This document shows positions 1 through 64,000 of a DNA stretch of 64,000 nucleotides, one piece after another; the first letter of the stretch is position 1; each line of letters opens with the position of its first letter. Under the pieces are notes generated by a model. The model saw nothing but the letters and a program-made list of their open reading frames with translations, did not search any database and had not been told where the DNA came from. Both the position numbers and the translations under genes were made by a program. The DNA comes from Streptomyces asoensis (lineage in GTDB: Bacteria; Actinomycetota; Actinomycetes; Streptomycetales; Streptomycetaceae), in contig NZ_CP049838.1 in assembly GCF_013085465.1 (NCBI RefSeq), positions 8,680,001-8,744,000 on the forward strand, in the 5' to 3' direction.

Positions 1-495
1 GTGTTGCCCGTCCTCGACGTACTTGGTCCTGCGTCCCTCTTCTATCTCGAACGCGCCGCTTTCCTGCCTGTGCAAGAAGGCGCCGCTCTCGAGGAGGCGG
101 TGTGCGGCGACGATGAGCTGGTCGCACTCCTGGCCCGTGCTGGTGAAGAGGACGCCGGTGAAAGCGGCTTGGAGGACATCACCTCTCCCGCATTCGTCCT
201 CCGCGAGAGTGACGAGGTGGTTGCCGCGGCCAGCTATCAAGATTGGCCGCGGTCGGTGGCTCACCTGAGTGTGCTGGTTGCGCCGGGTCATCGAGGCCGG
301 GGGCTGGCGCGGCTCGTGGCGTCTGCGGCGGTGGCGCATGCACTTGACGCCGGGCTGCTTCCGCAATGGAGAGCACGGCCTCATCCATCAAAGCGTGTGG
401 CACTTGCGCTGGGCTTCCGGGAGCTGGGCTCCCAGCTCAGCGTCCGCCTCGGCGACGCGGTCTCACCGGCCTTGGCCGGTGACACCGCCGTCTGA
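1..495 (+). CDS. GNAT-family acetyltransferase, 5' end cut by window
   Basis: The reading frame is open at the first base, so the true start is probably upstream; its first residues look like the middle of a protein. The last 100 residues have the GNAT acetyl-CoA loop (VAPGHRGRGLARLVA, about residues 91-105) and a closing GFREL strand typical of N-acetyltransferases. The substrate cannot be inferred. It ends 16 bp from the stop of the convergent transposon gene at 512, so it is probably cargo of the Tn554-like element rather than flanking chromosome. Confidence is good for the fold, low for the role. Confidence 0.7.
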   Translation: MLPVLDVLGPASLFYLERAAFLPVQEGAALEEAVCGDDELVALLARAGEEDAGESGLEDITSPAFVLRESDEVVAAASYQDWPRSVAHLSVLVAPGHRGRGLARLVASAAVAHALDAGLLPQWRARPHPSKRVALALGFRELGSQLSVRLGDAVSPALAGDTAV

Positions 496-511
496 ACTCG
501 GCCGGGGTGAT

Positions 512-1096
512 TCAGTGCACCGTCGAGTCGGCGATCTGGGCTTCGAGGTCGGCGACGCGTCGATCTTGGAAGCGGAGGTTGGAACGGGCAGCCTTCAGCC
601 GCTCGTCGAGAGTGCGGTTGTCAGTGGTGAGTTGTCGGACGCGCTGCTTGAGGGTGGTGTTCTCGGTGGTGATTCGCTGGATGGCTTCCTCGGTCCACTC
701 GGCTTCCAAGTCGCGTACTTGGCCGATGAGTTCACCGATGCGGGTCCGCTGGGCGACGATCTCGGTGTGGGCGGCTTTGAGGGCGTCCTCGGCGTTCAGG
801 GCCCGTTCGCGCCAGGTTGCCTCACGCTCGTCTGCCTGGTCGGCGAGCAGTTGGCCGCGCCGCTCGCCGATTTCGGCCATGGCGGTGGCGACTGCGGTCC
901 TGGCCTCGGGGTTGTCGTAGAGAAAGGTGCGGGAGACGTCGGCGCGGCGGGCGACGGCGGCGACACTGACCTGGGCCTTCTCGCGCCGGAGCCGGGCGAT
1001 GGCGTCGTGGACCCGTTGGAGGGCGGCCTCGGTTCTGCGGCGGCGGGCCGTCAGGGCAGCTGCCGTGCGGGGTTCGGGAACGGTGGCGGTGCTCAT
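512..1096 (-). CDS. TnpC-like transposition helper (DUF6262-type)
   Basis: The 194-residue protein has a basic N-terminus, a predicted helix-turn-helix-like stretch (VAAVARRADVSRTFLYDN, about residues 45-62), then a long charged region rich in Glu, Arg and Leu that should form a coiled coil. In Tn554-type elements the third gene encodes a protein that influences transposition frequency and orientation rather than cutting DNA. The ATG start overlaps the stop of the long recombinase (ATGA), which implies translational coupling. The family assignment rests on gene order and architecture. Confidence 0.7.
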   Translation of the reverse strand: MSTATVPEPRTAAALTARRRRTEAALQRVHDAIARLRREKAQVSVAAVARRADVSRTFLYDNPEARTAVATAMAEIGERRGQLLADQADEREATWRERALNAEDALKAAHTEIVAQRTRIGELIGQVRDLEAEWTEEAIQRITTENTTLKQRVRQLTTDNRTLDERLKAARSNLRFQDRRVADLEAQIADSTVH

Positions 1097-3717
1097 GTCT
1101 GTGCTTCTCCGTCGGTGGCGTCAAACTCGGCGTCGTACTCGTCTTCCTGGGCGTCTCCTGCCTCGGTTGCCTCGGCGAGGTCGCTGGCACGGAAAGCTGT
1201 GGACCAGACGCGGTGGAAGTAGTCCTGGGGTTTGCGCAGGTCCAGGGCGAGGGCGTCGTCGAGGAGACCCAGACCGGCCAACGCCTTCTCCAGGCCGTCG
1301 ATGGCGCGGGCGGTGGGCTCGAAGTAGCGGTGGAGGTAGTCGGCGGTGGCGTCGTCGGGTGCGCCTTCGGCCAACAGCCACCACTGCTCGCGCTTGCGGC
1401 GCCAGTAGAGGAGGTCGGCGCCGGACAGGACGAACTTGTCGCAGTTGTGGCAGTCCAGGTTCCAGGGGCAGGCGCCGCCGTCGACGACGGGCTGGAAGGT
1501 GCAGAACCCGCCCTCGGCCGGGGCGCTGCGGCGGGACAGGTCGATCGCGAGGGCCTGTGCCTGCTCGCGGGTGAGCGGGGTGGCGTCCCCCGCCAGGAAC
1601 TCGCCGGGCTGTGCGGTGCCGGGTCCGGCGACCCAGACGTGCTGGAGGACGTTATCCAGGTCGGAGCTGGTCAGGTGGACGTAGTGCTCGGCCATGCGGT
1701 CGGAGACCTGGCCGAGGTAGCGGCGGATGTGCGTCAGGGTCGCGCCGTGCCGCAGGAGGTTAGTGGCCAGTGTGTGCCGTGCCTGGTGCGGGACGAGGCG
1801 GCCGAGGTCGAGTTCGTCCACCCACAGCCGGAAACCCCGGATGAACCAGGTGTAGGACAGCGAGGTCGTCATCTGCGAGTTGCGTGTGGTCCGGGGGAAG
1901 AGGACCATCGCCGCGCGTTGCTGTGGCGAAGGGGCGTGGCCGTGCCGGGCTGTGAACTTCTCCAGGGTTTTGCGCTGCCGCTCGGCGAGGAGATCGTAAA
2001 GACTCTCGGGGATGCGGATCGCGGCGTCGTAGTTGCCGACTTTGGTCTGGTCGTGCCAGAACATGGGCAGGCCGCCGTAGCGGCCGATGCAGTCCCACCG
2101 CAGCTTCAGGACCTCGCTGGTGCGGCGCCCGGTCGTGACGATCGCTTCCCAGATGTCGCGCAGGCCGTGGTCGCTGGGATCGTAGGCGTCAGCGAGCCGT
2201 TGAAGGTTCGCCCCGTCGGCCAGTGCGCGGGCCGCCTCGTCCGGGAACGGCCGCCGGGCTCGAAGCGGCGCTCCGCCTCCGGCGGGCATGGACGTGATGA
2301 ACTCCCGGTCCAGACCGAGCCGTTGGGCGGTGCCGTCCTCCAGAGCGTCCCGCAGGACCCGCCGGACGCTGTTGAAGACCGTCCGGCGCGTATGCGTGGT
2401 CACCGTCGGCGGTTTCCCGGTCGAGCTGGTCAGCGCGATCGACGTCAGGCCGTCACGTTCCCGACGCCGCTGGTCGGCCACGAAGCGCTGCATGTGCTCG
2501 CCGCGCAACGCACCGGGATCGTGGCCTCCACCTGGCGCGTCGACCTCCAGGAACGCGCCCAGCTCGGTGCATGCCCGGCGGAGCGAGTCGACTGCGGTGG
2601 CGGTCCTCGGGCAGCGTGGAGACCGCAGCAGATCGGCGAGGTGGTCCCAGAGCAGGTCCCGCAGCCAGCGCTGCGGGACGGCGGTGAGGTCGATGTGGCT
2701 GGCCCGCTTGTCGAACCGGATGCCGAAGTGGTCCGTCTCCAAGAAGCCTGCCTCGCGGCAGTCGTCTGGGGTGAAGTAGATCAACTGCAGCTCTCGCCGC
2801 ATCTCCCTGACGATGCTGGACGAGAAGCCACCCAGGGCGCCCAGGTCGAGATCGACCAGCGAGTCGACGCGGCTCTCCCGGCAGGCGTTGACCATGCGCT
2901 GAATCCACTCAAGGTCCCAGCGGCCGGGCTCGGGCTGCTCAGCGTGGCGGAACATTCCCCACTGGATCTCGGCCCGCAGCAGCGGTCTGAGCCCGCGCAG
3001 GTTGATCTGCCCCGGCCAGGTCACCGCCGCCACCGAGGTGCACCAGGCCCGGAACTCCTCCCGGTTCTCCATCACCACCGGGACGGGTTGCCCGATGCGC
3101 TCGTAGGAATGCCACCAGTGGTCCGGGAGCGAAGCGCCGCCAGGACGTCCGTGCAGCCGGTAGCGATGGCGGTGTCCCGAGCACAGCCCCAGCGGGGAGT
3201 AGGCCAGGCTGGCGCAGACCGCCGCCTGGCACTCTCCATAGCCCGTCAGTGGTTCCTGTTCTCCCAGCCACTGGGCGAAGTCTGACTCCTCAACGGCTGC
3301 GGACCTGCACAGATAGAGCCAGCGAGTCTGGTGCCGGACGCACAGCCGTGTCGCGGTGTGCGCCGCGGGCCGTTGGGGGCAGATACGGCAGGATTCCTCG
3401 CGGATCCACTCCGACGGACCGAGCGGTTCTGCCGCCGTGACAAAGGCCGCCTTGCCGACCCCACGCTCCTTGGCCTCGTTCCACTCCCGGCGGTGCACCG
3501 AGCACAGATCCGTTCCGCCGTCACGGACGCGTTCGCACTGGCTGATGAGGCATTCCCACCGATAAACAGCGTGGCCGCGAGGGATCCGGATGATCGGTTC
3601 CCGAAAAACCGGGTCGAATGACGGGCTGTGGATCAGGGCCGTGAGGATCTCCAACCTGTCCCGGCCCTGACGGTCGGGCCGGTCGGTATGGACCGGCAAC
3701 AGGGACCTCGCGCTCAC
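1093..3717 (-). CDS. TnpB-like long tyrosine recombinase of Tn554-type element
   Basis: At 874 residues this is far longer than a simple phage integrase, as expected for TnpB. The C-terminal half carries the recombinase core: an Arg in GRRTSEVLKLRWD, the HQARHTLATNLL box (HxxR), and a tyrosine in DRMAEHYVHL. After the core comes a Cys-rich segment (FCTFQPVVDGGACPW, then LDCHNCDKF) that probably binds zinc, and a helical tail. The N-terminal region also has paired cysteines. The GTG start overlaps the stop of the upstream recombinase. It should act with that recombinase in strand exchange during transposition. Confidence 0.82.
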   Translation of the reverse strand: MSARSLLPVHTDRPDRQGRDRLEILTALIHSPSFDPVFREPIIRIPRGHAVYRWECLISQCERVRDGGTDLCSVHRREWNEAKERGVGKAAFVTAAEPLGPSEWIREESCRICPQRPAAHTATRLCVRHQTRWLYLCRSAAVEESDFAQWLGEQEPLTGYGECQAAVCASLAYSPLGLCSGHRHRYRLHGRPGGASLPDHWWHSYERIGQPVPVVMENREEFRAWCTSVAAVTWPGQINLRGLRPLLRAEIQWGMFRHAEQPEPGRWDLEWIQRMVNACRESRVDSLVDLDLGALGGFSSSIVREMRRELQLIYFTPDDCREAGFLETDHFGIRFDKRASHIDLTAVPQRWLRDLLWDHLADLLRSPRCPRTATAVDSLRRACTELGAFLEVDAPGGGHDPGALRGEHMQRFVADQRRRERDGLTSIALTSSTGKPPTVTTHTRRTVFNSVRRVLRDALEDGTAQRLGLDREFITSMPAGGGAPLRARRPFPDEAARALADGANLQRLADAYDPSDHGLRDIWEAIVTTGRRTSEVLKLRWDCIGRYGGLPMFWHDQTKVGNYDAAIRIPESLYDLLAERQRKTLEKFTARHGHAPSPQQRAAMVLFPRTTRNSQMTTSLSYTWFIRGFRLWVDELDLGRLVPHQARHTLATNLLRHGATLTHIRRYLGQVSDRMAEHYVHLTSSDLDNVLQHVWVAGPGTAQPGEFLAGDATPLTREQAQALAIDLSRRSAPAEGGFCTFQPVVDGGACPWNLDCHNCDKFVLSGADLLYWRRKREQWWLLAEGAPDDATADYLHRYFEPTARAIDGLEKALAGLGLLDDALALDLRKPQDYFHRVWSTAFRASDLAEATEAGDAQEDEYDAEFDATDGEAQT

Positions 3718-4976
3718 TTCGGCTCACCCCAGACCGTACGGAGTGCCGCGTCGAACGCCGGATCGTGGACGTCGACGTGCCCGTAGACCTCGTCCACCAT
3801 CGTCGCCGAGGCCCAGCCGCCCGCGTCCCGGGCGATCAGCAGGTTGCCGTCCGACGCGTCGAGGACCGCCGAGGTGAAGGAATGGCGGAAGGCATGGGGT
3901 TTCACAAGCCCCAGGCCGGCGCGTTTCCCTGCCCGACCCAGCATCCTGCGGGCTCCGACCGGGGCCCACGGCTCCCCGGCACCCGCGCCGTGCAGTTGGA
4001 CCAGCAGCATCCCGTGCCCGGACCGGCCGCGTGGATACTCGCCGCCGGTGACGTACTCGAAGTAGGTGTGCACCATCGCCGGGCTGACCCGCTTGATCAG
4101 CCCACCGGTGACCGTGCCGTTCTCGAGCCGCCACGGGTGCTTGGTCTTCGCCTCCGCCCGATTCGGGTTGCCGGGCCGGTGGCAGACGTGCAGGTGAGGG
4201 CTGCGGCACTCGCCGCAGGCCGCGTTCTCGCGCAGGTGCAAGTCGACCATATGCAGCCCGCAGAGCTCGCCGATCCGAAGCCCGCCGTCAGCGAGCCAGG
4301 TCACCACCAGCCGGTCCCGGGCCGAGTTAACCGTCGCCAGCAGCTTCTCGCGAGCGCCGTCCGGGAGCATCTTCGGGTGTCGCCGCTGTGGCCCGCTCGG
4401 CGCGAGCGGGTTGGCGGGCATCGCACTCTTTACGTGCCCGAGGAACGAGCGGCGGCGATCCGCCTGGGACGGCAGCCGAGTCACGCCGAGCTTCTTGCCG
4501 AGCTCGCCGTTGATGCCGAGCGAGGCCTGATGCAGGTAGAAGCCCTTCAGGCAGGCTGCGGCGGTCGACAGCGCCGCCCGGCCGTAGGGGCGCTTGCCGA
4601 CCCGCCACGGCTCACCGAGCGGCATGCGGACCTCGGCGCCGACGATCCCCATGTACCGCTCAAGATCCCGCAACACCACCGTGTCGAAGCCCAGGCACTC
4701 GCGCTCCAGCCACCGCAGATGGTTCACCAGGTAATACGCGTACGTCTTCTGCGTCCCCGAACCGTCGTGCGTGCGAAGGAATCGGTCCGCCTCCGCGTGC
4801 ACCGCCCCTTCGGGCCAGACGATCGTCCATGACCGCCGTCCGTCCTTCCGCTCGATCTGCTGGACCCGCAGGTCCCCGACCACTACTCGTCGTGCCACTC
4901 GCCCTCCGTAGCGACTCCGGAACATGACAGACGTCCCGGTCCCGGTCGGTAAACGAGCCCATGACGCCTTGGTCAC
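3714..4976 (-). CDS. TnpA-like tyrosine recombinase of Tn554-type element
   Basis: This 420-residue tyrosine recombinase has an N-terminal core-binding region (about residues 60-160) and a catalytic domain with Arg in DGGLRIGELCGL, the HAFRHSFTS box (HxxR) and a tyrosine in MVDEVYGHVDVH. The middle contains CGECRSPHLHVCH, a small metal-site-like insert. It is the first gene of the three-gene transposon operon. An in-frame ATG at 4925 is an equally possible start. The upstream DNA holds direct repeats that may be its binding sites. Confidence 0.85.
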   Translation of the reverse strand: MTKASWARLPTGTGTSVMFRSRYGGRVARRVVVGDLRVQQIERKDGRRSWTIVWPEGAVHAEADRFLRTHDGSGTQKTYAYYLVNHLRWLERECLGFDTVVLRDLERYMGIVGAEVRMPLGEPWRVGKRPYGRAALSTAAACLKGFYLHQASLGINGELGKKLGVTRLPSQADRRRSFLGHVKSAMPANPLAPSGPQRRHPKMLPDGAREKLLATVNSARDRLVVTWLADGGLRIGELCGLHMVDLHLRENAACGECRSPHLHVCHRPGNPNRAEAKTKHPWRLENGTVTGGLIKRVSPAMVHTYFEYVTGGEYPRGRSGHGMLLVQLHGAGAGEPWAPVGARRMLGRAGKRAGLGLVKPHAFRHSFTSAVLDASDGNLLIARDAGGWASATMVDEVYGHVDVHDPAFDAALRTVWGEPK

Positions 4977-5021
4977 AGGCCCAGACGGACATCACGGGCA
5001 GCGCTACCCCCGGTCGGTAAA
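4941..5021. repeat. 13-bp direct repeats at the transposon right end
   Basis: CCCGGTCGGTAAA occurs at 4941-4953 and again at 5009-5021, 68 bp apart in the same orientation, between the first recombinase gene and the broken target gene. A position just inside an element's end is where recombinase arm-type sites usually lie. That role is inference. Confidence 0.6.
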
Positions 5022-5162
5022 GTCGAGGACCGGGTAGAAGATCGGCTGCTCGGGCAGCCGGGGTGGCCAGGCCCGCCAGCCGAGCTCACGCACCAGCTCC
5101 AGCTCCTTGGGGCCGGTGGGACGCCAAAGGGTCGTGGTGGCTCGGGGGTGCTGCGGGGTCAT
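5004..5162 (-). pseudogene. ADP-ribosylation/crystallin J1-like gene, 5' fragment cut by transposon
   Basis: From the ATG at 5162 the peptide contains TTLWRPTGPKELELV, then WRAWPPRLPEQPIFYPVL. From memory of the family, this is the start of a small conserved actinobacterial protein annotated 'ADP-ribosylation/crystallin J1', about 110-120 aa, which normally continues from FYPVL into NEEYA-type sequence. Here FYPVL runs into DFTDRG and a stop. The break coincides with the edge of the Tn554-like element, so the gene was interrupted by insertion. The rest should lie beyond the other end of the element, outside the window. Confidence 0.7.
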
Positions 5163-5256
5163 GGGATTCGCTCTCCGGGTGCGGCGACCGCCGGCGCGGT
5201 CGGTTGCGGGCCCCGACGCTATCGACCGATGCACAGCGGCGGCCACAGACTTTCGG

Positions 5257-5907
5257 CTACCGCTGCTCGTAGCGCGCGACGACCTCGGTGAGATAGCAGC
5301 GCAGCATCGCCTTCGCCTCGTCGAGGAGGTCGGTGTCGCCCTCCGGGGCGCGGCGGAAGGCCTCCTGGGCGAGGGCGTCGGCGGCGAGGATCGCGGCGTG
5401 GCAGGCCCTCGCGAGCGCCTCGTCGTCGGGGGCGACGCCCAGCGCGAGCAGCACCCGGCGGATCCCGTCGGCCATCCGCCGCTTGTGCTCACGGTCCGCG
5501 GCCCGCGTCCGCTCGGTCAGCCCGCTGCCGAACCACAGGGCACGGAAGCCGTGTTCGGTGCGGTAGACCCGGGCGAAGGTGTCGATGAGCATGCCCACTG
5601 GATCGTCCCACCGCTCCCGCGCCGCCGTCCGGACCAGATCGTCCATGACGTCTTCGAGGCGGGCGAAGTAGCCCGTGGCGAGGGCGTCGATGATCGCGTC
5701 ACGGTCGGGGAGGTACTGGTACAGCGAGCCGACCGACACCTTCGCCTCGGCCGCGACCCGCGTCGTGGTGAGCGCCTCGACGCCGTCGCCGACCAGGATG
5801 CGCTCGGCGGCCTCCAGCATCAGGGCCAGCCGTGCCTTGCTGCGCGCCTGCCGCGGCGTGCGGCGCAGGGGGGCGCCACCGCCCGGACCCGCGGTCGCCT
5901 GGACCAA
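5257..5907 (-). CDS. TetR-family transcriptional regulator
   Basis: The protein has a TetR DNA-binding domain near the N-terminus (EAAERILVGDGVEALTTTRV, then VSVGSLYQYLPDRDAII, with the usual turn) and an all-helical ligand-binding C-terminus. I chose the TTG at 5907 because GGAGG (5918-5914) sits 6 nt upstream, giving 216 aa; the longer frame starting with GTG at 5943 would place coding sequence over the operator. The gene is divergent from a class II aldolase, with a palindrome in the gap, so it probably represses that group and itself. The inducer is unknown, perhaps a sugar or phosphorylated aldol intermediate. Confidence 0.88.
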   Translation of the reverse strand: MVQATAGPGGGAPLRRTPRQARSKARLALMLEAAERILVGDGVEALTTTRVAAEAKVSVGSLYQYLPDRDAIIDALATGYFARLEDVMDDLVRTAARERWDDPVGMLIDTFARVYRTEHGFRALWFGSGLTERTRAADREHKRRMADGIRRVLLALGVAPDDEALARACHAAILAADALAQEAFRRAPEGDTDLLDEAKAMLRCYLTEVVARYEQR

Positions 5908-5925
5908 GGACTGCCTCCAAACATG

Positions 5926-5957
5926 AACGTGACTTTGTTTCACGTTTACGGTACCTT
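5926..5957 (+). promoter_or_regulatory. TetR operator overlapping a likely leaderless promoter
   Basis: Perfect 7-bp arms AACGTGA (5926-5932) and TCACGTT (5940-5946) flank a 7-bp spacer, a typical TetR-class operator. It overlaps a possible -35 (GTGACT, 5929-5934), 17 bp before a possible -10 (TACCTT, 5952-5957). That -10 would start RNA near the ATG at 5965, and no ribosome site precedes that ATG, so the aldolase transcript may be leaderless. Confidence 0.65.
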
Positions 5958-5964
5958 CGCGCCC

Positions 5965-6651
5965 ATGACCGCCTCAAGCTCGGCGCTGAGTCAGGAGCGG
6001 GCCGCCGTCGCGGACGTCTGCCGGCGCCTGGGGGCCGAAGGCCTCCTCATCGGCACGGCCGGCAACGTGAGCGTACGCGTCGAGGACCGGGTCGCGGTCA
6101 CCGCGACCGGAGCGGTCCTCGCCGAACTCACCCCGGACCAGGTGACCGTGGTCGACCTCGACGGCGAGGTCGTGGCCGGAAGCCTGCGGCCGACCTCGGA
6201 ACTGGAGCTGCACCTCGGGGTCTACCGCCGCTACGGAACCGGCGCGGTCGTCCACACCCACGCTCCGATGGCCACCGCGGTCTCCTGCGTGCTGGACGAA
6301 CTTCCCTGCATCCATTACCAGTTGCTGGCCCTCGGCGGCACGGTGCGGGTCGCGCCCTACGCCACCTTCGGCACCCCCGAACTCGCCGAGTCGGTACTCA
6401 CCGCGCTCGACGGGCGCAGCGCCGCCCTGCTGGCGAACCACGGCGCGGTCACCCACGGGACGACCCTCGACAAGGCCGTCGAGAACGCGCTGCTCCTCGA
6501 ATGGGCCTGCGGCGTCTACCAGCGCGCGGCCGCCATGGGCCGGCCCCGCTTCCTCGACGAACAGCAGCAACTCGCCGTGATCGAGGCCGCGATCGCCCGC
6601 GACTACGGCACCACCCACCCCGTACCACCCGCGCAGGAACAGAGCCGATGA
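5965..6651 (+). CDS. Class II aldolase/adducin-family protein
   Basis: The 228-residue protein fits the L-fuculose-phosphate / L-ribulose-phosphate aldolase or epimerase family. Visible motifs are GTAGNVSVR (substrate loop), SELELHLGVYRRYG with the catalytic-type Glu, the metal-binding pair in VVHTHAPMA, and the third metal ligand in LLANHGAVTHG. It should cleave or form a sugar phosphate aldol bond in the cytoplasm using zinc. It is the first gene of a short catabolic group followed by a PfkB kinase. The substrate is not identifiable. Its stop TGA lies inside a tandem CCGATGAGG repeat. Confidence 0.85.
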   Translation: MTASSSALSQERAAVADVCRRLGAEGLLIGTAGNVSVRVEDRVAVTATGAVLAELTPDQVTVVDLDGEVVAGSLRPTSELELHLGVYRRYGTGAVVHTHAPMATAVSCVLDELPCIHYQLLALGGTVRVAPYATFGTPELAESVLTALDGRSAALLANHGAVTHGTTLDKAVENALLLEWACGVYQRAAAMGRPRFLDEQQQLAVIEAAIARDYGTTHPVPPAQEQSR

Positions 6652-6671
6652 GGCCGATGAGGCCGATGAAG
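6645..6671 (+). repeat. Tandem 9-bp CCGATGAGG repeat between aldolase and kinase genes
   Basis: Three head-to-tail copies (6645-6653, 6654-6662, 6663-6671; the last reads CCGATGAAG), with a further partial match at 6680-6688 over the kinase start. Each copy contains an ATG and a TGA. The aldolase stop is in the first copy and the kinase start in the last match. Confidence 0.8.
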
Positions 6672-6682
6672 GGGGAAAGCCG

Positions 6683-7612
6683 ATGAAGGTCTTCACCATG
6701 GGCGTGCACGTGCTGGACGTACTGGTGCGGCCGGTGCAGGAGATACCCGAGGGCCAGGGCGCGACGCTGGTCGAGGACATCCGGATGACCGCCGCCGGGA
6801 CCGCGGGCGGCACCGCGCTCACCCTCGCCAAGCTGGGCGCGCGGGTGCGCAGCGCCGGCGCCATCGGCTCCGACCCGACCGGCGACCTGCTGGTGCGGTT
6901 GCTGGACCGGGCGGGCATCGACACCGAGTTCCTCGTCCGCCGCACGGACACCGCCACCTCCGCGAGCGTGCTGCCGATCCGGCCCAACGGCGACCGCCCC
7001 TCGCTGCACCTGCTCGGCGCCAACATCACCTACGGCCTCGACGACGTCCCCTGGGACGCCCTCGCCGAGGCCGACCATCTGCACCTGGGCGGACCGGAGT
7101 TGATCGGCGTCGAGGTCGCCACGCGCATCCTGTCGTACGCCAGGGAACACGGCGTCGTCACCTCCGTGGACCTGCTCGCCCCCGGTGTCCTCGGCAGCTT
7201 CGAGCAGATCGAGGCGGCCCTGCCCTACATCGACCATCTGCTGCCCAACGAGGACCAGGTTCTCGGCTTCACCGGCGAGAGCGACCTGCTGACGGGTGCG
7301 CGCAAGCTCCTCGGCGCCGGTGCGGGCGTCGTCGCCGTCACGCGCGGCGGCGACGGCGCGCTCGTGGTGACCGCGGACGGCGCGGAACCGGTGCCCGCCT
7401 TCGTGGTCGACGTCGTCGACACCACCGGGTGCGGCGACGCGTTCTCGGCCGGCTATCTGCGGGGCGTGAGCCTGGGCCGTACGCCGAGCGACGCCGCCGT
7501 CCTCGGCAGCGCGGCCGCCGCGCTCGTCGCGCAGGGGCTCGGCAGCGACCACGGCGACTTCGACCTCACCGCCGCCGACGCCTTCGCCGCGACGACCAAG
7601 TCCCGCACCTGA
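6683..7612 (+). CDS. PfkB-family carbohydrate kinase
   Basis: The 309-residue ribokinase-type enzyme has the N-terminal sugar-binding part (AGGTALTLAKLGARV, about residues 41-55) and the second PfkB signature DTTGCGDAFSAGYL (about 247-260), whose Asp is the catalytic base. It should phosphorylate a sugar or nucleoside-like substrate with ATP. AGGGGG upstream is a good ribosome site. Its place just after a class II aldolase suggests phosphorylation of the sugar whose phosphate the aldolase then cleaves, but the sugar is unknown. Confidence 0.87.
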   Translation: MKVFTMGVHVLDVLVRPVQEIPEGQGATLVEDIRMTAAGTAGGTALTLAKLGARVRSAGAIGSDPTGDLLVRLLDRAGIDTEFLVRRTDTATSASVLPIRPNGDRPSLHLLGANITYGLDDVPWDALAEADHLHLGGPELIGVEVATRILSYAREHGVVTSVDLLAPGVLGSFEQIEAALPYIDHLLPNEDQVLGFTGESDLLTGARKLLGAGAGVVAVTRGGDGALVVTADGAEPVPAFVVDVVDTTGCGDAFSAGYLRGVSLGRTPSDAAVLGSAAAALVAQGLGSDHGDFDLTAADAFAATTKSRT

Positions 7613-7658
7613 GGGGGATCGGGGCGAGGGAGGCCGGTGGACGGCGGACCTCGCTTCC

Positions 7659-7826
7659 ATGTTCACCGGAGCCCCACGGGTGGTACGCCACGAGCAGGCG
7701 GGCGCGGGCCACCACACCGGCGTCGGCCGTACCGCTCTCGTCTGCCACCCGCATGTGCTCGCCTTCGTCGAGGAGTGCACGCGGGGTGTGCGGGCGCTGC
7801 CGACGGAGAAGGGGACATGGCGATGA
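7659..7826 (+). CDS. Small ORF of unknown function, possibly a gene remnant
   Basis: A 55-residue frame from ATG 7659 ends 9 bp inside the DoxX gene start. It contains GHHTGVGRTALVCHPHVLAF followed by an acidic helix, a composition like real protein rather than a shadow frame. I do not recognise a family. It could be the surviving C-terminus of a lost enzyme. No ribosome site is evident. Confidence 0.3.
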   Translation: MFTGAPRVVRHEQAGAGHHTGVGRTALVCHPHVLAFVEECTRGVRALPTEKGTWR

Positions 7827-8323
7827 GTGAGGCTTCGGACACCGCACTGCTGCTCGTACGGGTCGTGCTCGGCGTGGTGATGCTGGCGCACGGCTGGAAC
7901 CACTGGCGCGGCGGAGGCGGCATATCCGGCACCGCCGGCTGGTTCGGCGGGCTCGGACTCACCCGCCCGAGACTCCAGGCATGGCTCAGCGTCCTCACCG
8001 AACTCGGCGCGGGCATCCTGCTGTTGGCGGGCTTCCTCACCTCACTGGCCTGCGCGGCGGTGCTGTCCGTGATGCTGGTGGCGGGCCTGCTCGCACACCG
8101 CCGCAACGGCTTCTTCGTGTTCAAGGAGGGCTACGAGTACGTCCTCGTGCTGGGCGTCCTCGCGGTGGCGCTGGGGGCATGGGGGCCGGGGGAGTACGCG
8201 GTGGACGAGGCCGCGGACATCGGTGTGACCGGATGGACGGGCGCCGGTGTGGTGCTCGGGGTGGGTGTCGTCGCGACGGCCGGTCTGCTGGCCGTGTTCT
8301 GGCGCCCCCGGAAGGAGAGTTGA
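7817..8323 (+). CDS. DoxX-family membrane protein
   Basis: The 168-residue integral membrane protein has about four hydrophobic helices and the DoxX-type opening (LLLVRVVLGVVMLAHGWNHW, then GTAGWFGGLGL). DoxX/YphA-type proteins are small quinone- or redox-linked membrane proteins of poorly defined function. The start ATG follows GGAGAAGGGGAC; a second ATG at 7823 is possible. It precedes a dehydrogenase gene by 11 bp, suggesting one transcript. Confidence 0.82.
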   Translation: MAMSEASDTALLLVRVVLGVVMLAHGWNHWRGGGGISGTAGWFGGLGLTRPRLQAWLSVLTELGAGILLLAGFLTSLACAAVLSVMLVAGLLAHRRNGFFVFKEGYEYVLVLGVLAVALGAWGPGEYAVDEAADIGVTGWTGAGVVLGVGVVATAGLLAVFWRPRKES

Positions 8324-8334
8324 GGAGGCGTCCC

Positions 8335-9141
8335 ATGCGTGTCGGCTTCATCGGACTGGGCGGCCAGGGAGCGCCCATGGCCCACCGGATCGTCGAGGCG
8401 GGCTTCGGGACCACCCTGTGGGCCAGACGGCCCGCCGCCCTCGACCCCTTCGCCGGCACCGCCGCCGAGAGCGCCGCCTCACCGGCCGAACTGGCCGCCG
8501 CCAGTGACCTGGTGTGCCTGTGCGTGGTCGCCGACGGGGATGTGGAGCAGGTCGCCTCCGGCGTACTGGAAGGACTGCGGCCCGGCGGGGTGATCGCCGT
8601 GCACTCCACCGTCCACCCCGACACATGCCGCCGCCTCGCGCAACGGGCCGCGGCACAGGACGTGTCCGTGCTGGACGCCCCTGTCAGCGGCGGCGGACGG
8701 GCCGCCGAGCAGGGCACCCTGCTCGTCATGGCGGGCGGGGACCCGGAGGTGTTCGCCTCCTGTCGCCCGGTGTTCGCCACCTACGGCGACCCGGTCGTCC
8801 ACCTGGGCCCCGTCGGCGCGGGACAGGTCGCCAAGCTGCTCAACAACACGCTGTTCACCGCCCAGTTGGCCCTGGCGGCCGACACCCTCGCGCTCGGCGA
8901 GGCCCTGGGGCTGGATCCGGCGGCCCTCGGCCGTGTCCTGCCGAGCGGCAGCGCCGCCAGTTTCGCGCTGGAGCGGGTCGCCGCCGCGGGCGGCACCCTC
9001 GACCGCATCGGCGCCCACGCGGGCGGGCTGCTCGCCAAGGACGTACGCCTGTTGGGCGAGGTCGCGGACGCGGCGGGCCGGACCGGTACGGGCCCGGTCC
9101 GGGACGCCGCCCGCGCGGCCCTGGACGCCATGGGGAGGTGA
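8335..9141 (+). CDS. NAD(P)-dependent beta-hydroxyacid dehydrogenase (3-hydroxyisobutyrate dehydrogenase family)
   Basis: The 268-residue enzyme has a Rossmann start (MRVGFIGLGGQGAPMAHRI), the family substrate motif DAPVSGGGRAAEQGTLLVM (about residues 111-129), and the helix with the catalytic Lys in GQVAKLLNNTLFTAQLAL (about 163-180). It should oxidise a short beta-hydroxyacid such as 3-hydroxyisobutyrate, tartronate semialdehyde or a sugar-derived acid. GGAGG lies 6 nt before the ATG. With the aldolase and kinase upstream it may complete a sugar-acid catabolic route. Confidence 0.88.
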   Translation: MRVGFIGLGGQGAPMAHRIVEAGFGTTLWARRPAALDPFAGTAAESAASPAELAAASDLVCLCVVADGDVEQVASGVLEGLRPGGVIAVHSTVHPDTCRRLAQRAAAQDVSVLDAPVSGGGRAAEQGTLLVMAGGDPEVFASCRPVFATYGDPVVHLGPVGAGQVAKLLNNTLFTAQLALAADTLALGEALGLDPAALGRVLPSGSAASFALERVAAAGGTLDRIGAHAGGLLAKDVRLLGEVADAAGRTGTGPVRDAARAALDAMGR

Positions 9142-9240
9142 GGAAGAACCTCGCACCCGGCCGGGTACGACCCCTAGCCCTGCCGGGCCGGCCGTACTGT
9201 GCGCGGGCACCCGCCCAGCGGCGGAAGGGGGCGCACCGTG

Positions 9241-9406
9241 GTGTCGGCACGACGTGAGGAGATCCCTCGAAGCGGCGCTGGAGGTGTTCGCCGCCCGCGG
9301 CTTCAAGGGCACCTCGATCGACACGGTCGCCGGGCACGCCGGGCTCGGTCATCAGGGTGCGCCCGCGGGCCCCGTCACCCGAACCGAGACCGGCGCGTCC
9401 ACATGA
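9241..9406 (+). pseudogene. Frameshifted remnant of a TetR-type regulator
   Basis: A GTG at 9241 begins VSARREEI in one frame. The next frame continues LEAALEVFAARGFKGTSIDT, a textbook TetR N-terminal helix and turn, up to VAGHAGL. The frame change lies near 9265, and homology ends about 9350 with no ligand-binding domain, so only a broken DNA-binding fragment remains. Confidence 0.6.
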
Positions 9407-9602
9407 CCCGGGTCCATCGCGGGCCGGCGCGCGGTCGACGCGCCCACCGCTGCCCGCCTCCGACCGAGCGCCCCCGGGCCGCACACCCACCCCGGGACTC
9501 CCCGAGGTTCCGCCGGTACTCACCTGGTGGACGCCCCCTTGACGGGGGCTCGAGGCGGATCGACACTCGATTCGGGAATCCTAGTGAACGGGTAGGGAAA
9601 CG

Positions 9603-9725
9603 ATGGGGCGACTGGAGCCGACCACCGGCCGAGCGGGCCGCACGGCGTGGTCGTCACCCCTTCTCACCTCCCGCCGTCACATCGACCTGAAGCGCGTGTG
9701 CAGCGCCATCAGGTTCCAGGACTGA
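9603..9725 (+). CDS. Sulfur-type leader peptide 1
   Basis: A 40-codon ORF starts with ATG after GTAGGGAAACG and ends in LTSRRHIDLKRVCSAIRFQD. The RRHID-x-x-RV-x-SA core resembles short 'putative leader peptides' found in Streptomyces before sulfur-metabolism genes (from memory). It lies 148 bp upstream of the GST-like gene. An imperfect inverted repeat (TCCTA at 9579-9583, TAGGGA at 9593-9598) precedes the ATG and may bind a repressor, possibly of the Rrf2 kind. The DNA between this ORF and the gene at 9874 is otherwise unassigned. Confidence 0.65.
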   Translation: MGRLEPTTGRAGRTAWSSPLLTSRRHIDLKRVCSAIRFQD

Positions 9726-9873
9726 GCCGGGCCCGTTCCCGCGCCGAACCGCGCCGGCGGTGTCCCACGGACGCGGCCGCACCCGGCACGCGCGCACGAG
9801 TTCCGCACCTCCCTCATCGACGTCGCATCCGCCGCGCGCACGTCCTTCGTGCGTCCCGCCCCCGGGGAGAGTC

Positions 9874-10770
9874 ATGTCCGTCACACCACTGGCCGCCCAC
9901 CTGTCCACCCGACCCACCGCCGCCTTCCGGGGCCGGATCGGCCGGGACGCGCGCAGCGGCCACTACGCGGTGCCGCGCCGCTACCGCCTCCATCTGGCGG
10001 CGGCCGACCCCGACTGTCTGCGCATCGCCGTCACCCACAGCCTCCTCGGCCTGGACAAGGCCTGCCCGGTCACCTTCCTGCCCGCCGTCCCGGACTGCCC
10101 CGACGGAGGTCACTCCGCGCTGCGTCCGCTGTACGACGCCAGTGCGCACCGGTACACCGGACCCGCCCTCGCGCCGGTGCTCAGCGACGACTGGTCGGGG
10201 CGCATCGTCAGCAGCCACGGCCCCGACATCGCCCGCGACCTCGCCCGGCACTTCGGCGGCGGCCGGCCCACCCTGTACCCGTGCGGCGCGCAGTCGCAGA
10301 TCGAGGCCGTCGAGCGGATGTGCGCCCTGGGCATCGAGGAGGCCGCCCAGCGCGCCGGAGCGGCCGACACCGAGGAGGCGGAGCGCACCGCCGCCCTCGA
10401 CACGCTGGTCACCACGCTCGGGGTGCTGGAGCGGGGGCTCGGTGCCCACGAGCACCTGATCAGCGATCAGATCACGGCAGCCGACGTCGAGTTGTGGGTC
10501 GCCCTGGTCCAGCTCGACACCGTGCACCGCCACCACCTCGACGCGGCCGCCGTGCACCGCATCGCCGACCATCCCGCGCTGTGGGCCTACGCCCGCCGGC
10601 TGGCCGCTCACCCGGCCTTCGGCGCCCACCTCGACCTGGATGCCATCGCCCGCCGTCACCACGCCCGTTGCCAGGGCCTGGAGGCCGCCGGCGCCGCCGT
10701 CCAGATCCTGGACTGGGAGACCCACGCGGCGGACGGTTCGGCGGTCCGACCGCAGGTCAACCGGCCCTGA
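9874..10770 (+). CDS. Glutathione S-transferase-like protein (glutathionyl-hydroquinone reductase type)
   Basis: The 298-residue protein has the layout of xi-class GSTs: a thioredoxin-like part, a YTGPALAPVLSDD strand with IVSSHGPDIARDL replacing the usual glutathione-contact segment, and a C-terminal helical domain (AADVELWVALVQLDTVH). The catalytic cysteine is probably Cys48 in DPDCLRI, where classical members read CPW. Actinomycetes use mycothiol, so the thiol partner may differ. Leader ORF 1 upstream and the SAM riboswitch just downstream suggest a sulfur-related role. GGGGAGAGTC is a clear ribosome site. Confidence 0.75.
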   Translation: MSVTPLAAHLSTRPTAAFRGRIGRDARSGHYAVPRRYRLHLAAADPDCLRIAVTHSLLGLDKACPVTFLPAVPDCPDGGHSALRPLYDASAHRYTGPALAPVLSDDWSGRIVSSHGPDIARDLARHFGGGRPTLYPCGAQSQIEAVERMCALGIEEAAQRAGAADTEEAERTAALDTLVTTLGVLERGLGAHEHLISDQITAADVELWVALVQLDTVHRHHLDAAAVHRIADHPALWAYARRLAAHPAFGAHLDLDAIARRHHARCQGLEAAGAAVQILDWETHAADGSAVRPQVNRP

Positions 10771-10794
10771 CCCGGTCCATCCACCGGACCGCCG

Positions 10795-10824
10795 TTGACA
10801 TTCGTTCGGGCAACTGTCTTACTT
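10795..10824 (+). promoter_or_regulatory. Promoter for the SAM-riboswitch transcript
   Basis: TTGACA (10795-10800) and TTACTT (10819-10824) are separated by 18 bp, placing the RNA start a few bases before the riboswitch at 10837. This is a good match to the vegetative promoter pattern. Confidence 0.6.
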
Positions 10825-10836
10825 ACGGCCCAGAAC

Positions 10837-10950
10837 GGTCATGAGCGTCAGCGACAAGCCCTGGCTAGCTGACCGGCAACCCTCGCTCCGCGGTGGGGTG
10901 CCCCAGGTGACGACCGGACCGACGTTTCGGTAATGACGTATCGGTAAGCG
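10837..10950 (+). promoter_or_regulatory. SAM riboswitch (SAM-IV/S-box-like)
   Basis: The core 10837-10915 runs GGTCATGAGCGTCAGCGACA, then AGCCCTGGCTAGCTGACCGG, CAACCCT, CGCGGTGGGGTGCCCC and GGTGACGACC. The order and sequence of the conserved blocks match SAM-binding riboswitches, closest in my memory to the actinobacterial SAM-IV class. P1 pairs GGTCA with TGACGACC. Downstream bases to about 10950 may form the extra SAM-IV pseudoknot, and a GGCCCT/AGGGGCC hairpin follows near 10955-10970. It should repress the importer genes when SAM is high. Confidence 0.85.
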
Positions 10951-10978
10951 CGAGGGCCCTCCAGGGGCCGGAACAGTG

Positions 10979-11140
10979 ATGGTGACGGACATGTACGCAG
11001 CTCATCGGACGGCGCCCCGTCGCCCCCGGGGCTGCGTACGGCCGTACCTCGACATCCTCGTCGCCAACCGCGCCGTCGACCTCCTGCGCGTGAACAGCGC
11101 ACTGTGTACCGCACCGGGCCGTGCCCGCTGTCGGGGCTGA
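10979..11140 (+). CDS. Sulfur-type leader peptide 2
   Basis: A 53-codon ORF starting ATG (a GTG directly before it and an ATG at 10991 are alternatives) contains NRAVDLLRVNSALC and a second Cys in ARCRG. It shares the VD-L-x-RV-x-SALC core with three other small ORFs in this window. It lies between the SAM riboswitch and the ABC permease gene, so the leader RNA seems to carry both a metabolite aptamer and a translated attenuator-like ORF. No other gene is visible between 11140 and 11353. Confidence 0.6.
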   Translation: MVTDMYAAHRTAPRRPRGCVRPYLDILVANRAVDLLRVNSALCTAPGRARCRG

Positions 11141-11352
11141 ACGAACCCCTCACACCGCAGCCCCGCCTCCGCGTTCCTGACGAACACCGCCCGAGCGGTG
11201 TGCCGTTGTCCGCCCCACCCCGGTCTCCTGTACGCATCCGTGCGCCATGCCCTGTTCGCGCCCGCGGAGCGGTCCCCGCCGCCCCGCCGAAGCGCGTCCG
11301 GCCACGCACGTCCGCCGTGACCCGGGGTGTCCGACTCCCGCCGGAGCCCCTC

Positions 11353-12333
11353 ATGAGTGAACCCCCAGGCGCCGTGACCCTCGCCGAGGCCGCACCCGCC
11401 ATCGACGTCCCGTCAGAGAAGCTCACCGCCCAGCGCGTCCAGCCGCTGCGCAAGCCCGGACGATGGATCGCCACCGCCGTGGCCCTGGTCCTGGTGGCGC
11501 AGTTCACGCACGGACTGATCTCCAACCCCTTCTACCAGTGGGACCGCTTCGGCTACTGGTTCCTGCGGCCGGTCATCCTCGACGGACTGCTGATCACCCT
11601 GGAAGTGGCCGCCTGGAGTGCGGTGCTGGGCCTCCTCGGCGGCATCCTGCTCGCCCTCGCCCGGCTCTCGAAGAGCCCGGTGCTGCGCGCGGTCAGCTGG
11701 ACCTACGTGTGGGCGCTGCGCTCCATCCCGCTGATCGTGGTGCTGCTCTTCCTCTACAACTTCAGCGCCCTGTACCAGACCCTGAGCGTGGGGGTTCCGT
11801 TCGGCCCGGCGTTCTTCCGCTTCGACGAGTCCCGGCTGGCCACCGACATGGTGATCGCCGTCGTCGGTCTCAGCCTCAACGAGGCGGCCTACGCCGCCGA
11901 GGTGGTCCGCGGCGGCATCCTCTCCGTCGACCAGGGCCAGCACGAGGCGGCCGCCGCGCTCGGCCTGCCCAAGCGCTACCAGTTCTGGAAGATCGTCTTC
12001 CCGCAGGCCCTGCGGTCGATCACGCCGAACTACGTCAACCAGCTGATCGGCCTGGTCAAGTCCACCTCGCTGGTCTTCTACGTCTCGTTGCTCGACCTGT
12101 TCGGCACCGCGCAGACCATGGGCGCCACCTACCCCGGCGACATCGTGCCGCTGCTGCTGGTCGTCACCGTCTGGTACCTGATCCTGACCAGCGTCGTCTC
12201 CGTCGTCCAGTTCTACGTCGAGCGGTACTACGCCCGGGGCGCCACGCGTTCCCTGCCGCCGACGCCGCTCCAGAAACTGCGGACCGGTCTCACCGACCTG
12301 CGGGCCCGCATCCGCCGGGAGGCCGCCGTATGA
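11353..12333 (+). CDS. ABC importer permease, polar amino-acid type
   Basis: The 326-residue membrane protein has a cytosolic N-terminus of about 35 residues and at least five hydrophobic helices. The EAA loop contacting the ATPase (EAAAALGLPKRYQFWKIVFP, from residue 198) has the form seen in His/Glu/cystine-type permeases. It should form a homodimeric channel with the ATPase encoded next, whose ATG overlaps this stop. The upstream SAM riboswitch points to methionine, cystine or an S-substituted cysteine as cargo; this is inference. Confidence 0.85.
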   Translation: MSEPPGAVTLAEAAPAIDVPSEKLTAQRVQPLRKPGRWIATAVALVLVAQFTHGLISNPFYQWDRFGYWFLRPVILDGLLITLEVAAWSAVLGLLGGILLALARLSKSPVLRAVSWTYVWALRSIPLIVVLLFLYNFSALYQTLSVGVPFGPAFFRFDESRLATDMVIAVVGLSLNEAAYAAEVVRGGILSVDQGQHEAAAALGLPKRYQFWKIVFPQALRSITPNYVNQLIGLVKSTSLVFYVSLLDLFGTAQTMGATYPGDIVPLLLVVTVWYLILTSVVSVVQFYVERYYARGATRSLPPTPLQKLRTGLTDLRARIRREAAV

Positions 12334-13133
12334 CCACCGAGACCGTGCAGAGCGCCGACACCGCCGGGATCGTGCCCGCCGCCGTCGAGGTGCACGACGT
12401 GCACAAGTGGTACGGCGCCCACCGGGTCCTGGACGGTGTGAGCCTGACCGTGCGGCCCGGCGAGGTCACCGTGATCCTCGGCCCGTCCGGCTCCGGCAAG
12501 TCCACCCTGCTGCGGGTCATCAACCACCTCGAGAAGCCCGAGATCGGCTATGTCAGCGTCAACGGCGAGCTGATCGGCGTCCGCCGGCACGGCGACCGGC
12601 TGCGCGAGCTGAGTGAACGGGCCATCCTGACCCAGCGCGGCCGGATCGGCTTCGTCTTCCAGAACTTCAACCTCTTCCCGCACCTGACCGTGCTGGACAA
12701 CGTCGCCGCCGCGCCCACCGCCACCGGGCGACTCGCCAAGCCCGCCGCCCTGGAACTGGCCCGCGAACTCCTGGACCGGGTGGGCCTCGCCGACAAGGCC
12801 GGCGCCTATCCCCGGCAGCTGTCCGGCGGCCAGCAGCAGCGCGTCGCCATCGCCCGCGCCCTCGCGCTGCGCCCCGGCGTCATCCTCTTCGACGAGCCCA
12901 CCTCCGCCCTCGACCCCGAGCTCGTGGGCGAGGTCCTCGCCGTCATCAAGGACCTGGCGACCAGCGGCACCACGCTCGTCATCGTCACCCACGAGGTCGG
13001 CTTCGCCCGCGAGGTCGCCGACCGGGTCGTCTTCATCGACGACGGGAAGATCGTCGAGCAGGGCCCGCCCGGCGAGGTCCTAGACGCACCGCAGCACGAG
13101 CGGACGCGGGACTTCCTCAGCAAGGTGCTCTGA
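12330..13133 (+). CDS. ABC importer ATP-binding protein, polar amino-acid type
   Basis: The 267-residue ATPase shows Walker A GPSGSGKST (about residues 51-59), signature LSGGQQQRVA (from 164), Walker B VILFDEPTSALDP (from 184) and the switch His in VTHEVGFA. It energises the permease encoded by the overlapping upstream gene. A segment after Walker A (GVRRHGDRLRELSERAILTQ) is longer than in GlnQ-like proteins, a trait of HisP-like subunits. Confidence 0.9.
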   Translation: MTTETVQSADTAGIVPAAVEVHDVHKWYGAHRVLDGVSLTVRPGEVTVILGPSGSGKSTLLRVINHLEKPEIGYVSVNGELIGVRRHGDRLRELSERAILTQRGRIGFVFQNFNLFPHLTVLDNVAAAPTATGRLAKPAALELARELLDRVGLADKAGAYPRQLSGGQQQRVAIARALALRPGVILFDEPTSALDPELVGEVLAVIKDLATSGTTLVIVTHEVGFAREVADRVVFIDDGKIVEQGPPGEVLDAPQHERTRDFLSKVL

Positions 13134-13205
13134 CACCGAAGCACCCCACGACTTCCCCCCACGCCACCATCCTCTCGCCCGGTCACACAGTCACAAAGGA
13201 CGGCC

Positions 13206-14228
13206 ATGTCTGCCCACTTCACCCGACGCAGCCTGATTCGCGGCATCACCGCGGCGACCGCGGTCGCCACCCTCGCCACCGGGCTCGCCGCCTGCGGTGG
13301 TGACAGCGAGGCCGCCACCACGACCGACAGCGCGGCCGGCAGCGTGACCATCGGCCGGGTGTCCAACGGCGCCGCCGAGGAGACCGCCCTGAAGGTCTCC
13401 GAGGTCAAGTCCATCAGCGCCGAACTGCCCGACGCGATCAAGAAGAGCGGCAAGCTGAACATCGGCATCGGCGCCCTGCCCTCCGGCTTCGCCCCGCTCG
13501 CCTACGTCGGCGACGACCAGAAGACCCTCACCGGTGCCGAGCCCGACCTCGGCCGCCTGGTGGCCGCGGTCCTCGGCCTGAAGTCGGAGACGAAGAACTT
13601 CACCTGGGAGAACCTCTTCGTCGGCATCGACAGCGGCAAGGTCGACGTCGGCTTCTCGAACATCACCGACACCGAGGAGCGCAAGAAGAAGTACGAGTTC
13701 GCCTCCTACCGCCAGGACAACCTCGGCTGGGAGGTCAAGAAGGCCAGCAAGTGGAACTTCGACGGCAACTACGAGAACCTCGCCGGTCTGACCGTCACCG
13801 TGGGCTCCGGCACCAACCAGGAGAAGATCCTCCTGGAGTGGAAGAAGAAGCTGGAGTCCGAGGGCAAGAAGCTCACCGTCAAGTACTACCCGGACCGCAA
13901 CGGCATCTACCTGGCGCTCGCCAGCGGCAAGATCGACGCGTACTTCGGCCCCAACCCCGGCATCGCCTACAACGTCTCGCAGACCGCGGGCAAGGCCAAC
14001 GCCACCCGCAACGCGGGCACCTTCTCCGGCGCCGGTGAGACGCTCCAGGGCCTGATCGCCGCCACCGCAAAGAAGGACAGCGGTCTCGCCAAGCCGGTCG
14101 CGGACGCCATCAACTACCTGATCGAGCACGGGCAGTACGCCAAGTGGCTGGCCGCCTACAACCTCTCCAACGAGGCCGTCGCCAAGTCCGAGATCAACCC
14201 GCCCGGACTGCCGCTGGACAACTCCTGA
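13206..14228 (+). CDS. ABC importer substrate-binding lipoprotein, amino-acid type
   Basis: The 340-residue protein starts with a Tat-like RRSLIRG stretch and a lipobox LAAC with Cys30. The mature part is a periplasmic-binding-protein type II fold: GIGALPSGFAPLAYV, then PDLGRLVAAVLG, and the ENLFVGIDSGKVDVGFSNIT segment typical of family 3 amino-acid binders. It should deliver a polar amino acid to the upstream permease and ATPase, and it closes the importer operon (72 bp after the ATPase). Confidence 0.87.
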   Translation: MSAHFTRRSLIRGITAATAVATLATGLAACGGDSEAATTTDSAAGSVTIGRVSNGAAEETALKVSEVKSISAELPDAIKKSGKLNIGIGALPSGFAPLAYVGDDQKTLTGAEPDLGRLVAAVLGLKSETKNFTWENLFVGIDSGKVDVGFSNITDTEERKKKYEFASYRQDNLGWEVKKASKWNFDGNYENLAGLTVTVGSGTNQEKILLEWKKKLESEGKKLTVKYYPDRNGIYLALASGKIDAYFGPNPGIAYNVSQTAGKANATRNAGTFSGAGETLQGLIAATAKKDSGLAKPVADAINYLIEHGQYAKWLAAYNLSNEAVAKSEINPPGLPLDNS

Positions 14229-14253
14229 TCGGCCGTCATCAAGGCGATGACAC

Positions 14254-15087
14254 ATGGAAGTTGAATTAGGCGCGACAGGAACGACAGGAAGGGACTCCGC
14301 CTCCGTGGCCACCCCGATCGACCTCCGCGGAGGCGGAGCTCCGACCGTCACCCACCCGCACCCCCTCGACAACGCCGTGTGGGCCGCGCTCGACGGCCCG
14401 CACGCCCTCCCCCATAGCCTCAAGGGCATGGGCGGTACCCCCACCGCCGACCGGGTCGGCCGCGCCGCGCGCTACCCGGCCGACGTCTACGACTTCGCCG
14501 CCCTCGCCGACCCCGGGGACCCCGCCGCCTGGGCCGACCTGCGCACCCTCGTCGGCCCCGGAACGGCCGTACGCATCAAGCCCGTTCAACGGGTTCCGGA
14601 CGGCTGGGAGGTCGTCGGCGGGGGAGAGGGCGTCCAGCTCGTCGCCACCGAGGTGTTCCGCACCGAACCGGCGCCCGAGGCCGTACGCCTCGGCCCCGAC
14701 GACGTGCCGGAGATCCTCGACCTCGTCGCCCGCACCCGCCCCGGCCCCTTCCGGCAGCGGACCATCGCCCTCGGCACCTACCTCGGCATCCGGCACCAGG
14801 GCCGTCTGATCGCCATGGCCGGCGAACGGCTGCGGCTGCCCGGCTGGACCGAGATCAGCGCCGTCTGCACCGACCCCGACCACCGTGGCAAGGGCCTTGC
14901 CACCCGGCTGATCCGCGCGGTGGGCGCCGGTGTCCGCGAGCGCGGCGACACCCCGTTCCTGCACGCCGCCGCCGGCAACGCCCCCGCGATCCGACTGTAC
15001 GAGTCCCTCGGCTTCGCCGTGCGCCGCCGCTCGACCATCGCGTCGGTCCGCACCCGGGGAACATCCGGCGAGGTCGGGGCGTTCTGA
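14254..15087 (+). CDS. GNAT N-acetyltransferase, FR47-like
   Basis: The C-terminal domain has the acetyl-CoA motif AVCTDPDHRGKGLATRLIRA (about residues 206-225) and the NAPAIRLYESLGF strand typical of GNAT enzymes; the N-terminal half is a divergent GNAT-like repeat as in FR47-type proteins. A GTG at 14305 would give a shorter protein without the unusual first 17 residues. It sits between a SAM-controlled importer and LLM monooxygenases, the place an acetylase holds in Bacillus operons that salvage S-substituted cysteines by N-acetylation. That role is inference. Confidence 0.82.
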   Translation: MEVELGATGTTGRDSASVATPIDLRGGGAPTVTHPHPLDNAVWAALDGPHALPHSLKGMGGTPTADRVGRAARYPADVYDFAALADPGDPAAWADLRTLVGPGTAVRIKPVQRVPDGWEVVGGGEGVQLVATEVFRTEPAPEAVRLGPDDVPEILDLVARTRPGPFRQRTIALGTYLGIRHQGRLIAMAGERLRLPGWTEISAVCTDPDHRGKGLATRLIRAVGAGVRERGDTPFLHAAAGNAPAIRLYESLGFAVRRRSTIASVRTRGTSGEVGAF

Positions 15088-15143
15088 GTCATGACGCGAT
15101 GTGTGAGGCGCCGCCCGGCGCCCGGAAAGAGGGAGGCGCGGAC

Positions 15144-15230
15144 GTGACCCACATACGCCACGCCGTGCACCTCCACTCCCGGCCCCACATCGACCTTCAG
15201 CGCGTGGCCGGCGCGCTCTGTTGCTCCTGA
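15144..15230 (+). CDS. Sulfur-type leader peptide 3
   Basis: A 28-codon ORF with GTG start after GAGGGAGGCGCGGAC ends SRPHIDLQRVAGALCCS, with two adjacent Cys codons just before the stop. Its core matches leaders 1, 2 and 4. It lies 120 bp before the first LLM monooxygenase gene and is followed by a GGGGGACCCCC palindrome, so it may act as a cysteine-sensing attenuator for the monooxygenase genes. Confidence 0.72.
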   Translation: MTHIRHAVHLHSRPHIDLQRVAGALCCS

Positions 15231-15246
15231 CCCTCCCTCAGCCCTC

Positions 15247-15280
15247 GGCCGGGGGACCCCCGTCTCGCTGCGCTCGCAGC
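15247..15280. repeat. REP-like palindromic element after leader 3
   Basis: The segment has GGGGGACCCCC at 15251-15261 followed by CTGCGCTCGCAGC-type pairing. The same G5-A-C5 core occurs at 17936-17946. Such copies are scattered in Streptomyces genomes (from memory). Here it may also act as a terminator-like structure behind the leader ORF. Confidence 0.45.
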
Positions 15281-15350
15281 CCGCCGTGTGCCCGCGCCGT
15301 CGCCGCCCGCAGGCCGGCGCTCCCGTACGGACCTCCAGGAAGGCACCCTC

Positions 15351-16553
15351 GTGTCCTCGACCTCCTCCTCCCCGCTGCATCTCGCCGTCGCTCTGGACGG
15401 CACCGGCTGGCACCCCGCCTCCTGGCGCGAGCCCGTCGCCCGACCCCGTGAGCTGTTCACCGCCGGATACTGGGCCGACCTGGTCGCCGAGGCCGAGCGC
15501 GGACTGCTCGACTTCGTGACGATCGAGGACGGCCTCGGCCCGCAGTCCTCCCACTTCCTCGACCCGGACGACCGCACCGACCAGGTGCGCGGCCGACTCG
15601 ACGCCGTCCTCGTCGCCTCCCGCGTCGCACCGCTCACCAGCCACATAGGCCTGGTGCCGACCGTGGTGGCCACGCACACCGAGCCGTTCCACCTCTCCAA
15701 GGCGATCGCCACCCTCGACTACGTGAGCACCGGCCGCGCCGGCCTGCGCGTGCAGATCACCGCCCGTCCCACCGAGGCCGCCCACTTCGGCCGGCGCACG
15801 ATCCCCCGGATCGAGGCCTACGACGCCCCGGCCACCCAGGACCTGGTGACCGAGCTGTTCGACGAGGCAGCCGACTACGTCGAGGTCGTGCGCCGCCTCT
15901 GGGACAGCTGGGAGGACGACGCGGAGATCCGGGACGTGACGACGGGCCGGTTCGTCGACCGCGACAAACTCCACTACATCGACTTCGAGGGCCGTCACTT
16001 CAGCGTCAAGGGGCCCTCCATCACCCCGCGCCCGCCGCAGGGCCAGCCCCTGGTCACCGCCCTCGCGCACGACACGGTCCCCTACCGTCTGGTGGCCCGC
16101 GCCACCGACGTCGGGTACGTCACCCCGCACGACACCGGCCAGGCCCGTGCGATCGTCGCCGAGATCCGCGCCGAACAGGAACGGGCAGGGCGGGCCGCCG
16201 AGCCGCTGCACGTCTTCGCAGACCTGGTGGTCTTCCTCGACGACGACCCGGCCGAGGCCGCCGCCCGGCGCGACCGCCTCGACGCCCTCGCCGGCGAGGA
16301 GTACCGCAGCGACGCCCGCGTCTTCGCCGGCTCGCCCGCCCAACTCGCCGATCTGCTCCAGGACTTCCAGGCTTCCGGGCTGACCGGGTTCCGACTGCGC
16401 CCCGCCGTCGCCGGCCACGACCTCCCGGCCGTCACCCGGGGACTCGTCCCCGAACTCCAGCGCCGCGGCGCCTTCCGCCGCGCCTACGAGGCCGACACCC
16501 TGCGCGGGCTGCTGGGCCTGTCCCGCCCCGCCAACCGCTACGCCGCCGTCTGA
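15351..16553 (+). CDS. LLM-class flavin-dependent monooxygenase
   Basis: The 400-residue luciferase-like protein begins LHLAVALDGTGWHPASW and continues FTAGYWADLVAEAERGLLDF, features of the NtaA/SnaA/DszA branch. The family uses reduced FMN and oxygen to oxidise C-S, C-N or S atoms, with FMNH2 from a separate reductase that I do not see in this window. The GTG at 15351 follows AGGAAGG with good spacing. It is the first of four consecutive LLM genes behind leader 3, which suggests stepwise oxidation of organosulfur compounds. Confidence 0.83.
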   Translation: MSSTSSSPLHLAVALDGTGWHPASWREPVARPRELFTAGYWADLVAEAERGLLDFVTIEDGLGPQSSHFLDPDDRTDQVRGRLDAVLVASRVAPLTSHIGLVPTVVATHTEPFHLSKAIATLDYVSTGRAGLRVQITARPTEAAHFGRRTIPRIEAYDAPATQDLVTELFDEAADYVEVVRRLWDSWEDDAEIRDVTTGRFVDRDKLHYIDFEGRHFSVKGPSITPRPPQGQPLVTALAHDTVPYRLVARATDVGYVTPHDTGQARAIVAEIRAEQERAGRAAEPLHVFADLVVFLDDDPAEAAARRDRLDALAGEEYRSDARVFAGSPAQLADLLQDFQASGLTGFRLRPAVAGHDLPAVTRGLVPELQRRGAFRRAYEADTLRGLLGLSRPANRYAAV

Positions 16554-16572
16554 GCGGGAGGGAGACCCCACC

Positions 16573-17985
16573 ATGAGCAAGCCCCAGAAGCAGATCCATC
16601 TCGCCGCGCACTTCCCCGGCGTCAACAACACCACCGTGTGGAGCGACCCGCGGGCCGGCAGCCACATCGAGTTCAGCTCCTTCGCCCACTTCGCGCGGAC
16701 CGCGGAACGCGCCAAGTTCGACTTCCTCTTCCTCGCCGAGGGGCTGCGCCTGCGCGAACAGGGCGGCAAGATCTACGACCTGGACGTGGTCGGCCGCCCC
16801 GACACCTTCACGATCCTCGCCGCGCTCGCCGCCGTCACCGAGCGCCTCGGCCTGACCGGGACCATCAACTCCACCTTCAACGAGCCCTACGAGGTGGCCC
16901 GCCAGTTCGCCAGCCTCGACCACCTCTCCGACGGCCGCTCCGCGTGGAACGTCGTCACCTCCTGGGACGCCTTCACCGGCGAGAACTTCCGCCGTGGCGG
17001 CTACCTCCCGCAGGACGAGCGGTACGCCCGCGCCAAGGAGTTCCTCGCCACCACGGGCGAGCTCTTCGACTCCTGGCAGGGCGACGAGATCGTCGCCGAC
17101 CAGAGCACCGGCACCTTCCTCCAGGACGCCAAGGCCGGGGCCTTCGTCCACGAGGGCCGGCAGTTCGACATCCAGGGCCGGTTCAACGTGCCGCGCAGCC
17201 CCCAGGGCCGCCCGGTGATCTTCCAGGCCGGGGACTCCGACGAGGGCCGCGAGTTCGCCGCCTCGTCCGCCGACGCGATCTTCAGCCGGTACGCGGCGCT
17301 CGACGCCGGCCAGGCCTTCTACACCGACGTCAAGTCCCGCCTCGCCAAGTACGGCCGGCGCGCCGACCAACTGCTGATCCTGCCCGCCGCGAGCTTCGTC
17401 CTGGGCGACACCGACGCCGAGGCCGAGGAGATAGCCAAGGACGTACGCCGCCAGCAGGTCAGCGGCGCCACCGCCCTCAAGCACCTGGAGTTCGTCTGGA
17501 ACAGGGACCTGTCCGGCTACGACCCGGAGGGCCCGCTGCCCGACATCGACCCGGATCTCGGCGAGAACCACATCGCGCGCGGCCGCGCCCAGGTCCGGAT
17601 GTACCGCGACCCGCTGGCCACGGCCCGCGAATGGCGGGAGCTCGCGCAGGCCAACAACTGGTCGATCCGCGACCTGGTCATCGAGACCGGCAACCGGCAG
17701 AACTTCGTCGGCTCCCCGGCGACCGTCGCCAGGACGATCAACGAGTACGTGCAGGCCGACGCCGCCGACGGCTTCATCCTCGTCCCGCACATCACCCCGA
17801 GCGGCCTCGACGCGTTCGCCGACCAGGTCGTCCCGCTCCTCCAGGAACAGGGCGTCTTCCGCACCGAGTACGAGGGCACCACCCTCCGCGACCACCTCGG
17901 CCTCGCGCTCCCCCACTCTCGGCTCCGCTCGAGCGGGGGGACCCCCATCGACGAGGCGGCCGGCACCGCGCGGGCGGCCTCGTGA
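16573..17985 (+). CDS. NtaA/SnaA/DszA-family FMN-dependent monooxygenase
   Basis: The 470-residue protein is full length for the family. Diagnostic stretches are IHLAAHFPGVNNTTVW, SFAHFARTAERAKFDFLFLA, GTINSTFNEPYEVARQFASL and SAWNVVTSWD. Relatives include nitrilotriacetate and dibenzothiophene-sulfone monooxygenases and the Bacillus YtnJ/YxeK enzymes that open S-substituted N-acetylcysteines. It follows the previous LLM gene after 19 bp and overlaps the next by 4 bp. A REP-like palindrome has become part of its coding tail (about residues 446-460). Confidence 0.88.
   Translation: MSKPQKQIHLAAHFPGVNNTTVWSDPRAGSHIEFSSFAHFARTAERAKFDFLFLAEGLRLREQGGKIYDLDVVGRPDTFTILAALAAVTERLGLTGTINSTFNEPYEVARQFASLDHLSDGRSAWNVVTSWDAFTGENFRRGGYLPQDERYARAKEFLATTGELFDSWQGDEIVADQSTGTFLQDAKAGAFVHEGRQFDIQGRFNVPRSPQGRPVIFQAGDSDEGREFAASSADAIFSRYAALDAGQAFYTDVKSRLAKYGRRADQLLILPAASFVLGDTDAEAEEIAKDVRRQQVSGATALKHLEFVWNRDLSGYDPEGPLPDIDPDLGENHIARGRAQVRMYRDPLATAREWRELAQANNWSIRDLVIETGNRQNFVGSPATVARTINEYVQADAADGFILVPHITPSGLDAFADQVVPLLQEQGVFRTEYEGTTLRDHLGLALPHSRLRSSGGTPIDEAAGTARAAS
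17908..17950. repeat. REP-like palindrome inside the monooxygenase 3' coding end
   Basis: CTCCCCCACTCTCGGCTCCG followed by CTCGAGCGGGGGGACCCCCA is a pattern I recall as a widespread Streptomyces extragenic repeat. Here it is read as codons near the C-terminus and adds residues PHSRLRSSGGTP. It shares GGGGGACCCCC with the copy at 15251-15261. Confidence 0.6.
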
Positions 17986-19073
17986 AGTTCCTCGCCATCA
18001 CCCTGATCGTGCACCGTCCGGACCCGGTCACCGGCATCCGGAAGCCGACCCGGGACCGCTTCCGCGAGGTGCTCGACAACGCCCTGCTCGCCGAGGAACT
18101 CGGATTCGACGGCTTCGGGGTGGGGGAGCGGCACGAGCGGCCGTTCATCTCCTCCTCCCCGCCGGTGGTGCTGAGCCATGTCGCCGCCCTCACCCGTCGC
18201 ATCCGGCTCTTCACCGCCGTGACGACCCTCAGCCTCCTCGACCCGGTCCGCGCCTACGAGGACTACGCGACTCTCGACCACCTCTCCGGCGGCCGCCTGG
18301 AGCTGATCATCGGCAAGGGCAACGGCGCCGCCCAGCGCGAGCTGTTCCAGGTCACGCCCGACGACCAGTGGGAGCGCAACGCCGAGAGCTACGAGGTGTT
18401 CCGGCAGATCTGGCGCCAGGACAAGGTCACCGCGGCCACCCGTTTCCGCCCCGAGCTGACGGACGCGGAGGTGTGGCCCCGGCCGTACCAGCAGCCCGTC
18501 CGCGTCTGGCACGGCAGCGCCACCAGCAAGGAGTCCGTCGACCTGGCCGCCCGCTACGGCGACCCGCTGTTCTCGGCGAACGTCACCCACCCCATCGAGC
18601 CCTATGCCGAGCTGATCCGGTACTACCGGGAGCGCTGGGAGCACTACGGCCACGACCCGGGCGCCCTCGCGGTCGGCGCCGGCTCGGCGGGACTGTACGT
18701 GGCGCGCACCTCCCAGGAGGCCGTCGAGACCTACCGGCCGGTCTTCGAGGGCACGCTCGCCTTCCAGAGACAGGCCGGGCTGCCCGTCGTCTTCGAGACG
18801 GTGGAGGACTTCGTCGAGCGCAGCTCCGCCCTGATCGGCAGCCCGCAGCAGGTCATCGACAAGGTGCACCGCTACCACGAGCGGTTCGGCCACACCGTGC
18901 TGCATGTGCACGCCGACGCGAGCGGCCTGACCGACCCCCGGCACCGCGACTCGCTGGAGCTGTTCCAGTCGGAGGTGGCGTCCGTGCTGCGCAAGGACAT
19001 ACCGGACCCGCCGTTCGACTGGGGGCCGGTGCTTCCCACACCGTCGACCACCGAGGAGCCGGCCCATGTCTGA
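17982..19073 (+). CDS. LLM-class flavin-dependent oxidoreductase
   Basis: The 363-residue luciferase-like TIM-barrel protein has LAEELGFDGFGVGERHERPF near the N-terminus, then FTAVTTLSLLDPVRAYEDYA and DHLSGGRLELIIGKGNG, the usual flavin-contact segments. The GTG start overlaps the previous stop (GTGA), so the four LLM genes are probably translated together. Substrate unknown; by context an organosulfur compound. Confidence 0.85.
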   Translation: MKFLAITLIVHRPDPVTGIRKPTRDRFREVLDNALLAEELGFDGFGVGERHERPFISSSPPVVLSHVAALTRRIRLFTAVTTLSLLDPVRAYEDYATLDHLSGGRLELIIGKGNGAAQRELFQVTPDDQWERNAESYEVFRQIWRQDKVTAATRFRPELTDAEVWPRPYQQPVRVWHGSATSKESVDLAARYGDPLFSANVTHPIEPYAELIRYYRERWEHYGHDPGALAVGAGSAGLYVARTSQEAVETYRPVFEGTLAFQRQAGLPVVFETVEDFVERSSALIGSPQQVIDKVHRYHERFGHTVLHVHADASGLTDPRHRDSLELFQSEVASVLRKDIPDPPFDWGPVLPTPSTTEEPAHV

Positions 19074-20214
19074 CATCCCCCTCGGCGTGCTCGACCTGGC
19101 CCCGATCTCCTCGGGCTCGACGGCCGCGGACGCCCTGCGCAACTCCATCGACCTGGCCCGGCACGCGGAACGGCTCGGATACGCCCGCTACTGGTTCGCC
19201 GAACACCACCTCAACCCCGGTGTCGCGGGCACCTCCCCGGCCGTCGTCCTGGCCCTGACCGCGGCCGCCACCTCCACCATCCGGCTCGGCTCCGGCGCCG
19301 TACAGCTCGGACACCGCACCGCCCTGTCCACGGTGGAGGAGTTCGGCCTGATCGACGCGCTGCACCCCGGCCGCTTCGACCTGGGCCTGGGCCGCTCGGG
19401 AGGCCGTCCGCCGGGGGGCCAGGCGAGCCCGCCGGCCACGGCCACCCCGGTCGTCGACGGCCGTGCCCCGAACGGTCTGCTGATCCCGCCCCGCTTCTCC
19501 TTCGAACGTCTCCTCGGCTCGCCCCGGATCGCCCTCCAGCGCAGGCTGCTGCTCCTGCCGGACGCCACCTCGCAGGACTACGCCGAGCAGATCGACGACA
19601 TCCTCGCCCTGCTGGCCGGTACCTACCGCTCCCCGGAGGGCGTCGAGGCGCATGTCGTACCCGGCGAGGGCGCCGACGTCGACGTGTGGATCCTGGGCAG
19701 CAGCGGCGGCCAGAGCGCCGAGGTCGCGGGTGCCCGGGGCCTGCGCTTCGCCGCGAACTACCACGTCAGCCCGGCCACCGTCCTGGAGGCGGTGGACGGC
19801 TACCGGGCCCGCTTCAAGCCCTCCGCATCCCTCGACGCGCCCTATGTCAGCGTCTCCGCCGATGTCGTCGTCGCCGAGGACGACGCCCGCGCCCGCGAAC
19901 TCGCCACCGGCTACGGCCTGTGGGTGCGCAGCATCCGCACGGCCGAGGGCGCGATACCGTTCCCGACCCCGGAGGAAGCGCGCGCCCACGCCTGGACCGA
20001 CGAGGACCGGGCGCTCGTCCAGGACCGGGTCGACACCCAGTTCGTCGGCTCCCCGGCCCGGGTCGCCGACCTCCTGGAGCAGCTCCAGGAGGCCACCGGC
20101 GCCGACGAGCTGCTCGTCACCACCATCACCCACGACCACACGGACCGTGTCCGCTCCTACGAACTCCTCGCCGAGGAGTGGCGCCGCAGGGGTCACTCCG
20201 CCCCGTCGAGCTGA
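19066..20214 (+). CDS. LLM-class oxidoreductase, luciferase group 1 type
   Basis: The 382-residue protein opens LGVLDLAPISSGSTAADALR and continues LARHAERLGYARYWFAEHH and IRLGSGAVQLGHRTALSTVEEFG, matching the 'luciferase family oxidoreductase, group 1' type. It overlaps the previous LLM gene by 8 bp. It ends 8 bp before the stop of a convergent gene, leaving no room for a terminator. It is the last gene of the organosulfur-type monooxygenase operon. Confidence 0.87.
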   Translation: MSDIPLGVLDLAPISSGSTAADALRNSIDLARHAERLGYARYWFAEHHLNPGVAGTSPAVVLALTAAATSTIRLGSGAVQLGHRTALSTVEEFGLIDALHPGRFDLGLGRSGGRPPGGQASPPATATPVVDGRAPNGLLIPPRFSFERLLGSPRIALQRRLLLLPDATSQDYAEQIDDILALLAGTYRSPEGVEAHVVPGEGADVDVWILGSSGGQSAEVAGARGLRFAANYHVSPATVLEAVDGYRARFKPSASLDAPYVSVSADVVVAEDDARARELATGYGLWVRSIRTAEGAIPFPTPEEARAHAWTDEDRALVQDRVDTQFVGSPARVADLLEQLQEATGADELLVTTITHDHTDRVRSYELLAEEWRRRGHSAPSS

Positions 20215-20222
20215 TCCACCGG

Positions 20223-21335
20223 CTACCGCAGGGTGCTCGCCGTGGCTCGCCCGCGCTCGGCGCCGACGGCATGGGCCACGACGTCCAGCAGGCGTCCGCC
20301 GTCGTCGCCGGCGAACCACTCGGCGTGCCCCACGCAGTACTCGTACGCCAGCCGGGTGTTCTCCGCGGACCGCGTGACGCCGTGGAAGTAGCCCAGCTCG
20401 GACAGCGCGAACTCGGCGTGCACCAGGGGCAGCAGTGCGGGGAGCGCGGCCGATTCGGCGGGGGTGAGCGGTCGTACGGACTGGTAGCCGTCGACGAGCG
20501 CGGTCACGTCCTCCTCCCTCACCGGACAGCCGGGCCGGAGCCACTGCACGGCGTTGCGTTCGATCGCCGTGGCCAGGTCGTGCACGGCCGTCGTGCGGTC
20601 GCTCATGCCGAAGTCCAGGACGGTGCGGACCTGTCCGTCGCCGCCCCACAGGAGATTGGAGGCGTGCCAGTCGTTGTGGGTCCACAGGGGTTCCAGGCCG
20701 GACAGCCGGGGTGCGAGCCGTTCGTGCAGCGGCAGCAGCACCCGCCGGACGTCCTCGCGCCACGGGAACCGCCGGATCCCCGAGGCCAGTTGGGGCCGCT
20801 CGGCCAGGAACCGTTCCAGTGCGTCCCAGGGATCCTGCGCGGCGAACACCGTGAACGAGGCGACGAGCGGCTGCACCCGACGCCGTGGCGCGTCGAACCC
20901 CCGTGCCGCCAGATGCAGTCGGGCCAGCGCCGCGCCCGCCGCCGTGGCGTGCGCGGAGGAGTGGAAGGGCGACCAGGACAGCGCGTCCCGGTACAGGTCC
21001 TCCCCGGCGCCGGTCGAATGCACCTCGTACGTCCACGTGCCGCGTGCCTCCGTGTGCAGCACCTCCACCACCGGCGCGCCGTGCTCCCGCAGGTGCCGCA
21101 GGAAGGCGTGCTCCTCGGCCAGCCCTTCCGGGGAGCGCACGCCGACGTGGTGCCGCTTCACGAACAGCCGCCGGCCGTCCCTCTCGACGACGGCCGCCGC
21201 GGACAGCGGGCGCGGGCTGCGCCACACCACCCGGGCGCCCGCCCCGACGACGTCCGTCACCTCGTCGTCGGTCAGCGGCGCCCAGTCGGGCTCGACCGGG
21301 TCGGTGCCGAGACCGTGGGCCAGATGTGAACTCAC
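20223..21335 (-). CDS. Aminoglycoside/choline/thiamine-kinase-fold phosphotransferase
   Basis: The 370-residue APH-fold protein shows the ATP-contact Lys in LFVKRHHVG, the catalytic-loop motif HNDWHASNLLW (Brenner-type HxDxxxxN) and the metal-binding DFGMSD. The GTG at 21335 overlaps the stop of the ABC ATPase, so it belongs to that operon as its last gene. Because the operon starts with a TPP-like RNA and encodes a THI5-type importer, a thiamine or pyrimidine kinase role is plausible; antibiotic phosphorylation is less likely here. The substrate is unproven. Confidence 0.8.
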   Translation of the reverse strand: MSSHLAHGLGTDPVEPDWAPLTDDEVTDVVGAGARVVWRSPRPLSAAAVVERDGRRLFVKRHHVGVRSPEGLAEEHAFLRHLREHGAPVVEVLHTEARGTWTYEVHSTGAGEDLYRDALSWSPFHSSAHATAAGAALARLHLAARGFDAPRRRVQPLVASFTVFAAQDPWDALERFLAERPQLASGIRRFPWREDVRRVLLPLHERLAPRLSGLEPLWTHNDWHASNLLWGGDGQVRTVLDFGMSDRTTAVHDLATAIERNAVQWLRPGCPVREEDVTALVDGYQSVRPLTPAESAALPALLPLVHAEFALSELGYFHGVTRSAENTRLAYEYCVGHAEWFAGDDGGRLLDVVAHAVGAERGRATASTLR

Positions 21336-22093
21336 GGAGTCTTCACCGCCGTTGTGCCGCGCAGCGCTTCCAGGACCCGGCGCTCGGTGGCCGCGAACTC
21401 GGGCGCCGTGAAGTCCTCCGCCCCGCGCGGGCGGGCCAGCGGCACCTCCACGCGTGCGACGACGCCGGCCGGGCGCGGCGACAGGACGTGCACGGTGTCC
21501 GCGAGCAGCACCGCCTCGCGGATGTCGTGGGTGACCAGCAGCACCGTCCACCGGTGGCGTTGCCACATCTGCGCCAGCCACAGCTGCATCTCGGTGCGGG
21601 TCAGCGAGTCCAGCGCCCCGAACGGCTCGTCCAGCAGCAGCACCGGACGCTCCAGGACGACCGTGCGCAGCAGCGCCGCCCGCTGCCGCATGCCGCCGCT
21701 GAGCTGCGAGGGATACGCCTTCTGGAAGCCGTCGAGCCCGAAGTCGGCGAACAGCGCGTCGGCCCGCGCCCGGGCCTCCTTCTTGCGCACGCCCTGCGCC
21801 TCCAGGCCGAGCGCGGTGTTGTCCAGCACGGTCCGCCACGGGAACAGCAGGTCCTTCTGCGGCATGTAGGCGACCTTGCCGGATTCCACCCCGGCCGGTT
21901 CGCCCTCCACCAGGACCCGGCCGGTCGTCGGCCGGTCGAGCCCCGAGACGAGGTTGAACAGCGTGCTCTTGCCGCTGCCGCTCGGCCCGATCACGGCCGC
22001 GAACTCGCCCGGCCCCACCGACAGTCGGAGACCGCGCAGGACCTCCAGCGCGCCGAAGGACTTACCCACCTCCTCGATACGCAGACTGCTCAT
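21332..22093 (-). CDS. ABC importer ATPase, nitrate/sulfonate/thiamine-precursor type
   Basis: The 253-residue ATPase has Walker A GPSGSGKST, signature LSGGMRQRAA, Walker B VLLLDEPFGALDSLTR and the switch VTHDIREA, all typical of SsuB/TauB/ThiZ-like subunits. The ATG at 22093 follows GGAGGAGAGGTC and overlaps the permease stop (ATGA). It powers the permease encoded upstream. Confidence 0.9.
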   Translation of the reverse strand: MSSLRIEEVGKSFGALEVLRGLRLSVGPGEFAAVIGPSGSGKSTLFNLVSGLDRPTTGRVLVEGEPAGVESGKVAYMPQKDLLFPWRTVLDNTALGLEAQGVRKKEARARADALFADFGLDGFQKAYPSQLSGGMRQRAALLRTVVLERPVLLLDEPFGALDSLTRTEMQLWLAQMWQRHRWTVLLVTHDIREAVLLADTVHVLSPRPAGVVARVEVPLARPRGAEDFTAPEFAATERRVLEALRGTTAVKTP

Positions 22094-22860
22094 GACCTCT
22101 CCTCCCGCTGCGCCCGCTCCCACGGCAGTACCAGCCGCTGAAGCAGGCAGGTCGCCCCGAACAGCGCGATGCTCAGCGCCGCGGTCACTCCCACCGCCGC
22201 GAACACCAGGTCCGTCCGGAACGCGCTCTTCTGGGCCTGCATATAGATCCCGAGCCCGGCCTCCGCGCCCGCGTACTCCGCGAACACCGCGCCGACGACG
22301 GCGTAGGTGATGCTCACCCGCAGCCCGGCGAAGAAGTACGGCATCGCGCTCGGCACCCGCACCAGCCGGAACGTCCGCAGCCGGCCCGCGCCCAGCGAGC
22401 GCAGCAGCCGCATCGCCTCACGATCGGTCGCGGCGAACCCGGCGGCCAGGTTGGCGGCCAGCGGGAAGAACGTCGTCAGCGTCACCACCAGCATCTTCGG
22501 CAGCAGCCCGAAACCGAACCAGATGATGAGCAGGGGAGCCACGGCGACGATCGGGACGGTCTGCGAGGCGACCAGGAGCGGGTACAGCCCCCGGCGGGCC
22601 GCCGACGAGAAGTCCAGGAGCACGGCGACCAGCCAGGCCGCAGCGAAGGACAGCGCGAAGCCGAGCAGGGTCTCCTGGAGCGTGGGGACGGTCTGTGCCC
22701 ACAGGTCCGTGCGGTTGGCCCAGCCCTGCTCCAGCACCCGCGCCGGCGACGGCAGCATCGTCGGATCGACGCCCGCGCCGGTGACGTACAGCTGCCAGCC
22801 GCCGACCACGACGGCCAGCACCAGCAATGGCGGCCACAACGACCGCAGCACCGACCTCAC
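22090..22860 (-). CDS. ABC importer permease, nitrate/sulfonate/thiamine-precursor type
   Basis: The 256-residue permease has about six hydrophobic helices and the SsuC/ThiX-like segments VPIVAVAPLLIIWFGFG and LLRSLGAGRLRTFRLVRVPS (EAA-like loop). The GTG start overlaps the stop of the binding-protein gene. Together with that lipoprotein and the ATPase it should form a full importer. Confidence 0.88.
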   Translation of the reverse strand: MRSVLRSLWPPLLVLAVVVGGWQLYVTGAGVDPTMLPSPARVLEQGWANRTDLWAQTVPTLQETLLGFALSFAAAWLVAVLLDFSSAARRGLYPLLVASQTVPIVAVAPLLIIWFGFGLLPKMLVVTLTTFFPLAANLAAGFAATDREAMRLLRSLGAGRLRTFRLVRVPSAMPYFFAGLRVSITYAVVGAVFAEYAGAEAGLGIYMQAQKSAFRTDLVFAAVGVTAALSIALFGATCLLQRLVLPWERAQREERS

Positions 22861-23909
22861 TTGGCGCTCCCGGCGTCCTTGGAGTCCGGCAGATAGGCGT
22901 TGGTGAAGAACGACGCGGCGTCCGGGGCCTCGGTCAGCCTGCTGCCGTTCGCGTCGCTCAGCAGCCCCGCCCGGTACTCGAAGTCGGCGAAGGCCTGCCA
23001 GCGCTCCTCGCTCTGGGTGCCGATCGTGCCGTCGGCGGCCCGGTAGTACTCCTTGGCGAGCAACTCCTCGCTCTTGCGCACGAGTTCGGTGTTGGTGAGC
23101 ACGCTCTTGTTGGCGTCGATGAGGAGATCCGCGGCCTGGTCGGGGTGGTCGGCCGCGTACCGGTACCCCTTGTCCACGGCGGCCAGGAACTTCCTCGCGA
23201 CCTCCGGGTTCTTCTTCAGGAACCGGTCGGAGGACGCGAGGAGCGTCGAGTAGATGGCCGGGAAGCCGTAGTCGGACAGCTGGAAGTTCTTCAGCGGCTT
23301 GCCGCTCAGCTCCGCCTCCAGCCCCTCCCAGGTGGGCATCGGCATCGCGAAGTCCGCCTTGCCCGCGTAGAGCGCCGCGTACGCCGAGGTGCTGAGGGTG
23401 ACCTGCTTGAAGTCACCCTTGCCGCCCGCGTTGCGGATCACCTTCTGAAGGAGCGGCTTCTCGTAGGGCGCCCCGAAACCGGCGTACGTCTCGCCGTCCA
23501 GGTCCTTGGGGGACGCGATGTCCGTACGGCCGGCGCGCACCGCGATGGTGACGTTCGTCTTCTGGGTGACCGCGTAGACGGAGGTGATGTCCTGTCCGGC
23601 GGCGCGCGCCGTGGTGACGCCCTCCTGGTAGGAGATGCCGAAGTCGGCCTTGTGGCCGGCGATCAGCGTCTCGGGCGCGGTCGAACCGTAGGGCACGATC
23701 TTCAGATCGATGCCGGCGGCCTTGAACCAGCCCCTCTGCTGGGCGACGTAGATGCCGGTGTGGTTGGTGTTCGGGGTCCAGTCCAGGGCGAGGGTGACGG
23801 TCGTGGTGCCGTCCTTCGCGGTGGCGTCGGCCGAGGGGTCCGCCGAGCAGCCGGTCGCGGCGAGGACGGCCGACGCGGCTATGACGGACAGGACGGTACG
23901 GCGGTGCAT
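22857..23909 (-). CDS. THI5/NMT1-like ABC substrate-binding lipoprotein
   Basis: The start at 23909 follows GAAGGAACCCTC. The signal peptide ends in a lipobox with Cys21 (LAATGC). The mature domain begins LALDWTPNTNHTGIYVAQQR (residues 40-59), the hallmark of ThiY-type binders of thiamine pyrimidine precursors, though sulfonate and riboflavin binders are related. Total 350 aa. Leader ORF 4 lies directly upstream. Best guess: uptake of a formylamino- or hydroxymethyl-pyrimidine. Confidence 0.85.
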   Translation of the reverse strand: MHRRTVLSVIAASAVLAATGCSADPSADATAKDGTTTVTLALDWTPNTNHTGIYVAQQRGWFKAAGIDLKIVPYGSTAPETLIAGHKADFGISYQEGVTTARAAGQDITSVYAVTQKTNVTIAVRAGRTDIASPKDLDGETYAGFGAPYEKPLLQKVIRNAGGKGDFKQVTLSTSAYAALYAGKADFAMPMPTWEGLEAELSGKPLKNFQLSDYGFPAIYSTLLASSDRFLKKNPEVARKFLAAVDKGYRYAADHPDQAADLLIDANKSVLTNTELVRKSEELLAKEYYRAADGTIGTQSEERWQAFADFEYRAGLLSDANGSRLTEAPDAASFFTNAYLPDSKDAGSAK

Positions 23910-23955
23910 GAGGGTTCCTTCGGGGGCGAGGGGGGTCGGGGCGGCGTCGGCGCGG

Positions 23956-24048
23956 TCACGCCCGGCGACACAGCGCGCTGTCCACCCGCTTGAAGTCGAC
24001 GGCCAGCCGCCGGGTGAGCCCCCGCGCCTGGCAGGACAGGACACTCAT
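23956..24048 (-). CDS. Sulfur-type leader peptide 4, inside the THI5-like operon
   Basis: A 30-codon ORF starts with an ATG overlapping the stop of the upstream THI5-like gene (ATGA) and ends LTRRLAVDFKRVDSALCRRA. The VD-F-x-RV-x-SALC core matches leaders 1-3. It lies 46 bp before the lipoprotein gene, so it may tune the importer separately from the first gene of the operon. Translation is likely coupled to the upstream gene. Confidence 0.65.
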   Translation of the reverse strand: MSVLSCQARGLTRRLAVDFKRVDSALCRRA

Positions 24049-24968
24049 GCGGTCACGGCCGGCAGCAGCGCGTTGGTGAAGGAGCGGTCCCAGTCCCGGT
24101 CGTGCGCGAGGGCGCCGTGCTCCGCGAGCCAGTGCGCGTACGGGCCCGTGCGCGCCGGGTCGATCACTCCCCAACGGCCTTGCGGGTCGGTCCAGGTGGG
24201 TGCGATCAGGGCGAGGGAACGGGCTATCAGCGGGCGCGGGAAGTAGGGGATGACCCCTTCGAGCAGCTCCAGCGTCCGCTCGGTGTCCTGCGCGGCGGCC
24301 GCGTAGCCCCGGGCCGTGACGGCGAGGAAGTCCCGTACGAGAGACGGCTGTTCGGCGAGCAGGCGCTCGTTCGTGCCCAGCAGGTAGCTGTGGTAGAGGG
24401 GTGCGCCGATCTCGTCGACCGGCCAGGTCACGCGCCGCTCCTCGGGGAGGTCGCCGCGCAGCGCGTCCCAGGACCAGTAGGTGCCGAAGGTGGCGTCGGC
24501 CTCGCCCGCCTCGATGTCGTCGACGGTCAGCTCGCGCGTGCCCGCGTCGATCGTGACGACCGCGTCCGGGTCGCCGCCGTCGGCCGCCACCAGATGGCGG
24601 ACCATGGCCAGGCCGCGCGGGGTCGGGTTCAGGGCGAGGCGACGGCCCGCGAGCTCACGGGGGCGGGTGATCCCGGTGGACGCGGTGGTCTGGATCGCCT
24701 CCAGACCCCGGTGGTTGACGGCGGCCACGGCGATCAGCGGCTGGCCGTGCGCGGCGCGCCGGGCCAGCAGCCGGTTGGGCGGGAAGACACCGAAGTCCAC
24801 CTCGCCGCGTGCCAGGTACTCCAGGGTGTCACCGCGTCCCGGGTCCTGGACCACGAGTTCCACGTCCAGTCCGGCCTCCGCGAACCAGCGGCGGGCACGG
24901 GCCACATAGAAGCCGGAGGAATTGGGCCAGGGATGGAAATAGTCGAGCATGACCCGGATGTGCGGCAT
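24045..24968 (-). CDS. THI5/NMT1-like protein without signal peptide
   Basis: The 307-residue protein has the THI5-like opening IRVMLDYFHPWPNSSGFYVA, then WFAEAGLDVELVVQ and GEVDFGVFPPNRLLARR. Unlike the lipoprotein encoded two ORFs downstream, it has no signal peptide or lipobox, so it should stay in the cytoplasm or be bound indirectly. I see no CCCFC motif of the yeast Thi5 enzymes. It may be a cytosolic pyrimidine-binding or enzymatic relative. It is the first full gene after the TPP-like RNA and the cysteine-rich leader. Confidence 0.8.
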   Translation of the reverse strand: MPHIRVMLDYFHPWPNSSGFYVARARRWFAEAGLDVELVVQDPGRGDTLEYLARGEVDFGVFPPNRLLARRAAHGQPLIAVAAVNHRGLEAIQTTASTGITRPRELAGRRLALNPTPRGLAMVRHLVAADGGDPDAVVTIDAGTRELTVDDIEAGEADATFGTYWSWDALRGDLPEERRVTWPVDEIGAPLYHSYLLGTNERLLAEQPSLVRDFLAVTARGYAAAAQDTERTLELLEGVIPYFPRPLIARSLALIAPTWTDPQGRWGVIDPARTGPYAHWLAEHGALAHDRDWDRSFTNALLPAVTA

Positions 24969-25049
24969 GAGGGAACTCCGAAGGCGGCGCGCGAGAACGC
25001 GGAAATGGCGGAGGGGGAGAAAAGGTGTGGCGTGCGGGGCGGTGCGCGG

Positions 25050-25160
25050 TCAGACGGACCGGCGACAGCGGCACCCGCGACAGTTGCGCGTGCGACAACA
25101 ACAGGAGCTGCCCGCCGGGGTGGAGACCACCGGAGGCTTCGGCTCTACTGCTGCGGACAC
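25050..25160 (-). CDS. Cysteine-rich leader ORF
   Basis: A 36-codon ORF with GTG start 5 nt after GGAG contains six Cys codons in its second half (CCCRTRNCRGCRC), then RRSV and stop, 81 bp before the THI5-like gene. Poly-Cys short ORFs are known as cysteine-responsive attenuators in mycobacteria. This one is absent from ordinary ORF lists because it is short. Its ribosome site overlaps the 3' arm of the TPP-like RNA, so two signals may meet here. Confidence 0.7.
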   Translation of the reverse strand: MSAAVEPKPPVVSTPAGSSCCCRTRNCRGCRCRRSV

Positions 25161-25164
25161 GTGA

Positions 25165-25281
25165 ACTCCTACGCGGGGCGCCAGGGCGCGATTCGTGCGG
25201 TCGGCGTCCCCATGGGGACCGCGTTCGACGAACGGATCCCAGACGCCCTCTCAGCCCGTCCGGGGAGGGGCTCCCGCGTAG
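25165..25281 (-). promoter_or_regulatory. TPP-riboswitch-like RNA with atypical sensor arm
   Basis: Read on the minus strand from 25281: the P1 5' arm CTACGCGGG pairs perfectly with CCCGCGTAG at 25177-25169. GAGCCC...GGGCTGAGAGG contains the CUGAGA pyrimidine-sensor loop, GGCGTC pairs with GACGCC, and CGACCGCACGAA resembles the usual joining segment. The expected CCUGAUC...AUGCC pyrophosphate-sensor arm is missing and a short GCGC-CCUG-GCGC hairpin takes its place. The 3' arm overlaps AGGAG of the cysteine-rich leader ORF, implying translational control. Confidence 0.65.
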
Positions 25282-25394
25282 ATGGCCGAAACCATAACGG
25301 CAGCCGACGGTCCTTGCGCAACCTTGATCCGAAATATGAGACGGCCATGATCAGTGGGTAAGACGCCCAGCTCACGGGCGTACCATCGGCCGCC

Positions 25395-26309
25395 ATGACC
25401 ACCTCCCCGCTGCCCGGCCCCCTCGTCGACGACACCTGGCTGGCCGCCCGGCTCGACGATCCCCGGCTGGTCGTCCTCGACGCCACGGTGCTGCTTCCCT
25501 CACCCCGGCACGACGGTGACCACCGCAGTGCGAGCGGCCGTGAGGGATGGCTCCGACGACACCTCCCCGGGTCCCGGCACGCCGACCTGACCGGGGACTT
25601 CTCCGACCGCGACGCGCCCTGCCACTTCACCGTGCCGGGCCCGCAGGCGCTGGCTCGCGCGCTCGCCCGGGTCGGCGTGGGGGAGGGGAGCGCGGTGGTC
25701 GCGTACGACACCGGGGGCGGGATCTGGGCGGCCCGGCTGTGGTGGATGCTGCGGGCGATCTCCGTGCCGGTGGCCGTGCTCGACGGGGGCCTCGCGGCCT
25801 GGGAGTCGGCGGGACGGCCGCTCGCGTCCGGCGACGACCCGGCGCCGGTGCCCGAGGTGACCCCCGTCGCGCCCGTCCCGCGTCCCGAACTGTGGACAGA
25901 TGTCCACGAAGTGGGGGCCATCAGCCGGGGTGAGCAGCCCGGCACACTGGTCTGCGCGCTGCCCGCGGCCGGCTTCGACGGGTCCGTGCCCACCCGGTAC
26001 AGCCGACGCGGACACATCCCCGGCAGCCGCAGCCTTCCCGGTCGCGAACTCCTGGACGCCGAAGGGCGCGTGCTGCCCGCGGCCGAGCTCGCCGCGCGCG
26101 TCGGTGCCGGTCTCGACGCCGCCGACACGCCGGTCGTCCTGTACTGCGGCGGCGGTGTCTCGGCCGCCGGGGTCGCCCTCGCCCTCACCCTGCTCGGGCG
26201 CGAGGACGTGTCCCTCTACGACGGTTCCCTGGAGGAGTGGTCGAAGGATCCGGCACGACCACTGGAACTGGGCGGCGCGGCCCGGCCCCGACCGGAACAG
26301 GGCGACTGA
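25395..26309 (+). CDS. Thiosulfate/3-mercaptopyruvate sulfurtransferase (double rhodanese)
   Basis: The 304-residue protein has two rhodanese domains. The N-terminal one (LVVLDATVLLP to AVLDGGLAAWESAG) lacks the catalytic Cys, as usual. The C-terminal one has the active loop LYCGGGVSAAG with Cys251. It moves sulfane sulfur from thiosulfate or 3-mercaptopyruvate to an acceptor. It is divergent from the THI5-like operon; the shared gap holds the TPP-like RNA. A role in supplying sulfur for thiamine thiazole or cysteine metabolism is plausible. Confidence 0.88.
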   Translation: MTTSPLPGPLVDDTWLAARLDDPRLVVLDATVLLPSPRHDGDHRSASGREGWLRRHLPGSRHADLTGDFSDRDAPCHFTVPGPQALARALARVGVGEGSAVVAYDTGGGIWAARLWWMLRAISVPVAVLDGGLAAWESAGRPLASGDDPAPVPEVTPVAPVPRPELWTDVHEVGAISRGEQPGTLVCALPAAGFDGSVPTRYSRRGHIPGSRSLPGRELLDAEGRVLPAAELAARVGAGLDAADTPVVLYCGGGVSAAGVALALTLLGREDVSLYDGSLEEWSKDPARPLELGGAARPRPEQGD

Positions 26310-26408
26310 CCCGCCGACGACCTGGGTCGTGTCCGTAGAGTCCCGCCTGGTTCGCGACGCCCGGCACCCGCTCGTTGTGTGGTCGGGATCGCCCACGTAC
26401 ACCCGGTA

Positions 26409-26423
26409 GGAGGGCGACCCTCC
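26409..26423. terminator. Hairpin between convergent rhodanese and MFS genes
   Basis: GGAGGG-CGA-CCCTCC forms a short stable stem-loop in the 187-bp gap between two convergent genes. No T-tract follows, as is common in Streptomyces. Confidence 0.4.
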
Positions 26424-26496
26424 GCCTCGCGATCGCACGCACCGGACGCCGCGAGCCCTGCCATCCGGGCAGACGGCGCCACTTTGCGGACTCGAC

Positions 26497-27954
26497 CTAC
26501 GGCGCCTCGCTCGACGTACGGTCCGCAGCCCCCGCACGCCCGCGTACCCGTCCCGCACCGGACGGGACGCGAGGCAGCGCCAGGCTCACCGGCAGGGCCG
26601 CCGCCAGCAGGCCCGCGCAGACGACCGACGCGACCGCGAACGCCGTCCTCGGCACGCCCTCCGTCGAGGACGCACCCCTCAGGTAGATCCCGGAGACCGC
26701 GCTGAGGCACACCGCCGCCGCGATCCGCTGCGTCATCTGGAGGATGCCGCCCGCCACCCCGGCCGCCTCGGCCGGGGCGTGCTGGAGGACGCGCGCCTGG
26801 TTGGGCGAGACGGTCAGCCCGGACGCGGCCCCCGAGGCCACCTGGACCGCCGCCAGCACGGGCGGCAGCGCGGCCAGCGGCAGCGTCACCGCCGCCAGGG
26901 CGCCGCCCAGCAGGGCGACGACACCCACCGACAGGCCGAGGGTGACCGTACGGGCGCCGATCCGCCGCACCACTCGCCAGGCCACCGCCGACGACACCCC
27001 CATCGCGACCGCCGACGGGAGCGTCACGGCAGCCGTGGTGAGGGCGGAGAGGCCGAGCCCGCTCTGGAGGAAGAGCGTCAGCACCAGCCCGGCGGCGAGG
27101 GACGAGCCGAAATTCGCCATCGCGACCAACGTGCCCAGCGTGTACGGCGCCGAGCGGATCAGCGAGGGGTGCACCAGCGGCACCCGCCCCCGCCGGACCC
27201 GCCACCACTGGCCCAGCACCAGCGCGCCCGCCGCGGCCGGCGCCGCCGCTCCCCACAGCGCGGCCGCGCCGCCGCTGTCCGGCGTGCTGATGAACGGCAG
27301 CATCAACGACAGGGTCAGGGCCGCCACGCACAGCAGTCCCCACAGGTCGGGACGGCCGGGCGCCGCGACCCGTCGGGGCGGCGGCAGCCGGCGTGCCGCC
27401 AGCCACAGGGTGACCGCTCCGCACGGCGCGCTCAGCAGCAGACACAGCCGCCAGCCCGTCCCGGGACCGCACAGCGCGACCAGCGCCCCGCCGAGCGCCG
27501 GGCCCAGCGCAGCCGCGACCCCGCCGGTGACCGCGTACAGGCCCAGGGCGCGGGCCCGGTCCAGGCCGTGGAAGACGTCCTGGAGCGTACCGATCACCTG
27601 GGAGTTGACCAGTCCGGCGCCCGCCCCCTGCACCAGCCGGGCCACGACCACCGTGGCCGGGTGGGTGCCGGTGGCGGCGACCAGGCCGCACAGCACGAAC
27701 GTCGAAAGACCGACGAGGAACAGGTGTTTGCGGCCGCGTACGTCACCCAGGCTGCCGCCCGGCACCAGGGCGAGCCCGAAGGCCAACGAGTAGCCGGAGA
27801 CGATCCACTGCACGTCCGTGGCGCCGGCGGACAGTGACCGGCGCAGCGCGGGGACGGCGATGTTGAGGACCGACTGGTCCAGCAGGGTCGTCGCCCCGGC
27901 AGCCAGACAGACCGTCAGTACCCGCCGGGCCGCGCGATCATCTCCCGGAAGCAT
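26497..27954 (-). CDS. MFS drug exporter, DHA2 (EmrB/QacA) type
   Basis: The 485-residue membrane protein has about 14 hydrophobic helices. Family motifs are LDQSVLNIAVPALRRSL in helix 1, WIVSGYSLAFGLALVPGGSL leading to GDVRGRKHLFLVG (motif A), VVVARLVQGAGAGLVNSQVI (motif B) and GGVAAALGPALGGALV (motif C). These are proton-driven multidrug or antibiotic exporters. The ATG at 27954 gives the expected length; a longer open frame upstream overlaps an intergenic hairpin and is not credible. Cargo unknown. Confidence 0.87.
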   Translation of the reverse strand: MLPGDDRAARRVLTVCLAAGATTLLDQSVLNIAVPALRRSLSAGATDVQWIVSGYSLAFGLALVPGGSLGDVRGRKHLFLVGLSTFVLCGLVAATGTHPATVVVARLVQGAGAGLVNSQVIGTLQDVFHGLDRARALGLYAVTGGVAAALGPALGGALVALCGPGTGWRLCLLLSAPCGAVTLWLAARRLPPPRRVAAPGRPDLWGLLCVAALTLSLMLPFISTPDSGGAAALWGAAAPAAAGALVLGQWWRVRRGRVPLVHPSLIRSAPYTLGTLVAMANFGSSLAAGLVLTLFLQSGLGLSALTTAAVTLPSAVAMGVSSAVAWRVVRRIGARTVTLGLSVGVVALLGGALAAVTLPLAALPPVLAAVQVASGAASGLTVSPNQARVLQHAPAEAAGVAGGILQMTQRIAAAVCLSAVSGIYLRGASSTEGVPRTAFAVASVVCAGLLAAALPVSLALPRVPSGAGRVRGRAGAADRTSSEAP

Positions 27955-28062
27955 GCCGTCATGCTCACACCGGCCGGACGCTCCTGTCCCCGTCCCGGCC
28001 GGCCTGTTCGCACGATGGAAACACGCCGGGCGGGCCCGCCCCTGAACGGCGGACCCGGTGTG

Positions 28063-28106
28063 GCCGGGGACGCGTCCCCCTCCCCCGAAGGCGACGCGTC
28101 CCCGGC
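28063..28106 (-). terminator. Long perfect hairpin after the metalloprotease gene
   Basis: Arms GCCGGGGACGCGTC (28063-28076) and GACGCGTCCCCGGC (28093-28106) pair over 14 bp with a 16-nt loop, 45 bp past the stop of the minus-strand metalloprotease gene. It is a strong factor-independent stop or a barrier to read-through into the MFS gene. Confidence 0.65.
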
Positions 28107-28150
28107 GCTTCCCCCGGCGCCGGACTGTGGTTTCCGGGTGGCCTCTCGGC

Positions 28151-29236
28151 TCACCAGCACATGACCGCCGTCTCGCCCGAACCCCAGCCGGAGTACAGGC
28201 GTACGCGGACGAAGTAGCGGCGGTCCCTGACGAGCCGGACCCTGATCGTGGCGTTGTGCGGAGTGCCTCCGTCGTCGTGCCCCGCGAGGAAGCGGGGCTC
28301 TCCGTCCCGCTCCTCGAAGACCACGACCATGGAGTCGCTCTCCCCGAAGGTGGCGAAGGTGTACTCGCGGGTCTCGCGCGGCTCGACGGTGAAGTCGACC
28401 TGCTCGCCCGGCCCCAGCGACAACGGCACCGAACGGAACGGCACCAGCGTCGGCGGCCGCGCCCCGCCGGGCGGCGGATACCAGCCGAGGACGAACTCCT
28501 TGTCCAGCGGCGACAGCCCGCCGGACGGATGGACACCCCCGCGGAACTGCTCCGGCTCCAGGATCAGCCCCGCCGAGAAGGGGTACTCCATGACGGACTG
28601 CGAGTCCCACACCGACCCGTTCACCTCGGCCGGGTCCAGCTTGCGCAGGATGTTGAACCAGGTCCGGTCCCGGCTCCAGTGGTTGGGCGGGCCCGCGAGA
28701 TCGGCGTACACGGCCTCGTCGTCCCAGTGGAGGCCGGCGAACGGGCTCTGGTGCTCGTGCTGCATGCCGAGCGCGTGGCCGATCTCGTGCAGGGCCGTCG
28801 CACGCTCCCCGGGCGCGGTCAGGTCCCAGCCGAAGTTCATGGTGCGCTCGTTGAGACCGGCCGACAGCGCGTCCCGGCCCACCGCCGACCAGGAGCCGTC
28901 ACCCGGCTGGAACCCGATGCGCAGCTCCGCCTCCGAGCGGTCGGCGACCTCGGCGAAGGACACCCCGATCCCCAGCTCCCGCCACTCGCGGAAGCAGTCC
29001 CGCACGACCTCCCGCTGGTCCTCGCCGCCGACCCACGACACCCAGCGGGTCCCCCCGGAGCCCGGCAGGGCGATGACCGACCCGTCGCTCTCGCCGTCGA
29101 GGAAGCAGTAGTGCAGCACCGTGCCGTTGACCCACATCCGCCGCCCGCTCAGCAGCGCGCCGAGCCGCTCGACGGCCAGCCCCGGCGCGAAGGCGGGGGC
29201 CGACTGCTGGGCGAGCGAGCAGTAACGGGCGGTCAT
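28151..29236 (-). CDS. M12A (astacin-like) zinc metalloprotease
   Basis: The 361-residue protein has the astacin zinc motif HEIGHALGMQHEHQSP (HExxHxxGxxHE, from residue 150) and a likely Met-turn in SVMEYPFSA. Before the motif are VNGTVLHYCFLDG and an FREWRELGIGVSF strand; after it a C-terminal beta domain (about residues 270-361) that may bind substrate. I see no signal peptide at the chosen ATG, which is odd for a secreted protease; export by another route or an intracellular role is possible. Confidence 0.83.
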   Translation of the reverse strand: MTARYCSLAQQSAPAFAPGLAVERLGALLSGRRMWVNGTVLHYCFLDGESDGSVIALPGSGGTRWVSWVGGEDQREVVRDCFREWRELGIGVSFAEVADRSEAELRIGFQPGDGSWSAVGRDALSAGLNERTMNFGWDLTAPGERATALHEIGHALGMQHEHQSPFAGLHWDDEAVYADLAGPPNHWSRDRTWFNILRKLDPAEVNGSVWDSQSVMEYPFSAGLILEPEQFRGGVHPSGGLSPLDKEFVLGWYPPPGGARPPTLVPFRSVPLSLGPGEQVDFTVEPRETREYTFATFGESDSMVVVFEERDGEPRFLAGHDDGGTPHNATIRVRLVRDRRYFVRVRLYSGWGSGETAVMCW

Positions 29237-29308
29237 GGGTTCCAGGTTGCCGTGCGCGGCCGGCGCCCGGCCTGAGTCGGGGGCTACTCAAGTCGCCCTG
29301 TATCAGGC

Positions 29309-31672
29309 GTGAGTATGCCGACTCCAGTTGAGGTGAAGACGTTCGAACCGCAATACAGGACCCTGCGACTGCCGTGGCCGTTCACGGGCCGGGACGAGGA
29401 ACTGGAACTCGTCCGCCGCTCCTTGGCCGTGGGCCGGCCCGGCATGGTGATCACCGGACCGGCGGGCTGCGGCCGCACCCGGCTGGCCATGGAGGCGATC
29501 CGCGGCACCGACTGTGCCCGGGTGGCCGGCACCCCCGGGACCCGCGACCTGCCGTTCGCCGCCTTCGCCCACCTGCTCCCCGAGGGCGTCACCCTGCACA
29601 AGGCGGTCCAACTCCTTTCCGGCGTGCGGCAATTGCTGGTCGACGACGCGCATCTGCTGGACGACTCCTCCGCTGCCCTGCTCCACCAGCTGGCCGTCCA
29701 GGGCCGCACCCGGCTGCTGGTCCTCGTCACGGACGGAGCACGCCCGCCCGGCGCGGTCGCCCGCCTGTGGACCGGCGAACTGCTGCCCCGCCTCGCCCTG
29801 GAGCCGCTGCCCCGCGAGGAGACCACCCCACTCCTCGACGCCGGCGCCGGTGGCCCCCTGGAGCCCCTCGCCGTCAACCGCCTGCACCGTCTGTGCGGCG
29901 GCGACCTGCGCCTCCTGCGCGACCTGCTGGACGCGCTGCGCGAGCAGAGCCTGCTGACCAGGGACGCGGACACCGACGAGCTGAAGTGGCGCGGCCGCGT
30001 CCCGGTGACCCCGGCCCTGCGGGAACGCGCCGCCGCCGTGCTCGCCCGCAGCTGCCCCGACGAACGCGAGATCCTCGACCGGCTCGCCTTCGCCGAACCG
30101 CTGGCGCCGGCGGCGGACACGCTGGACCTGCGGATCCTCGAACGCCTGGAGGCGGACGGCCTCCTCGACGTCGACGACGACACGACCGTCCGCCTGGCCC
30201 ACCCCCTGCACGGCCCGGTCCTGCGCGCCGAGGCCGGCCGGCTGCGCGCGAGGCGGCTCACCGGCCGTCGACGGTCCACCGCGTCCGCCCTCGACGCCGA
30301 GGCGGCCGAGCTGACCCGCCGTATCGAGCGGGCCGACGTCCGTACGACGCCCACGCCCGTGGGGGAGTGGCTCGTCGCGGAGGGGGAACCGGTACCGGCG
30401 CGGTACGCCGCCGTCCGCGCGCGGTTCTCACGGCTGCGGGGAGAACTGCGCGAGGCGGCGGCCTGGGCGAGGGAGGGCCTGGCCGCCGCCCCGCAGGACC
30501 GCGCCTGCCGCACGGAACTCGCCCTGGCCGCCGCCCAGTCGGGCGAGACGGGCGCACCGATCGACCTCCTCGCCGAACACCCCGCCACAGCCGCCTGGCC
30601 ACCGGCCGCCCGCGGAGACCTCGACACGGCCCTGAAAACACTCGAAGAGACCGACACCGACACCCGGACCGGCACCGACACGGGCACCGGGACCGGCACC
30701 GACACGGGCACCGGGACCGGCAGCGACACGGGCGTCGGGACTGGGACCGGCAGCGACACGGGCGTCGGGACTGGGACCGGCACCGGGACCGGCACGGGCA
30801 CTGGGCCTGGGGCTGGGACCGGCACGGGCACTGGGCCTGGGGCTGGGACCGGCACGGGTACGGGCACTGGGACCGGGACGGGCACCAGCACCGGCACCGG
30901 GACCGGGACGGGCACCAGCACCGGGACGGGCACCGGCACCGGGACCGGGACGGGGACGGGCACCGGCACGGGGACGGGTACCGGGACCGGGACGGGTACC
31001 GGGACCGGGACGGGTACCGGCACCGGGACGGGTACCGGCACCGGGACCGGCACCGGCACCAGCACCGGTATCCGCGACGCCCACGCGACACGCGACCTGC
31101 CCGCAGGGGGCCACACACGCCTCCACGACCCCGACGCGGCCCACGACTTCCGCGCGGCTCGCGACCCCCACGGGCCACACGACCCTTACACCGCCTACGA
31201 CGCCGTACGCCTCGGCGCTCCCCAGCACGCCGTTCGGCTGCTTCCCCCCGACGGTTCCCTCGCCCGGCACGCCCGGGCGCTGGCCCGGGGTGACGGACCC
31301 GCGCTGGACCTGGTGGCCGCCGAGCTGGAGGAGCGCGGTTTCCTTCTCTTCGCGGCCGAGGCGTACGCGCAGGCGGTACGCGTCCACCGGGACGCCGGCG
31401 CGGCCCGTACCGCCCGTACGCGTGCCGTCGCCCTGGCCCGGCGGTGCCAGGGAGCCTGTACCCCGGCCCTGTCCGGTCTGGTCCTGGGCGAACTCACCGC
31501 CCGCCAACGGCAGATCGTCACCCTCGCCGCGGCCGGCCTCAGCAACCGGCAGATCGCCGAACGCCTCACCCTGTCCGTCCGGACCGTCGGCAACCACCTC
31601 TACGGCGCCTACACCCGGCTCGGTGCCGGCGACCGCGGCGCCCTTCCATGGCTGGTGCAGCAGCCGGCCTGA
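29309..31672 (+). CDS. LuxR-family ATPase regulator with long Thr-Gly repeat
   Basis: The N-terminal part is an AAA/STAND-like ATPase with Walker [10 protein letters not shown] (about residues 50-58) and Walker B-like [10 protein letters not shown]. The C-terminus is a LuxR helix-turn-helix ([20 protein letters not shown], then [18 protein letters not shown]). Between them lie about 140 residues (448-587) dominated by alternating Thr and Gly, with occasional Ser, Asp, Val, Pro and Ala. Frame is kept across the repeat, so the gene is intact. GTG 29309 and ATG 29315 are both possible starts; no clear ribosome site is seen. Confidence 0.82.
30650..31070 (+). repeat. GC-rich tandem repeat encoding a Thr-Gly tract
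   Basis: About 420 bp of 6-bp units (mostly ACCGGC, ACCGGG, ACGGGC) organised into longer duplicated blocks of about 30 bp, for example the GGGCCTGGGGCTGGGACC block present twice near 30807-30860. All units are multiples of 3, so copy-number change would alter the length of the protein linker without a frameshift. Confidence 0.9.
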
Positions 31673-31694
31673 ACAGGCCGGGCGCGGGGTCGGC

Positions 31695-34298
31695 TCACGC
31701 CGCGCCGAACGCCGTGAACGCCCACCCCGTCGCCTGGTGCAGCGCGTCGTCCGGCAGCGCGGCACGGGCGTCCCGCAGGGCCTCGGCCAGGGAGAGACCC
31801 GCGCTGATGCCCTTGTGCAGGGCCAACATCAGCGGGACGACCGCCGCGTCGTTGACGGGCGCGCTGCTCGCCAGCACACCCGCCGTACCCAGCGGCAGCA
31901 ACGCCGTGACCAGGCCGAGGAGTTCGTCCGCGCCGACCGAGGCGAGCCGGGCGGTGTCGCAACTGGAGAGGATGATCCGGTACGGGCTGCGGGCGAGCCG
32001 CTCGAAGTCGTGGACGATCAGCGGCCCGTCCGCCATCCGCAGCGAGGAGAACATCGGGCTGTCGCCGCGGAACGTGCCGTGCGCGGCGATGTGCGCCAGC
32101 GCGGCCCCGTCCAACTCCTGGAGCACGCGCGACACATGGGCGTCCTCCTGCTCCAGTACGATCGGCCGGCCGTACCGCCCGGCGACCTCCGGCACCTCCG
32201 CCCCGCAGGACGCGAGCCCCGGGCCCCGTACGAGGACCTGCCGCCCGCCCGGGGGCGGTTCGGTCTCCCGCGCGCGCAGCCAGCCGCTGGCCGACGGCGA
32301 CACACTGACCACTCGCTCCCGCAGCGACGGCAGCAGCGCCCACGGCACCCGGTGCAGCCGGGCCGGCGGCACCACGACCAGCGGACCCGGGCCCAGGTGC
32401 CTCGCCGCCTCGCCGAGCAGCAGTTCCTCCAGCTTTCGCCCCGCCGCCTCCACCACCGGCAGTCGGCCCTCCGCGCCGGGGTGGGCCAGCCGCCGCAGCC
32501 CGGCCTGTACGTGTTCGGCCTCCCGCTCCGCCTCGGCCAGCAGCCCGCCCGCGAACCGGCGCACCCGCCCGCCCCCGCACAGCAGCACCTGAACCCGCCC
32601 GTCCAGTACGGCCAGTTCGACCAGCCGCCCGTCGCCGAGCCGCTCCAGCAGCCGGCCCGCGTCGAACCGGTCGCCGCCCCAGGGCGTGACCCCGCGGATG
32701 TGCAGGGTCCGGGACCGGATCTCCCGCTCCAGGCGCCGCTGTTCACGCTCCAGCGTCGGCACCGGCTTGCCGTCCATCCGGGCGGCCTCCGCGCGGGCGG
32801 CGATCACCCGGAAGGCGGTCAGCCCGCTCAGCAGCGCCGGGTCGGCCGGCGGCCGGGTGGGCGGCGTCGACAGCGCCGTGGCCCGCCACCGCTCGCTCCA
32901 CACCAGCAACTGCCGTGGCCCGCCCCGCTCCAGACTGACCTCCTGGGCCAGCGCGGCGAGCTCGGCGCCCTGTGCGGTGGCCCGGGCCCGCAGCTCCGAG
33001 GCGCCCAGCGTCGTCCGGTGGTCGTCGAGGACGTCGAGCCCGCGCCGGCAGGCCTCCAGCACGCCCCGGCCCGAGCCGGTGGCCCGCGCCCAGAGCGCCT
33101 GCGCCGCCCAGCCCGTCATCCGAGCCAGCGGCGGCCCGCTGCGCCGGCTGCGGGCCGCGATCTGGAGATACCGTTCGGCGTCCGTGGTCCAGTTCAGGTC
33201 CAGCGCGATCCGGCCCGCGAGCAGCCAGGCCTCCGGTGCGGCCGGCGCCTGGAAGGCGGCCAGCCGTTCGGCGAGCCTGGCGGCGTCCGCGACCAGCCGC
33301 CCCGAGGCGCGTCCGGTGGCCACCCGCGCCTCGATCAGCACCAGCCGGGCGTGCGTCTCCCACCAGGTGCGCCGCTGTCCCGCGAAGAGCCGCTCGGCCA
33401 CCGCCGCGCGCGCGATCGCCGTCCCCGGATCGCCCGCCAGCCGCGCCGCCCTCGCGGCCGCCAGCAGCAGCTCCGCCTTGCGCGTGGACTGCCCGCCGAT
33501 GCCGTCCAGCACCCCGATCGCCGCGTCCGCCTCGGCCAGCGCCTCCGGCGCGAGACCGGCCGCCATCAGGACCTCGCAGCGCCGGATGTTGAGCATGAAC
33601 GTCGGCGTGCCGAGCTTGGCGTACCGCTCCTCGGCCTCGTCGAGGAGCCGCAGGGCTGCGGGCACGTCACCGGAACGGAAGGCGGCGAGCCCCCGGCTCT
33701 CCACCGCGTCCGCCTTGTCGTGTTCCTGGCCGGTGGTGTCCCACAGCGCCTCGGCCGCCGTGAAGTCCGCCTCGGCCCGGTCCACCGCCCCGAGGGCCAG
33801 GTGCACGGTGGCGCGCAGGGTGAGGGCACGCGCCGTCCAGATGACGTCGTCGGCCTGACGCAGCACGGGGATCGTCCGGCGTACGTCCTCCAGTGCCTCG
33901 CGATGATGGCCGAGGACCCACAAGGAGTAGGCCCGCCGGTACATCACGCGCGCGCGGGTGTGGCCGGTCCCGCGCTCGACCCCCCGCTCGAAGGCGGCGA
34001 GCCCCTGCCGGGTGCGGCCCGCGTGCACCAGCGCCACGCCGAGCGTGCCGAGGACGTCCGCCTCCCGCTCGGCCGAGTCCGCGCGCGCCGCGAGGTCCCG
34101 GGCGCGCCGCAGATGGTCCAGGGCCAGACGCATGTCGCCCCAGTCCCGCTGCCAGATGCCGATCACCTGGTGGGCGACCGAGGCGTGCAACGGCGTCGGA
34201 TCGGTGTCGAGCACTCCTTCCGCCCGCGACAACGCGTCGCCCGGGGCGGCGAACACCATCGGCAGCAGTTCGAGAACCGAGTCGTTTCCCGCTGTCAC
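31695..34298 (-). CDS. TPR-CHAT caspase-like protease
   Basis: The 867-residue protein has about ten tetratricopeptide-like helical pairs (about residues 20-560) followed by a CHAT domain with the catalytic His740 in HIAAHGTF and Cys780 in ILSSCDTARL. CHAT domains are caspase-like peptidases that often act in stress or defence modules, with TPRs as sensor or scaffold. The GTG at 34298 is preferred; an ATG at 34259 is possible. It is divergent from a subtilisin-sigma factor operon, which suggests a joint pathway. No signal peptide, so cytoplasmic. Confidence 0.85.
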   Translation of the reverse strand: MTAGNDSVLELLPMVFAAPGDALSRAEGVLDTDPTPLHASVAHQVIGIWQRDWGDMRLALDHLRRARDLAARADSAEREADVLGTLGVALVHAGRTRQGLAAFERGVERGTGHTRARVMYRRAYSLWVLGHHREALEDVRRTIPVLRQADDVIWTARALTLRATVHLALGAVDRAEADFTAAEALWDTTGQEHDKADAVESRGLAAFRSGDVPAALRLLDEAEERYAKLGTPTFMLNIRRCEVLMAAGLAPEALAEADAAIGVLDGIGGQSTRKAELLLAAARAARLAGDPGTAIARAAVAERLFAGQRRTWWETHARLVLIEARVATGRASGRLVADAARLAERLAAFQAPAAPEAWLLAGRIALDLNWTTDAERYLQIAARSRRSGPPLARMTGWAAQALWARATGSGRGVLEACRRGLDVLDDHRTTLGASELRARATAQGAELAALAQEVSLERGGPRQLLVWSERWRATALSTPPTRPPADPALLSGLTAFRVIAARAEAARMDGKPVPTLEREQRRLEREIRSRTLHIRGVTPWGGDRFDAGRLLERLGDGRLVELAVLDGRVQVLLCGGGRVRRFAGGLLAEAEREAEHVQAGLRRLAHPGAEGRLPVVEAAGRKLEELLLGEAARHLGPGPLVVVPPARLHRVPWALLPSLRERVVSVSPSASGWLRARETEPPPGGRQVLVRGPGLASCGAEVPEVAGRYGRPIVLEQEDAHVSRVLQELDGAALAHIAAHGTFRGDSPMFSSLRMADGPLIVHDFERLARSPYRIILSSCDTARLASVGADELLGLVTALLPLGTAGVLASSAPVNDAAVVPLMLALHKGISAGLSLAEALRDARAALPDDALHQATGWAFTAFGAA

Positions 34299-34506
34299 TC
34301 CACGGATGGTAGTGCTCAGGCCTGCACGCCACACCGGTTCGGCACTGTATCCACCAGTAACAATTGGACGTCGTGTCAACGGAGTCGGCATCGTGAGGGG
34401 GCGCGCGGCCGCAACCGCACCACCCCCATCCGCCGTCGCACCACCTGTATCAGACGGCCGTCCCGCGGGTCTTGCTGTCGACCACCGGCACAGGGGAGGA
34501 CACGCC

Positions 34507-35934
34507 ATGGCACCACAGCGATTCCACGAGCAGTTCGACCACCTCCAACGTTCGCTGCCCGACGTCCCGTTGGCGATGGGGCCGGACGACTCCGCCGAGT
34601 TCATCTACGAGAAGGGCGTCGTCCTCGCACGCGACGGCGAGGAGGCCCGGGTCGTCGAGGACGCCGTCCGCTCGCACTTCACCGCGACCGAGGGCCTGGT
34701 CCCCGACCATGTGCGCCGGGCGGGCCCGGAGACCAACCGCTCCGGCATCACCCGGATCCGGGTCGGCGACCCCGGCGAGGGCGGCCGCGGCGCCGACCAC
34801 ACCGTCGCGGGGGCCCTGCGCGCGCTGCGGGAGACGGAGGGCCGCGCGGGCCGCCGCCTGATCAGCCGCAACCACCTGGTGTCGATCGCCGTCAACGCCT
34901 GCCCCGGCGACGAACCGGTGCCCGCCCCGCGCAGCGCCCAGCCCAACCCCGGCGCGGCACCGGCGGCCGACGGCGCGGAGGACGCCGACGCCGTCGGCGT
35001 GCTCGTCGTCGACACCGGCCTGACCCACGACTACCGCTCCTACCCGCTGCTGGCCCGCACCGAGGGCGACGCCCAGGTCAGGGAGACCGACGAGGACGGG
35101 ATCCTCCAGCAGTACGTCGGCCACGGCACGTTCATCGCCGGGCTCGTCGCGGCCGTCGCGCCGAACACCGACGTCACCGTGCGGGGCACCCTCAACGACG
35201 CCGGCGCGATCCTGGAGTCCGAGTTCGGCGAGCGGCTCTTCGACGCCGTCCAGGACGGCTGGCCCGACATCATCAGCCTCTCCGCGGGCACCTCCAACGG
35301 CCGGGTGGACGGCCTGCTCGGCGTGGCCGCGTTCATGGAGGAACTCCAGTCCCGGGGCACCCTGTTGGTCGCGGCCGCCGGCAACAACGGCAGCGCCGCG
35401 CCCTTCTGGCCCGCCGCCTACGCCTCACTGCCCGAGTACGCCGACGCGGTGCTGTCGGTGGGTGCGCTGCGCGGCGACGGCGAGTTCGGCGCCTGCTTCA
35501 GCAACCACGGCCCCTGGGTGAAGGTCTACGCCCCCGGCGAGCGCCTCACCAGCGCCCTCACCGGGTTCGACACCCCCGTCCCGTACGTCTACCAGCACTC
35601 CACCTACGAGGCCTGCCGCTACGGCTTCACCTACTCCTGCACCTGCCGCTCCCCGCGCCACACCGGTGTGTTGAGCGAGGCGCAGCAGGTCAGCCCGGGC
35701 AAGCCGGACCAGGTGATGTTCGAGGGACTGGCGTCCTGGAGCGGTACGTCCTTCGCGACCCCCCTGGTGGCCGGGCTGGTCGCGGCCTACATGACCGCGC
35801 ACCGGCTGACCGATCCACGGGCCGCCGCCCGCCGGCTCCTCGCCACCGGTTCCGAGTTCGCGGAGGTGCGGGGCGCGCACGTCCCGGCACTGCTTCCGCC
35901 CACCTGGCAGCCGGTCGAGGTCGGTACGGCGTGA
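34507..35934 (+). CDS. S8 (subtilisin-type) serine protease, intracellular
   Basis: The 475-residue protein has the S8 triad: Asp169 in LVVDTGLTH, His206 in VGHGTFIAG and Ser415 in SGTSFATPLVAG, with the oxyanion Asn293 in AAAGNNG. The first 160 residues are a non-catalytic N-terminal domain without signal peptide. A Cys-rich insert (CRYGFTYSCTCR) sits before the serine motif. A good ribosome site (AGGGGAGGACACGCC) precedes the ATG. It leads an operon with a sigma factor gene and is divergent from the CHAT protease gene. Confidence 0.88.
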   Translation: MAPQRFHEQFDHLQRSLPDVPLAMGPDDSAEFIYEKGVVLARDGEEARVVEDAVRSHFTATEGLVPDHVRRAGPETNRSGITRIRVGDPGEGGRGADHTVAGALRALRETEGRAGRRLISRNHLVSIAVNACPGDEPVPAPRSAQPNPGAAPAADGAEDADAVGVLVVDTGLTHDYRSYPLLARTEGDAQVRETDEDGILQQYVGHGTFIAGLVAAVAPNTDVTVRGTLNDAGAILESEFGERLFDAVQDGWPDIISLSAGTSNGRVDGLLGVAAFMEELQSRGTLLVAAAGNNGSAAPFWPAAYASLPEYADAVLSVGALRGDGEFGACFSNHGPWVKVYAPGERLTSALTGFDTPVPYVYQHSTYEACRYGFTYSCTCRSPRHTGVLSEAQQVSPGKPDQVMFEGLASWSGTSFATPLVAGLVAAYMTAHRLTDPRAAARRLLATGSEFAEVRGAHVPALLPPTWQPVEVGTA

Positions 35935-35941
35935 GGGCGGC

Positions 35942-36580
35942 ATGACGTCCGAGAGGGGCCCCGCCACGGCGTACGATGACAGGCCGTACACGAGGGGTGG
36001 GGCCGTGGACCGTACTGATGTCGGTGCGCTCGTCCAGTCCGCCGTCGACGGTGACACGGCGGCCTGGAAAGCGCTGGTGGACGGGCTGAGCCCATTGGTG
36101 TGGTCGGTCGTGCGCGCGCATCGGCTCTCCGATGCCGACGGGCACGAGGTGTACCAGACCGTGTGGTTCCGCTTCGCCCAGCATCTCGGGCGGATCCGGG
36201 AGCCGCACAAGGCCGGTTCGTGGCTCGCGAGCACCGCGCGCAACGAGTGCCTGAAAGTGATCAAGAGCTTAAGGCGGCTGACCCCGACCGACGATCCCCT
36301 GCTGCTCGACCGCGCCAGCGAGGACCTGACTCCCGAGCAGTCGGTCCTGGACTCGGAGGAGGCGGCCGCGCAGAGCGAGCGGGTCCGGTTCCTGTGGCAG
36401 GAGTTCGAGGCGCTCGGCGAGCGCTGCCGGCAGCTGCTGCGGGTCCTGATCGCCTCGCCGCCGCCCAGTTATCAGGAAGTGTCGGCCGCCCTGGGCATCG
36501 CCGTCGGCAGCATCGGACCGATGCGCCAGCGATGTCTGCGCCGCCTGCGCGCCCGACTCGACGCACGGGGAGCTCTGTGA
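35942..36580 (+). CDS. ECF-like RNA polymerase sigma factor
   Basis: The protein has sigma region 2 (DGLSPLVWSVVRAHRLSDAD, HEVYQTVWFRFAQHLGRI, with NECLKVIKSLRR as the DNA-contact end) and region 4 (EALGERCRQLLRVLIA, then SYQEVSAALGIAVGSIGPMR). The ATG at 35942 gives 212 aa; a GTG at 36005 preceded by AGGGG is an equally good start, and a TACGAT -10-like box lies between them. The gene starts 7 bp after the protease stop. It probably directs a stress regulon that includes this module. Confidence 0.86.
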   Translation: MTSERGPATAYDDRPYTRGGAVDRTDVGALVQSAVDGDTAAWKALVDGLSPLVWSVVRAHRLSDADGHEVYQTVWFRFAQHLGRIREPHKAGSWLASTARNECLKVIKSLRRLTPTDDPLLLDRASEDLTPEQSVLDSEEAAAQSERVRFLWQEFEALGERCRQLLRVLIASPPPSYQEVSAALGIAVGSIGPMRQRCLRRLRARLDARGAL

Positions 36581-37101
36581 ACGGCATGAACGGCAGGAAC
36601 GGTATGAACGGCAGGAACGAGGACGAGCAGGACGACATCTTCGGCGAAGTCCCCTTCGTCGACGAGGAGTTCGACCACGACCGGCTGGAGGAGGAACTCC
36701 GCCAGGCCGCCGCCATCCTGGACCCGGTCCCCGCCGAGCTGCGGCGGGCCGCCATCGAGGCCTACACGCTGCACGACCTGGACGCCCGGATCGCCGAGCT
36801 GACGTTCGACTCGTTGGTCGACGCCATCCCGGTGCGGGGAGCGGTGGACGTGCCGCGGATGCTGACCTTCCACACGGGTGGGCTGACGGTCGACGTGGAG
36901 GTGACCGACGAGGGGCTGATGGGTCAGCTGCTGCCGCCCCAGTCGGCCTCGATCGAGGTCCTGCACGGCCCCCGGGCGGGCGCCCCGCTCACCGCCGACG
37001 ACATGGGCCGTTTCGCCTGCGACACGCCTCCGGGCGGCCCGTTCGCCCTGCGGCTGCGGACCGGCGCGGAGGTGGTCGTGACGGAGTGGCTGCGCGCCTG
37101 A
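36577..37101 (+). CDS. Conserved-looking protein downstream of the sigma factor, possible partner
   Basis: The 174-residue protein has no family I recognise. It starts with a repeated NGMNGRN stretch encoded by a short tandem repeat, then an acidic helical part (DEEFDHDRLEEELRQAAAIL) and a beta-rich domain (FHTGGLTVDVEVTDEGLMGQ to EVVVTEWLRA). The GTG overlaps the sigma factor stop, so translation is coupled, as for an anti-sigma or co-factor. That role is a guess. The 240 bp after it, up to 37341, hold nothing I can support. Confidence 0.6.
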   Translation: MNGMNGRNGMNGRNEDEQDDIFGEVPFVDEEFDHDRLEEELRQAAAILDPVPAELRRAAIEAYTLHDLDARIAELTFDSLVDAIPVRGAVDVPRMLTFHTGGLTVDVEVTDEGLMGQLLPPQSASIEVLHGPRAGAPLTADDMGRFACDTPPGGPFALRLRTGAEVVVTEWLRA

Positions 37102-37341
37102 GGCCGGAGGCGACGGGCGGGTTTGGCGGCCCCCGGACGACGGTCCTCCGCGGCGGGGCGACCCGGTCGGCCGGGACCGCGAGCCGCAGCCCCGGCAGCC
37201 GGCCGACGGCGCGTCCACCGGCGTGCCCACCGGCGGCCGGGGGCCCGGCCGACCGGCGCGGCGGTCTCCGCGGCCCCGGTCGTGCCACCCGCCGTCACCC
37301 GGCCCCGGCGGCCCGTCCGGTGCGGGTGCGCGGGCCGGAGG

Positions 37342-38142
37342 TCAGCCGCTGACGGCGTCCACGAGGGCTGCGAGTGCCGAGGCGAGCCGGGTGAGTCCCG
37401 GCCCGGCCGGTCCGCCCGGCTCGGTCATGTACGTGTCCCGCCGGATCTCCACCATCAGCGCGCTCACCCGCGGCTCCTTCCCGTAGTGCTCCAGGGGCAC
37501 ATAGGCCCCCGCGAACGGGCTGTCGAGCCCGATTTCCCCCACCGCCTCCCCGAACGCCTTCCGCGCGGCGCCGAGCAGCTCGGGCGGGGTGTGGAAGGCG
37601 TCGGTGCCGAGGCAGACCGGCGGCCGCGGTCCCTCGCCGTGCAGCTCGTAGGGCAGCGGTTCGGTGGGGTAGGAGTGCACATCGACGACCACGGCCCGTC
37701 CGACGGCCGCCAGCCGCTCGGCGACGGCGTCGGTCATCGCCTGCGCGTACGGCCGGAAGTAGCGGGCGACGAGCGGCTCGGGGTCGGTCTCCCGGGGCCG
37801 CAGCACCTCGCGGTGCGTGGTCCGCGTGTACACGGCGCCCATGCCGACGGCCCGCATCTCCTCGCGCTCGTCCGGGAACCGCTCCGGATCGACGACCAGC
37901 CGCGACAGCCGGTTCACGAACCGCCAGGGCGTCACCCCCGCCAGCCGCGCCGCCGCCTCGGCGAGCTCCGCGGTGTGCGAGTCGGTGATGTGGTCCAGTT
38001 CCCGCTCCAGCGCCCCGTCGTCCAGCACGATGCCCGCCCGCACCCCGGCCGGTATCTCCCGCGCCGAGTGCGGCACATGAAGGATCACCGGCGAGTCGGC
38101 GGCGCCGGGAAGGAAGGCGTAGGACGGTGCGGCAGGGGTCAT
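37342..38142 (-). CDS. N-formylglutamate amidohydrolase-like protein
   Basis: The 266-residue protein has the family opening PVILHVPHSAREIP (metal-binding His), a conserved DSHTAEL, the NRLSRLVVDPERF loop, and VVVDVHSYPTEPLPY. N-formylglutamate deformylase (HutG-type) is the last step of one histidine degradation route; many relatives have unknown substrates. The ATG at 38142 follows GGAG; an ATG at 38172 is an alternative. No other hut genes are in the window. Confidence 0.82.
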   Translation of the reverse strand: MTPAAPSYAFLPGAADSPVILHVPHSAREIPAGVRAGIVLDDGALERELDHITDSHTAELAEAAARLAGVTPWRFVNRLSRLVVDPERFPDEREEMRAVGMGAVYTRTTHREVLRPRETDPEPLVARYFRPYAQAMTDAVAERLAAVGRAVVVDVHSYPTEPLPYELHGEGPRPPVCLGTDAFHTPPELLGAARKAFGEAVGEIGLDSPFAGAYVPLEHYGKEPRVSALMVEIRRDTYMTEPGGPAGPGLTRLASALAALVDAVSG

Positions 38143-38269
38143 GAGGCTGCTCCGGGGCGTTGTCGGTGGCATGGCGCATGATCAAGATGCCATATCCACC
38201 CGTCCGGGCGACATGTGCCGCTGTTGCCGTCACGAAAGCCGGTTTGCCCCGACCCCGGCGGACACACGG

Positions 38270-38302
38270 CCGCCCCGGCCGGGAGAGACCCGGCCGGGGC
38301 GG
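38270..38302 (-). terminator. Strong terminator after icd
   Basis: CCGCCCCGGCCGGG (38270-38283) pairs perfectly with CCCGGCCGGGGCGG (38289-38302) around an AGAGA loop, 20 bp past the icd stop on the minus strand. Confidence 0.75.
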
Positions 38303-38321
38303 AGGTGGGTGTTCCGGTGCG

Positions 38322-40750
<2,429 letters not shown>

Positions 40751-42298
40751 ATGAGATATCGCAGCAGAGTGACGGCCCCGGCGGCCGCGCTGATCGGCAC
40801 GGCAGCAGTCCTGGCCGGGGGAAACACGGCATTCGCGGACACGGACACCAAGCCCGGTGACACCCCGGGTCCCGAGACCCTCGGCGACCCCGTCTTCCCG
40901 GCCCTGGGCAACGACGGCTACCGCGTCGGCGCCTACCACCTCGACTTCTCCTACGACCCGTCGACCTCCCTGGTCGACGCCACGGCGACCCTGGAGCTGC
41001 GCACGACGCAGGCCCTCAGCCGCCTCTCGCTGGACGCCCTGGGCCTGGACATACGCACGGTCCGCGTCGACGGCCGCACGGCCACCTTCGAACAGGTGGA
41101 CGAAAAGCTGCGGATCACCCCGGCCCGGCCGCTGCCCGCCCGGGCCCGGGTCACCGTGTGCGTGACCTACACGGCGGACCCGCGCCGTGCGCTCGCGCAC
41201 ACCGCCTGGGTCCCGACGGCGGACGGGTTCGCGATCTGTCCCCAGCCGGACTCGGCGCACACCGTCTTCCCCTGCAACGACCATCCGTCGGACAAGGCGG
41301 ACTTCACCTTCCGTATCACCGTCCCCGCCGCCCTGCGGGCCGTCGCGAGCGGCTCGCTCGTGTGCACCGAGAACCTGGCCGGCGACCGGACCGCGTACAC
41401 CTACCGCTCCCGCTCGCCGATCGCCACCGAACTGGTGCAGATCACCGTCGGCGACTATGTCGTGAAGGAGCGCCGGGGACCGCACGGACTGCCGCTGCGC
41501 GACGTCGTCCCGACCGCGCGGGCCGAGGCCCTGGAGCCCGCCCTCGCGCTCACCCCCGGCCTGGTCGAGTGGATCGAGGCACGGCTGGGCGCCTACCCCT
41601 TCGAGACGTACGGACTGCTGCCCTGCAACTCCGACGACCCGAACGCCTTCGACTTCACGGGCCTGGAGACCCAGACCCTCACCCTGTACAAGCCGAACTA
41701 CCTGCTCCAGGCGGAGCCGAAGATCGGCTCGCACATGATGCACGAGCTGGTCCACTCCTACTTCGGCAACAGCGTCAGCCCCGCCACCTGGGCCGACCTG
41801 TGGCTCAACGAGGGCCACGCCGACTTCTACGGGCTGCTGTACCGCTACGAGCGGGGCTGGGCGGACTCCCTGGGCCTGACCACCTTCGAGGCCCGGATGA
41901 AGGACACCTACGCCCGCGGCGACCAGTGGCGCAGGACCTCCGGCCCGGTCGCCGCGCCGAACGCGGTCAACCTCTTCGACAGCCAGCGCTACCTGGGCGG
42001 CGTCCTCGTCCTGTACGCACTGCGGCAGCTCATCGGCGAGGACGCCTTCCACGCGGTCGAGCGGACCTTCCTGGCCCGCCACCGCAACTCCTCGGCGTCG
42101 ACGGAGGACTACATCACCCTCGCCTCGCACACCTGCGGGCAGGACGTGTCCGGCTTCCTGCGGGACTGGCTGTACGGCACGACGACACCGAGGATGCCCG
42201 GCCATCCGGACTGGACGGTCACCCCGGTGACGCCGTCGCTCACCGCCCCGCGCCGGCAGGCGGGCGTGCGCTGGCACGAGAACTCGGCCACGCTCTGA
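40751..42298 (+). CDS. Secreted M1-family zinc aminopeptidase
   Basis: The 515-residue protein has a signal peptide (about residues 1-30, ending near TAFA) and the M1 zinc site HELVH (His331, His335) with the third ligand Glu354 in LNEGHAD, 18 residues later as expected. The usual GAMEN exopeptidase motif reads GLETQTL, a known variant in actinobacterial relatives. The N-terminal beta domain is present (YHLDFSYDPSTSLVDATATL). It should trim peptides outside the cell. Confidence 0.9.
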   Translation: MRYRSRVTAPAAALIGTAAVLAGGNTAFADTDTKPGDTPGPETLGDPVFPALGNDGYRVGAYHLDFSYDPSTSLVDATATLELRTTQALSRLSLDALGLDIRTVRVDGRTATFEQVDEKLRITPARPLPARARVTVCVTYTADPRRALAHTAWVPTADGFAICPQPDSAHTVFPCNDHPSDKADFTFRITVPAALRAVASGSLVCTENLAGDRTAYTYRSRSPIATELVQITVGDYVVKERRGPHGLPLRDVVPTARAEALEPALALTPGLVEWIEARLGAYPFETYGLLPCNSDDPNAFDFTGLETQTLTLYKPNYLLQAEPKIGSHMMHELVHSYFGNSVSPATWADLWLNEGHADFYGLLYRYERGWADSLGLTTFEARMKDTYARGDQWRRTSGPVAAPNAVNLFDSQRYLGGVLVLYALRQLIGEDAFHAVERTFLARHRNSSASTEDYITLASHTCGQDVSGFLRDWLYGTTTPRMPGHPDWTVTPVTPSLTAPRRQAGVRWHENSATL

Positions 42299-42301
42299 CC
42301 C

Positions 42302-42324
42302 GGCGGCCGACGCCGTCGGCCGCC
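42302..42324. terminator. Bidirectional terminator between M1 peptidase and MscS genes
   Basis: GGCGGCCGAC-GCC-GTCGGCCGCC, a perfect 10-bp stem in the 27-bp gap between convergent genes. Confidence 0.75.
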
Positions 42325-42325
42325 G

Positions 42326-43426
42326 TCAGTCGTGCAGGGCGGTCATCCCGCCCTGCACGAAGTCGTCGTCGCCGGTCCGCTGCTGCGGGATGACGACCGT
42401 GCCCGACTGCAACGCCACCGTGCGGGCCGGCGCCGGGATCCGGATGCCCTCCTCGCGGTAGCGGCGGTGCAGCCGCTTGATGAACTCGTGCTTGATCCGG
42501 TACTGGTCGCTGAACTCGCCGACGCCCAGGATCACCGTGAAGCCGATCCGCGAGTCGCCGAAGGTGTGGAAGCGGATGGCGGGTTCGTGGTCCGGGAGGG
42601 CGCCGTCGACGCCCGTCATGACCTCCGCGATGACCTCCGAGGTCACCCGCTCCACATGCTCCAGGTCACTGTCGTAGGCCACACCCACCTGCACCAGGAT
42701 CGTCAACTGCTGCTCGGGACGCATGTAGTTGGTCATGTTCGTCTTGGCGAGCTGCCCATTGGGGATGACGACGAGGTTGTTGGAGAGGGCGCGCACGGTC
42801 GTCTGACGCCAGTTGATGTCCTCGACATAGCCCTCCTCGCCGCTGCTCAGCTTGATGTAGTCACCGCGCTGGACGGTCTTGGAGGCCAGGATGTGGATGC
42901 CCGCGAACAGGTTCGCGAGGGTGTCCTGGAGGGCCAGCGCGACGGCCAGACCACCGACGCCCAGGGCGGTGAGCAGCGGGGCTATGGAGATGCCCAGCGT
43001 CTGGAGCACCACCAGGAAGCCGATCGCCAGGACCAGGATCCGGGTGATGTTCACGAAGATCGTGGCCGACCCGGCGACTCCGGAGCGCGAGGAGGTCACC
43101 GACTGCACGAGCCCGGCGACGACCCGCGCCGCCGACACGGTCACCACGAAGATCAGCAGCACCGTCAGACACTGGTTGACGGTGTGCTGGACGGCCTTCG
43201 TCAGCGGCAGCACCGCGGCCGCGGCCGCCGCGCCGGCGGCGATCAACGACCACGGCACCACGGTGCGCAGCGCGTCCACGACGACGTCGTCGCCGCTCCA
43301 CTTCGTGCGCTTGGCGTGCTTCGCCAGCCAGCGCAGCAGGGTGCGGGACAGGAAGGCGGCCAACAGGCCGGTGGCCAGGGCGATTCCGGCGATGACTCCG
43401 TCGTCCAGGGTCAGGGCGCGGTTCAC
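42326..43426 (-). CDS. MscS-type mechanosensitive channel
   Basis: The 366-residue protein has about four N-terminal hydrophobic helices, the pore helix region GVGGLAVALALQDTLANLFAG, and the beta domain start ASKTVQRGDYIKLSSGEEGY followed by VEDINWRQTTVRALSNNLVV and IPNGQLA, all hallmarks of MscS. It releases solutes on hypo-osmotic shock. The GTG at 43426 follows GGAGGTGACCG. The last codons (QGGMTALHD) encode a perfect hairpin in the DNA. Confidence 0.92.
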   Translation of the reverse strand: MNRALTLDDGVIAGIALATGLLAAFLSRTLLRWLAKHAKRTKWSGDDVVVDALRTVVPWSLIAAGAAAAAAVLPLTKAVQHTVNQCLTVLLIFVVTVSAARVVAGLVQSVTSSRSGVAGSATIFVNITRILVLAIGFLVVLQTLGISIAPLLTALGVGGLAVALALQDTLANLFAGIHILASKTVQRGDYIKLSSGEEGYVEDINWRQTTVRALSNNLVVIPNGQLAKTNMTNYMRPEQQLTILVQVGVAYDSDLEHVERVTSEVIAEVMTGVDGALPDHEPAIRFHTFGDSRIGFTVILGVGEFSDQYRIKHEFIKRLHRRYREEGIRIPAPARTVALQSGTVVIPQQRTGDDDFVQGGMTALHD

Positions 43427-43521
43427 CGGTCACCTCCGGGAAGTCGATCCGCGGCACACGGGGCCGCCGACGGCCGGCTGTGAAGTCTCGTCACGATGTC
43501 ACCTGTTCGGTTCCGGGATGT

Positions 43522-43559
43522 GCGGTCGGGCCCGCCGTTCGCGGAGCGGGCGCGACCGC
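43522..43559 (-). terminator. Hairpin after the amino-acid permease gene
   Basis: GCGGTCG-GG-CCCGC pairs with GCGGG-CG-CGACCGC around a 10-nt loop, about 70 bp past the permease stop on the minus strand. Confidence 0.5.
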
Positions 43560-43627
43560 TCATCCTGCCGTATCCGGCACGGGAGTTCGTACCCGAGGAT
43601 CCGGTCGCGGTGGCGGGATCCCGCAGC

Positions 43628-45169
43628 TCAGACGATTCCCTCGGCCAGTTCGGCCTGCTCGCGGTCCGATCCGTAGGCCGCGGTGGTGGGCGTTCCGTAC
43701 GAACGGCGGGCCACGAACCACCACACCGTGGCGAGGAGCAGTACGACGGCCAGGGCCACGGACGCGTAGTTCATCGTGTCCACCGTCACCGGCGACGACT
43801 GGGGCAGGCAGAACAGCACCGTCACACAGGCCACCCACACCACGGCGACCCACCCGACCGGGCGGCTCCAGCGGCCCAGATGCCACGGACCCGGCCGGAA
43901 ACGGTCCCCGGCGCGCAGCCGCAGCAGCACCGGGATGGCGTACGCGGGCGTGATGCCGATGACGTTGATGGCGGTGACCGCGCCGTACGCCGTCGCCGAG
44001 TACAGGGACGGCAGGGCGAGCACACCCGCGACGACCACCGACAGCCACACGGCCGCGACCGGCGTCTGGGTACGGCTGTTGACCTTGCGCCACAGATCCG
44101 AGCCCGGCAGGGCGCGGTCCCGGCTGAACGCGAAGACCATGCGGCTGGCGGCGGCGACCTCGGCGTTCCCGCAGAACAACTGGGCGGTGATCACCACGAG
44201 GAGCAGCGCGCTCGCGCCGTTCGTGCCCAGCCCGTCGAGGAGGATCTGCGCGGGCGGCACGCCGGTGTCGGTGGCGCGGGTGGCGGCGTAGTCCTGGATG
44301 GCGAAGGTCAGCCCCGCCAGCAGCGCGAAGCCCGCGATCCACGACACCCAGATGGACCGCACGATGCCCTTGGCCGCCGCCACCGAGGCGTTGGAGGTCT
44401 CCTCGGAGAGGTGGGCCGAGGCGTCGTAGCCGGAGAACGTGTACTGGGCCAGCAGCAGCCCGATCGCGGCCACGTACACCGGGTTGTGCCAGCCGGTGTC
44501 GTTGACGAACTCGGTGAACACGAACGACGGCGACCGGTGGTGGTCCGGGACGATCCACAGGGCGCCGACGATCAGCGCCACCCCCGCCAGGTGCCACCAG
44601 ACGGAGACGGAGTTGAGAACGCTGACCAGGCGGACGCCGAACAGGTTCAGCACGGCGTGCAGCAGCAGGATCGCCACGAAGATCAGCATCGTCTTCTCCG
44701 GCGTCGGCTCGAAGCCCCAGCGGAGATTGGCGAACGCGCCCACGAACAGCGCGGCGCCGTAGTCGATGCCGGCGATCGCGCCGAGCAGGCCGAGCAGGTT
44801 CAGCCAGCCGGTGTACCAGCCCCAGCGCCGGCCGCCGAGCCGGTCGGCCATGTAGTAGAGGGCGCCGGAGGTCGGATAGGCGCTGGTGACCTCGGCCAGC
44901 GCGAGCCCGACGCAGAGCACGAACAGACCCACGCCCGCCCAGCCCCAGAGCATCACCGCGGGGCCGCCCGCGCCCATGCCGAAGCCGTACAGGGTCATGC
45001 AGCCGGACAGGATCGAGATCACGGAGAAGCTGATCGCGAAGTTGCCGAATCCGCCCATCCGGCGGGCCAGCACCGGCCGGTAACCGAGTTCGCGCAGCCG
45101 CTGTTCCTCGTCGGGACGGGGTACGGCGGGTACGGCGGGCAGAGCCGCCGGGTCGGGGATGCTGGACAT
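43628..45169 (-). CDS. APC-superfamily amino-acid permease
   Basis: The 513-residue membrane protein has about 12 hydrophobic helices and the APC-type segments FGNFAISFSVISILSG, LCVGLALAEVTSAYPTSGAL and LSEETSNASVAAAKGIVRSI. This resembles GABA/choline-type amino-acid permeases. GGAGGTTTGTC directly precedes the ATG. Substrate unknown. A stand-alone gene followed by a hairpin. Confidence 0.9.
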   Translation of the reverse strand: MSSIPDPAALPAVPAVPRPDEEQRLRELGYRPVLARRMGGFGNFAISFSVISILSGCMTLYGFGMGAGGPAVMLWGWAGVGLFVLCVGLALAEVTSAYPTSGALYYMADRLGGRRWGWYTGWLNLLGLLGAIAGIDYGAALFVGAFANLRWGFEPTPEKTMLIFVAILLLHAVLNLFGVRLVSVLNSVSVWWHLAGVALIVGALWIVPDHHRSPSFVFTEFVNDTGWHNPVYVAAIGLLLAQYTFSGYDASAHLSEETSNASVAAAKGIVRSIWVSWIAGFALLAGLTFAIQDYAATRATDTGVPPAQILLDGLGTNGASALLLVVITAQLFCGNAEVAAASRMVFAFSRDRALPGSDLWRKVNSRTQTPVAAVWLSVVVAGVLALPSLYSATAYGAVTAINVIGITPAYAIPVLLRLRAGDRFRPGPWHLGRWSRPVGWVAVVWVACVTVLFCLPQSSPVTVDTMNYASVALAVVLLLATVWWFVARRSYGTPTTAAYGSDREQAELAEGIV

Positions 45170-45266
45170 GACAAACCTCCGAAGAAGGAAGGGCCACGAG
45201 GGGAGCACGGGGGGAGGGGGGAGGGGAGCGGAGGGGAGGGTGGCGCGTGAGGGGACCCGGACGGTG

Positions 45267-46262
45267 TCAGGAACCAGGCCCCCGCGCCGCGGGCCGGCTG
45301 CGCGTACGGGCCTGGAGGAACACCTGCACGGCCTCCGCGTGATCGCCCGGAGCCGGGACGTGGTACGCCCAGGGAAGCGGCGTGCAGTACGGGCCGATCG
45401 CGTCGAACACCTCGGCCGCGTCGGCGAAGCGGAGCGCTCCCCACAGGGCGTGCGCCAGATGGTTGAGGTCGAGCGGCGAGCGTTCGGCGGGACCGGCGCG
45501 GTCGAACCACCCCTCCCGCGCCCGCAGCGCCTCCCGGGTCGCGTCCTCCGCCACCCAGTGCAGGTCGAGGGCGGCGCCGCGCCCGCCACCGCGCCGGTAG
45601 CGCTCGGCCCGGACGTACAGCGGCAGGACGTGCAGCGCGGAACCCGGCGGGGCGGTGCCCGCGACCAGGTGCGCGAAGCCCGCCGCCCCGGCCAGCCGTC
45701 CGGAACCCGCCTGCGTGTACAGGAACTGGAGCATGCGGTGGTGCGCCTCGCGGTTGTGCGGGTCACGTCGGCCGGCCTCGTCCAGCAGCCCCCACGGGCC
45801 CGGCGGGAGGCTCGGCTCGGGCGGCGCCGCCCGGTGTTCCTCCCACAGCAGCTTGCGGTCCAGTTGGGCCAGTGCCAGCAGACACACCCACGGCACCGGG
45901 TCCGGCGGCGCGGTCCGGGCCGCGGACTGGCTCAGGTCCCAGGCCTCGATCCACAGTTCGTGCGTACGGAGATGGCGCTCACGATGCGCCCGCAGCGCCC
46001 GCTCGACGGCGACCCGGGCCTGCATCACCGTGGCCGGCACACTGTGCGGCTCCTCTGCGAGCCAGGCCCGCACCACGTCCGTCCCGGCCGCCGCCGCGGC
46101 CAGCACCTGGGTGCGGCGCGTCCACTGCCACCACGCCGTGGTGCGCTCCAGAAGGACGCGCATCGACAGCCAGCGCCCGGTGCGGACCTCCTGGAGAGCG
46201 GCCCGCAGATCGCCGTCGTGCCCGGCGGGGTCGTAGGCCGGCCGTGCTCCGTCTCTCGCCAT
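45267..46262 (-). CDS. Helical protein of unknown function
   Basis: The 331-residue soluble protein is rich in Trp, Arg and Ala, with helical hairpins that resemble TPR-like repeats (VPWVCLLALAQLDRKLLWEE, HNREAHHRMLQFLYTQAGSG). No catalytic motif is evident and I do not recognise the family, though it looks conserved rather than random. It is divergent from the glycerol-kinase-like operon across a 310-bp gap. Confidence 0.6.
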   Translation of the reverse strand: MARDGARPAYDPAGHDGDLRAALQEVRTGRWLSMRVLLERTTAWWQWTRRTQVLAAAAAGTDVVRAWLAEEPHSVPATVMQARVAVERALRAHRERHLRTHELWIEAWDLSQSAARTAPPDPVPWVCLLALAQLDRKLLWEEHRAAPPEPSLPPGPWGLLDEAGRRDPHNREAHHRMLQFLYTQAGSGRLAGAAGFAHLVAGTAPPGSALHVLPLYVRAERYRRGGGRGAALDLHWVAEDATREALRAREGWFDRAGPAERSPLDLNHLAHALWGALRFADAAEVFDAIGPYCTPLPWAYHVPAPGDHAEAVQVFLQARTRSRPAARGPGS

Positions 46263-46389
46263 CAGCCACCCGCCCGCGGGCGTGGCACCGGCACGACGGC
46301 AGGGTGGAGTAACAACAGCCCTCCTCGGGGCGGCAGATGGGGCGGCGGGTGAGGGGATCGCTTTGGTCGGCCGTCACTATAGAGGCGCC

Positions 46390-46530
46390 GGAAACGCATC
46401 ACACTCGTTTCCCGCTCGATCCAACTCTCCTTTTGGCGCATATGAATTGACTGACCATCAGCCAGTGAAGGAGGTCGGGTCGCCGCTGGTCGGGGGCCTC
46501 TTGACGGGACCCGTGGCCCGACGGCAGGCT
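46390..46530 (+). promoter_or_regulatory. Operator-like palindrome and promoter of the FGGY kinase operon
   Basis: GGAAACG (46390-46396) and CGTTTCC (46406-46412) form a 7-bp inverted repeat with a 9-bp spacer. Downstream, TTGACG (46502-46507) and CAGGCT (46526-46531) with 18-bp spacing could be the operon promoter. The gap between the divergent genes (46263-46572) holds no other feature that I can see. Confidence 0.45.
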
Positions 46531-46572
46531 GTCGGATCGTGATCACCCGACCGATCACCGAGGGAGGGCACG

Positions 46573-48012
46573 ATGACGGGTCCGGTGCTCGCCGTCGACC
46601 AGGGCACCTCCGGCACCAAGGCCCTGGTGATCTGCCCCGAACGCGGCGTGATCGGCAGCGGGTTCGCCGCCGTGCACCCCCGCTACCCGTCCGGCGGACT
46701 GGCCGAGGTCGACCCCGACGCGCTGTACGACTCGGTCGTCGCCGCCGGCCGCCACGCGCTGGCCGAGGCCCGCGAACCCGTCGTCGCGCTCGGCCTCGCC
46801 AACCAGGGCGAGACCGTCCTGGCCTGGGACCCGGCCACGGGTCGCCCGCTCACCGACGCCCTCGTCTGGCAGGACCGCCGGGCCGCTTCCGTGTGCGCCG
46901 AACTGGAGCCGCACGCCGACGAGTTGCGCCACCTCACCGGCCTGCCGCTGGACCCGTACTTCGCCGCGCCCAAGATGGCCTGGATACGACGTCACCGCAC
47001 CACCGAGGGAGTCGTCACCACCAGCGACGCCTGGCTCGTCCACCGCCTCACCGGCGCCTATGTCACCGACGCCGCCACCGCGGGCCGCACCCAGCTGCTC
47101 GACCTGGACCGCTCGCAGTGGGCGCCGCGCGCCCTCGACCTCTACGGGCTGTCCGGCGAACGGCTCCCCGACATCGTCGACAACGCCCAACCGGTGGGCA
47201 CCACACGCGCGTTCGGCCCGGAGATCCCGCTCACCGGCCTCGTCGTCGACCAGCAGGCCGCCCTGCTCGCCCAACGCGTCACCACACCCGGCATCGCCAA
47301 GTGCACCTACGGCACAGGGGCGTTCCTCCTCGCCCCCACCGGCGACACGGCCCGCCGCAGCGCCTCCGGACTGGTCGGCTGTGTCGCCTGGCGGCTCGGC
47401 GGACGCACCGCCTACTGTCTCGACGGCCAGGTGTACACCGCCGCCTCCGCCGTCCGCTGGCTCACCGGCCTCGGTGTCATCCAGGGCGCCGCCGACCTCG
47501 ACACCGTCGGCGCCACCGTGCCCGACAGCGGCGGCGTCACCTTCGTCCCCGCCCTCGCCGGACTCGCCGCCCCCTGGTGGCGCGGCGACCTGCGCGGCTC
47601 CCTCACCGGACTCGGCCTGGACACCACCCCGGGGCACCTGGTGCGCGCCCTGTGCGAGGGCCTGGCCGCACAGATCGTGGAGCTGGCCGAGGCCGCGGCG
47701 GCCGACCTCGGCACGCCCGTGTCCACCCTGCGGGTCGACGGCGGCCTGACCCGCTCGGCCCTGCTCATGCAGACCCAGGCCGACCTGGCGCAGCGTCCCG
47801 TCGAGGTGTCCCCGCTGCCCGATGCGACGGCCCTCGGCGCGGGCGCCCTGGCCCGCCTCGGCGTCACCCCCGGCCTGAGCGTCGCCGACGCGCTGCCCGA
47901 CGGCAGGCCCTCGGCCGTGTACGAGCCCCGTATCCCGGCGGCGGAGGCGGCGCGGCGGCTGGGCGCGTTCCGTGCTGCGGTGGGCGCGTTGCTGGAGAGG
48001 GCGCCGGCGTGA
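46573..48012 (+). CDS. FGGY-family carbohydrate kinase, glycerol-kinase-like
   Basis: The 479-residue kinase has the FGGY start AVDQGTSGTKALV, a substrate segment LANQGETVLAWDPATGRPL and DALVWQDRR (the latter typical of GlpK-like proteins), and the C-terminal ATP-site LRVDGGLTRSALLMQTQADL. GAGGGAGGGCACG precedes the ATG. It likely phosphorylates glycerol or a related polyol. The next two genes encode FAD oxidoreductases, matching glycerol 3-phosphate oxidation operons of other Gram-positive bacteria. Confidence 0.88.
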   Translation: MTGPVLAVDQGTSGTKALVICPERGVIGSGFAAVHPRYPSGGLAEVDPDALYDSVVAAGRHALAEAREPVVALGLANQGETVLAWDPATGRPLTDALVWQDRRAASVCAELEPHADELRHLTGLPLDPYFAAPKMAWIRRHRTTEGVVTTSDAWLVHRLTGAYVTDAATAGRTQLLDLDRSQWAPRALDLYGLSGERLPDIVDNAQPVGTTRAFGPEIPLTGLVVDQQAALLAQRVTTPGIAKCTYGTGAFLLAPTGDTARRSASGLVGCVAWRLGGRTAYCLDGQVYTAASAVRWLTGLGVIQGAADLDTVGATVPDSGGVTFVPALAGLAAPWWRGDLRGSLTGLGLDTTPGHLVRALCEGLAAQIVELAEAAAADLGTPVSTLRVDGGLTRSALLMQTQADLAQRPVEVSPLPDATALGAGALARLGVTPGLSVADALPDGRPSAVYEPRIPAAEAARRLGAFRAAVGALLERAPA

Positions 48013-49373
48013 CGGTGACCGCGGAGGGGCCGCTGCCCACGGCGCCGTACGACGTCGCGATCGTCGGCGCCGGAGTCGTCGGCTGCGCCATCGCCCGCGA
48101 ACTGGCCCGCCGGCCCCGCCTGAAGGTCGCCCTCGTCGAGGCCCAGGACGACATCGGCCAGGGCACGTCCAAGGCCAACACCGCGATCCTGCACACCGGA
48201 TTCGACGCGGTTCCCGGCTCGCTGGAGGCCCGTCTGGTCCGCGAGGGCGCCGCCCTGCTCGCCGCGTACGCCGCCGAGTCCGGCATCCCCGTCGAGCCGG
48301 TCGGCGCGCTGCTCGTGGCCTGGGACGAGGAGCAGCTCGCCGCGCTGCCCCGCCTGGCGGAGAAGGCCGAACACAACGAGTACAAGGACGCGCGTCTGAT
48401 CGGGGCCGACGAACTGTACGCGCGCGAACCGCACTTGGGGCCCGGCGCGCTCGGCGCCCTGCACGTGCCCGGCGAGAGCGTCATCTGCCCCTGGACGACC
48501 CCGCTGGCGTACGCCACCCAGGCCGTCGGGCACGGCGTGGACCTGCACCTCGACTGCCGTGTCCGACAGGTGGACCGGCAGGGCGACACGCATGTGATCG
48601 GCACCGGCCGGGGCACCCTGCGCGCCCGCTTCCTCGTCAACGCGGCCGGTCTGCACGCCGACGCGCTCGACCGGCTGCTCGGCCACGACGACTTCACCGT
48701 CACCCCGCGCCGCGGCCAGCTCATCGTCTTCGACACGTTCGCCCGCGATCTCGTCCAGCACATCCTGCTGCCCGTGCCCACGGCCCTCGGCAAGGGCGTC
48801 CTGGTCGCCCCGACCGTGTACGGCAACGTGCTGCTCGGCCCCACCGCCGAGGACCTGGACGACAAACGGGCCACGCACTCCACGGCCGACGGCCTCGCGG
48901 GGCTGCGCGCGCAGGGCGGCCGCATCCTGCCCGGACTCCTCGACGAGGAGGTCACCGCCGTCTACGCGGGACTGCGCGCCGCCACCGGGCACGACGACTA
49001 CCGCATCACCGCCCACCCCGGTCGGGCCGGTGTCACCGTCGGCGGGATCCGCTCCACCGGTCTGACCGCGTCCCTCGCCATCGCCGACCACGTCGTCGGC
49101 CTGCTCGAAACCGAGACCGGCCTCGACCCGGGACCGGTGCGCGAACTGCGACCGGTCCGGATGGACCGGCGGGGGACCGGCCCCGAGTACGGCATCCTCG
49201 TCTGCCACTGCGAACGCGTCTCCCGGGGCGAGATCCGTGACGCCCTCGCCCATCCGATCCCGCCGCGCACCCTCGACGGACTGCGCCGCCGCACCCGGGC
49301 CCGCGCGGGCCGCTGCCAGGGCTTCCACTGCGGGGCCGCCGTGCGGGCCCTGCTGGAGGAGGCCCGGACATGA
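48009..49373 (+). CDS. FAD-dependent glycerol-3-phosphate-type dehydrogenase with BFD-like domain
   Basis: The 454-residue protein has a DAO-type FAD domain (YDVAIVGAGVVGCAIAREL near the N-terminus, then GQGTSKANTAILHTGFDAVP) and a C-terminal BFD-like [2Fe-2S] domain with Cys399, Cys401, Cys436 and Cys441 (CHC...CQGFHC). This is the GlpA/GlpO-like layout. It should oxidise a polyol phosphate such as glycerol 3-phosphate. The GTG overlaps the kinase stop. Confidence 0.87.
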   Translation: MTVTAEGPLPTAPYDVAIVGAGVVGCAIARELARRPRLKVALVEAQDDIGQGTSKANTAILHTGFDAVPGSLEARLVREGAALLAAYAAESGIPVEPVGALLVAWDEEQLAALPRLAEKAEHNEYKDARLIGADELYAREPHLGPGALGALHVPGESVICPWTTPLAYATQAVGHGVDLHLDCRVRQVDRQGDTHVIGTGRGTLRARFLVNAAGLHADALDRLLGHDDFTVTPRRGQLIVFDTFARDLVQHILLPVPTALGKGVLVAPTVYGNVLLGPTAEDLDDKRATHSTADGLAGLRAQGGRILPGLLDEEVTAVYAGLRAATGHDDYRITAHPGRAGVTVGGIRSTGLTASLAIADHVVGLLETETGLDPGPVRELRPVRMDRRGTGPEYGILVCHCERVSRGEIRDALAHPIPPRTLDGLRRRTRARAGRCQGFHCGAAVRALLEEART

Positions 49374-50629
49374 CCGGAGTACGCCGGGTCGACGTCCTGG
49401 TCGTCGGCGCGGGCCCCGCGGGCCTCGCGACCGCCGCCCGGCTCGCCGCCGCCGGAGCGGGCCGCGTCGAGATCGTGGAACGGGAGACACAGGCCGGGGG
49501 AGCGCCGCGGCACAGCGCGCACGGCGGCTACGGCACCCTGCTGCATCCCCTCACCGGCCCTGCCTACGCCCGGCTGCTGGTCACCGCGACCCGGCAGGCC
49601 GGGGCAACCGTCCGCACCGGTGTGACGGCCCTCGACTGGGCCGGCCCCCTGGCCCTGCACACCCTCGGCGCCGAGGGACCCGGGACGATCACCGCACGGG
49701 CGGTCGTCCTGGCCACCGGCGCCCGCGAACGCCCCCGTGCGGCCCGGCTGGTGCCCGGCACCCGCCCGGCCGGTGTCTACACCACCGGCGAACTCCAGCA
49801 GGCCGTACACCTCTACGGGCAGCGGATCGGTACGCGCGCGGTGGTGGTCGGCGCGGAGGACGTCTCGTACGCCGCCGCCGACACCGTACGGACCGCCGGC
49901 GCCACGGTCGTGGCGATGCTCACCGACCTGCCCGGCCCGCAGACCACCCCGGCCCGGGCCGCCGACTCCCGGCTGCGCCACGGCACCGCGCTCCTCACCG
50001 GCACCACGGTCGCCGAACTGCTGGGCCACGGACGCCTGTCGGGCGTGCGGGTACGGCACCGCGACGGCCGTACGGCCGTACTGCCCTGCGACACCGTCGT
50101 GTTCACCGGCGACTTCGTCCCCGACCACGAACTGGCCCGGCGCGGCGGGCTCGCCCTGGACGCCGGCACCCGAGGCCCGGCCGTCGACGGCGCCCTGCGC
50201 ACCTCGCGCCCCGGTGTCTTCGCCGTCGGCAGCGTGCTGCACGCCGTGGAGAGTGCGGCGACTGCGGCCCGTGAGGGCGCCCATGCCGCCGGTGCCGTCC
50301 TCGACCACCTCACGGGCATCGACCACCTCGCGGACGCCGGTCGGCTCTCGGGCGCCGACCGCGCCGACGCCGTCCCGCTCCTCGTGGACCCGCCCCTGCG
50401 CTGGATCGCCCCGAACCGCGTCACCCCGGCCGACCGCCTCCCCTACGTCCTGCGCACCGCGACGAGACTGACCCGCCCCGTCCTGCGCGTCACCCAGAAC
50501 GGGCGCGTACTGCACAGGGAACGGCTGTGGACGGCCGTCCTGCCGAACCGCACCCTGCGTCTGCCGGCCGGCTGGACGCACCGGGTCGACCCGCAGGACG
50601 GTCCCGTCCACGTGAGCGTCCTGCCCTGA
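49370..50629 (+). CDS. FAD/NAD(P)-dependent oxidoreductase of the glycerol-type operon
   Basis: The 419-residue pyridine-nucleotide-disulfide-like flavoprotein has two Rossmann motifs (VLVVGAGPAGLATAARLAAA and TRAVVVGAEDVSYAAADTVR) and the FAD closing segment PGVFAVGSVLHAVESAATAA. In clostridial glycerol operons a similar protein follows the GlpO-like enzyme and may pass electrons to NAD or a partner. The small DUF1667 protein often found there is missing here. The ATG overlaps the previous stop. Confidence 0.85.
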   Translation: MTGVRRVDVLVVGAGPAGLATAARLAAAGAGRVEIVERETQAGGAPRHSAHGGYGTLLHPLTGPAYARLLVTATRQAGATVRTGVTALDWAGPLALHTLGAEGPGTITARAVVLATGARERPRAARLVPGTRPAGVYTTGELQQAVHLYGQRIGTRAVVVGAEDVSYAAADTVRTAGATVVAMLTDLPGPQTTPARAADSRLRHGTALLTGTTVAELLGHGRLSGVRVRHRDGRTAVLPCDTVVFTGDFVPDHELARRGGLALDAGTRGPAVDGALRTSRPGVFAVGSVLHAVESAATAAREGAHAAGAVLDHLTGIDHLADAGRLSGADRADAVPLLVDPPLRWIAPNRVTPADRLPYVLRTATRLTRPVLRVTQNGRVLHRERLWTAVLPNRTLRLPAGWTHRVDPQDGPVHVSVLP

Positions 50630-50653
50630 GCGCTTCGCGGCCTCGCGGGTGCC

Positions 50654-51697
50654 TCAGATGACCTTCATCCGTACCAGCGCACCGAGCGTCAGCGCGCCCG
50701 GCACCAGCGGCAGCCAGACCGTGATGATCCGGTAGCCGAGCACCACGGCCGTGGCCACCGCCACCGGACCGCCCGCCGCCACCAGCGCCACGATCAGCGC
50801 CGCCTCCACCGAGCCGATCCCGCCCGGCATCGGGACCAGCGCGACCGCCACCGTCGCCGCCAGGTAGGCGACCGCCATGTGCGCCACCGGCACCGGCAGT
50901 CCCAACGCCAGCCCCACCGCGGCCAGACCGGCCGCCTGGAGCACCGGGAACGCCAGCGAGCCGCCCCACAGGGCCAGTGCCCGGGCCGGGCGGGAGTGCA
51001 CCGAGCGCGCCTCGCCGAGGGCGGTGCGCAGGAAGGAGCACACCGCCGACCGCAGCCGCCGTACGAGGGCGAGCACGACCGCCACCGCCAGCACGGCCGC
51101 CCCGAGGACGCCCAGCAGCGGGCCGAGCGCCCCGTCGGGCAGCAGGGAGCCGAGCCGCAGCGCGTCGGGGAAGACGAGCAGCAGCACGGTCAGCAGACCC
51201 ACCCGGGCCACGCCCTCCGCCAACAGATACAGCGCGAGGGCCGCGGAGGAGCGGGCCAGGGGCACCCCGCACACGGTCATGAACCGCAGGTTGACCGCGC
51301 TCGCGCCCAGCCCGGTCGGCAGCAGGTGGTTGGCCGCGCCCGCCGCGAACTGCGCGGCCAGCAGCCGCCGTCCGGGCAGCCGCTCCACCACCGCGCCCTG
51401 CCGGGTGACGGCCGCCGCCACCCACGTCAGGCAGGTCGCCGCGAGCGCGGCCAGCAGCCAGGGCCACTGCGCGCTCCGCAGCTGTGCGAAGCCCTCGACG
51501 AGAACGGACCGGTGCCGCACCGCGACCACGGTGACGAGCAGGAGCGGAAGCAGACACAGGATCTGGCGCACCGGCACACGCCGGGCGGGCCTGCCTGGGG
51601 GAAGGGGAACGGGAACCGCTGTCACACTCGGAGAGGTTCGCCGCACGGCGCCAACGGCGGGTTGCGGAAGCGGGGACGGAACATTGCGTACGGTCAT
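50654..51697 (-). CDS. Flippase-like integral membrane protein (UPF0104/LPG-synthase TM domain type)
   Basis: The 347-residue protein has about eight hydrophobic helices, with the family-type segments FAAGAANHLLPTGLGASAVN and ALVPMPGGIGSVEAALIVAL. Such proteins (AglD/MprF-N-like) are thought to move lipids or lipid-linked sugars. AAGGACCCG precedes the ATG at 51697. It is divergent from the SoxR-controlled exporter. Confidence 0.85.
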   Translation of the reverse strand: MTVRNVPSPLPQPAVGAVRRTSPSVTAVPVPLPPGRPARRVPVRQILCLLPLLLVTVVAVRHRSVLVEGFAQLRSAQWPWLLAALAATCLTWVAAAVTRQGAVVERLPGRRLLAAQFAAGAANHLLPTGLGASAVNLRFMTVCGVPLARSSAALALYLLAEGVARVGLLTVLLLVFPDALRLGSLLPDGALGPLLGVLGAAVLAVAVVLALVRRLRSAVCSFLRTALGEARSVHSRPARALALWGGSLAFPVLQAAGLAAVGLALGLPVPVAHMAVAYLAATVAVALVPMPGGIGSVEAALIVALVAAGGPVAVATAVVLGYRIITVWLPLVPGALTLGALVRMKVI

Positions 51698-51709
51698 CGG
51701 GTCCTTCGT

Positions 51710-51788
51710 CTGATCCTTTGCCTGATCCGCTGGCTGATCCCTCGGCCGATCCCTTGTCGTCGAGGATGTGGGGGTCGAGGATGTGGGG
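51710..51788. repeat. Two sets of short tandem repeats upstream of the SoxR-type promoter
   Basis: Four 12-bp units of the form CTGATCCNNTGS (51710-51721, 51722-51733, 51734-51745, 51746-51757) are followed by two exact copies of GTCGAGGATGTGGGG (51759-51773 and 51774-51788). They lie between divergent genes, directly before the promoter. Confidence 0.8.
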
Positions 51789-51794
51789 AGAACC

Positions 51795-51825
51795 TTGACC
51801 TCAAGGTTGCTTGAGGTCCTACGGT
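51795..51825 (+). promoter_or_regulatory. SoxR-type promoter
   Basis: TTGACC (51795-51800) and TACGGT (51820-51825) are 19 bp apart, the long spacing used by MerR-family activators. The spacer holds a perfect palindrome with arms GACCTCAAG (51797-51805) and CTTGAGGTC (51810-51818), very close to the SoxR box. RNA would start near 51832, so the exporter mRNA is probably leaderless. Confidence 0.8.
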
Positions 51826-51832
51826 CACTCCC

Positions 51833-53719
<1,887 letters not shown>

Positions 53720-53776
53720 GGCGGGGCGAGGGCGGCGCGCCGACAGGCCGCCGCTTCCCGCGCCGCGTTCGGGAGG

Positions 53777-54646
53777 TCAGCGCTTGGCGAGCAGATCCGC
53801 CGGGAAGGCGCCGGCGGCGAGCGCGGTGCGTACGAAGCCCGTGCCGAGCTCGGTCAGCCGGGCCACGCCGTCCGCGCCCAGGTGTGCGTACGGGGCGCGG
53901 TCCAGCCGGTCCGTCTCCCGCTCGATCTCCTGGCGCAGCGCGCGGCCCTGCTCGGTCAGCTCCCCGTCCTCGTCCAGCAGACCGCGCTCCCGCAGCCGGC
54001 CGGCCGCCGCGTCCCAGTCCTCCCGGCTCCAGCCGCGGGTGTCGAGCACCCACTGCGGCGACATGCCCTTGCCGGTCGCCGTGTGGGTCACCATCGCCTC
54101 CAGACCGTCGAGTCCCGCGGCCATCAGCACGGCGAGGTGCCCGTCGCCCCGGTGCTCGCGCAGCAGCGTGGCCGCGTGCCAGTACGCCAGGTGCGGCTCC
54201 TCGGGGACCGGCAGGTCGGCGTGGGCCGAGTACAGGGGCCGGGCGCTGCGCGAGCAGGCCTCGGTGGCGCGCAGGGCGAGCCGTGCCGCCTCCGCCATCT
54301 CCGCGGACGCGACCACGTCCGCGCCCAGCTGGCGGCGCAGCGTCGAGTCGACGGCGCGCGTGCGTGCCGCCAGGACCTGTTCGGGCGTGGCCGACTCCCA
54401 GACCGCGGGCACGTGCCGGGCGACGAGCGTGTGCTTGTAGTTGTAGAACGTCGCCGTCACCGCGCCGGCCCCGACGGGCCCCAACGCGGCGGCCCGCACG
54501 GCGAAGTTGACGGCCCGCGGGTGCGTGACGCCGACCGCGCCCAGCTCCCGGCCCAGGTCGGGGGAGAAGTAGTGCGTCGCGTGCAGCGAGTTGAGTGTGC
54601 TGTGACAGTGGCGGCCCGCGCGCGGGTCCAGAGCGACGGTGGTCAT
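53777..54646 (-). CDS. SCO6745-family protein, helix-turn-helix-like
   Basis: The 289-residue protein starts TVALDPRAGRHCHSTLNSLH and has the all-helical pattern I recall for the actinobacterial SCO6745 family (winged-helix-like C-terminus: WDAAAGRLRERGLLDEDGEL). Function unknown; a MarR-like regulator is possible. The ATG at 54646 lies just after a perfect 16-bp palindrome, so it is probably regulated by a TetR-type protein encoded elsewhere. Confidence 0.75.
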   Translation of the reverse strand: MTTVALDPRAGRHCHSTLNSLHATHYFSPDLGRELGAVGVTHPRAVNFAVRAAALGPVGAGAVTATFYNYKHTLVARHVPAVWESATPEQVLAARTRAVDSTLRRQLGADVVASAEMAEAARLALRATEACSRSARPLYSAHADLPVPEEPHLAYWHAATLLREHRGDGHLAVLMAAGLDGLEAMVTHTATGKGMSPQWVLDTRGWSREDWDAAAGRLRERGLLDEDGELTEQGRALRQEIERETDRLDRAPYAHLGADGVARLTELGTGFVRTALAAGAFPADLLAKR

Positions 54647-54657
54647 GACGGGCACGG

Positions 54658-54673
54658 TACCGACCGGTCGGTA
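54658..54673 (-). promoter_or_regulatory. TetR-type operator before the SCO6745-like gene
   Basis: TACCGACCGGTCGGTA is a perfect palindrome of the kind bound by AcrR/TetR repressors. On the minus strand it lies between TGGAAA and TACCGT (17-bp spacing), which could be -35 and -10. The RNA start would be close to the ATG. Confidence 0.65.
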
Positions 54674-54759
54674 ACATTTCCAGAGAGGTGGCGCCGTCGG
54701 CCCGTCGAGCAGATGGACCCTGGAGCTGCTGCCGACCGTCGTGGACGGTCAGGGTGCGT

Positions 54760-54777
54760 CTACTGCGCATGCAGTAG
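54760..54777. promoter_or_regulatory. Palindrome upstream of the MMPL gene
   Basis: CTACTGC-GCAT-GCAGTAG, 7-bp perfect arms, 88 bp before the MMPL start. A regulator site for the transporter is likely; the two-component system downstream is a candidate. Confidence 0.55.
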
Positions 54778-54865
54778 GGGCGTACCGGCGGCCACACGAA
54801 GACGGGCGGGGGCTGCGCGGACAGCCTGGAAGGGTTCCCCGAGTTCGGATGTGGAGACCCTTCCT

Positions 54866-57178
54866 GTGGCTGTTTTCCTTGATCGACTGGGCCGGTCGGC
54901 CTTCCGGCGGCGCTGGCGTGTCGTGTTGATGTGGGTGGTGGCGCTCGTCGCCGCGGGGACGGCCTCGGCGCTGGCGCCGGCCGTACCGGACGGTTCCTAC
55001 TCGATGCCGGGGACGGAATCGCAGCGGGCGTTCGACCTGATCGAGCAGCGTTTCCCGGGGGCGAGCGTCGGTGGCAGCGCCGAGGGCGCGAGCGCGAAGA
55101 TCGTGTTCGTGGCGCCCGACGGGCAGCAGGTGACCGACCCGCAGAACCGGTCGGTCGTCGATGAGGTCGTGGGCAGGGTCGGCACGGTGGATCAGGTCGT
55201 CCGGGCGGCCGATCCGTTCCAGGCGGGCACGGTGAGCGAGGACGGGTCGACGGCGTATGCGTCGGTCACCTTCGAGGTGAAGGCGAAGGACGTCGGCGAC
55301 GCCGCGAAGCAGGACCTGGAGAAGGCCGTCGAAGAGGGCCGGGACGCCGGGCTGACGGTCGAGGTCGGCGGTTCGGTGCTGGCGTCCCAGCCCTCGGGCG
55401 GTGTGACCGAGCTGGTCGGTGTCGTGGTGGCGGCCGTGGTCCTGCTGGTCACGTTCGGTTCACTGGCCGCGGCAGGGCTGCCGCTGCTGACCGCGCTGAT
55501 CGGTGTCGGGATCGGCACCGCGACGATCCTCGCCCTGAGCAGCGCGCTGGGCCTGTCCAGCGCCACCAGCACCCTGGCGCTGATGCTGGGGCTGGCCGTG
55601 GGGATCGACTACGCGATGTTCATCGTCTCCCGCTACCGGGAGGAGTGCGCCCGGGGCCGCGCGCCGCAGGACGCGGCGGGAGTGGCCGTGGGCACGGCCG
55701 GATCGTCGGTGGTGTTCGCGGGCCTGACCGTCGTCATCGGCCTGGCCGGGCTGTCGGTCGTGGGGATCCCGACGCTGACCCAGATGGGACTGGCCGCGGC
55801 CGGCACCGTGGCCCTGTCGGTGCTGGTCGCGGTGACCCTGATCCCGGCCATGCTCGGGATCTTTCCCCGCGCTGTCCTGGCCCGCTCGGTGCGCCGGGCC
55901 GCACGCGCCGGTGCGCGACCTGCCGCCGGCGGGGACAAGCCGAACCTCGGCAGCAGGTGGGCCCGCCTGGTGGTCCGCCGGCCGCGGGCCGTGCTGCTCG
56001 TGGCGGTGGCGGCCCTGGGCGTGATCGCCCTGCCCGCGGCGAAGCTGCACCTCGGCACGGCGGGGGACGAGTCCAAGCCGACCTCGACCACCGAGCGCCG
56101 TGCCTACGACGACCTGGCCAAGGGCTTCGGCCCCGGTTTCAACGGTCCGCTGACCATCGTCGTGGACGCCGGGTCGGCCAAGGATCCCAAGGCCGCCGTG
56201 GCCGCGACCGCCCGGCAGATCGGCGCCACCGAGGGCGTCGTGTCCGTCTCGGCGGCGAGCTTCAACACGGCGGGAGACACGGCGATCTTCACCGCCACAC
56301 CGGCCACCGCTCCCACCGACGAGCGCACGGTCGAACTGATCCACACCCTGCGCGGCGACCGCCCGGCGATCGAGAAGGCCACCGACGCCACCTTCATGGT
56401 CAGCGGCAGCACGGCGGGCAACATCGACAGCGACCAGAAGGTCCAGGGCGCCCTGGTGCCCTACCTCGGGCTCGTGGTGGGCCTGGCGTTCCTGCTGCTG
56501 CTGATCGTGTTCCGCTCCGTACTGGTACCGCTCAAGGCGGCCCTGGGATTCCTGCTGTCGGTACTGGCGGCCCTCGGCGCGGTCGTCGCCGTCTTCCAGT
56601 GGGGGTGGCTCGCCGGGCTGCTGGGCGTGGACCAGACCGGCCCGATCATGAACACCATGCCGATCGTCATGGTCGGCATCGTCTTCGGACTCGCCATGGA
56701 CTACGAGGTCTTCCTCGTCACCCGCATCCGGGAGGCCCACCTCCAGGGAGAGCGTCCCGGACAGGCGATCGTCTCCGGCTTCCGCCACAGCGCCCGAGTG
56801 GTGGTCGCCGCCGCGGTGATCATGATCTCGGTGTTCTCCGGCTTCATCGGGGTCGGCGAAACACTGATCAAGATGATCGGGTTCGGCATGGCCGTCGCGG
56901 TACTGTTCGACGCCTTCTTCGTGCGGTTGACGATCGTGCCCGCCGTTCTCGCGCTGCTGGGTGAGCGTGCCTGGACGATGCCCCGCCGACTGGAGCGGAT
57001 CGTGCCCCACGTCGACGTCGAGGGGCACGCCCTGACCCGCGACGCGGCGACCACTGCCGTGACGACCGACGCCGCGGCGACCGACGGGGCGACCGACGGG
57101 GCGGCGACCGACGGGGCGGCGACCGACGGGGCGGCGCGACGGGACCTCCCGGTCCGGGATCTCCCCGTCCGTCAGTGA
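54866..57178 (+). CDS. MMPL/RND-family membrane transporter
   Basis: The GTG at 54866 has GGAG 9 nt upstream and gives 770 aa beginning MAVFLDRLGRSAFRRRW, the usual start. About 12 hydrophobic helices lie in two halves, with the proton-relay-type segments LMLGLAVGIDYAMFIVSRYR and IVFGLAMDYEVFLVTRIREA and two outer domains. Such proteins export lipids or drugs. The tail after residue 725 is a low-complexity TDGA repeat encoded by a short tandem repeat. A hairpin and a two-component system follow. Confidence 0.92.
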   Translation: MAVFLDRLGRSAFRRRWRVVLMWVVALVAAGTASALAPAVPDGSYSMPGTESQRAFDLIEQRFPGASVGGSAEGASAKIVFVAPDGQQVTDPQNRSVVDEVVGRVGTVDQVVRAADPFQAGTVSEDGSTAYASVTFEVKAKDVGDAAKQDLEKAVEEGRDAGLTVEVGGSVLASQPSGGVTELVGVVVAAVVLLVTFGSLAAAGLPLLTALIGVGIGTATILALSSALGLSSATSTLALMLGLAVGIDYAMFIVSRYREECARGRAPQDAAGVAVGTAGSSVVFAGLTVVIGLAGLSVVGIPTLTQMGLAAAGTVALSVLVAVTLIPAMLGIFPRAVLARSVRRAARAGARPAAGGDKPNLGSRWARLVVRRPRAVLLVAVAALGVIALPAAKLHLGTAGDESKPTSTTERRAYDDLAKGFGPGFNGPLTIVVDAGSAKDPKAAVAATARQIGATEGVVSVSAASFNTAGDTAIFTATPATAPTDERTVELIHTLRGDRPAIEKATDATFMVSGSTAGNIDSDQKVQGALVPYLGLVVGLAFLLLLIVFRSVLVPLKAALGFLLSVLAALGAVVAVFQWGWLAGLLGVDQTGPIMNTMPIVMVGIVFGLAMDYEVFLVTRIREAHLQGERPGQAIVSGFRHSARVVVAAAVIMISVFSGFIGVGETLIKMIGFGMAVAVLFDAFFVRLTIVPAVLALLGERAWTMPRRLERIVPHVDVEGHALTRDAATTAVTTDAAATDGATDGAATDGAATDGAARRDLPVRDLPVRQ

Positions 57179-57187
57179 CAGCCTGGA

Positions 57188-57220
57188 GGGGCCGCCCGCG
57201 GGCCGGCGGCGGGCGGCCCC
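57188..57220 (+). terminator. Terminator after the MMPL gene
   Basis: GGGGCCGCCCGC (57188-57199) pairs perfectly with GCGGGCGGCCCC (57209-57220), 10 bp after the stop. Confidence 0.7.
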
Positions 57221-57281
57221 GCGAGCGCTCCGCCGGGCCGCCATGCACCATGATCGATCAGCACATCCGACAGGAAGCACG

Positions 57282-58490
57282 ATGACCACCACCTGGCAGG
57301 GCCACCTGCGCAACCACCCGCGTACGGTCGACTCCGCGCTGGCCGTCGTGCTGTTCGTCGTCGCCTTCCCGGGCAGCATGTACAGCGTCTCCGACGCGGC
57401 CGCCCCTGACCGGTGGTGGCCCTGCGTGCTGCTGGCCGGCATCTCCTGTACCACGCTGGTGTGGCGCCGCACCCGGCCCCGCCCCGTCACCGCCGTCGCG
57501 GTCCTGTGTGCCACCGGCATGGCCCTGGCGGGCTATGTGATGACGGCGCTGCTGCTGGCGCCCCTCATGGTCGCGCTGTACTCGCTGGCCGCGCACACCG
57601 AACGCACCACGACCCGGAACCTCACCCTCGCCGCCGTGATCCTCGTCGCCGGCGCCGCCCTGATCGCCGATCCCGCCGGGGACGCGCTCGCCCTCAACGT
57701 GATCGGCCCCGTCGCCTGGCTGTTGCTGCCGGCCGCCCTGGGCTCCACGGCACGGTTCCGCAGGGCGTATCTGGAGTCGGTGCACGCCCGCGCCGAATAC
57801 GCCGAGCGGACCCGGGAGGAGGAGGCCCGGCACCGCGTCGCCGAAGAACGCATGCGCATCGCCCGCGAACTCCACGACGTCTCCGCGCACCACCTCGCCC
57901 TGGCCAACGCCCAGGCCACGACCGCGGCCCTCCTCATCCGCAGCCACCCCGCCCAGGCCGAGAAGATGGTCAACGCCCTCGGCGACACGACCGCCGCGGC
58001 CCTGCGCGAGCTGAAGGCCTCCGTCGGACTCCTGCGCCGGAGCGACGCCTCCGAGGACTCGACCCAGCCCGCCCCGGGCCTCGCCCAGCTCCCCGACCTG
58101 GTCGCCGCGCACACGGCCGCGGGACTCACCGTCACCCTCACCGCCCATGGACAACCGCAGCCGCTCTCTCCCGGCGCGGACCTGACCGCCTACCGCATCG
58201 TCCAGGAGGCACTGGCCAACGTCGCCAAGCACGCCCGCACCAGTACCGCGGAAGTCGACCTCGTCTACACCCACGACCGGCTGGCCATCACCGTCACCGA
58301 CCACGGAACCGTGCCCTCCACCGCGACCGACTCCACCCCCGGCAGCGGCTACGGCCTCATCGGCATGCGGGAACGTGCCTTGTCCGTCGGCGGACACCTA
58401 CGCGCCGGGCACCGCCCCACCGGCGGCTTCGAAGTCAGCACCGAACTCCCCCTCCACCCCTACGCTCCCGCCGAGGACAGCACCCCATGA
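57282..58490 (+). CDS. Sensor histidine kinase, NarL/DesK-like class
   Basis: The 402-residue protein has four to five N-terminal hydrophobic helices, a short coiled coil, the HisKA_3 box ELHDVSAHHLA with phospho-accepting His198, and the ATPase domain with ADLTAYRIVQEALANVAKHA (N box) and GYGLIGMRERALSVGGHL (G box). ACAGGAAGCACG precedes the ATG. It is paired with the response regulator gene, whose ATG overlaps its stop. The signal may be membrane stress, given the transporter genes upstream. Confidence 0.92.
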   Translation: MTTTWQGHLRNHPRTVDSALAVVLFVVAFPGSMYSVSDAAAPDRWWPCVLLAGISCTTLVWRRTRPRPVTAVAVLCATGMALAGYVMTALLLAPLMVALYSLAAHTERTTTRNLTLAAVILVAGAALIADPAGDALALNVIGPVAWLLLPAALGSTARFRRAYLESVHARAEYAERTREEEARHRVAEERMRIARELHDVSAHHLALANAQATTAALLIRSHPAQAEKMVNALGDTTAAALRELKASVGLLRRSDASEDSTQPAPGLAQLPDLVAAHTAAGLTVTLTAHGQPQPLSPGADLTAYRIVQEALANVAKHARTSTAEVDLVYTHDRLAITVTDHGTVPSTATDSTPGSGYGLIGMRERALSVGGHLRAGHRPTGGFEVSTELPLHPYAPAEDSTP

Positions 58491-59167
58491 CCATCCGCGT
58501 CCTGCTCGCCGACGACCAGGCCCTGCTGCGCGAGACCTTCCGGATCCTCGTCGACTCCCGCCCCGACATGGAGGTCGTCGCGGAAGCCGCCGACGGCGCC
58601 GAAGCGGTCGCCCTCACCCGCGCCCACCACCCCGACATCGTCGTCATGGACATCCGCATGCCCGGCACCGACGGCCTCACCGCCACGGCCACGATCTGCG
58701 CCGACCCCGCTCTGTCGGGCACCCGCGTCCTCATCCTCACCACCTTCGAGACGGAGGAACACGTCGCCAGGGCCCTGCACGCCGGGGCGAGCGGCTTCCT
58801 GGGCAAGGACGTCGGCGCCGAGGGACTCGTGGCCGGCATCCGCACCGTCGTCGCCGGCGACGCCCTCCTCTCCCAGCAGGCCACGCGCAACCTCATCGCC
58901 CGCTTCCTCACCGCCCCTCAGCCCGGCATCCACCCCGCGGCCCGGAAGAACCTGGCCGACCTCACCGAGCGTGAACGCGAAGTCATGGCCATGGCCGCCG
59001 AAGGGCTCACCAACGCGGACATCGCCGGGCAGCTGTACCTCAGCCCCCTCACGGTGCGCACGCACATCCACCACGCCATGGCCAAGCTCCACGCCCGCGA
59101 CCGCGCCCAACTCGTCGTCATCGCCTACCAGACCGGCCTCGTGCAACCCAACCCACCCAGGCCCTGA
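58487..59167 (+). CDS. NarL/LuxR-type response regulator
   Basis: The 226-residue regulator has the acidic pocket at the N-terminus (LLADDQALLRETF), the phosphorylation site Asp55 in VVMDIRMPG, Lys in SGFLGKDVG, and a C-terminal LuxR helix-turn-helix (LTEREREVMAMAAEGLTNAD, then YLSPLTVRTHIHHAMAKL). It is co-translated with the kinase. The MMPL operon upstream is a possible target. Confidence 0.93.
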   Translation: MTIRVLLADDQALLRETFRILVDSRPDMEVVAEAADGAEAVALTRAHHPDIVVMDIRMPGTDGLTATATICADPALSGTRVLILTTFETEEHVARALHAGASGFLGKDVGAEGLVAGIRTVVAGDALLSQQATRNLIARFLTAPQPGIHPAARKNLADLTEREREVMAMAAEGLTNADIAGQLYLSPLTVRTHIHHAMAKLHARDRAQLVVIAYQTGLVQPNPPRP

Positions 59168-59260
59168 CATGGCACCAACTGGACACGGGGCAGTGACTGG
59201 ACCAGCCGCACATACCAGGAGCTTCATCGGCTTCATCGGCCGCCGTTGCGCGGTAGGCGC

Positions 59261-60166
59261 TCAGCGGGACGACGGCTTCTCCGGGTCCTGACCGTGCGGC
59301 GCGGAGAGCTCCGCGGCGAACTGCGCCCCGGTCAGCAGGGCGAGGTTGGACAACCACAGCCAGACGAGGAAGACGACGACGCCCGCGAGCGAGCCGTAGA
59401 GCCTGCTGTACGCGCTCAGGCCGGAGGCGTACCAGGCGAAGCCCGCGGAGACCACGAGCCACAGCGCGGCTGCCAGTACGCCGCCGGGCAGACTGCGCCC
59501 GTGCAGGCGGGCCGGGGCCGGACCGGTGTGGAAGACGACCACGACCAGGAGGGCGACCAGGCACACCAACAACGGCCAGCGCAGCACGTACCAGGCCCAG
59601 GTCACGGTGTCGTCCACGCCGACGACCCGGCCCGCCGCCTCGGCCAGCGGACCGGTCAGCAACAGGACGAGGGAACCGGCGAGGAGCAGTCCCAGCAGAG
59701 CGAGGGCGGTCAGCAGGATGCGGGGCGCCTTGCGCCAGGGTGAGCGCCGGTCCTCGACCCGGTGCATGCGGTGCAGGGCGCGGCGGAAGACGGCGAGATA
59801 GCTGGAGGCCGACCACAGCGCGCTTGTCGCTCCGGCCACCAGCAGCGGCCAGGCCGTACCGTCGGCGCCCAGCGCACGGGACAGCACGGCGTGCAGGTCG
59901 GCGCCGGACTCGGCCGGGGCGTAGGCGGTGACATGGGTGACGAATTCCTCGGCCGTGTCCGGGCTGATCAGCCCGAACGCGAGGACGGTGACCATCATCG
60001 CGGGCAGCACGGCCAGGATCGCGTAGTACGTCAGCGCCGCCGCGTAGTCCGTGATGTCGTCGTTCCACAGGGACATCGGTGTACGCCGCAGCGCCGGCCA
60101 CCAGGCGGCGGGCCCCCGGGGCCGGAGGATGCGGTGTGCCTCGCCGGTGTACGGGTCAGCGGACAT
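59261..60166 (-). CDS. YihY/BrkB-family membrane protein
   Basis: The 301-residue protein has about six hydrophobic helices and the family start TPMSLWNDDITDYAAALTYY, with LLVAGATSALWSASSYLAVF later. Function is not firmly known despite the old 'RNase BN' name. CCGGAGGTGCC directly precedes the ATG. The 263-bp gap upstream (60167-60429) holds no gene I can support. Confidence 0.87.
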   Translation of the reverse strand: MSADPYTGEAHRILRPRGPAAWWPALRRTPMSLWNDDITDYAAALTYYAILAVLPAMMVTVLAFGLISPDTAEEFVTHVTAYAPAESGADLHAVLSRALGADGTAWPLLVAGATSALWSASSYLAVFRRALHRMHRVEDRRSPWRKAPRILLTALALLGLLLAGSLVLLLTGPLAEAAGRVVGVDDTVTWAWYVLRWPLLVCLVALLVVVVFHTGPAPARLHGRSLPGGVLAAALWLVVSAGFAWYASGLSAYSRLYGSLAGVVVFLVWLWLSNLALLTGAQFAAELSAPHGQDPEKPSSR

Positions 60167-60429
60167 GGCACCTCCGGTGAGTCCGGGTACCGAGCCGCAG
60201 GCGGGTGCGCGCGGTGTACGGCGCGGCCGCGTCCTCGGCCATGCCCGTGGTCATCCCTGCGAACGGTGTGCTCATGTCCCTGCACAACTCCCCCGGATCC
60301 GCTCCCGCACACCCGGCGCCGAGCCGCTTGTTGCTCGACCCGGCCTCGGTCGTGGTCGCGGGCTCCTCCTCGTCGGGCAGGGGCTGACGGGAAACCCGTC
60401 GGGCAGGCGGAGCCGGGGTGGGCTGTGTC

Positions 60430-61860
60430 TCAGGAATCCGAGGGACGGATGATCTGCCATTCCTGGTCGTCGCTGTTGGAGCAGGTGAAGAGCGTGAGGT
60501 GGGCTCCGTTGCCGCCGGTGCTGTATCCGGCGACGTCCAGGCATGCGTTGTTGCTGGCGTAGTTGCGGATCCAGTAGTTGCCGCTGTCCTGTTTGTCGAG
60601 CCACCACAGCTGGTTGTCGGCGGTCGTTCCGGCGCAGGCGTACTCCAGGATCGGCGACCTGATGGGCTTGGCGCCGTAGTCCGGCAGATCCACGCACAGC
60701 TGGTCCTCGACGTTGCGGATCTGGAAGAGAGCCGAGCCGCCGGGGCCCAGCTTCGGGTACCTCACCTCCAGGTTCCACCGCTGGCTGCCGTCGGTGTTCT
60801 CGTCACAGGTGGCCTGCACCACCCGGCCCGCCGAGTCGGCGTCGTCGCCGGCAGGGAGGTCGGCGCACATCTTGGTGGTCGGGTTGCGCAGCATGATGTC
60901 GGACGCCGGCAGCACGCTCGGGGTCTTCTTCTTGGCCGGCGGGGACTCCGCGCCGCCGCCTCCGCCGCCTCCGCCGTCCTGGGCCGAGGCCGACGCGGCA
61001 GGCGGGGCGGTCTCGGCCGGCGGGGCCGACGCGGAAGGTGCGGAAGGTGGCACCTGCGGCGGTGAAGGGGAAGGCGCGAGCGTGCTGACGGCGGCCTCCT
61101 GCAACTCCCGGGCGGAGCTGGTGACCTTGGGCTTGTAGGCGATCCACAGCATCACGAGGGCGATCGCGAGCGCCAGGAAGATCCCGAGCAGCCTGGTGAG
61201 CCAGCCGGGCAGGAAACTCCGCTGCACATAGGTGCCCTCGACAGTCAGCGGCGTCACCCCCGACCGCTTCACGGCGAGGGTGTACGGCCGTTCCGTCTTG
61301 GTCCCGAACCAGATGATCTGTCGAGGCTTCAGTGTGGCCTTCACGAACGCGGCACGGCCGGGCTCGATCTGGAAGTTGCCCGGTTGGATGTCGTAGGACA
61401 GTTGGTCGCCGTTGTCGCTGCCGCTCAGTGACCCGGTCACCTTCGTGTTGCCGAGGTTGTCGACAGCCAGCTTCGGCCGCCCCCGGAAACGGCCCTTCAC
61501 CGTCGGAGGGACGAGCTCGGCCCGCACCTCCGTGAAGGGGGAGATCGTCAGATTCCCCTCGGGAACGGTTGTCGACTCCGGGTGCTCGGTCGGGGTGATC
61601 CGTATCGCGTACGGGTTCGGGCCGGCTGTCGCGTCGGGGGTGCGCGGCGGCGCGAAGGTCAGCTCCACCGTCCCCGTCGTCCCCGGGTACAGCCGCAGGG
61701 AACCGGGCTCCACCGTGGTCCAGGGCGCGATGTCACCGATGGGTTCGAAGCGGTACTCGTCGACCACGTCACCGGTGTTGCGCAGACGCAGCCGCACGGT
61801 CGTACTGCCACCGGGATCCACCGTGGCCGAGGAAGGTTCGAGGGAAGTCCAAATACTCAC
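60430..61860 (-). CDS. Membrane-anchored protein with ricin-type lectin domain
   Basis: The 476-residue protein has a cytosolic N-terminal beta domain (about residues 1-210; LRLRNTGDVVDEYRFEPIG is like the Ig-type fold seen in other Streptomyces membrane proteins), one hydrophobic helix (LGIFLALAIALVMLWIAYKP, about 222-241), a Pro/Ala/Ser/Gly linker, and a ricin B-like domain (about 335-470) with RNPTTKMCADLPAG, QLWWLDKQDSGNYWIRNYAS and DQEWQI. It probably displays a sugar-binding domain outside the cell. GTG start, weak ribosome site. Confidence 0.8.
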   Translation of the reverse strand: MSIWTSLEPSSATVDPGGSTTVRLRLRNTGDVVDEYRFEPIGDIAPWTTVEPGSLRLYPGTTGTVELTFAPPRTPDATAGPNPYAIRITPTEHPESTTVPEGNLTISPFTEVRAELVPPTVKGRFRGRPKLAVDNLGNTKVTGSLSGSDNGDQLSYDIQPGNFQIEPGRAAFVKATLKPRQIIWFGTKTERPYTLAVKRSGVTPLTVEGTYVQRSFLPGWLTRLLGIFLALAIALVMLWIAYKPKVTSSARELQEAAVSTLAPSPSPPQVPPSAPSASAPPAETAPPAASASAQDGGGGGGGGAESPPAKKKTPSVLPASDIMLRNPTTKMCADLPAGDDADSAGRVVQATCDENTDGSQRWNLEVRYPKLGPGGSALFQIRNVEDQLCVDLPDYGAKPIRSPILEYACAGTTADNQLWWLDKQDSGNYWIRNYASNNACLDVAGYSTGGNGAHLTLFTCSNSDDQEWQIIRPSDS

Positions 61861-61869
61861 TGCTCGACG

Positions 61870-62781
61870 CTACGGGGGCGGACGGCATCCGTCAGGAGCC
61901 ATCGGGGCAGGCCGAGCTGCCCCGACGGGCACGCCCACCGGCGGGAACCGCCACGACGTCACCCCGACGTCACCTCGCTCGGGGCATACGAGGTGGCGCA
62001 CCGTCACGTCCCACGGTGATCTGCGCGTCGTAGGTGTGCATCGCGACCTCCTGGAGCTGGTGCCGGGCGACAGCACCGGACGTCTGCGGCGACTCCGACG
62101 TACCCCACCACGTCCAGCAACCGCGATCCGGGCCGGACTCCCGCAGCGCGTCCAGTAGTTCCTGCGTCGACTCGGCCAACCAGGCCGGCAGTGCCTCGCG
62201 CTCCCGGGGCGCGGCCGGGGCACCCTCCGATGCGGACTCGGCCGGGGGAGCGGCGGCAGGCCCTGCGGCGACGGTGGCGGCCCGGAAGCGGCGCCTCTCA
62301 CCCAGATGCTGCACCAGATCGAACGACGGGTGGTGCGGACGGTGGCGGGGACCCGCGAGCGGTTGCGTGCGAAGACGACGAGGCGCAGCACCGCGAACCG
62401 TGCGGCACCGGCGAGTGCGGAGGCGGACAAGTAGACGACCTGCACGAGTACCGTGCCGGGTGCCGCCACCAGATGCTGAAGGACAAGCATCGCCACGCAG
62501 GTCACCGCATATGCGGCCGCCGCGGATCCGGCCGACTGCGCATGTTGGCGCCAGGTCGCGCGCTCGCCCGTACCGAAGGTGAAGCGGGCGTGCAGCTCGG
62601 TGGCGAGGAGCGTGGAGGCCACGGTGATCAGGGCGTTGGCCAGGATCCAGGGAATCCACGAGGTGAGGGCCGCCACGGCGAAGCTGGAAGCGAGCCCTAC
62701 TCCGCCGCCACAGAGTACGAAGCGGGCGACCGTACTGAGGGCGCCGGGTGGCGCCTGCCGCATGCTCTGTGCTGTCTCCAT
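61870..62781 (-). CDS. GtrA-like membrane protein with foreign out-of-frame tail
   Basis: Residues 1-148 form a GtrA-like protein with about four hydrophobic helices (RFVLCGGGVGLASSFAVAAL, WILANALITVASTLLATELH, then RFTFGTG). GtrA proteins help move lipid-linked sugars. From about 62335 the frame runs into the decayed mycothiol-enzyme fragment in another phase and gives Arg/Pro/Ser-rich sequence with no homology, so only the first half is likely functional. The start ATG at 62781 is the best available. Confidence 0.65.
   Translation of the reverse strand: METAQSMRQAPPGALSTVARFVLCGGGVGLASSFAVAALTSWIPWILANALITVASTLLATELHARFTFGTGERATWRQHAQSAGSAAAAYAVTCVAMLVLQHLVAAPGTVLVQVVYLSASALAGAARFAVLRLVVFARNRSRVPATVRTTRRSIWCSIWVRGAASGPPPSPQGLPPLPRPSPHRRVPRPRPGSARHCRPGWPSRRRNYWTRCGSPARIAVAGRGGVRRSRRRRPVLSPGTSSRRSRCTPTTRRSPWDVTVRHLVCPERGDVGVTSWRFPPVGVPVGAARPAPMAPDGCRPPP
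61970..62330 (-). pseudogene. Fragment of a mycothiol-dependent (MDMPI-type) enzyme
   Basis: One minus-strand frame reads FDLVQHLGERRRFRAATVAA, then LPAWLAESTQELLDALRESG, RGCWTWWGTSESPQTSGAVA and HTYDAQITVG before the stop. This is the middle of a maleylpyruvate-isomerase-family mycothiol-dependent protein, missing both its start and its C-terminal part. It overlaps the 3' end of the GtrA-like frame in a different phase. Confidence 0.7.
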
Positions 62782-62859
62782 GATCCGCCCCCTGGGATCG
62801 CTTCTTCGTGAACGCGCAGCTCTCGGCCTGTGAGGCCTTCGGCTCGTTGTTTCTTGATA

Positions 62860-63000
62860 TGGAAACGCTACGTTGCATTCATCTATCGGGCAACAAGATA
62901 AGTGCGCGCATTCTTCATAATCCCAGCTAGTGGCGATGGAATCGTTGCAATGGCTTGAATGTTAACGCAACAAGCCTCTCTCGTTCGTTGCAATGGATGG
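62860..63000. promoter_or_regulatory. AT-richer control region with repeated GTTGC/GCAAC motifs
   Basis: GTTGC...GCAAC inverted pairs occur at 62872-62894 and 62944-62971, each followed by AAG. A 12-bp direct repeat TCGTTGCAATGG occurs at 62942-62953 and 62985-62996. The base composition is clearly lower in GC than the rest of the window. It is probably a regulator-bound promoter region for the gene at 63046. Confidence 0.5.
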
Positions 63001-63024
63001 AAAGTGAACGCTCTGCTTGTCGGT

Positions 63025-63044
63025 GCCGGATGGCACCATCCGGC
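63025..63044. promoter_or_regulatory. 20-bp palindrome touching the SMI1/KNR4 start codon
   Basis: GCCGGATGG-CA-CCATCCGGC, perfect 9-bp arms, ends 1 bp before the ATG at 63046. No ribosome site fits between it and the ATG. It could be an operator or an RNA hairpin that limits translation. Confidence 0.6.
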
Positions 63045-63045
63045 C

Positions 63046-64000
63046 ATGAGTGACGAGCCTTTCAACTGGCACGATTTCCTGGGGCGTTGGCAGGAGGAGT
63101 GGGTTCCGCGCACGGATGAGGACGACGACGACGAGGACGACGGCGGACAGACCGTTGTCCGCCCGGGCAGACCCGGGGCACAGGAGTCGGCGATCGCCGC
63201 GGCCGAGGAGCGGCTGGGGCGGCGGCTGCCGACCTCGTACCGGGAGTTCCTGACCGTGAGCGACGGGTGGCGGGTGGACGAGACGGCCGGGGTCTACCAG
63301 CTCGGCGGTGTCGCGGACATCGACTGGTTTCGGGATCCGTACGACATGACTCCGCTCTACGAGGAGAGTCTCGGCGACAGCCCGCGCAAGGAGGACATTC
63401 TGCTGGCCGGGATGTGGCGACGGGCGCTACGGCTGGAGACGGACTCCGACATGTCGTACGCGCTGCTCGACCCCGGCGACAGCGACCAGGACGGCGAGTG
63501 GGCGCTCTACGTCTACAAAGGCTGGAGCGGTGAATTCCCGGACCGTTACCCGTCGTTCCGCGCGTACATGGAGGCCATGTACCGCGGCTTCCACTCCGAC
63601 CGGGTGGAGCGACCCGACTTCGTCAACGCCACCACGCGCGCTCAGGACGCCCATGTGCAGGAGGCCCGCCTGCTGGCCCTGCGCGGACGGTACGAAGAGG
63701 CCCTGCCCCTGCTCGAGGAGGCGCTGTCCTTCGGGCGGCCACACAGTGCCGTCCTGCTGAACCAGCTCCGGCATCTGCTGGCTCCCCGCAGCCCCCGGGA
63801 TTACGGGTACCTGGTGGCCGACCCGCGCTACCTGCCGGAGATTCTGCCCGTGGAGGCCATGACGCCGGCCCGCGGCGAATGGCGGCTGGGCGGGGACGAC
63901 CACTGGCTCGGGATGATGAGCGCCCGCGGGGCCGCCCGGGAGACCGCCGAGGCCGTCCTGGGCGCGATGCGGGACGGCACCCATCGCTACGCGCCTCCCG
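63046..64000 (+). CDS. SMI1/KNR4-family protein, 3' end beyond window
   Basis: The frame runs open from ATG 63046 to the window end (318 codons). After an acidic stretch (DEDDDDEDDGG) comes the SMI1/KNR4 domain: IAAAEERLGRRLPTSYREFL, TVSDGWRVDE, and ALYVYKGWSGEFPDRYPSFR near its end. A helical C-terminal part with a TPR-like element (RLLALRGRYEEALPLLEEAL) follows. SMI1 proteins in bacteria often act as immunity proteins against secreted toxins; no toxin gene is in the window. Incomplete at the 3' end. Confidence 0.85.
   Translation, partial: MSDEPFNWHDFLGRWQEEWVPRTDEDDDDEDDGGQTVVRPGRPGAQESAIAAAEERLGRRLPTSYREFLTVSDGWRVDETAGVYQLGGVADIDWFRDPYDMTPLYEESLGDSPRKEDILLAGMWRRALRLETDSDMSYALLDPGDSDQDGEWALYVYKGWSGEFPDRYPSFRAYMEAMYRGFHSDRVERPDFVNATTRAQDAHVQEARLLALRGRYEEALPLLEEALSFGRPHSAVLLNQLRHLLAPRSPRDYGYLVADPRYLPEILPVEAMTPARGEWRLGGDDHWLGMMSARGAARETAEAVLGAMRDGTHRYAPP

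Follow-up and report, generated by a model that had tools for sequence, protein, structure and literature searches.

Upstream of an NMT1/THI5-type importer operon in Streptomyces asoensis lies a leader RNA that our comparative analysis identifies as a real, conserved variant of the TPP riboswitch class, outside every Rfam family. The element is 117 nt long and is read from the minus strand at 25281-25165 of the window, by which we mean the whole 64,000-nucleotide stretch of contig NZ_CP049838.1 that was analyzed. Judged from its letters and those of its relatives, it is a riboswitch-like leader that descends from an actinobacterial TPP riboswitch and has no P4/P5 arm, and it is likely to work as riboswitches do. 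The explanation that we favor for the whole, at a probability of about 0.48, is a TPP-derived strand-exchange leader that would sense an unphosphorylated thiamine pyrimidine and thereby gate a Cys leader ORF.

Relationship to the TPP riboswitch class

The Rfam TPP model gave no match to the element at E<=1 in 2.5 kb or at E<=10 in 146 nt, and an Rfam scan of the element region (146 nt) found no match to a thiamine-type family. The element was likewise absent from the matches (E<=10) of a TPP search of its own genome, which yielded three further TPP switches along with a partial match of 26 nt. The three ordinary switches score 54.1, 52 and 38.8 bits (E from 4.4e-8 to 2.7e-4), all under the gathering score of 54.3. 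The switch at 38.8 bits, which lies before thiC (L003, near C1:5015667-5015757), has 86 nt in P3a where the model has 1.

Because Rfam offered no TPP match to the variant, three models were made, R1 from the variant, R2 from the ordinary pyrimidine half and R3 from the ordinary pyrophosphate arm. R1 scores the window's element (25165..25281, minus strand), whose own sequence is in the model, at 131.1 bits, and 24 distinct elements were collected. R2 was built from the halves of 20 ordinary TPP switches of Streptomyces that RF00059 had detected; the 33 loci read for it comprised 21 distinct halves, 5 duplicates and 7 off-pattern sequences, and L090, which has a long P3a, was then excluded. In the window, R2 matches 25281-25198 at 43.5 bits (E=8e-10) and its sole other match has E=0.69, so the likeness to the TPP half is not due to chance. 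Tests on individual loci, which were picked for diversity (16 for R2 and 21 for R3), gave R2 matches in all 14 variant loci tested (E from 3.2e-10 to 1.3e-7) and nothing at E<=1 in L060 and L061, two loci without the element; weak matches away from elements occurred in L042 (E=0.011 and 0.8), L059 (E=0.026) and L058 (0.51). The relationship also holds in reverse: all 46 of the weaker R1 matches that were made into loci are ordinary TPP switches (45 by pattern and L133 by eye), a count that leaves many further R1 matches near 30 bits outside it.

Measured against the features of RF00059, the variant thus has the pyrimidine-sensor half, P2-P3(-P3a) with its CUGAGA block, as recognized by R2, and by sequence it has thiamine-related genes downstream in the form of a ThiY/THI5-type ABC operon. 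By these models, the lack of a pyrophosphate arm and of an Rfam score sets it apart from TPP switches, and the pyrimidine half places it among them. The check with covariance models that the initial annotation had proposed gave no match to the RF00059 TPP model; the half model R2 matched and the arm model R3 did not. The letters that the annotation had read on the minus strand are all in place, with CUACGCGGG (25281-25273) pairing with CCCGCGUAG (25177-25169) and both GGGCUGAGAGG and GACCG present. Its description of the pyrimidine block as that of Streptomyces TPP switches is sound for the half as a whole, by R2, but not for the 'GAA' of CGACCGnnnGAA, which is the trait of a subclade, GACCGCACGAA being found in 5 of 24 distinct elements.

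The missing pyrophosphate arm and its replacement

According to the excerpted text of PMC6414600, P2/P3 of the TPP switch bind the pyrimidine ring and P4/P5 bind the pyrophosphate. The absence of the pyrophosphate arm had been noted from the sequence at the outset, and R3, trained on 12 ordinary arms, seven of them at loci detected with Rfam and five at loci detected with R1, bears this out. It detects eight of eight ordinary switches, six of which share arm letters with the training set, and none of 13 variant elements; P4-P5-L5 is therefore a part of the RF00059 architecture that R3 does not find in the variant. In the window, R3 finds nothing at E<=10 between 23000 and 27500, and weak matches elsewhere are confined to L045 (E=0.058) and L130 (0.7). 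No normal TPP arm is seen in the 24 distinct elements gathered by text pattern, nor in 23 loci anchored on the first binding-protein gene of the operon (SBP1) that were examined without the pattern; one of these 23 (L041) has the letters ACCTG after CTGAGAG, minus the rest of the arm.

In place of the arm, the short GCGC-CCUG-GCGC hairpin that had been proposed is present at 25189-25178 on the minus strand (P4*, 25178..25189). In the alignment of 21 sequences, its pairing covaries above shuffles, with three of four pairs changed on both sides and 72.6% of cells paired, and it is retained in most relatives, which answers the call for a covariation check of the replaced arm. When 19 distinct arms were folded, 14 adopted one register, two were shifted and three were weak, and nine of the 19 reached 0.05 or less against shuffles; P4* is weak in elements of the L015/L058/L098 type, which form one subclade. 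The window's own P4* is no more stable than random orders of its letters (0.245 of 200 shuffles as low), so that support for the hairpin comes from the relatives. Neither loop nor length is conserved among these, so P4* probably serves to close the structure and is not a new arm for sensing. Among the outcomes that had been named as counting against the element, an unconserved replacement is contradicted by the hairpin kept in most relatives, and a normal arm in close relatives by its absence from the 24 distinct elements. At L059:2677-2844, the replaced arm of a variant element has grown to a long hairpin of ~60 nt.

Two mutually exclusive helices

The alignment of 21 sequences, from which L059 was excluded for its long insert, has 74 invariant columns that span P1*, P3, CUGAGAGGG, most of P3a and GACCGCA. 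The P1* 5' strand, CUACGCGGG (25273..25281, minus strand), is invariant in 21 of 21 and also supplies, at 25277-25274, the P2 5' strand; the 3' strand, CCCGCGUAG (25169..25177, minus strand), includes the GCGUAG of the TPP P4 3' side, and together they form nine invariant pairs. Between them on the minus strand are the P3 stem-loop (GCCC/GGGC, 25254..25271, from the alignment), which has one extra pair in L056; the CUGAGA block of the TPP pyrimidine half (25249..25254), aligned by R2 and invariant in 21 of 21; P3a with its 3' CAUGG bulge (25203..25247), near-invariant save its tip; and GACCGC (25197..25202), which comprises the junction and the P2 3' strand and is invariant although it would be unpaired if P1* forms. 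The junction retained here is a k-junction, a type described in PMC10573300 as not binding ligand directly, which counts against the mechanism proposed below. Two other readings of these conserved parts were dropped: the conservation of P3a as a new feature, because this region also reads GGCGnCUGGG in ordinary TPP switches from other actinobacteria, and the P3 loop (CCUACC/CUCC) as an anti-ribosome site, a by-eye reading that is absent in L056. The letters TCCTGTTGTTGY have one further site in the strain's own genome, by eye antisense to a repeat-rich ORF.

The nine-base-pair helix had been taken for the P1 of the TPP switch, which it is not, because GCGUAGG belongs to the P4 3' side in the structure line of TPP switches and the pairing rewires the P2 and P4 strands. 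Rather, the alignments indicate that P1* is a new, variant-specific 9-bp helix that closes the element. In each of the 24 distinct elements the pairing zips up over 10 nt, one pair being G-U, as compared to 3 bp (7 switches), 4 bp (31), 5 bp (1) or 6 bp (1) for the same zip in 40 distinct ordinary TPP switches; the sets used for folds, uORFs, zips and the comparison of distinct P4* arms were gathered by a text pattern that holds the P1* and P3 letters, and the invariance of those letters within them is therefore partly by construction. In all 24 elements the P2 strands (GCGG/CCGC) are also complementary, though P1* excludes P2, so that the variant has, by sequence, two mutually exclusive conserved helices.

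Constrained folds favor P1* by 7.4-13.3 kcal/mol in 24 of 24 elements. Unconstrained folds of ten elements gave P1* pair probabilities anywhere from 0 (L012) to about 1 (L009 and L056) and values near 0 for P2 in all ten, an inconsistency from which we conclude that the energy model demands neither state. Covariation is no guide to either helix because neither ever varies. The P2 3' strand, however, is invariant despite being unpaired in the P1* fold, from which it seems that both folds are selected, and the dependence of P1* on a TPP-type P2 strand suggests a strand-exchange switch. In the order of synthesis, P2-P3-P3a is complete by nucleotide 85 and the P1* 3' strand comprises nucleotides 105-113.

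The leader ORF and its ribosome-binding site

An AGGAG ribosome-binding site (25166..25170, minus strand), invariant in 21 of 21 sequences, has its A and first G inside P1*. It had been said that the RNA overlaps a ribosome site, and an overlap with GGAG at 25169-25166 does exist. The site serves a small Cys-rich uORF (25160-25050) that was missed in the initial annotation, and not the importer gene, which starts at 24968. This predicted uORF (25050..25160, minus strand) has 36 codons, a GTG start and an SCCC motif written TGT TGT TGT. All 30 distinct uORFs are open, their aligned length differences are whole codons, and 29 contain Ser-Cys-Cys, L092 having SCRC instead. Cys codons are TGT 97 to TGC 17 in the uORFs versus 4 to 21 in ten window ORFs, and CTCCTGT is found in 31 of 31 distinct downstream stretches. 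The conserved TCC TGT TGT of the uORF includes a CUCCU that is complementary to the upstream AGGAG. No selection at the protein level was detected in the uORF, whose synonymous fraction of 0.299 (shuffled mean 0.307) is equalled or exceeded in 98 of 200 shuffles, and what is constrained may therefore be the RNA or the codons and not the peptide.

The CUAC/GUAG strands are still able to pair beside P2, and were drawn so in two of three constrained folds inspected, which means that the gain in exposure of the ribosome site may be small. A hairpin that would hide the SBP1 ribosome site was considered and dropped; it appears in several folds, but compared with simple shuffles it has z-scores anywhere between -3.0 and +1.8.

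Farther upstream on the minus strand, a -35-like TTGCGC (25316..25321) and, 18 nt from it, a -10-like TTATGG (25292..25297) belong to a loose promoter-like pattern found in 30 of 30 distinct upstream stretches. The pair ends 10 nt before the element, and the transcript may thus start right at the element. Over 24950-25400, a stricter consensus sigma-70 scan found no promoter and a terminator scan no terminator-like site.

The importer operon and its probable cargo

The element had been placed before a THI5/NMT1-type importer, and the protein matches agree. Downstream of the uORF on the minus strand, in order, are SBP1 (24045..24968; PF09084, 1.1e-52; PDB 3ix1, 3.7e-17), a ThiY-like second NMT1/THI5-type binding protein, SBP2 (22857..23909; PF09084, 3.2e-64; PDB 4nmy, 2e-47, and 3ix1, 6.3e-29), an ABC permease (22090..22860; PF00528), an ABC ATPase (21332..22123; PF00005) and an APH-fold kinase (20223..21185; PF01636), with a divergent rhodanese (sulfurtransferase) on the plus strand (25395..26309; PF00581). 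The kinase and the rhodanese are also assigned by synteny. The gene order recurs in most of the relatives retrieved, within the DNA available for each; exceptions at 40% identity are L041, without SBP2, L058, with a short SBP2 piece, L054 and L060, without the rhodanese, and L061, which has only rhodanese and SBP1. SBP1 and its leader are kept in both L041, where the permease match is shortened, and L058. In L061 (2290-3000), by eye, an apparent P-loop kinase ORF lies between rhodanese and SBP1 and there is no RNA.

The PDB relatives of SBP2 are 4nmy, the formylaminopyrimidine-binding protein 3ix1 and then THI5 and THI13; SBP1 has the same set, more weakly. A sulfonate-SBP (SsuA-family) model, TIGR01728, also matches SBP1 and SBP2 below its cut-off, so the cargo of the importer is not certain. 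In the strain's own genome, thiO, the gene of a thiamine ABC binding protein (TIGR01254) and thiC each follow one of the ordinary TPP switches, and all three score above NCBIfam cut-offs. Synthesis of the pyrimidine by the strain itself is thus to be expected, which would make the importer a salvage route.

Distribution and conservation

The least biased statement of conservation is the SBP1-anchored one: in a species-level collection of contigs, 23 of 25 loci with the SBP1 protein carry the element in the same altered form, including one in Streptacidiphilus jeojiense. The SBP1 genes without it are those of S. phaeofaciens (L060) and a metagenome bin (L061), neither of which has CTGAGAG. Full-length relatives were found by DNA (whole-query matches) in 10 of 392 genomes of the genus, the own genome included. 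With R1, in whole-genome searches whose stricter filters lose weak matches, scores >100 bits were obtained in 13 of 391 genomes of the order (own included), one of which, G590, is of another genus of the family, and scores >50 bits in the own genome only of 394 genomes of the class. At E<=1e-30, SBP1 is found in 1 of 388 genomes of the class, which is again the own genome, so no diverged leader was found there that would break the invariance of P1*. The 23 of 25 loci show that the element is more than a decayed copy, a possibility that the initial annotation had raised.

Proposed mechanism and alternative explanations

In the mechanism that we propose, P2-P3-P3a would fold first, ahead of synthesis of the P1* 3' strand, and the folded half would bind an unphosphorylated thiamine pyrimidine, HMP, formylaminopyrimidine (FAMP) or a relative, which is also the probable cargo of the importer downstream. 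A pyrimidine is our leading guess for the ligand. Held in the CUGAGA pocket, it would keep P2 in place against P1*; in the ligand-free RNA, P1* would invade and pair the A and first G of AGGAG. The switch would in this way gate translation of a leader ORF of 20-36 codons with Ser-Cys-Cys(-Cys), and passage of the ribosome through that ORF, possibly in a cysteine-dependent manner, would set expression of the importer operon, whether as an ON or as an OFF switch. The fuller evolutionary version, in which a TPP switch was turned into a sensor of unphosphorylated pyrimidine by arm loss and a strand-exchange helix and the Cys leader adds cysteine as a second input, is one to which we hold tentatively, the odds being against it as a whole.

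The uORF and P1* could also be explained by a TPP skeleton that no longer senses a metabolite, in which P1* is a fixed fold that sets the start of the leader ORF and regulation is by ribosome pausing at the Cys codons (cysteine attenuation). The greater stability of P1* in every constrained fold is consistent with such a scaffold, as are the Ser-Cys-Cys of 29 of 30 uORFs, the CTCCTGT of 31 of 31 stretches, the excess of TGT (97 to 17 versus 4 to 21 in window ORFs), the divergent rhodanese and the precedent of a Cys-rich uORF before mycobacterial cysA2, reported in the excerpted text of PMC4633059. A fixed scaffold, however, would not need GACCGCA and CUGAGA, which are mostly unpaired in the P1* fold and nonetheless invariant in 21 of 21 sequences, and the uORF gave no sign of selection at the protein level; we regard this explanation as less likely than not, if deserving of attention. 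The adjoining rhodanese, the Cys codons and the sub-cut-off SsuA-family matches would also suit a riboswitch of the same architecture whose ligand is something else than a thiamine pyrimidine, such as a compound of sulfur or a different planar molecule. This we consider improbable, because the P2-P3 and CUGAGA letters match those in ordinary TPP switches and because those PDB relatives whose names give a function either bind pyrimidine or take part in its synthesis.

It is also quite improbable that TPP itself (or thiamine phosphate) is still sensed, some other element having replaced P4/P5. The operon is of the thiamine type and the C and G in contact with the beta-phosphate (within GCGUAGG; contacts as given in the excerpted text of PMC6414600) remain in the sequence by alignment, but they sit in P1*, and the P4 5' strand, P5 and L5 are not found by R3. 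Decay into a TPP switch without function would account for the failure of the Rfam TPP model to score the element; the same altered form at 23 of 25 SBP1 loci, including Streptacidiphilus, the 74 columns invariant over 21 sequences and the compensatory changes in P4* make it scarcely credible, and we rejected decay as an explanation on the strength of conservation across species.

Comparison with known systems

The TPP class is the most widespread of the riboswitch classes, and we know of no natural variant of it with changed specificity. None appeared in the literature searched, which consisted of titles and abstract openings and to which a 2017 paper on variant riboswitch classes did not belong. 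With the TPP riboswitch (THI element, RF00059) the variant shares P2-P3-P3a, the CUGAGA block, GACCG, the GCGUAGG letters, a ribosome site at the 3' edge and thiamine-related genes; it differs in having a short variable hairpin instead of the P4/P5/L5 arm (ACCUG...GGGUAAUGCC), a new 9-bp P1* that shares a P2 strand and a uORF after it, and in being missed by the Rfam model. The HMP-PP riboswitch (thiS motif) resembles it in sensing a thiamine precursor, the role proposed here, but in the description given in the excerpted text of PMC6478431, on which this comparison is based, that class is a pseudoknot aptamer inside a terminator, whereas no terminator-like site was found here in 24950-25400. 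Actinobacterial riboswitches beside or on a small uORF are described in PMC11260477 (the mycobacterial metE/ppe2 B12 switches) and PMC12810186 (Mbox-rv1805A); their aptamers differ from this one, and the uORF here is Cys-rich. The mycobacterial Cys-rich uORFs, so far as the excerpt of PMC4633059 describes them, likewise have their Cys codons clustered toward the end of a short ORF and lie near sulfurtransferase genes. They are upstream of cysA2, however, whereas the uORF here comes after a TPP-like RNA and the rhodanese gene is divergent.

If our reading is true, the element would represent a natural change of ligand within the TPP class, and pyrimidine import would answer to both pyrimidine and cysteine. 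A conserved half-aptamer would allow direct tests of whether the pyrimidine half can work alone, of how riboswitch classes change ligand through domain loss, and of whether a riboswitch can act through a Cys-rich leader ORF.

Elsewhere in the window, a long ORF on the plus strand (29309-31672) has a Gly-Thr-rich repeat (GTGTGT...) in its middle, and a SAM-IV riboswitch lies at 10837-10956 on the plus strand (96.1 bits), no other Rfam family reaching its gathering score in the window.
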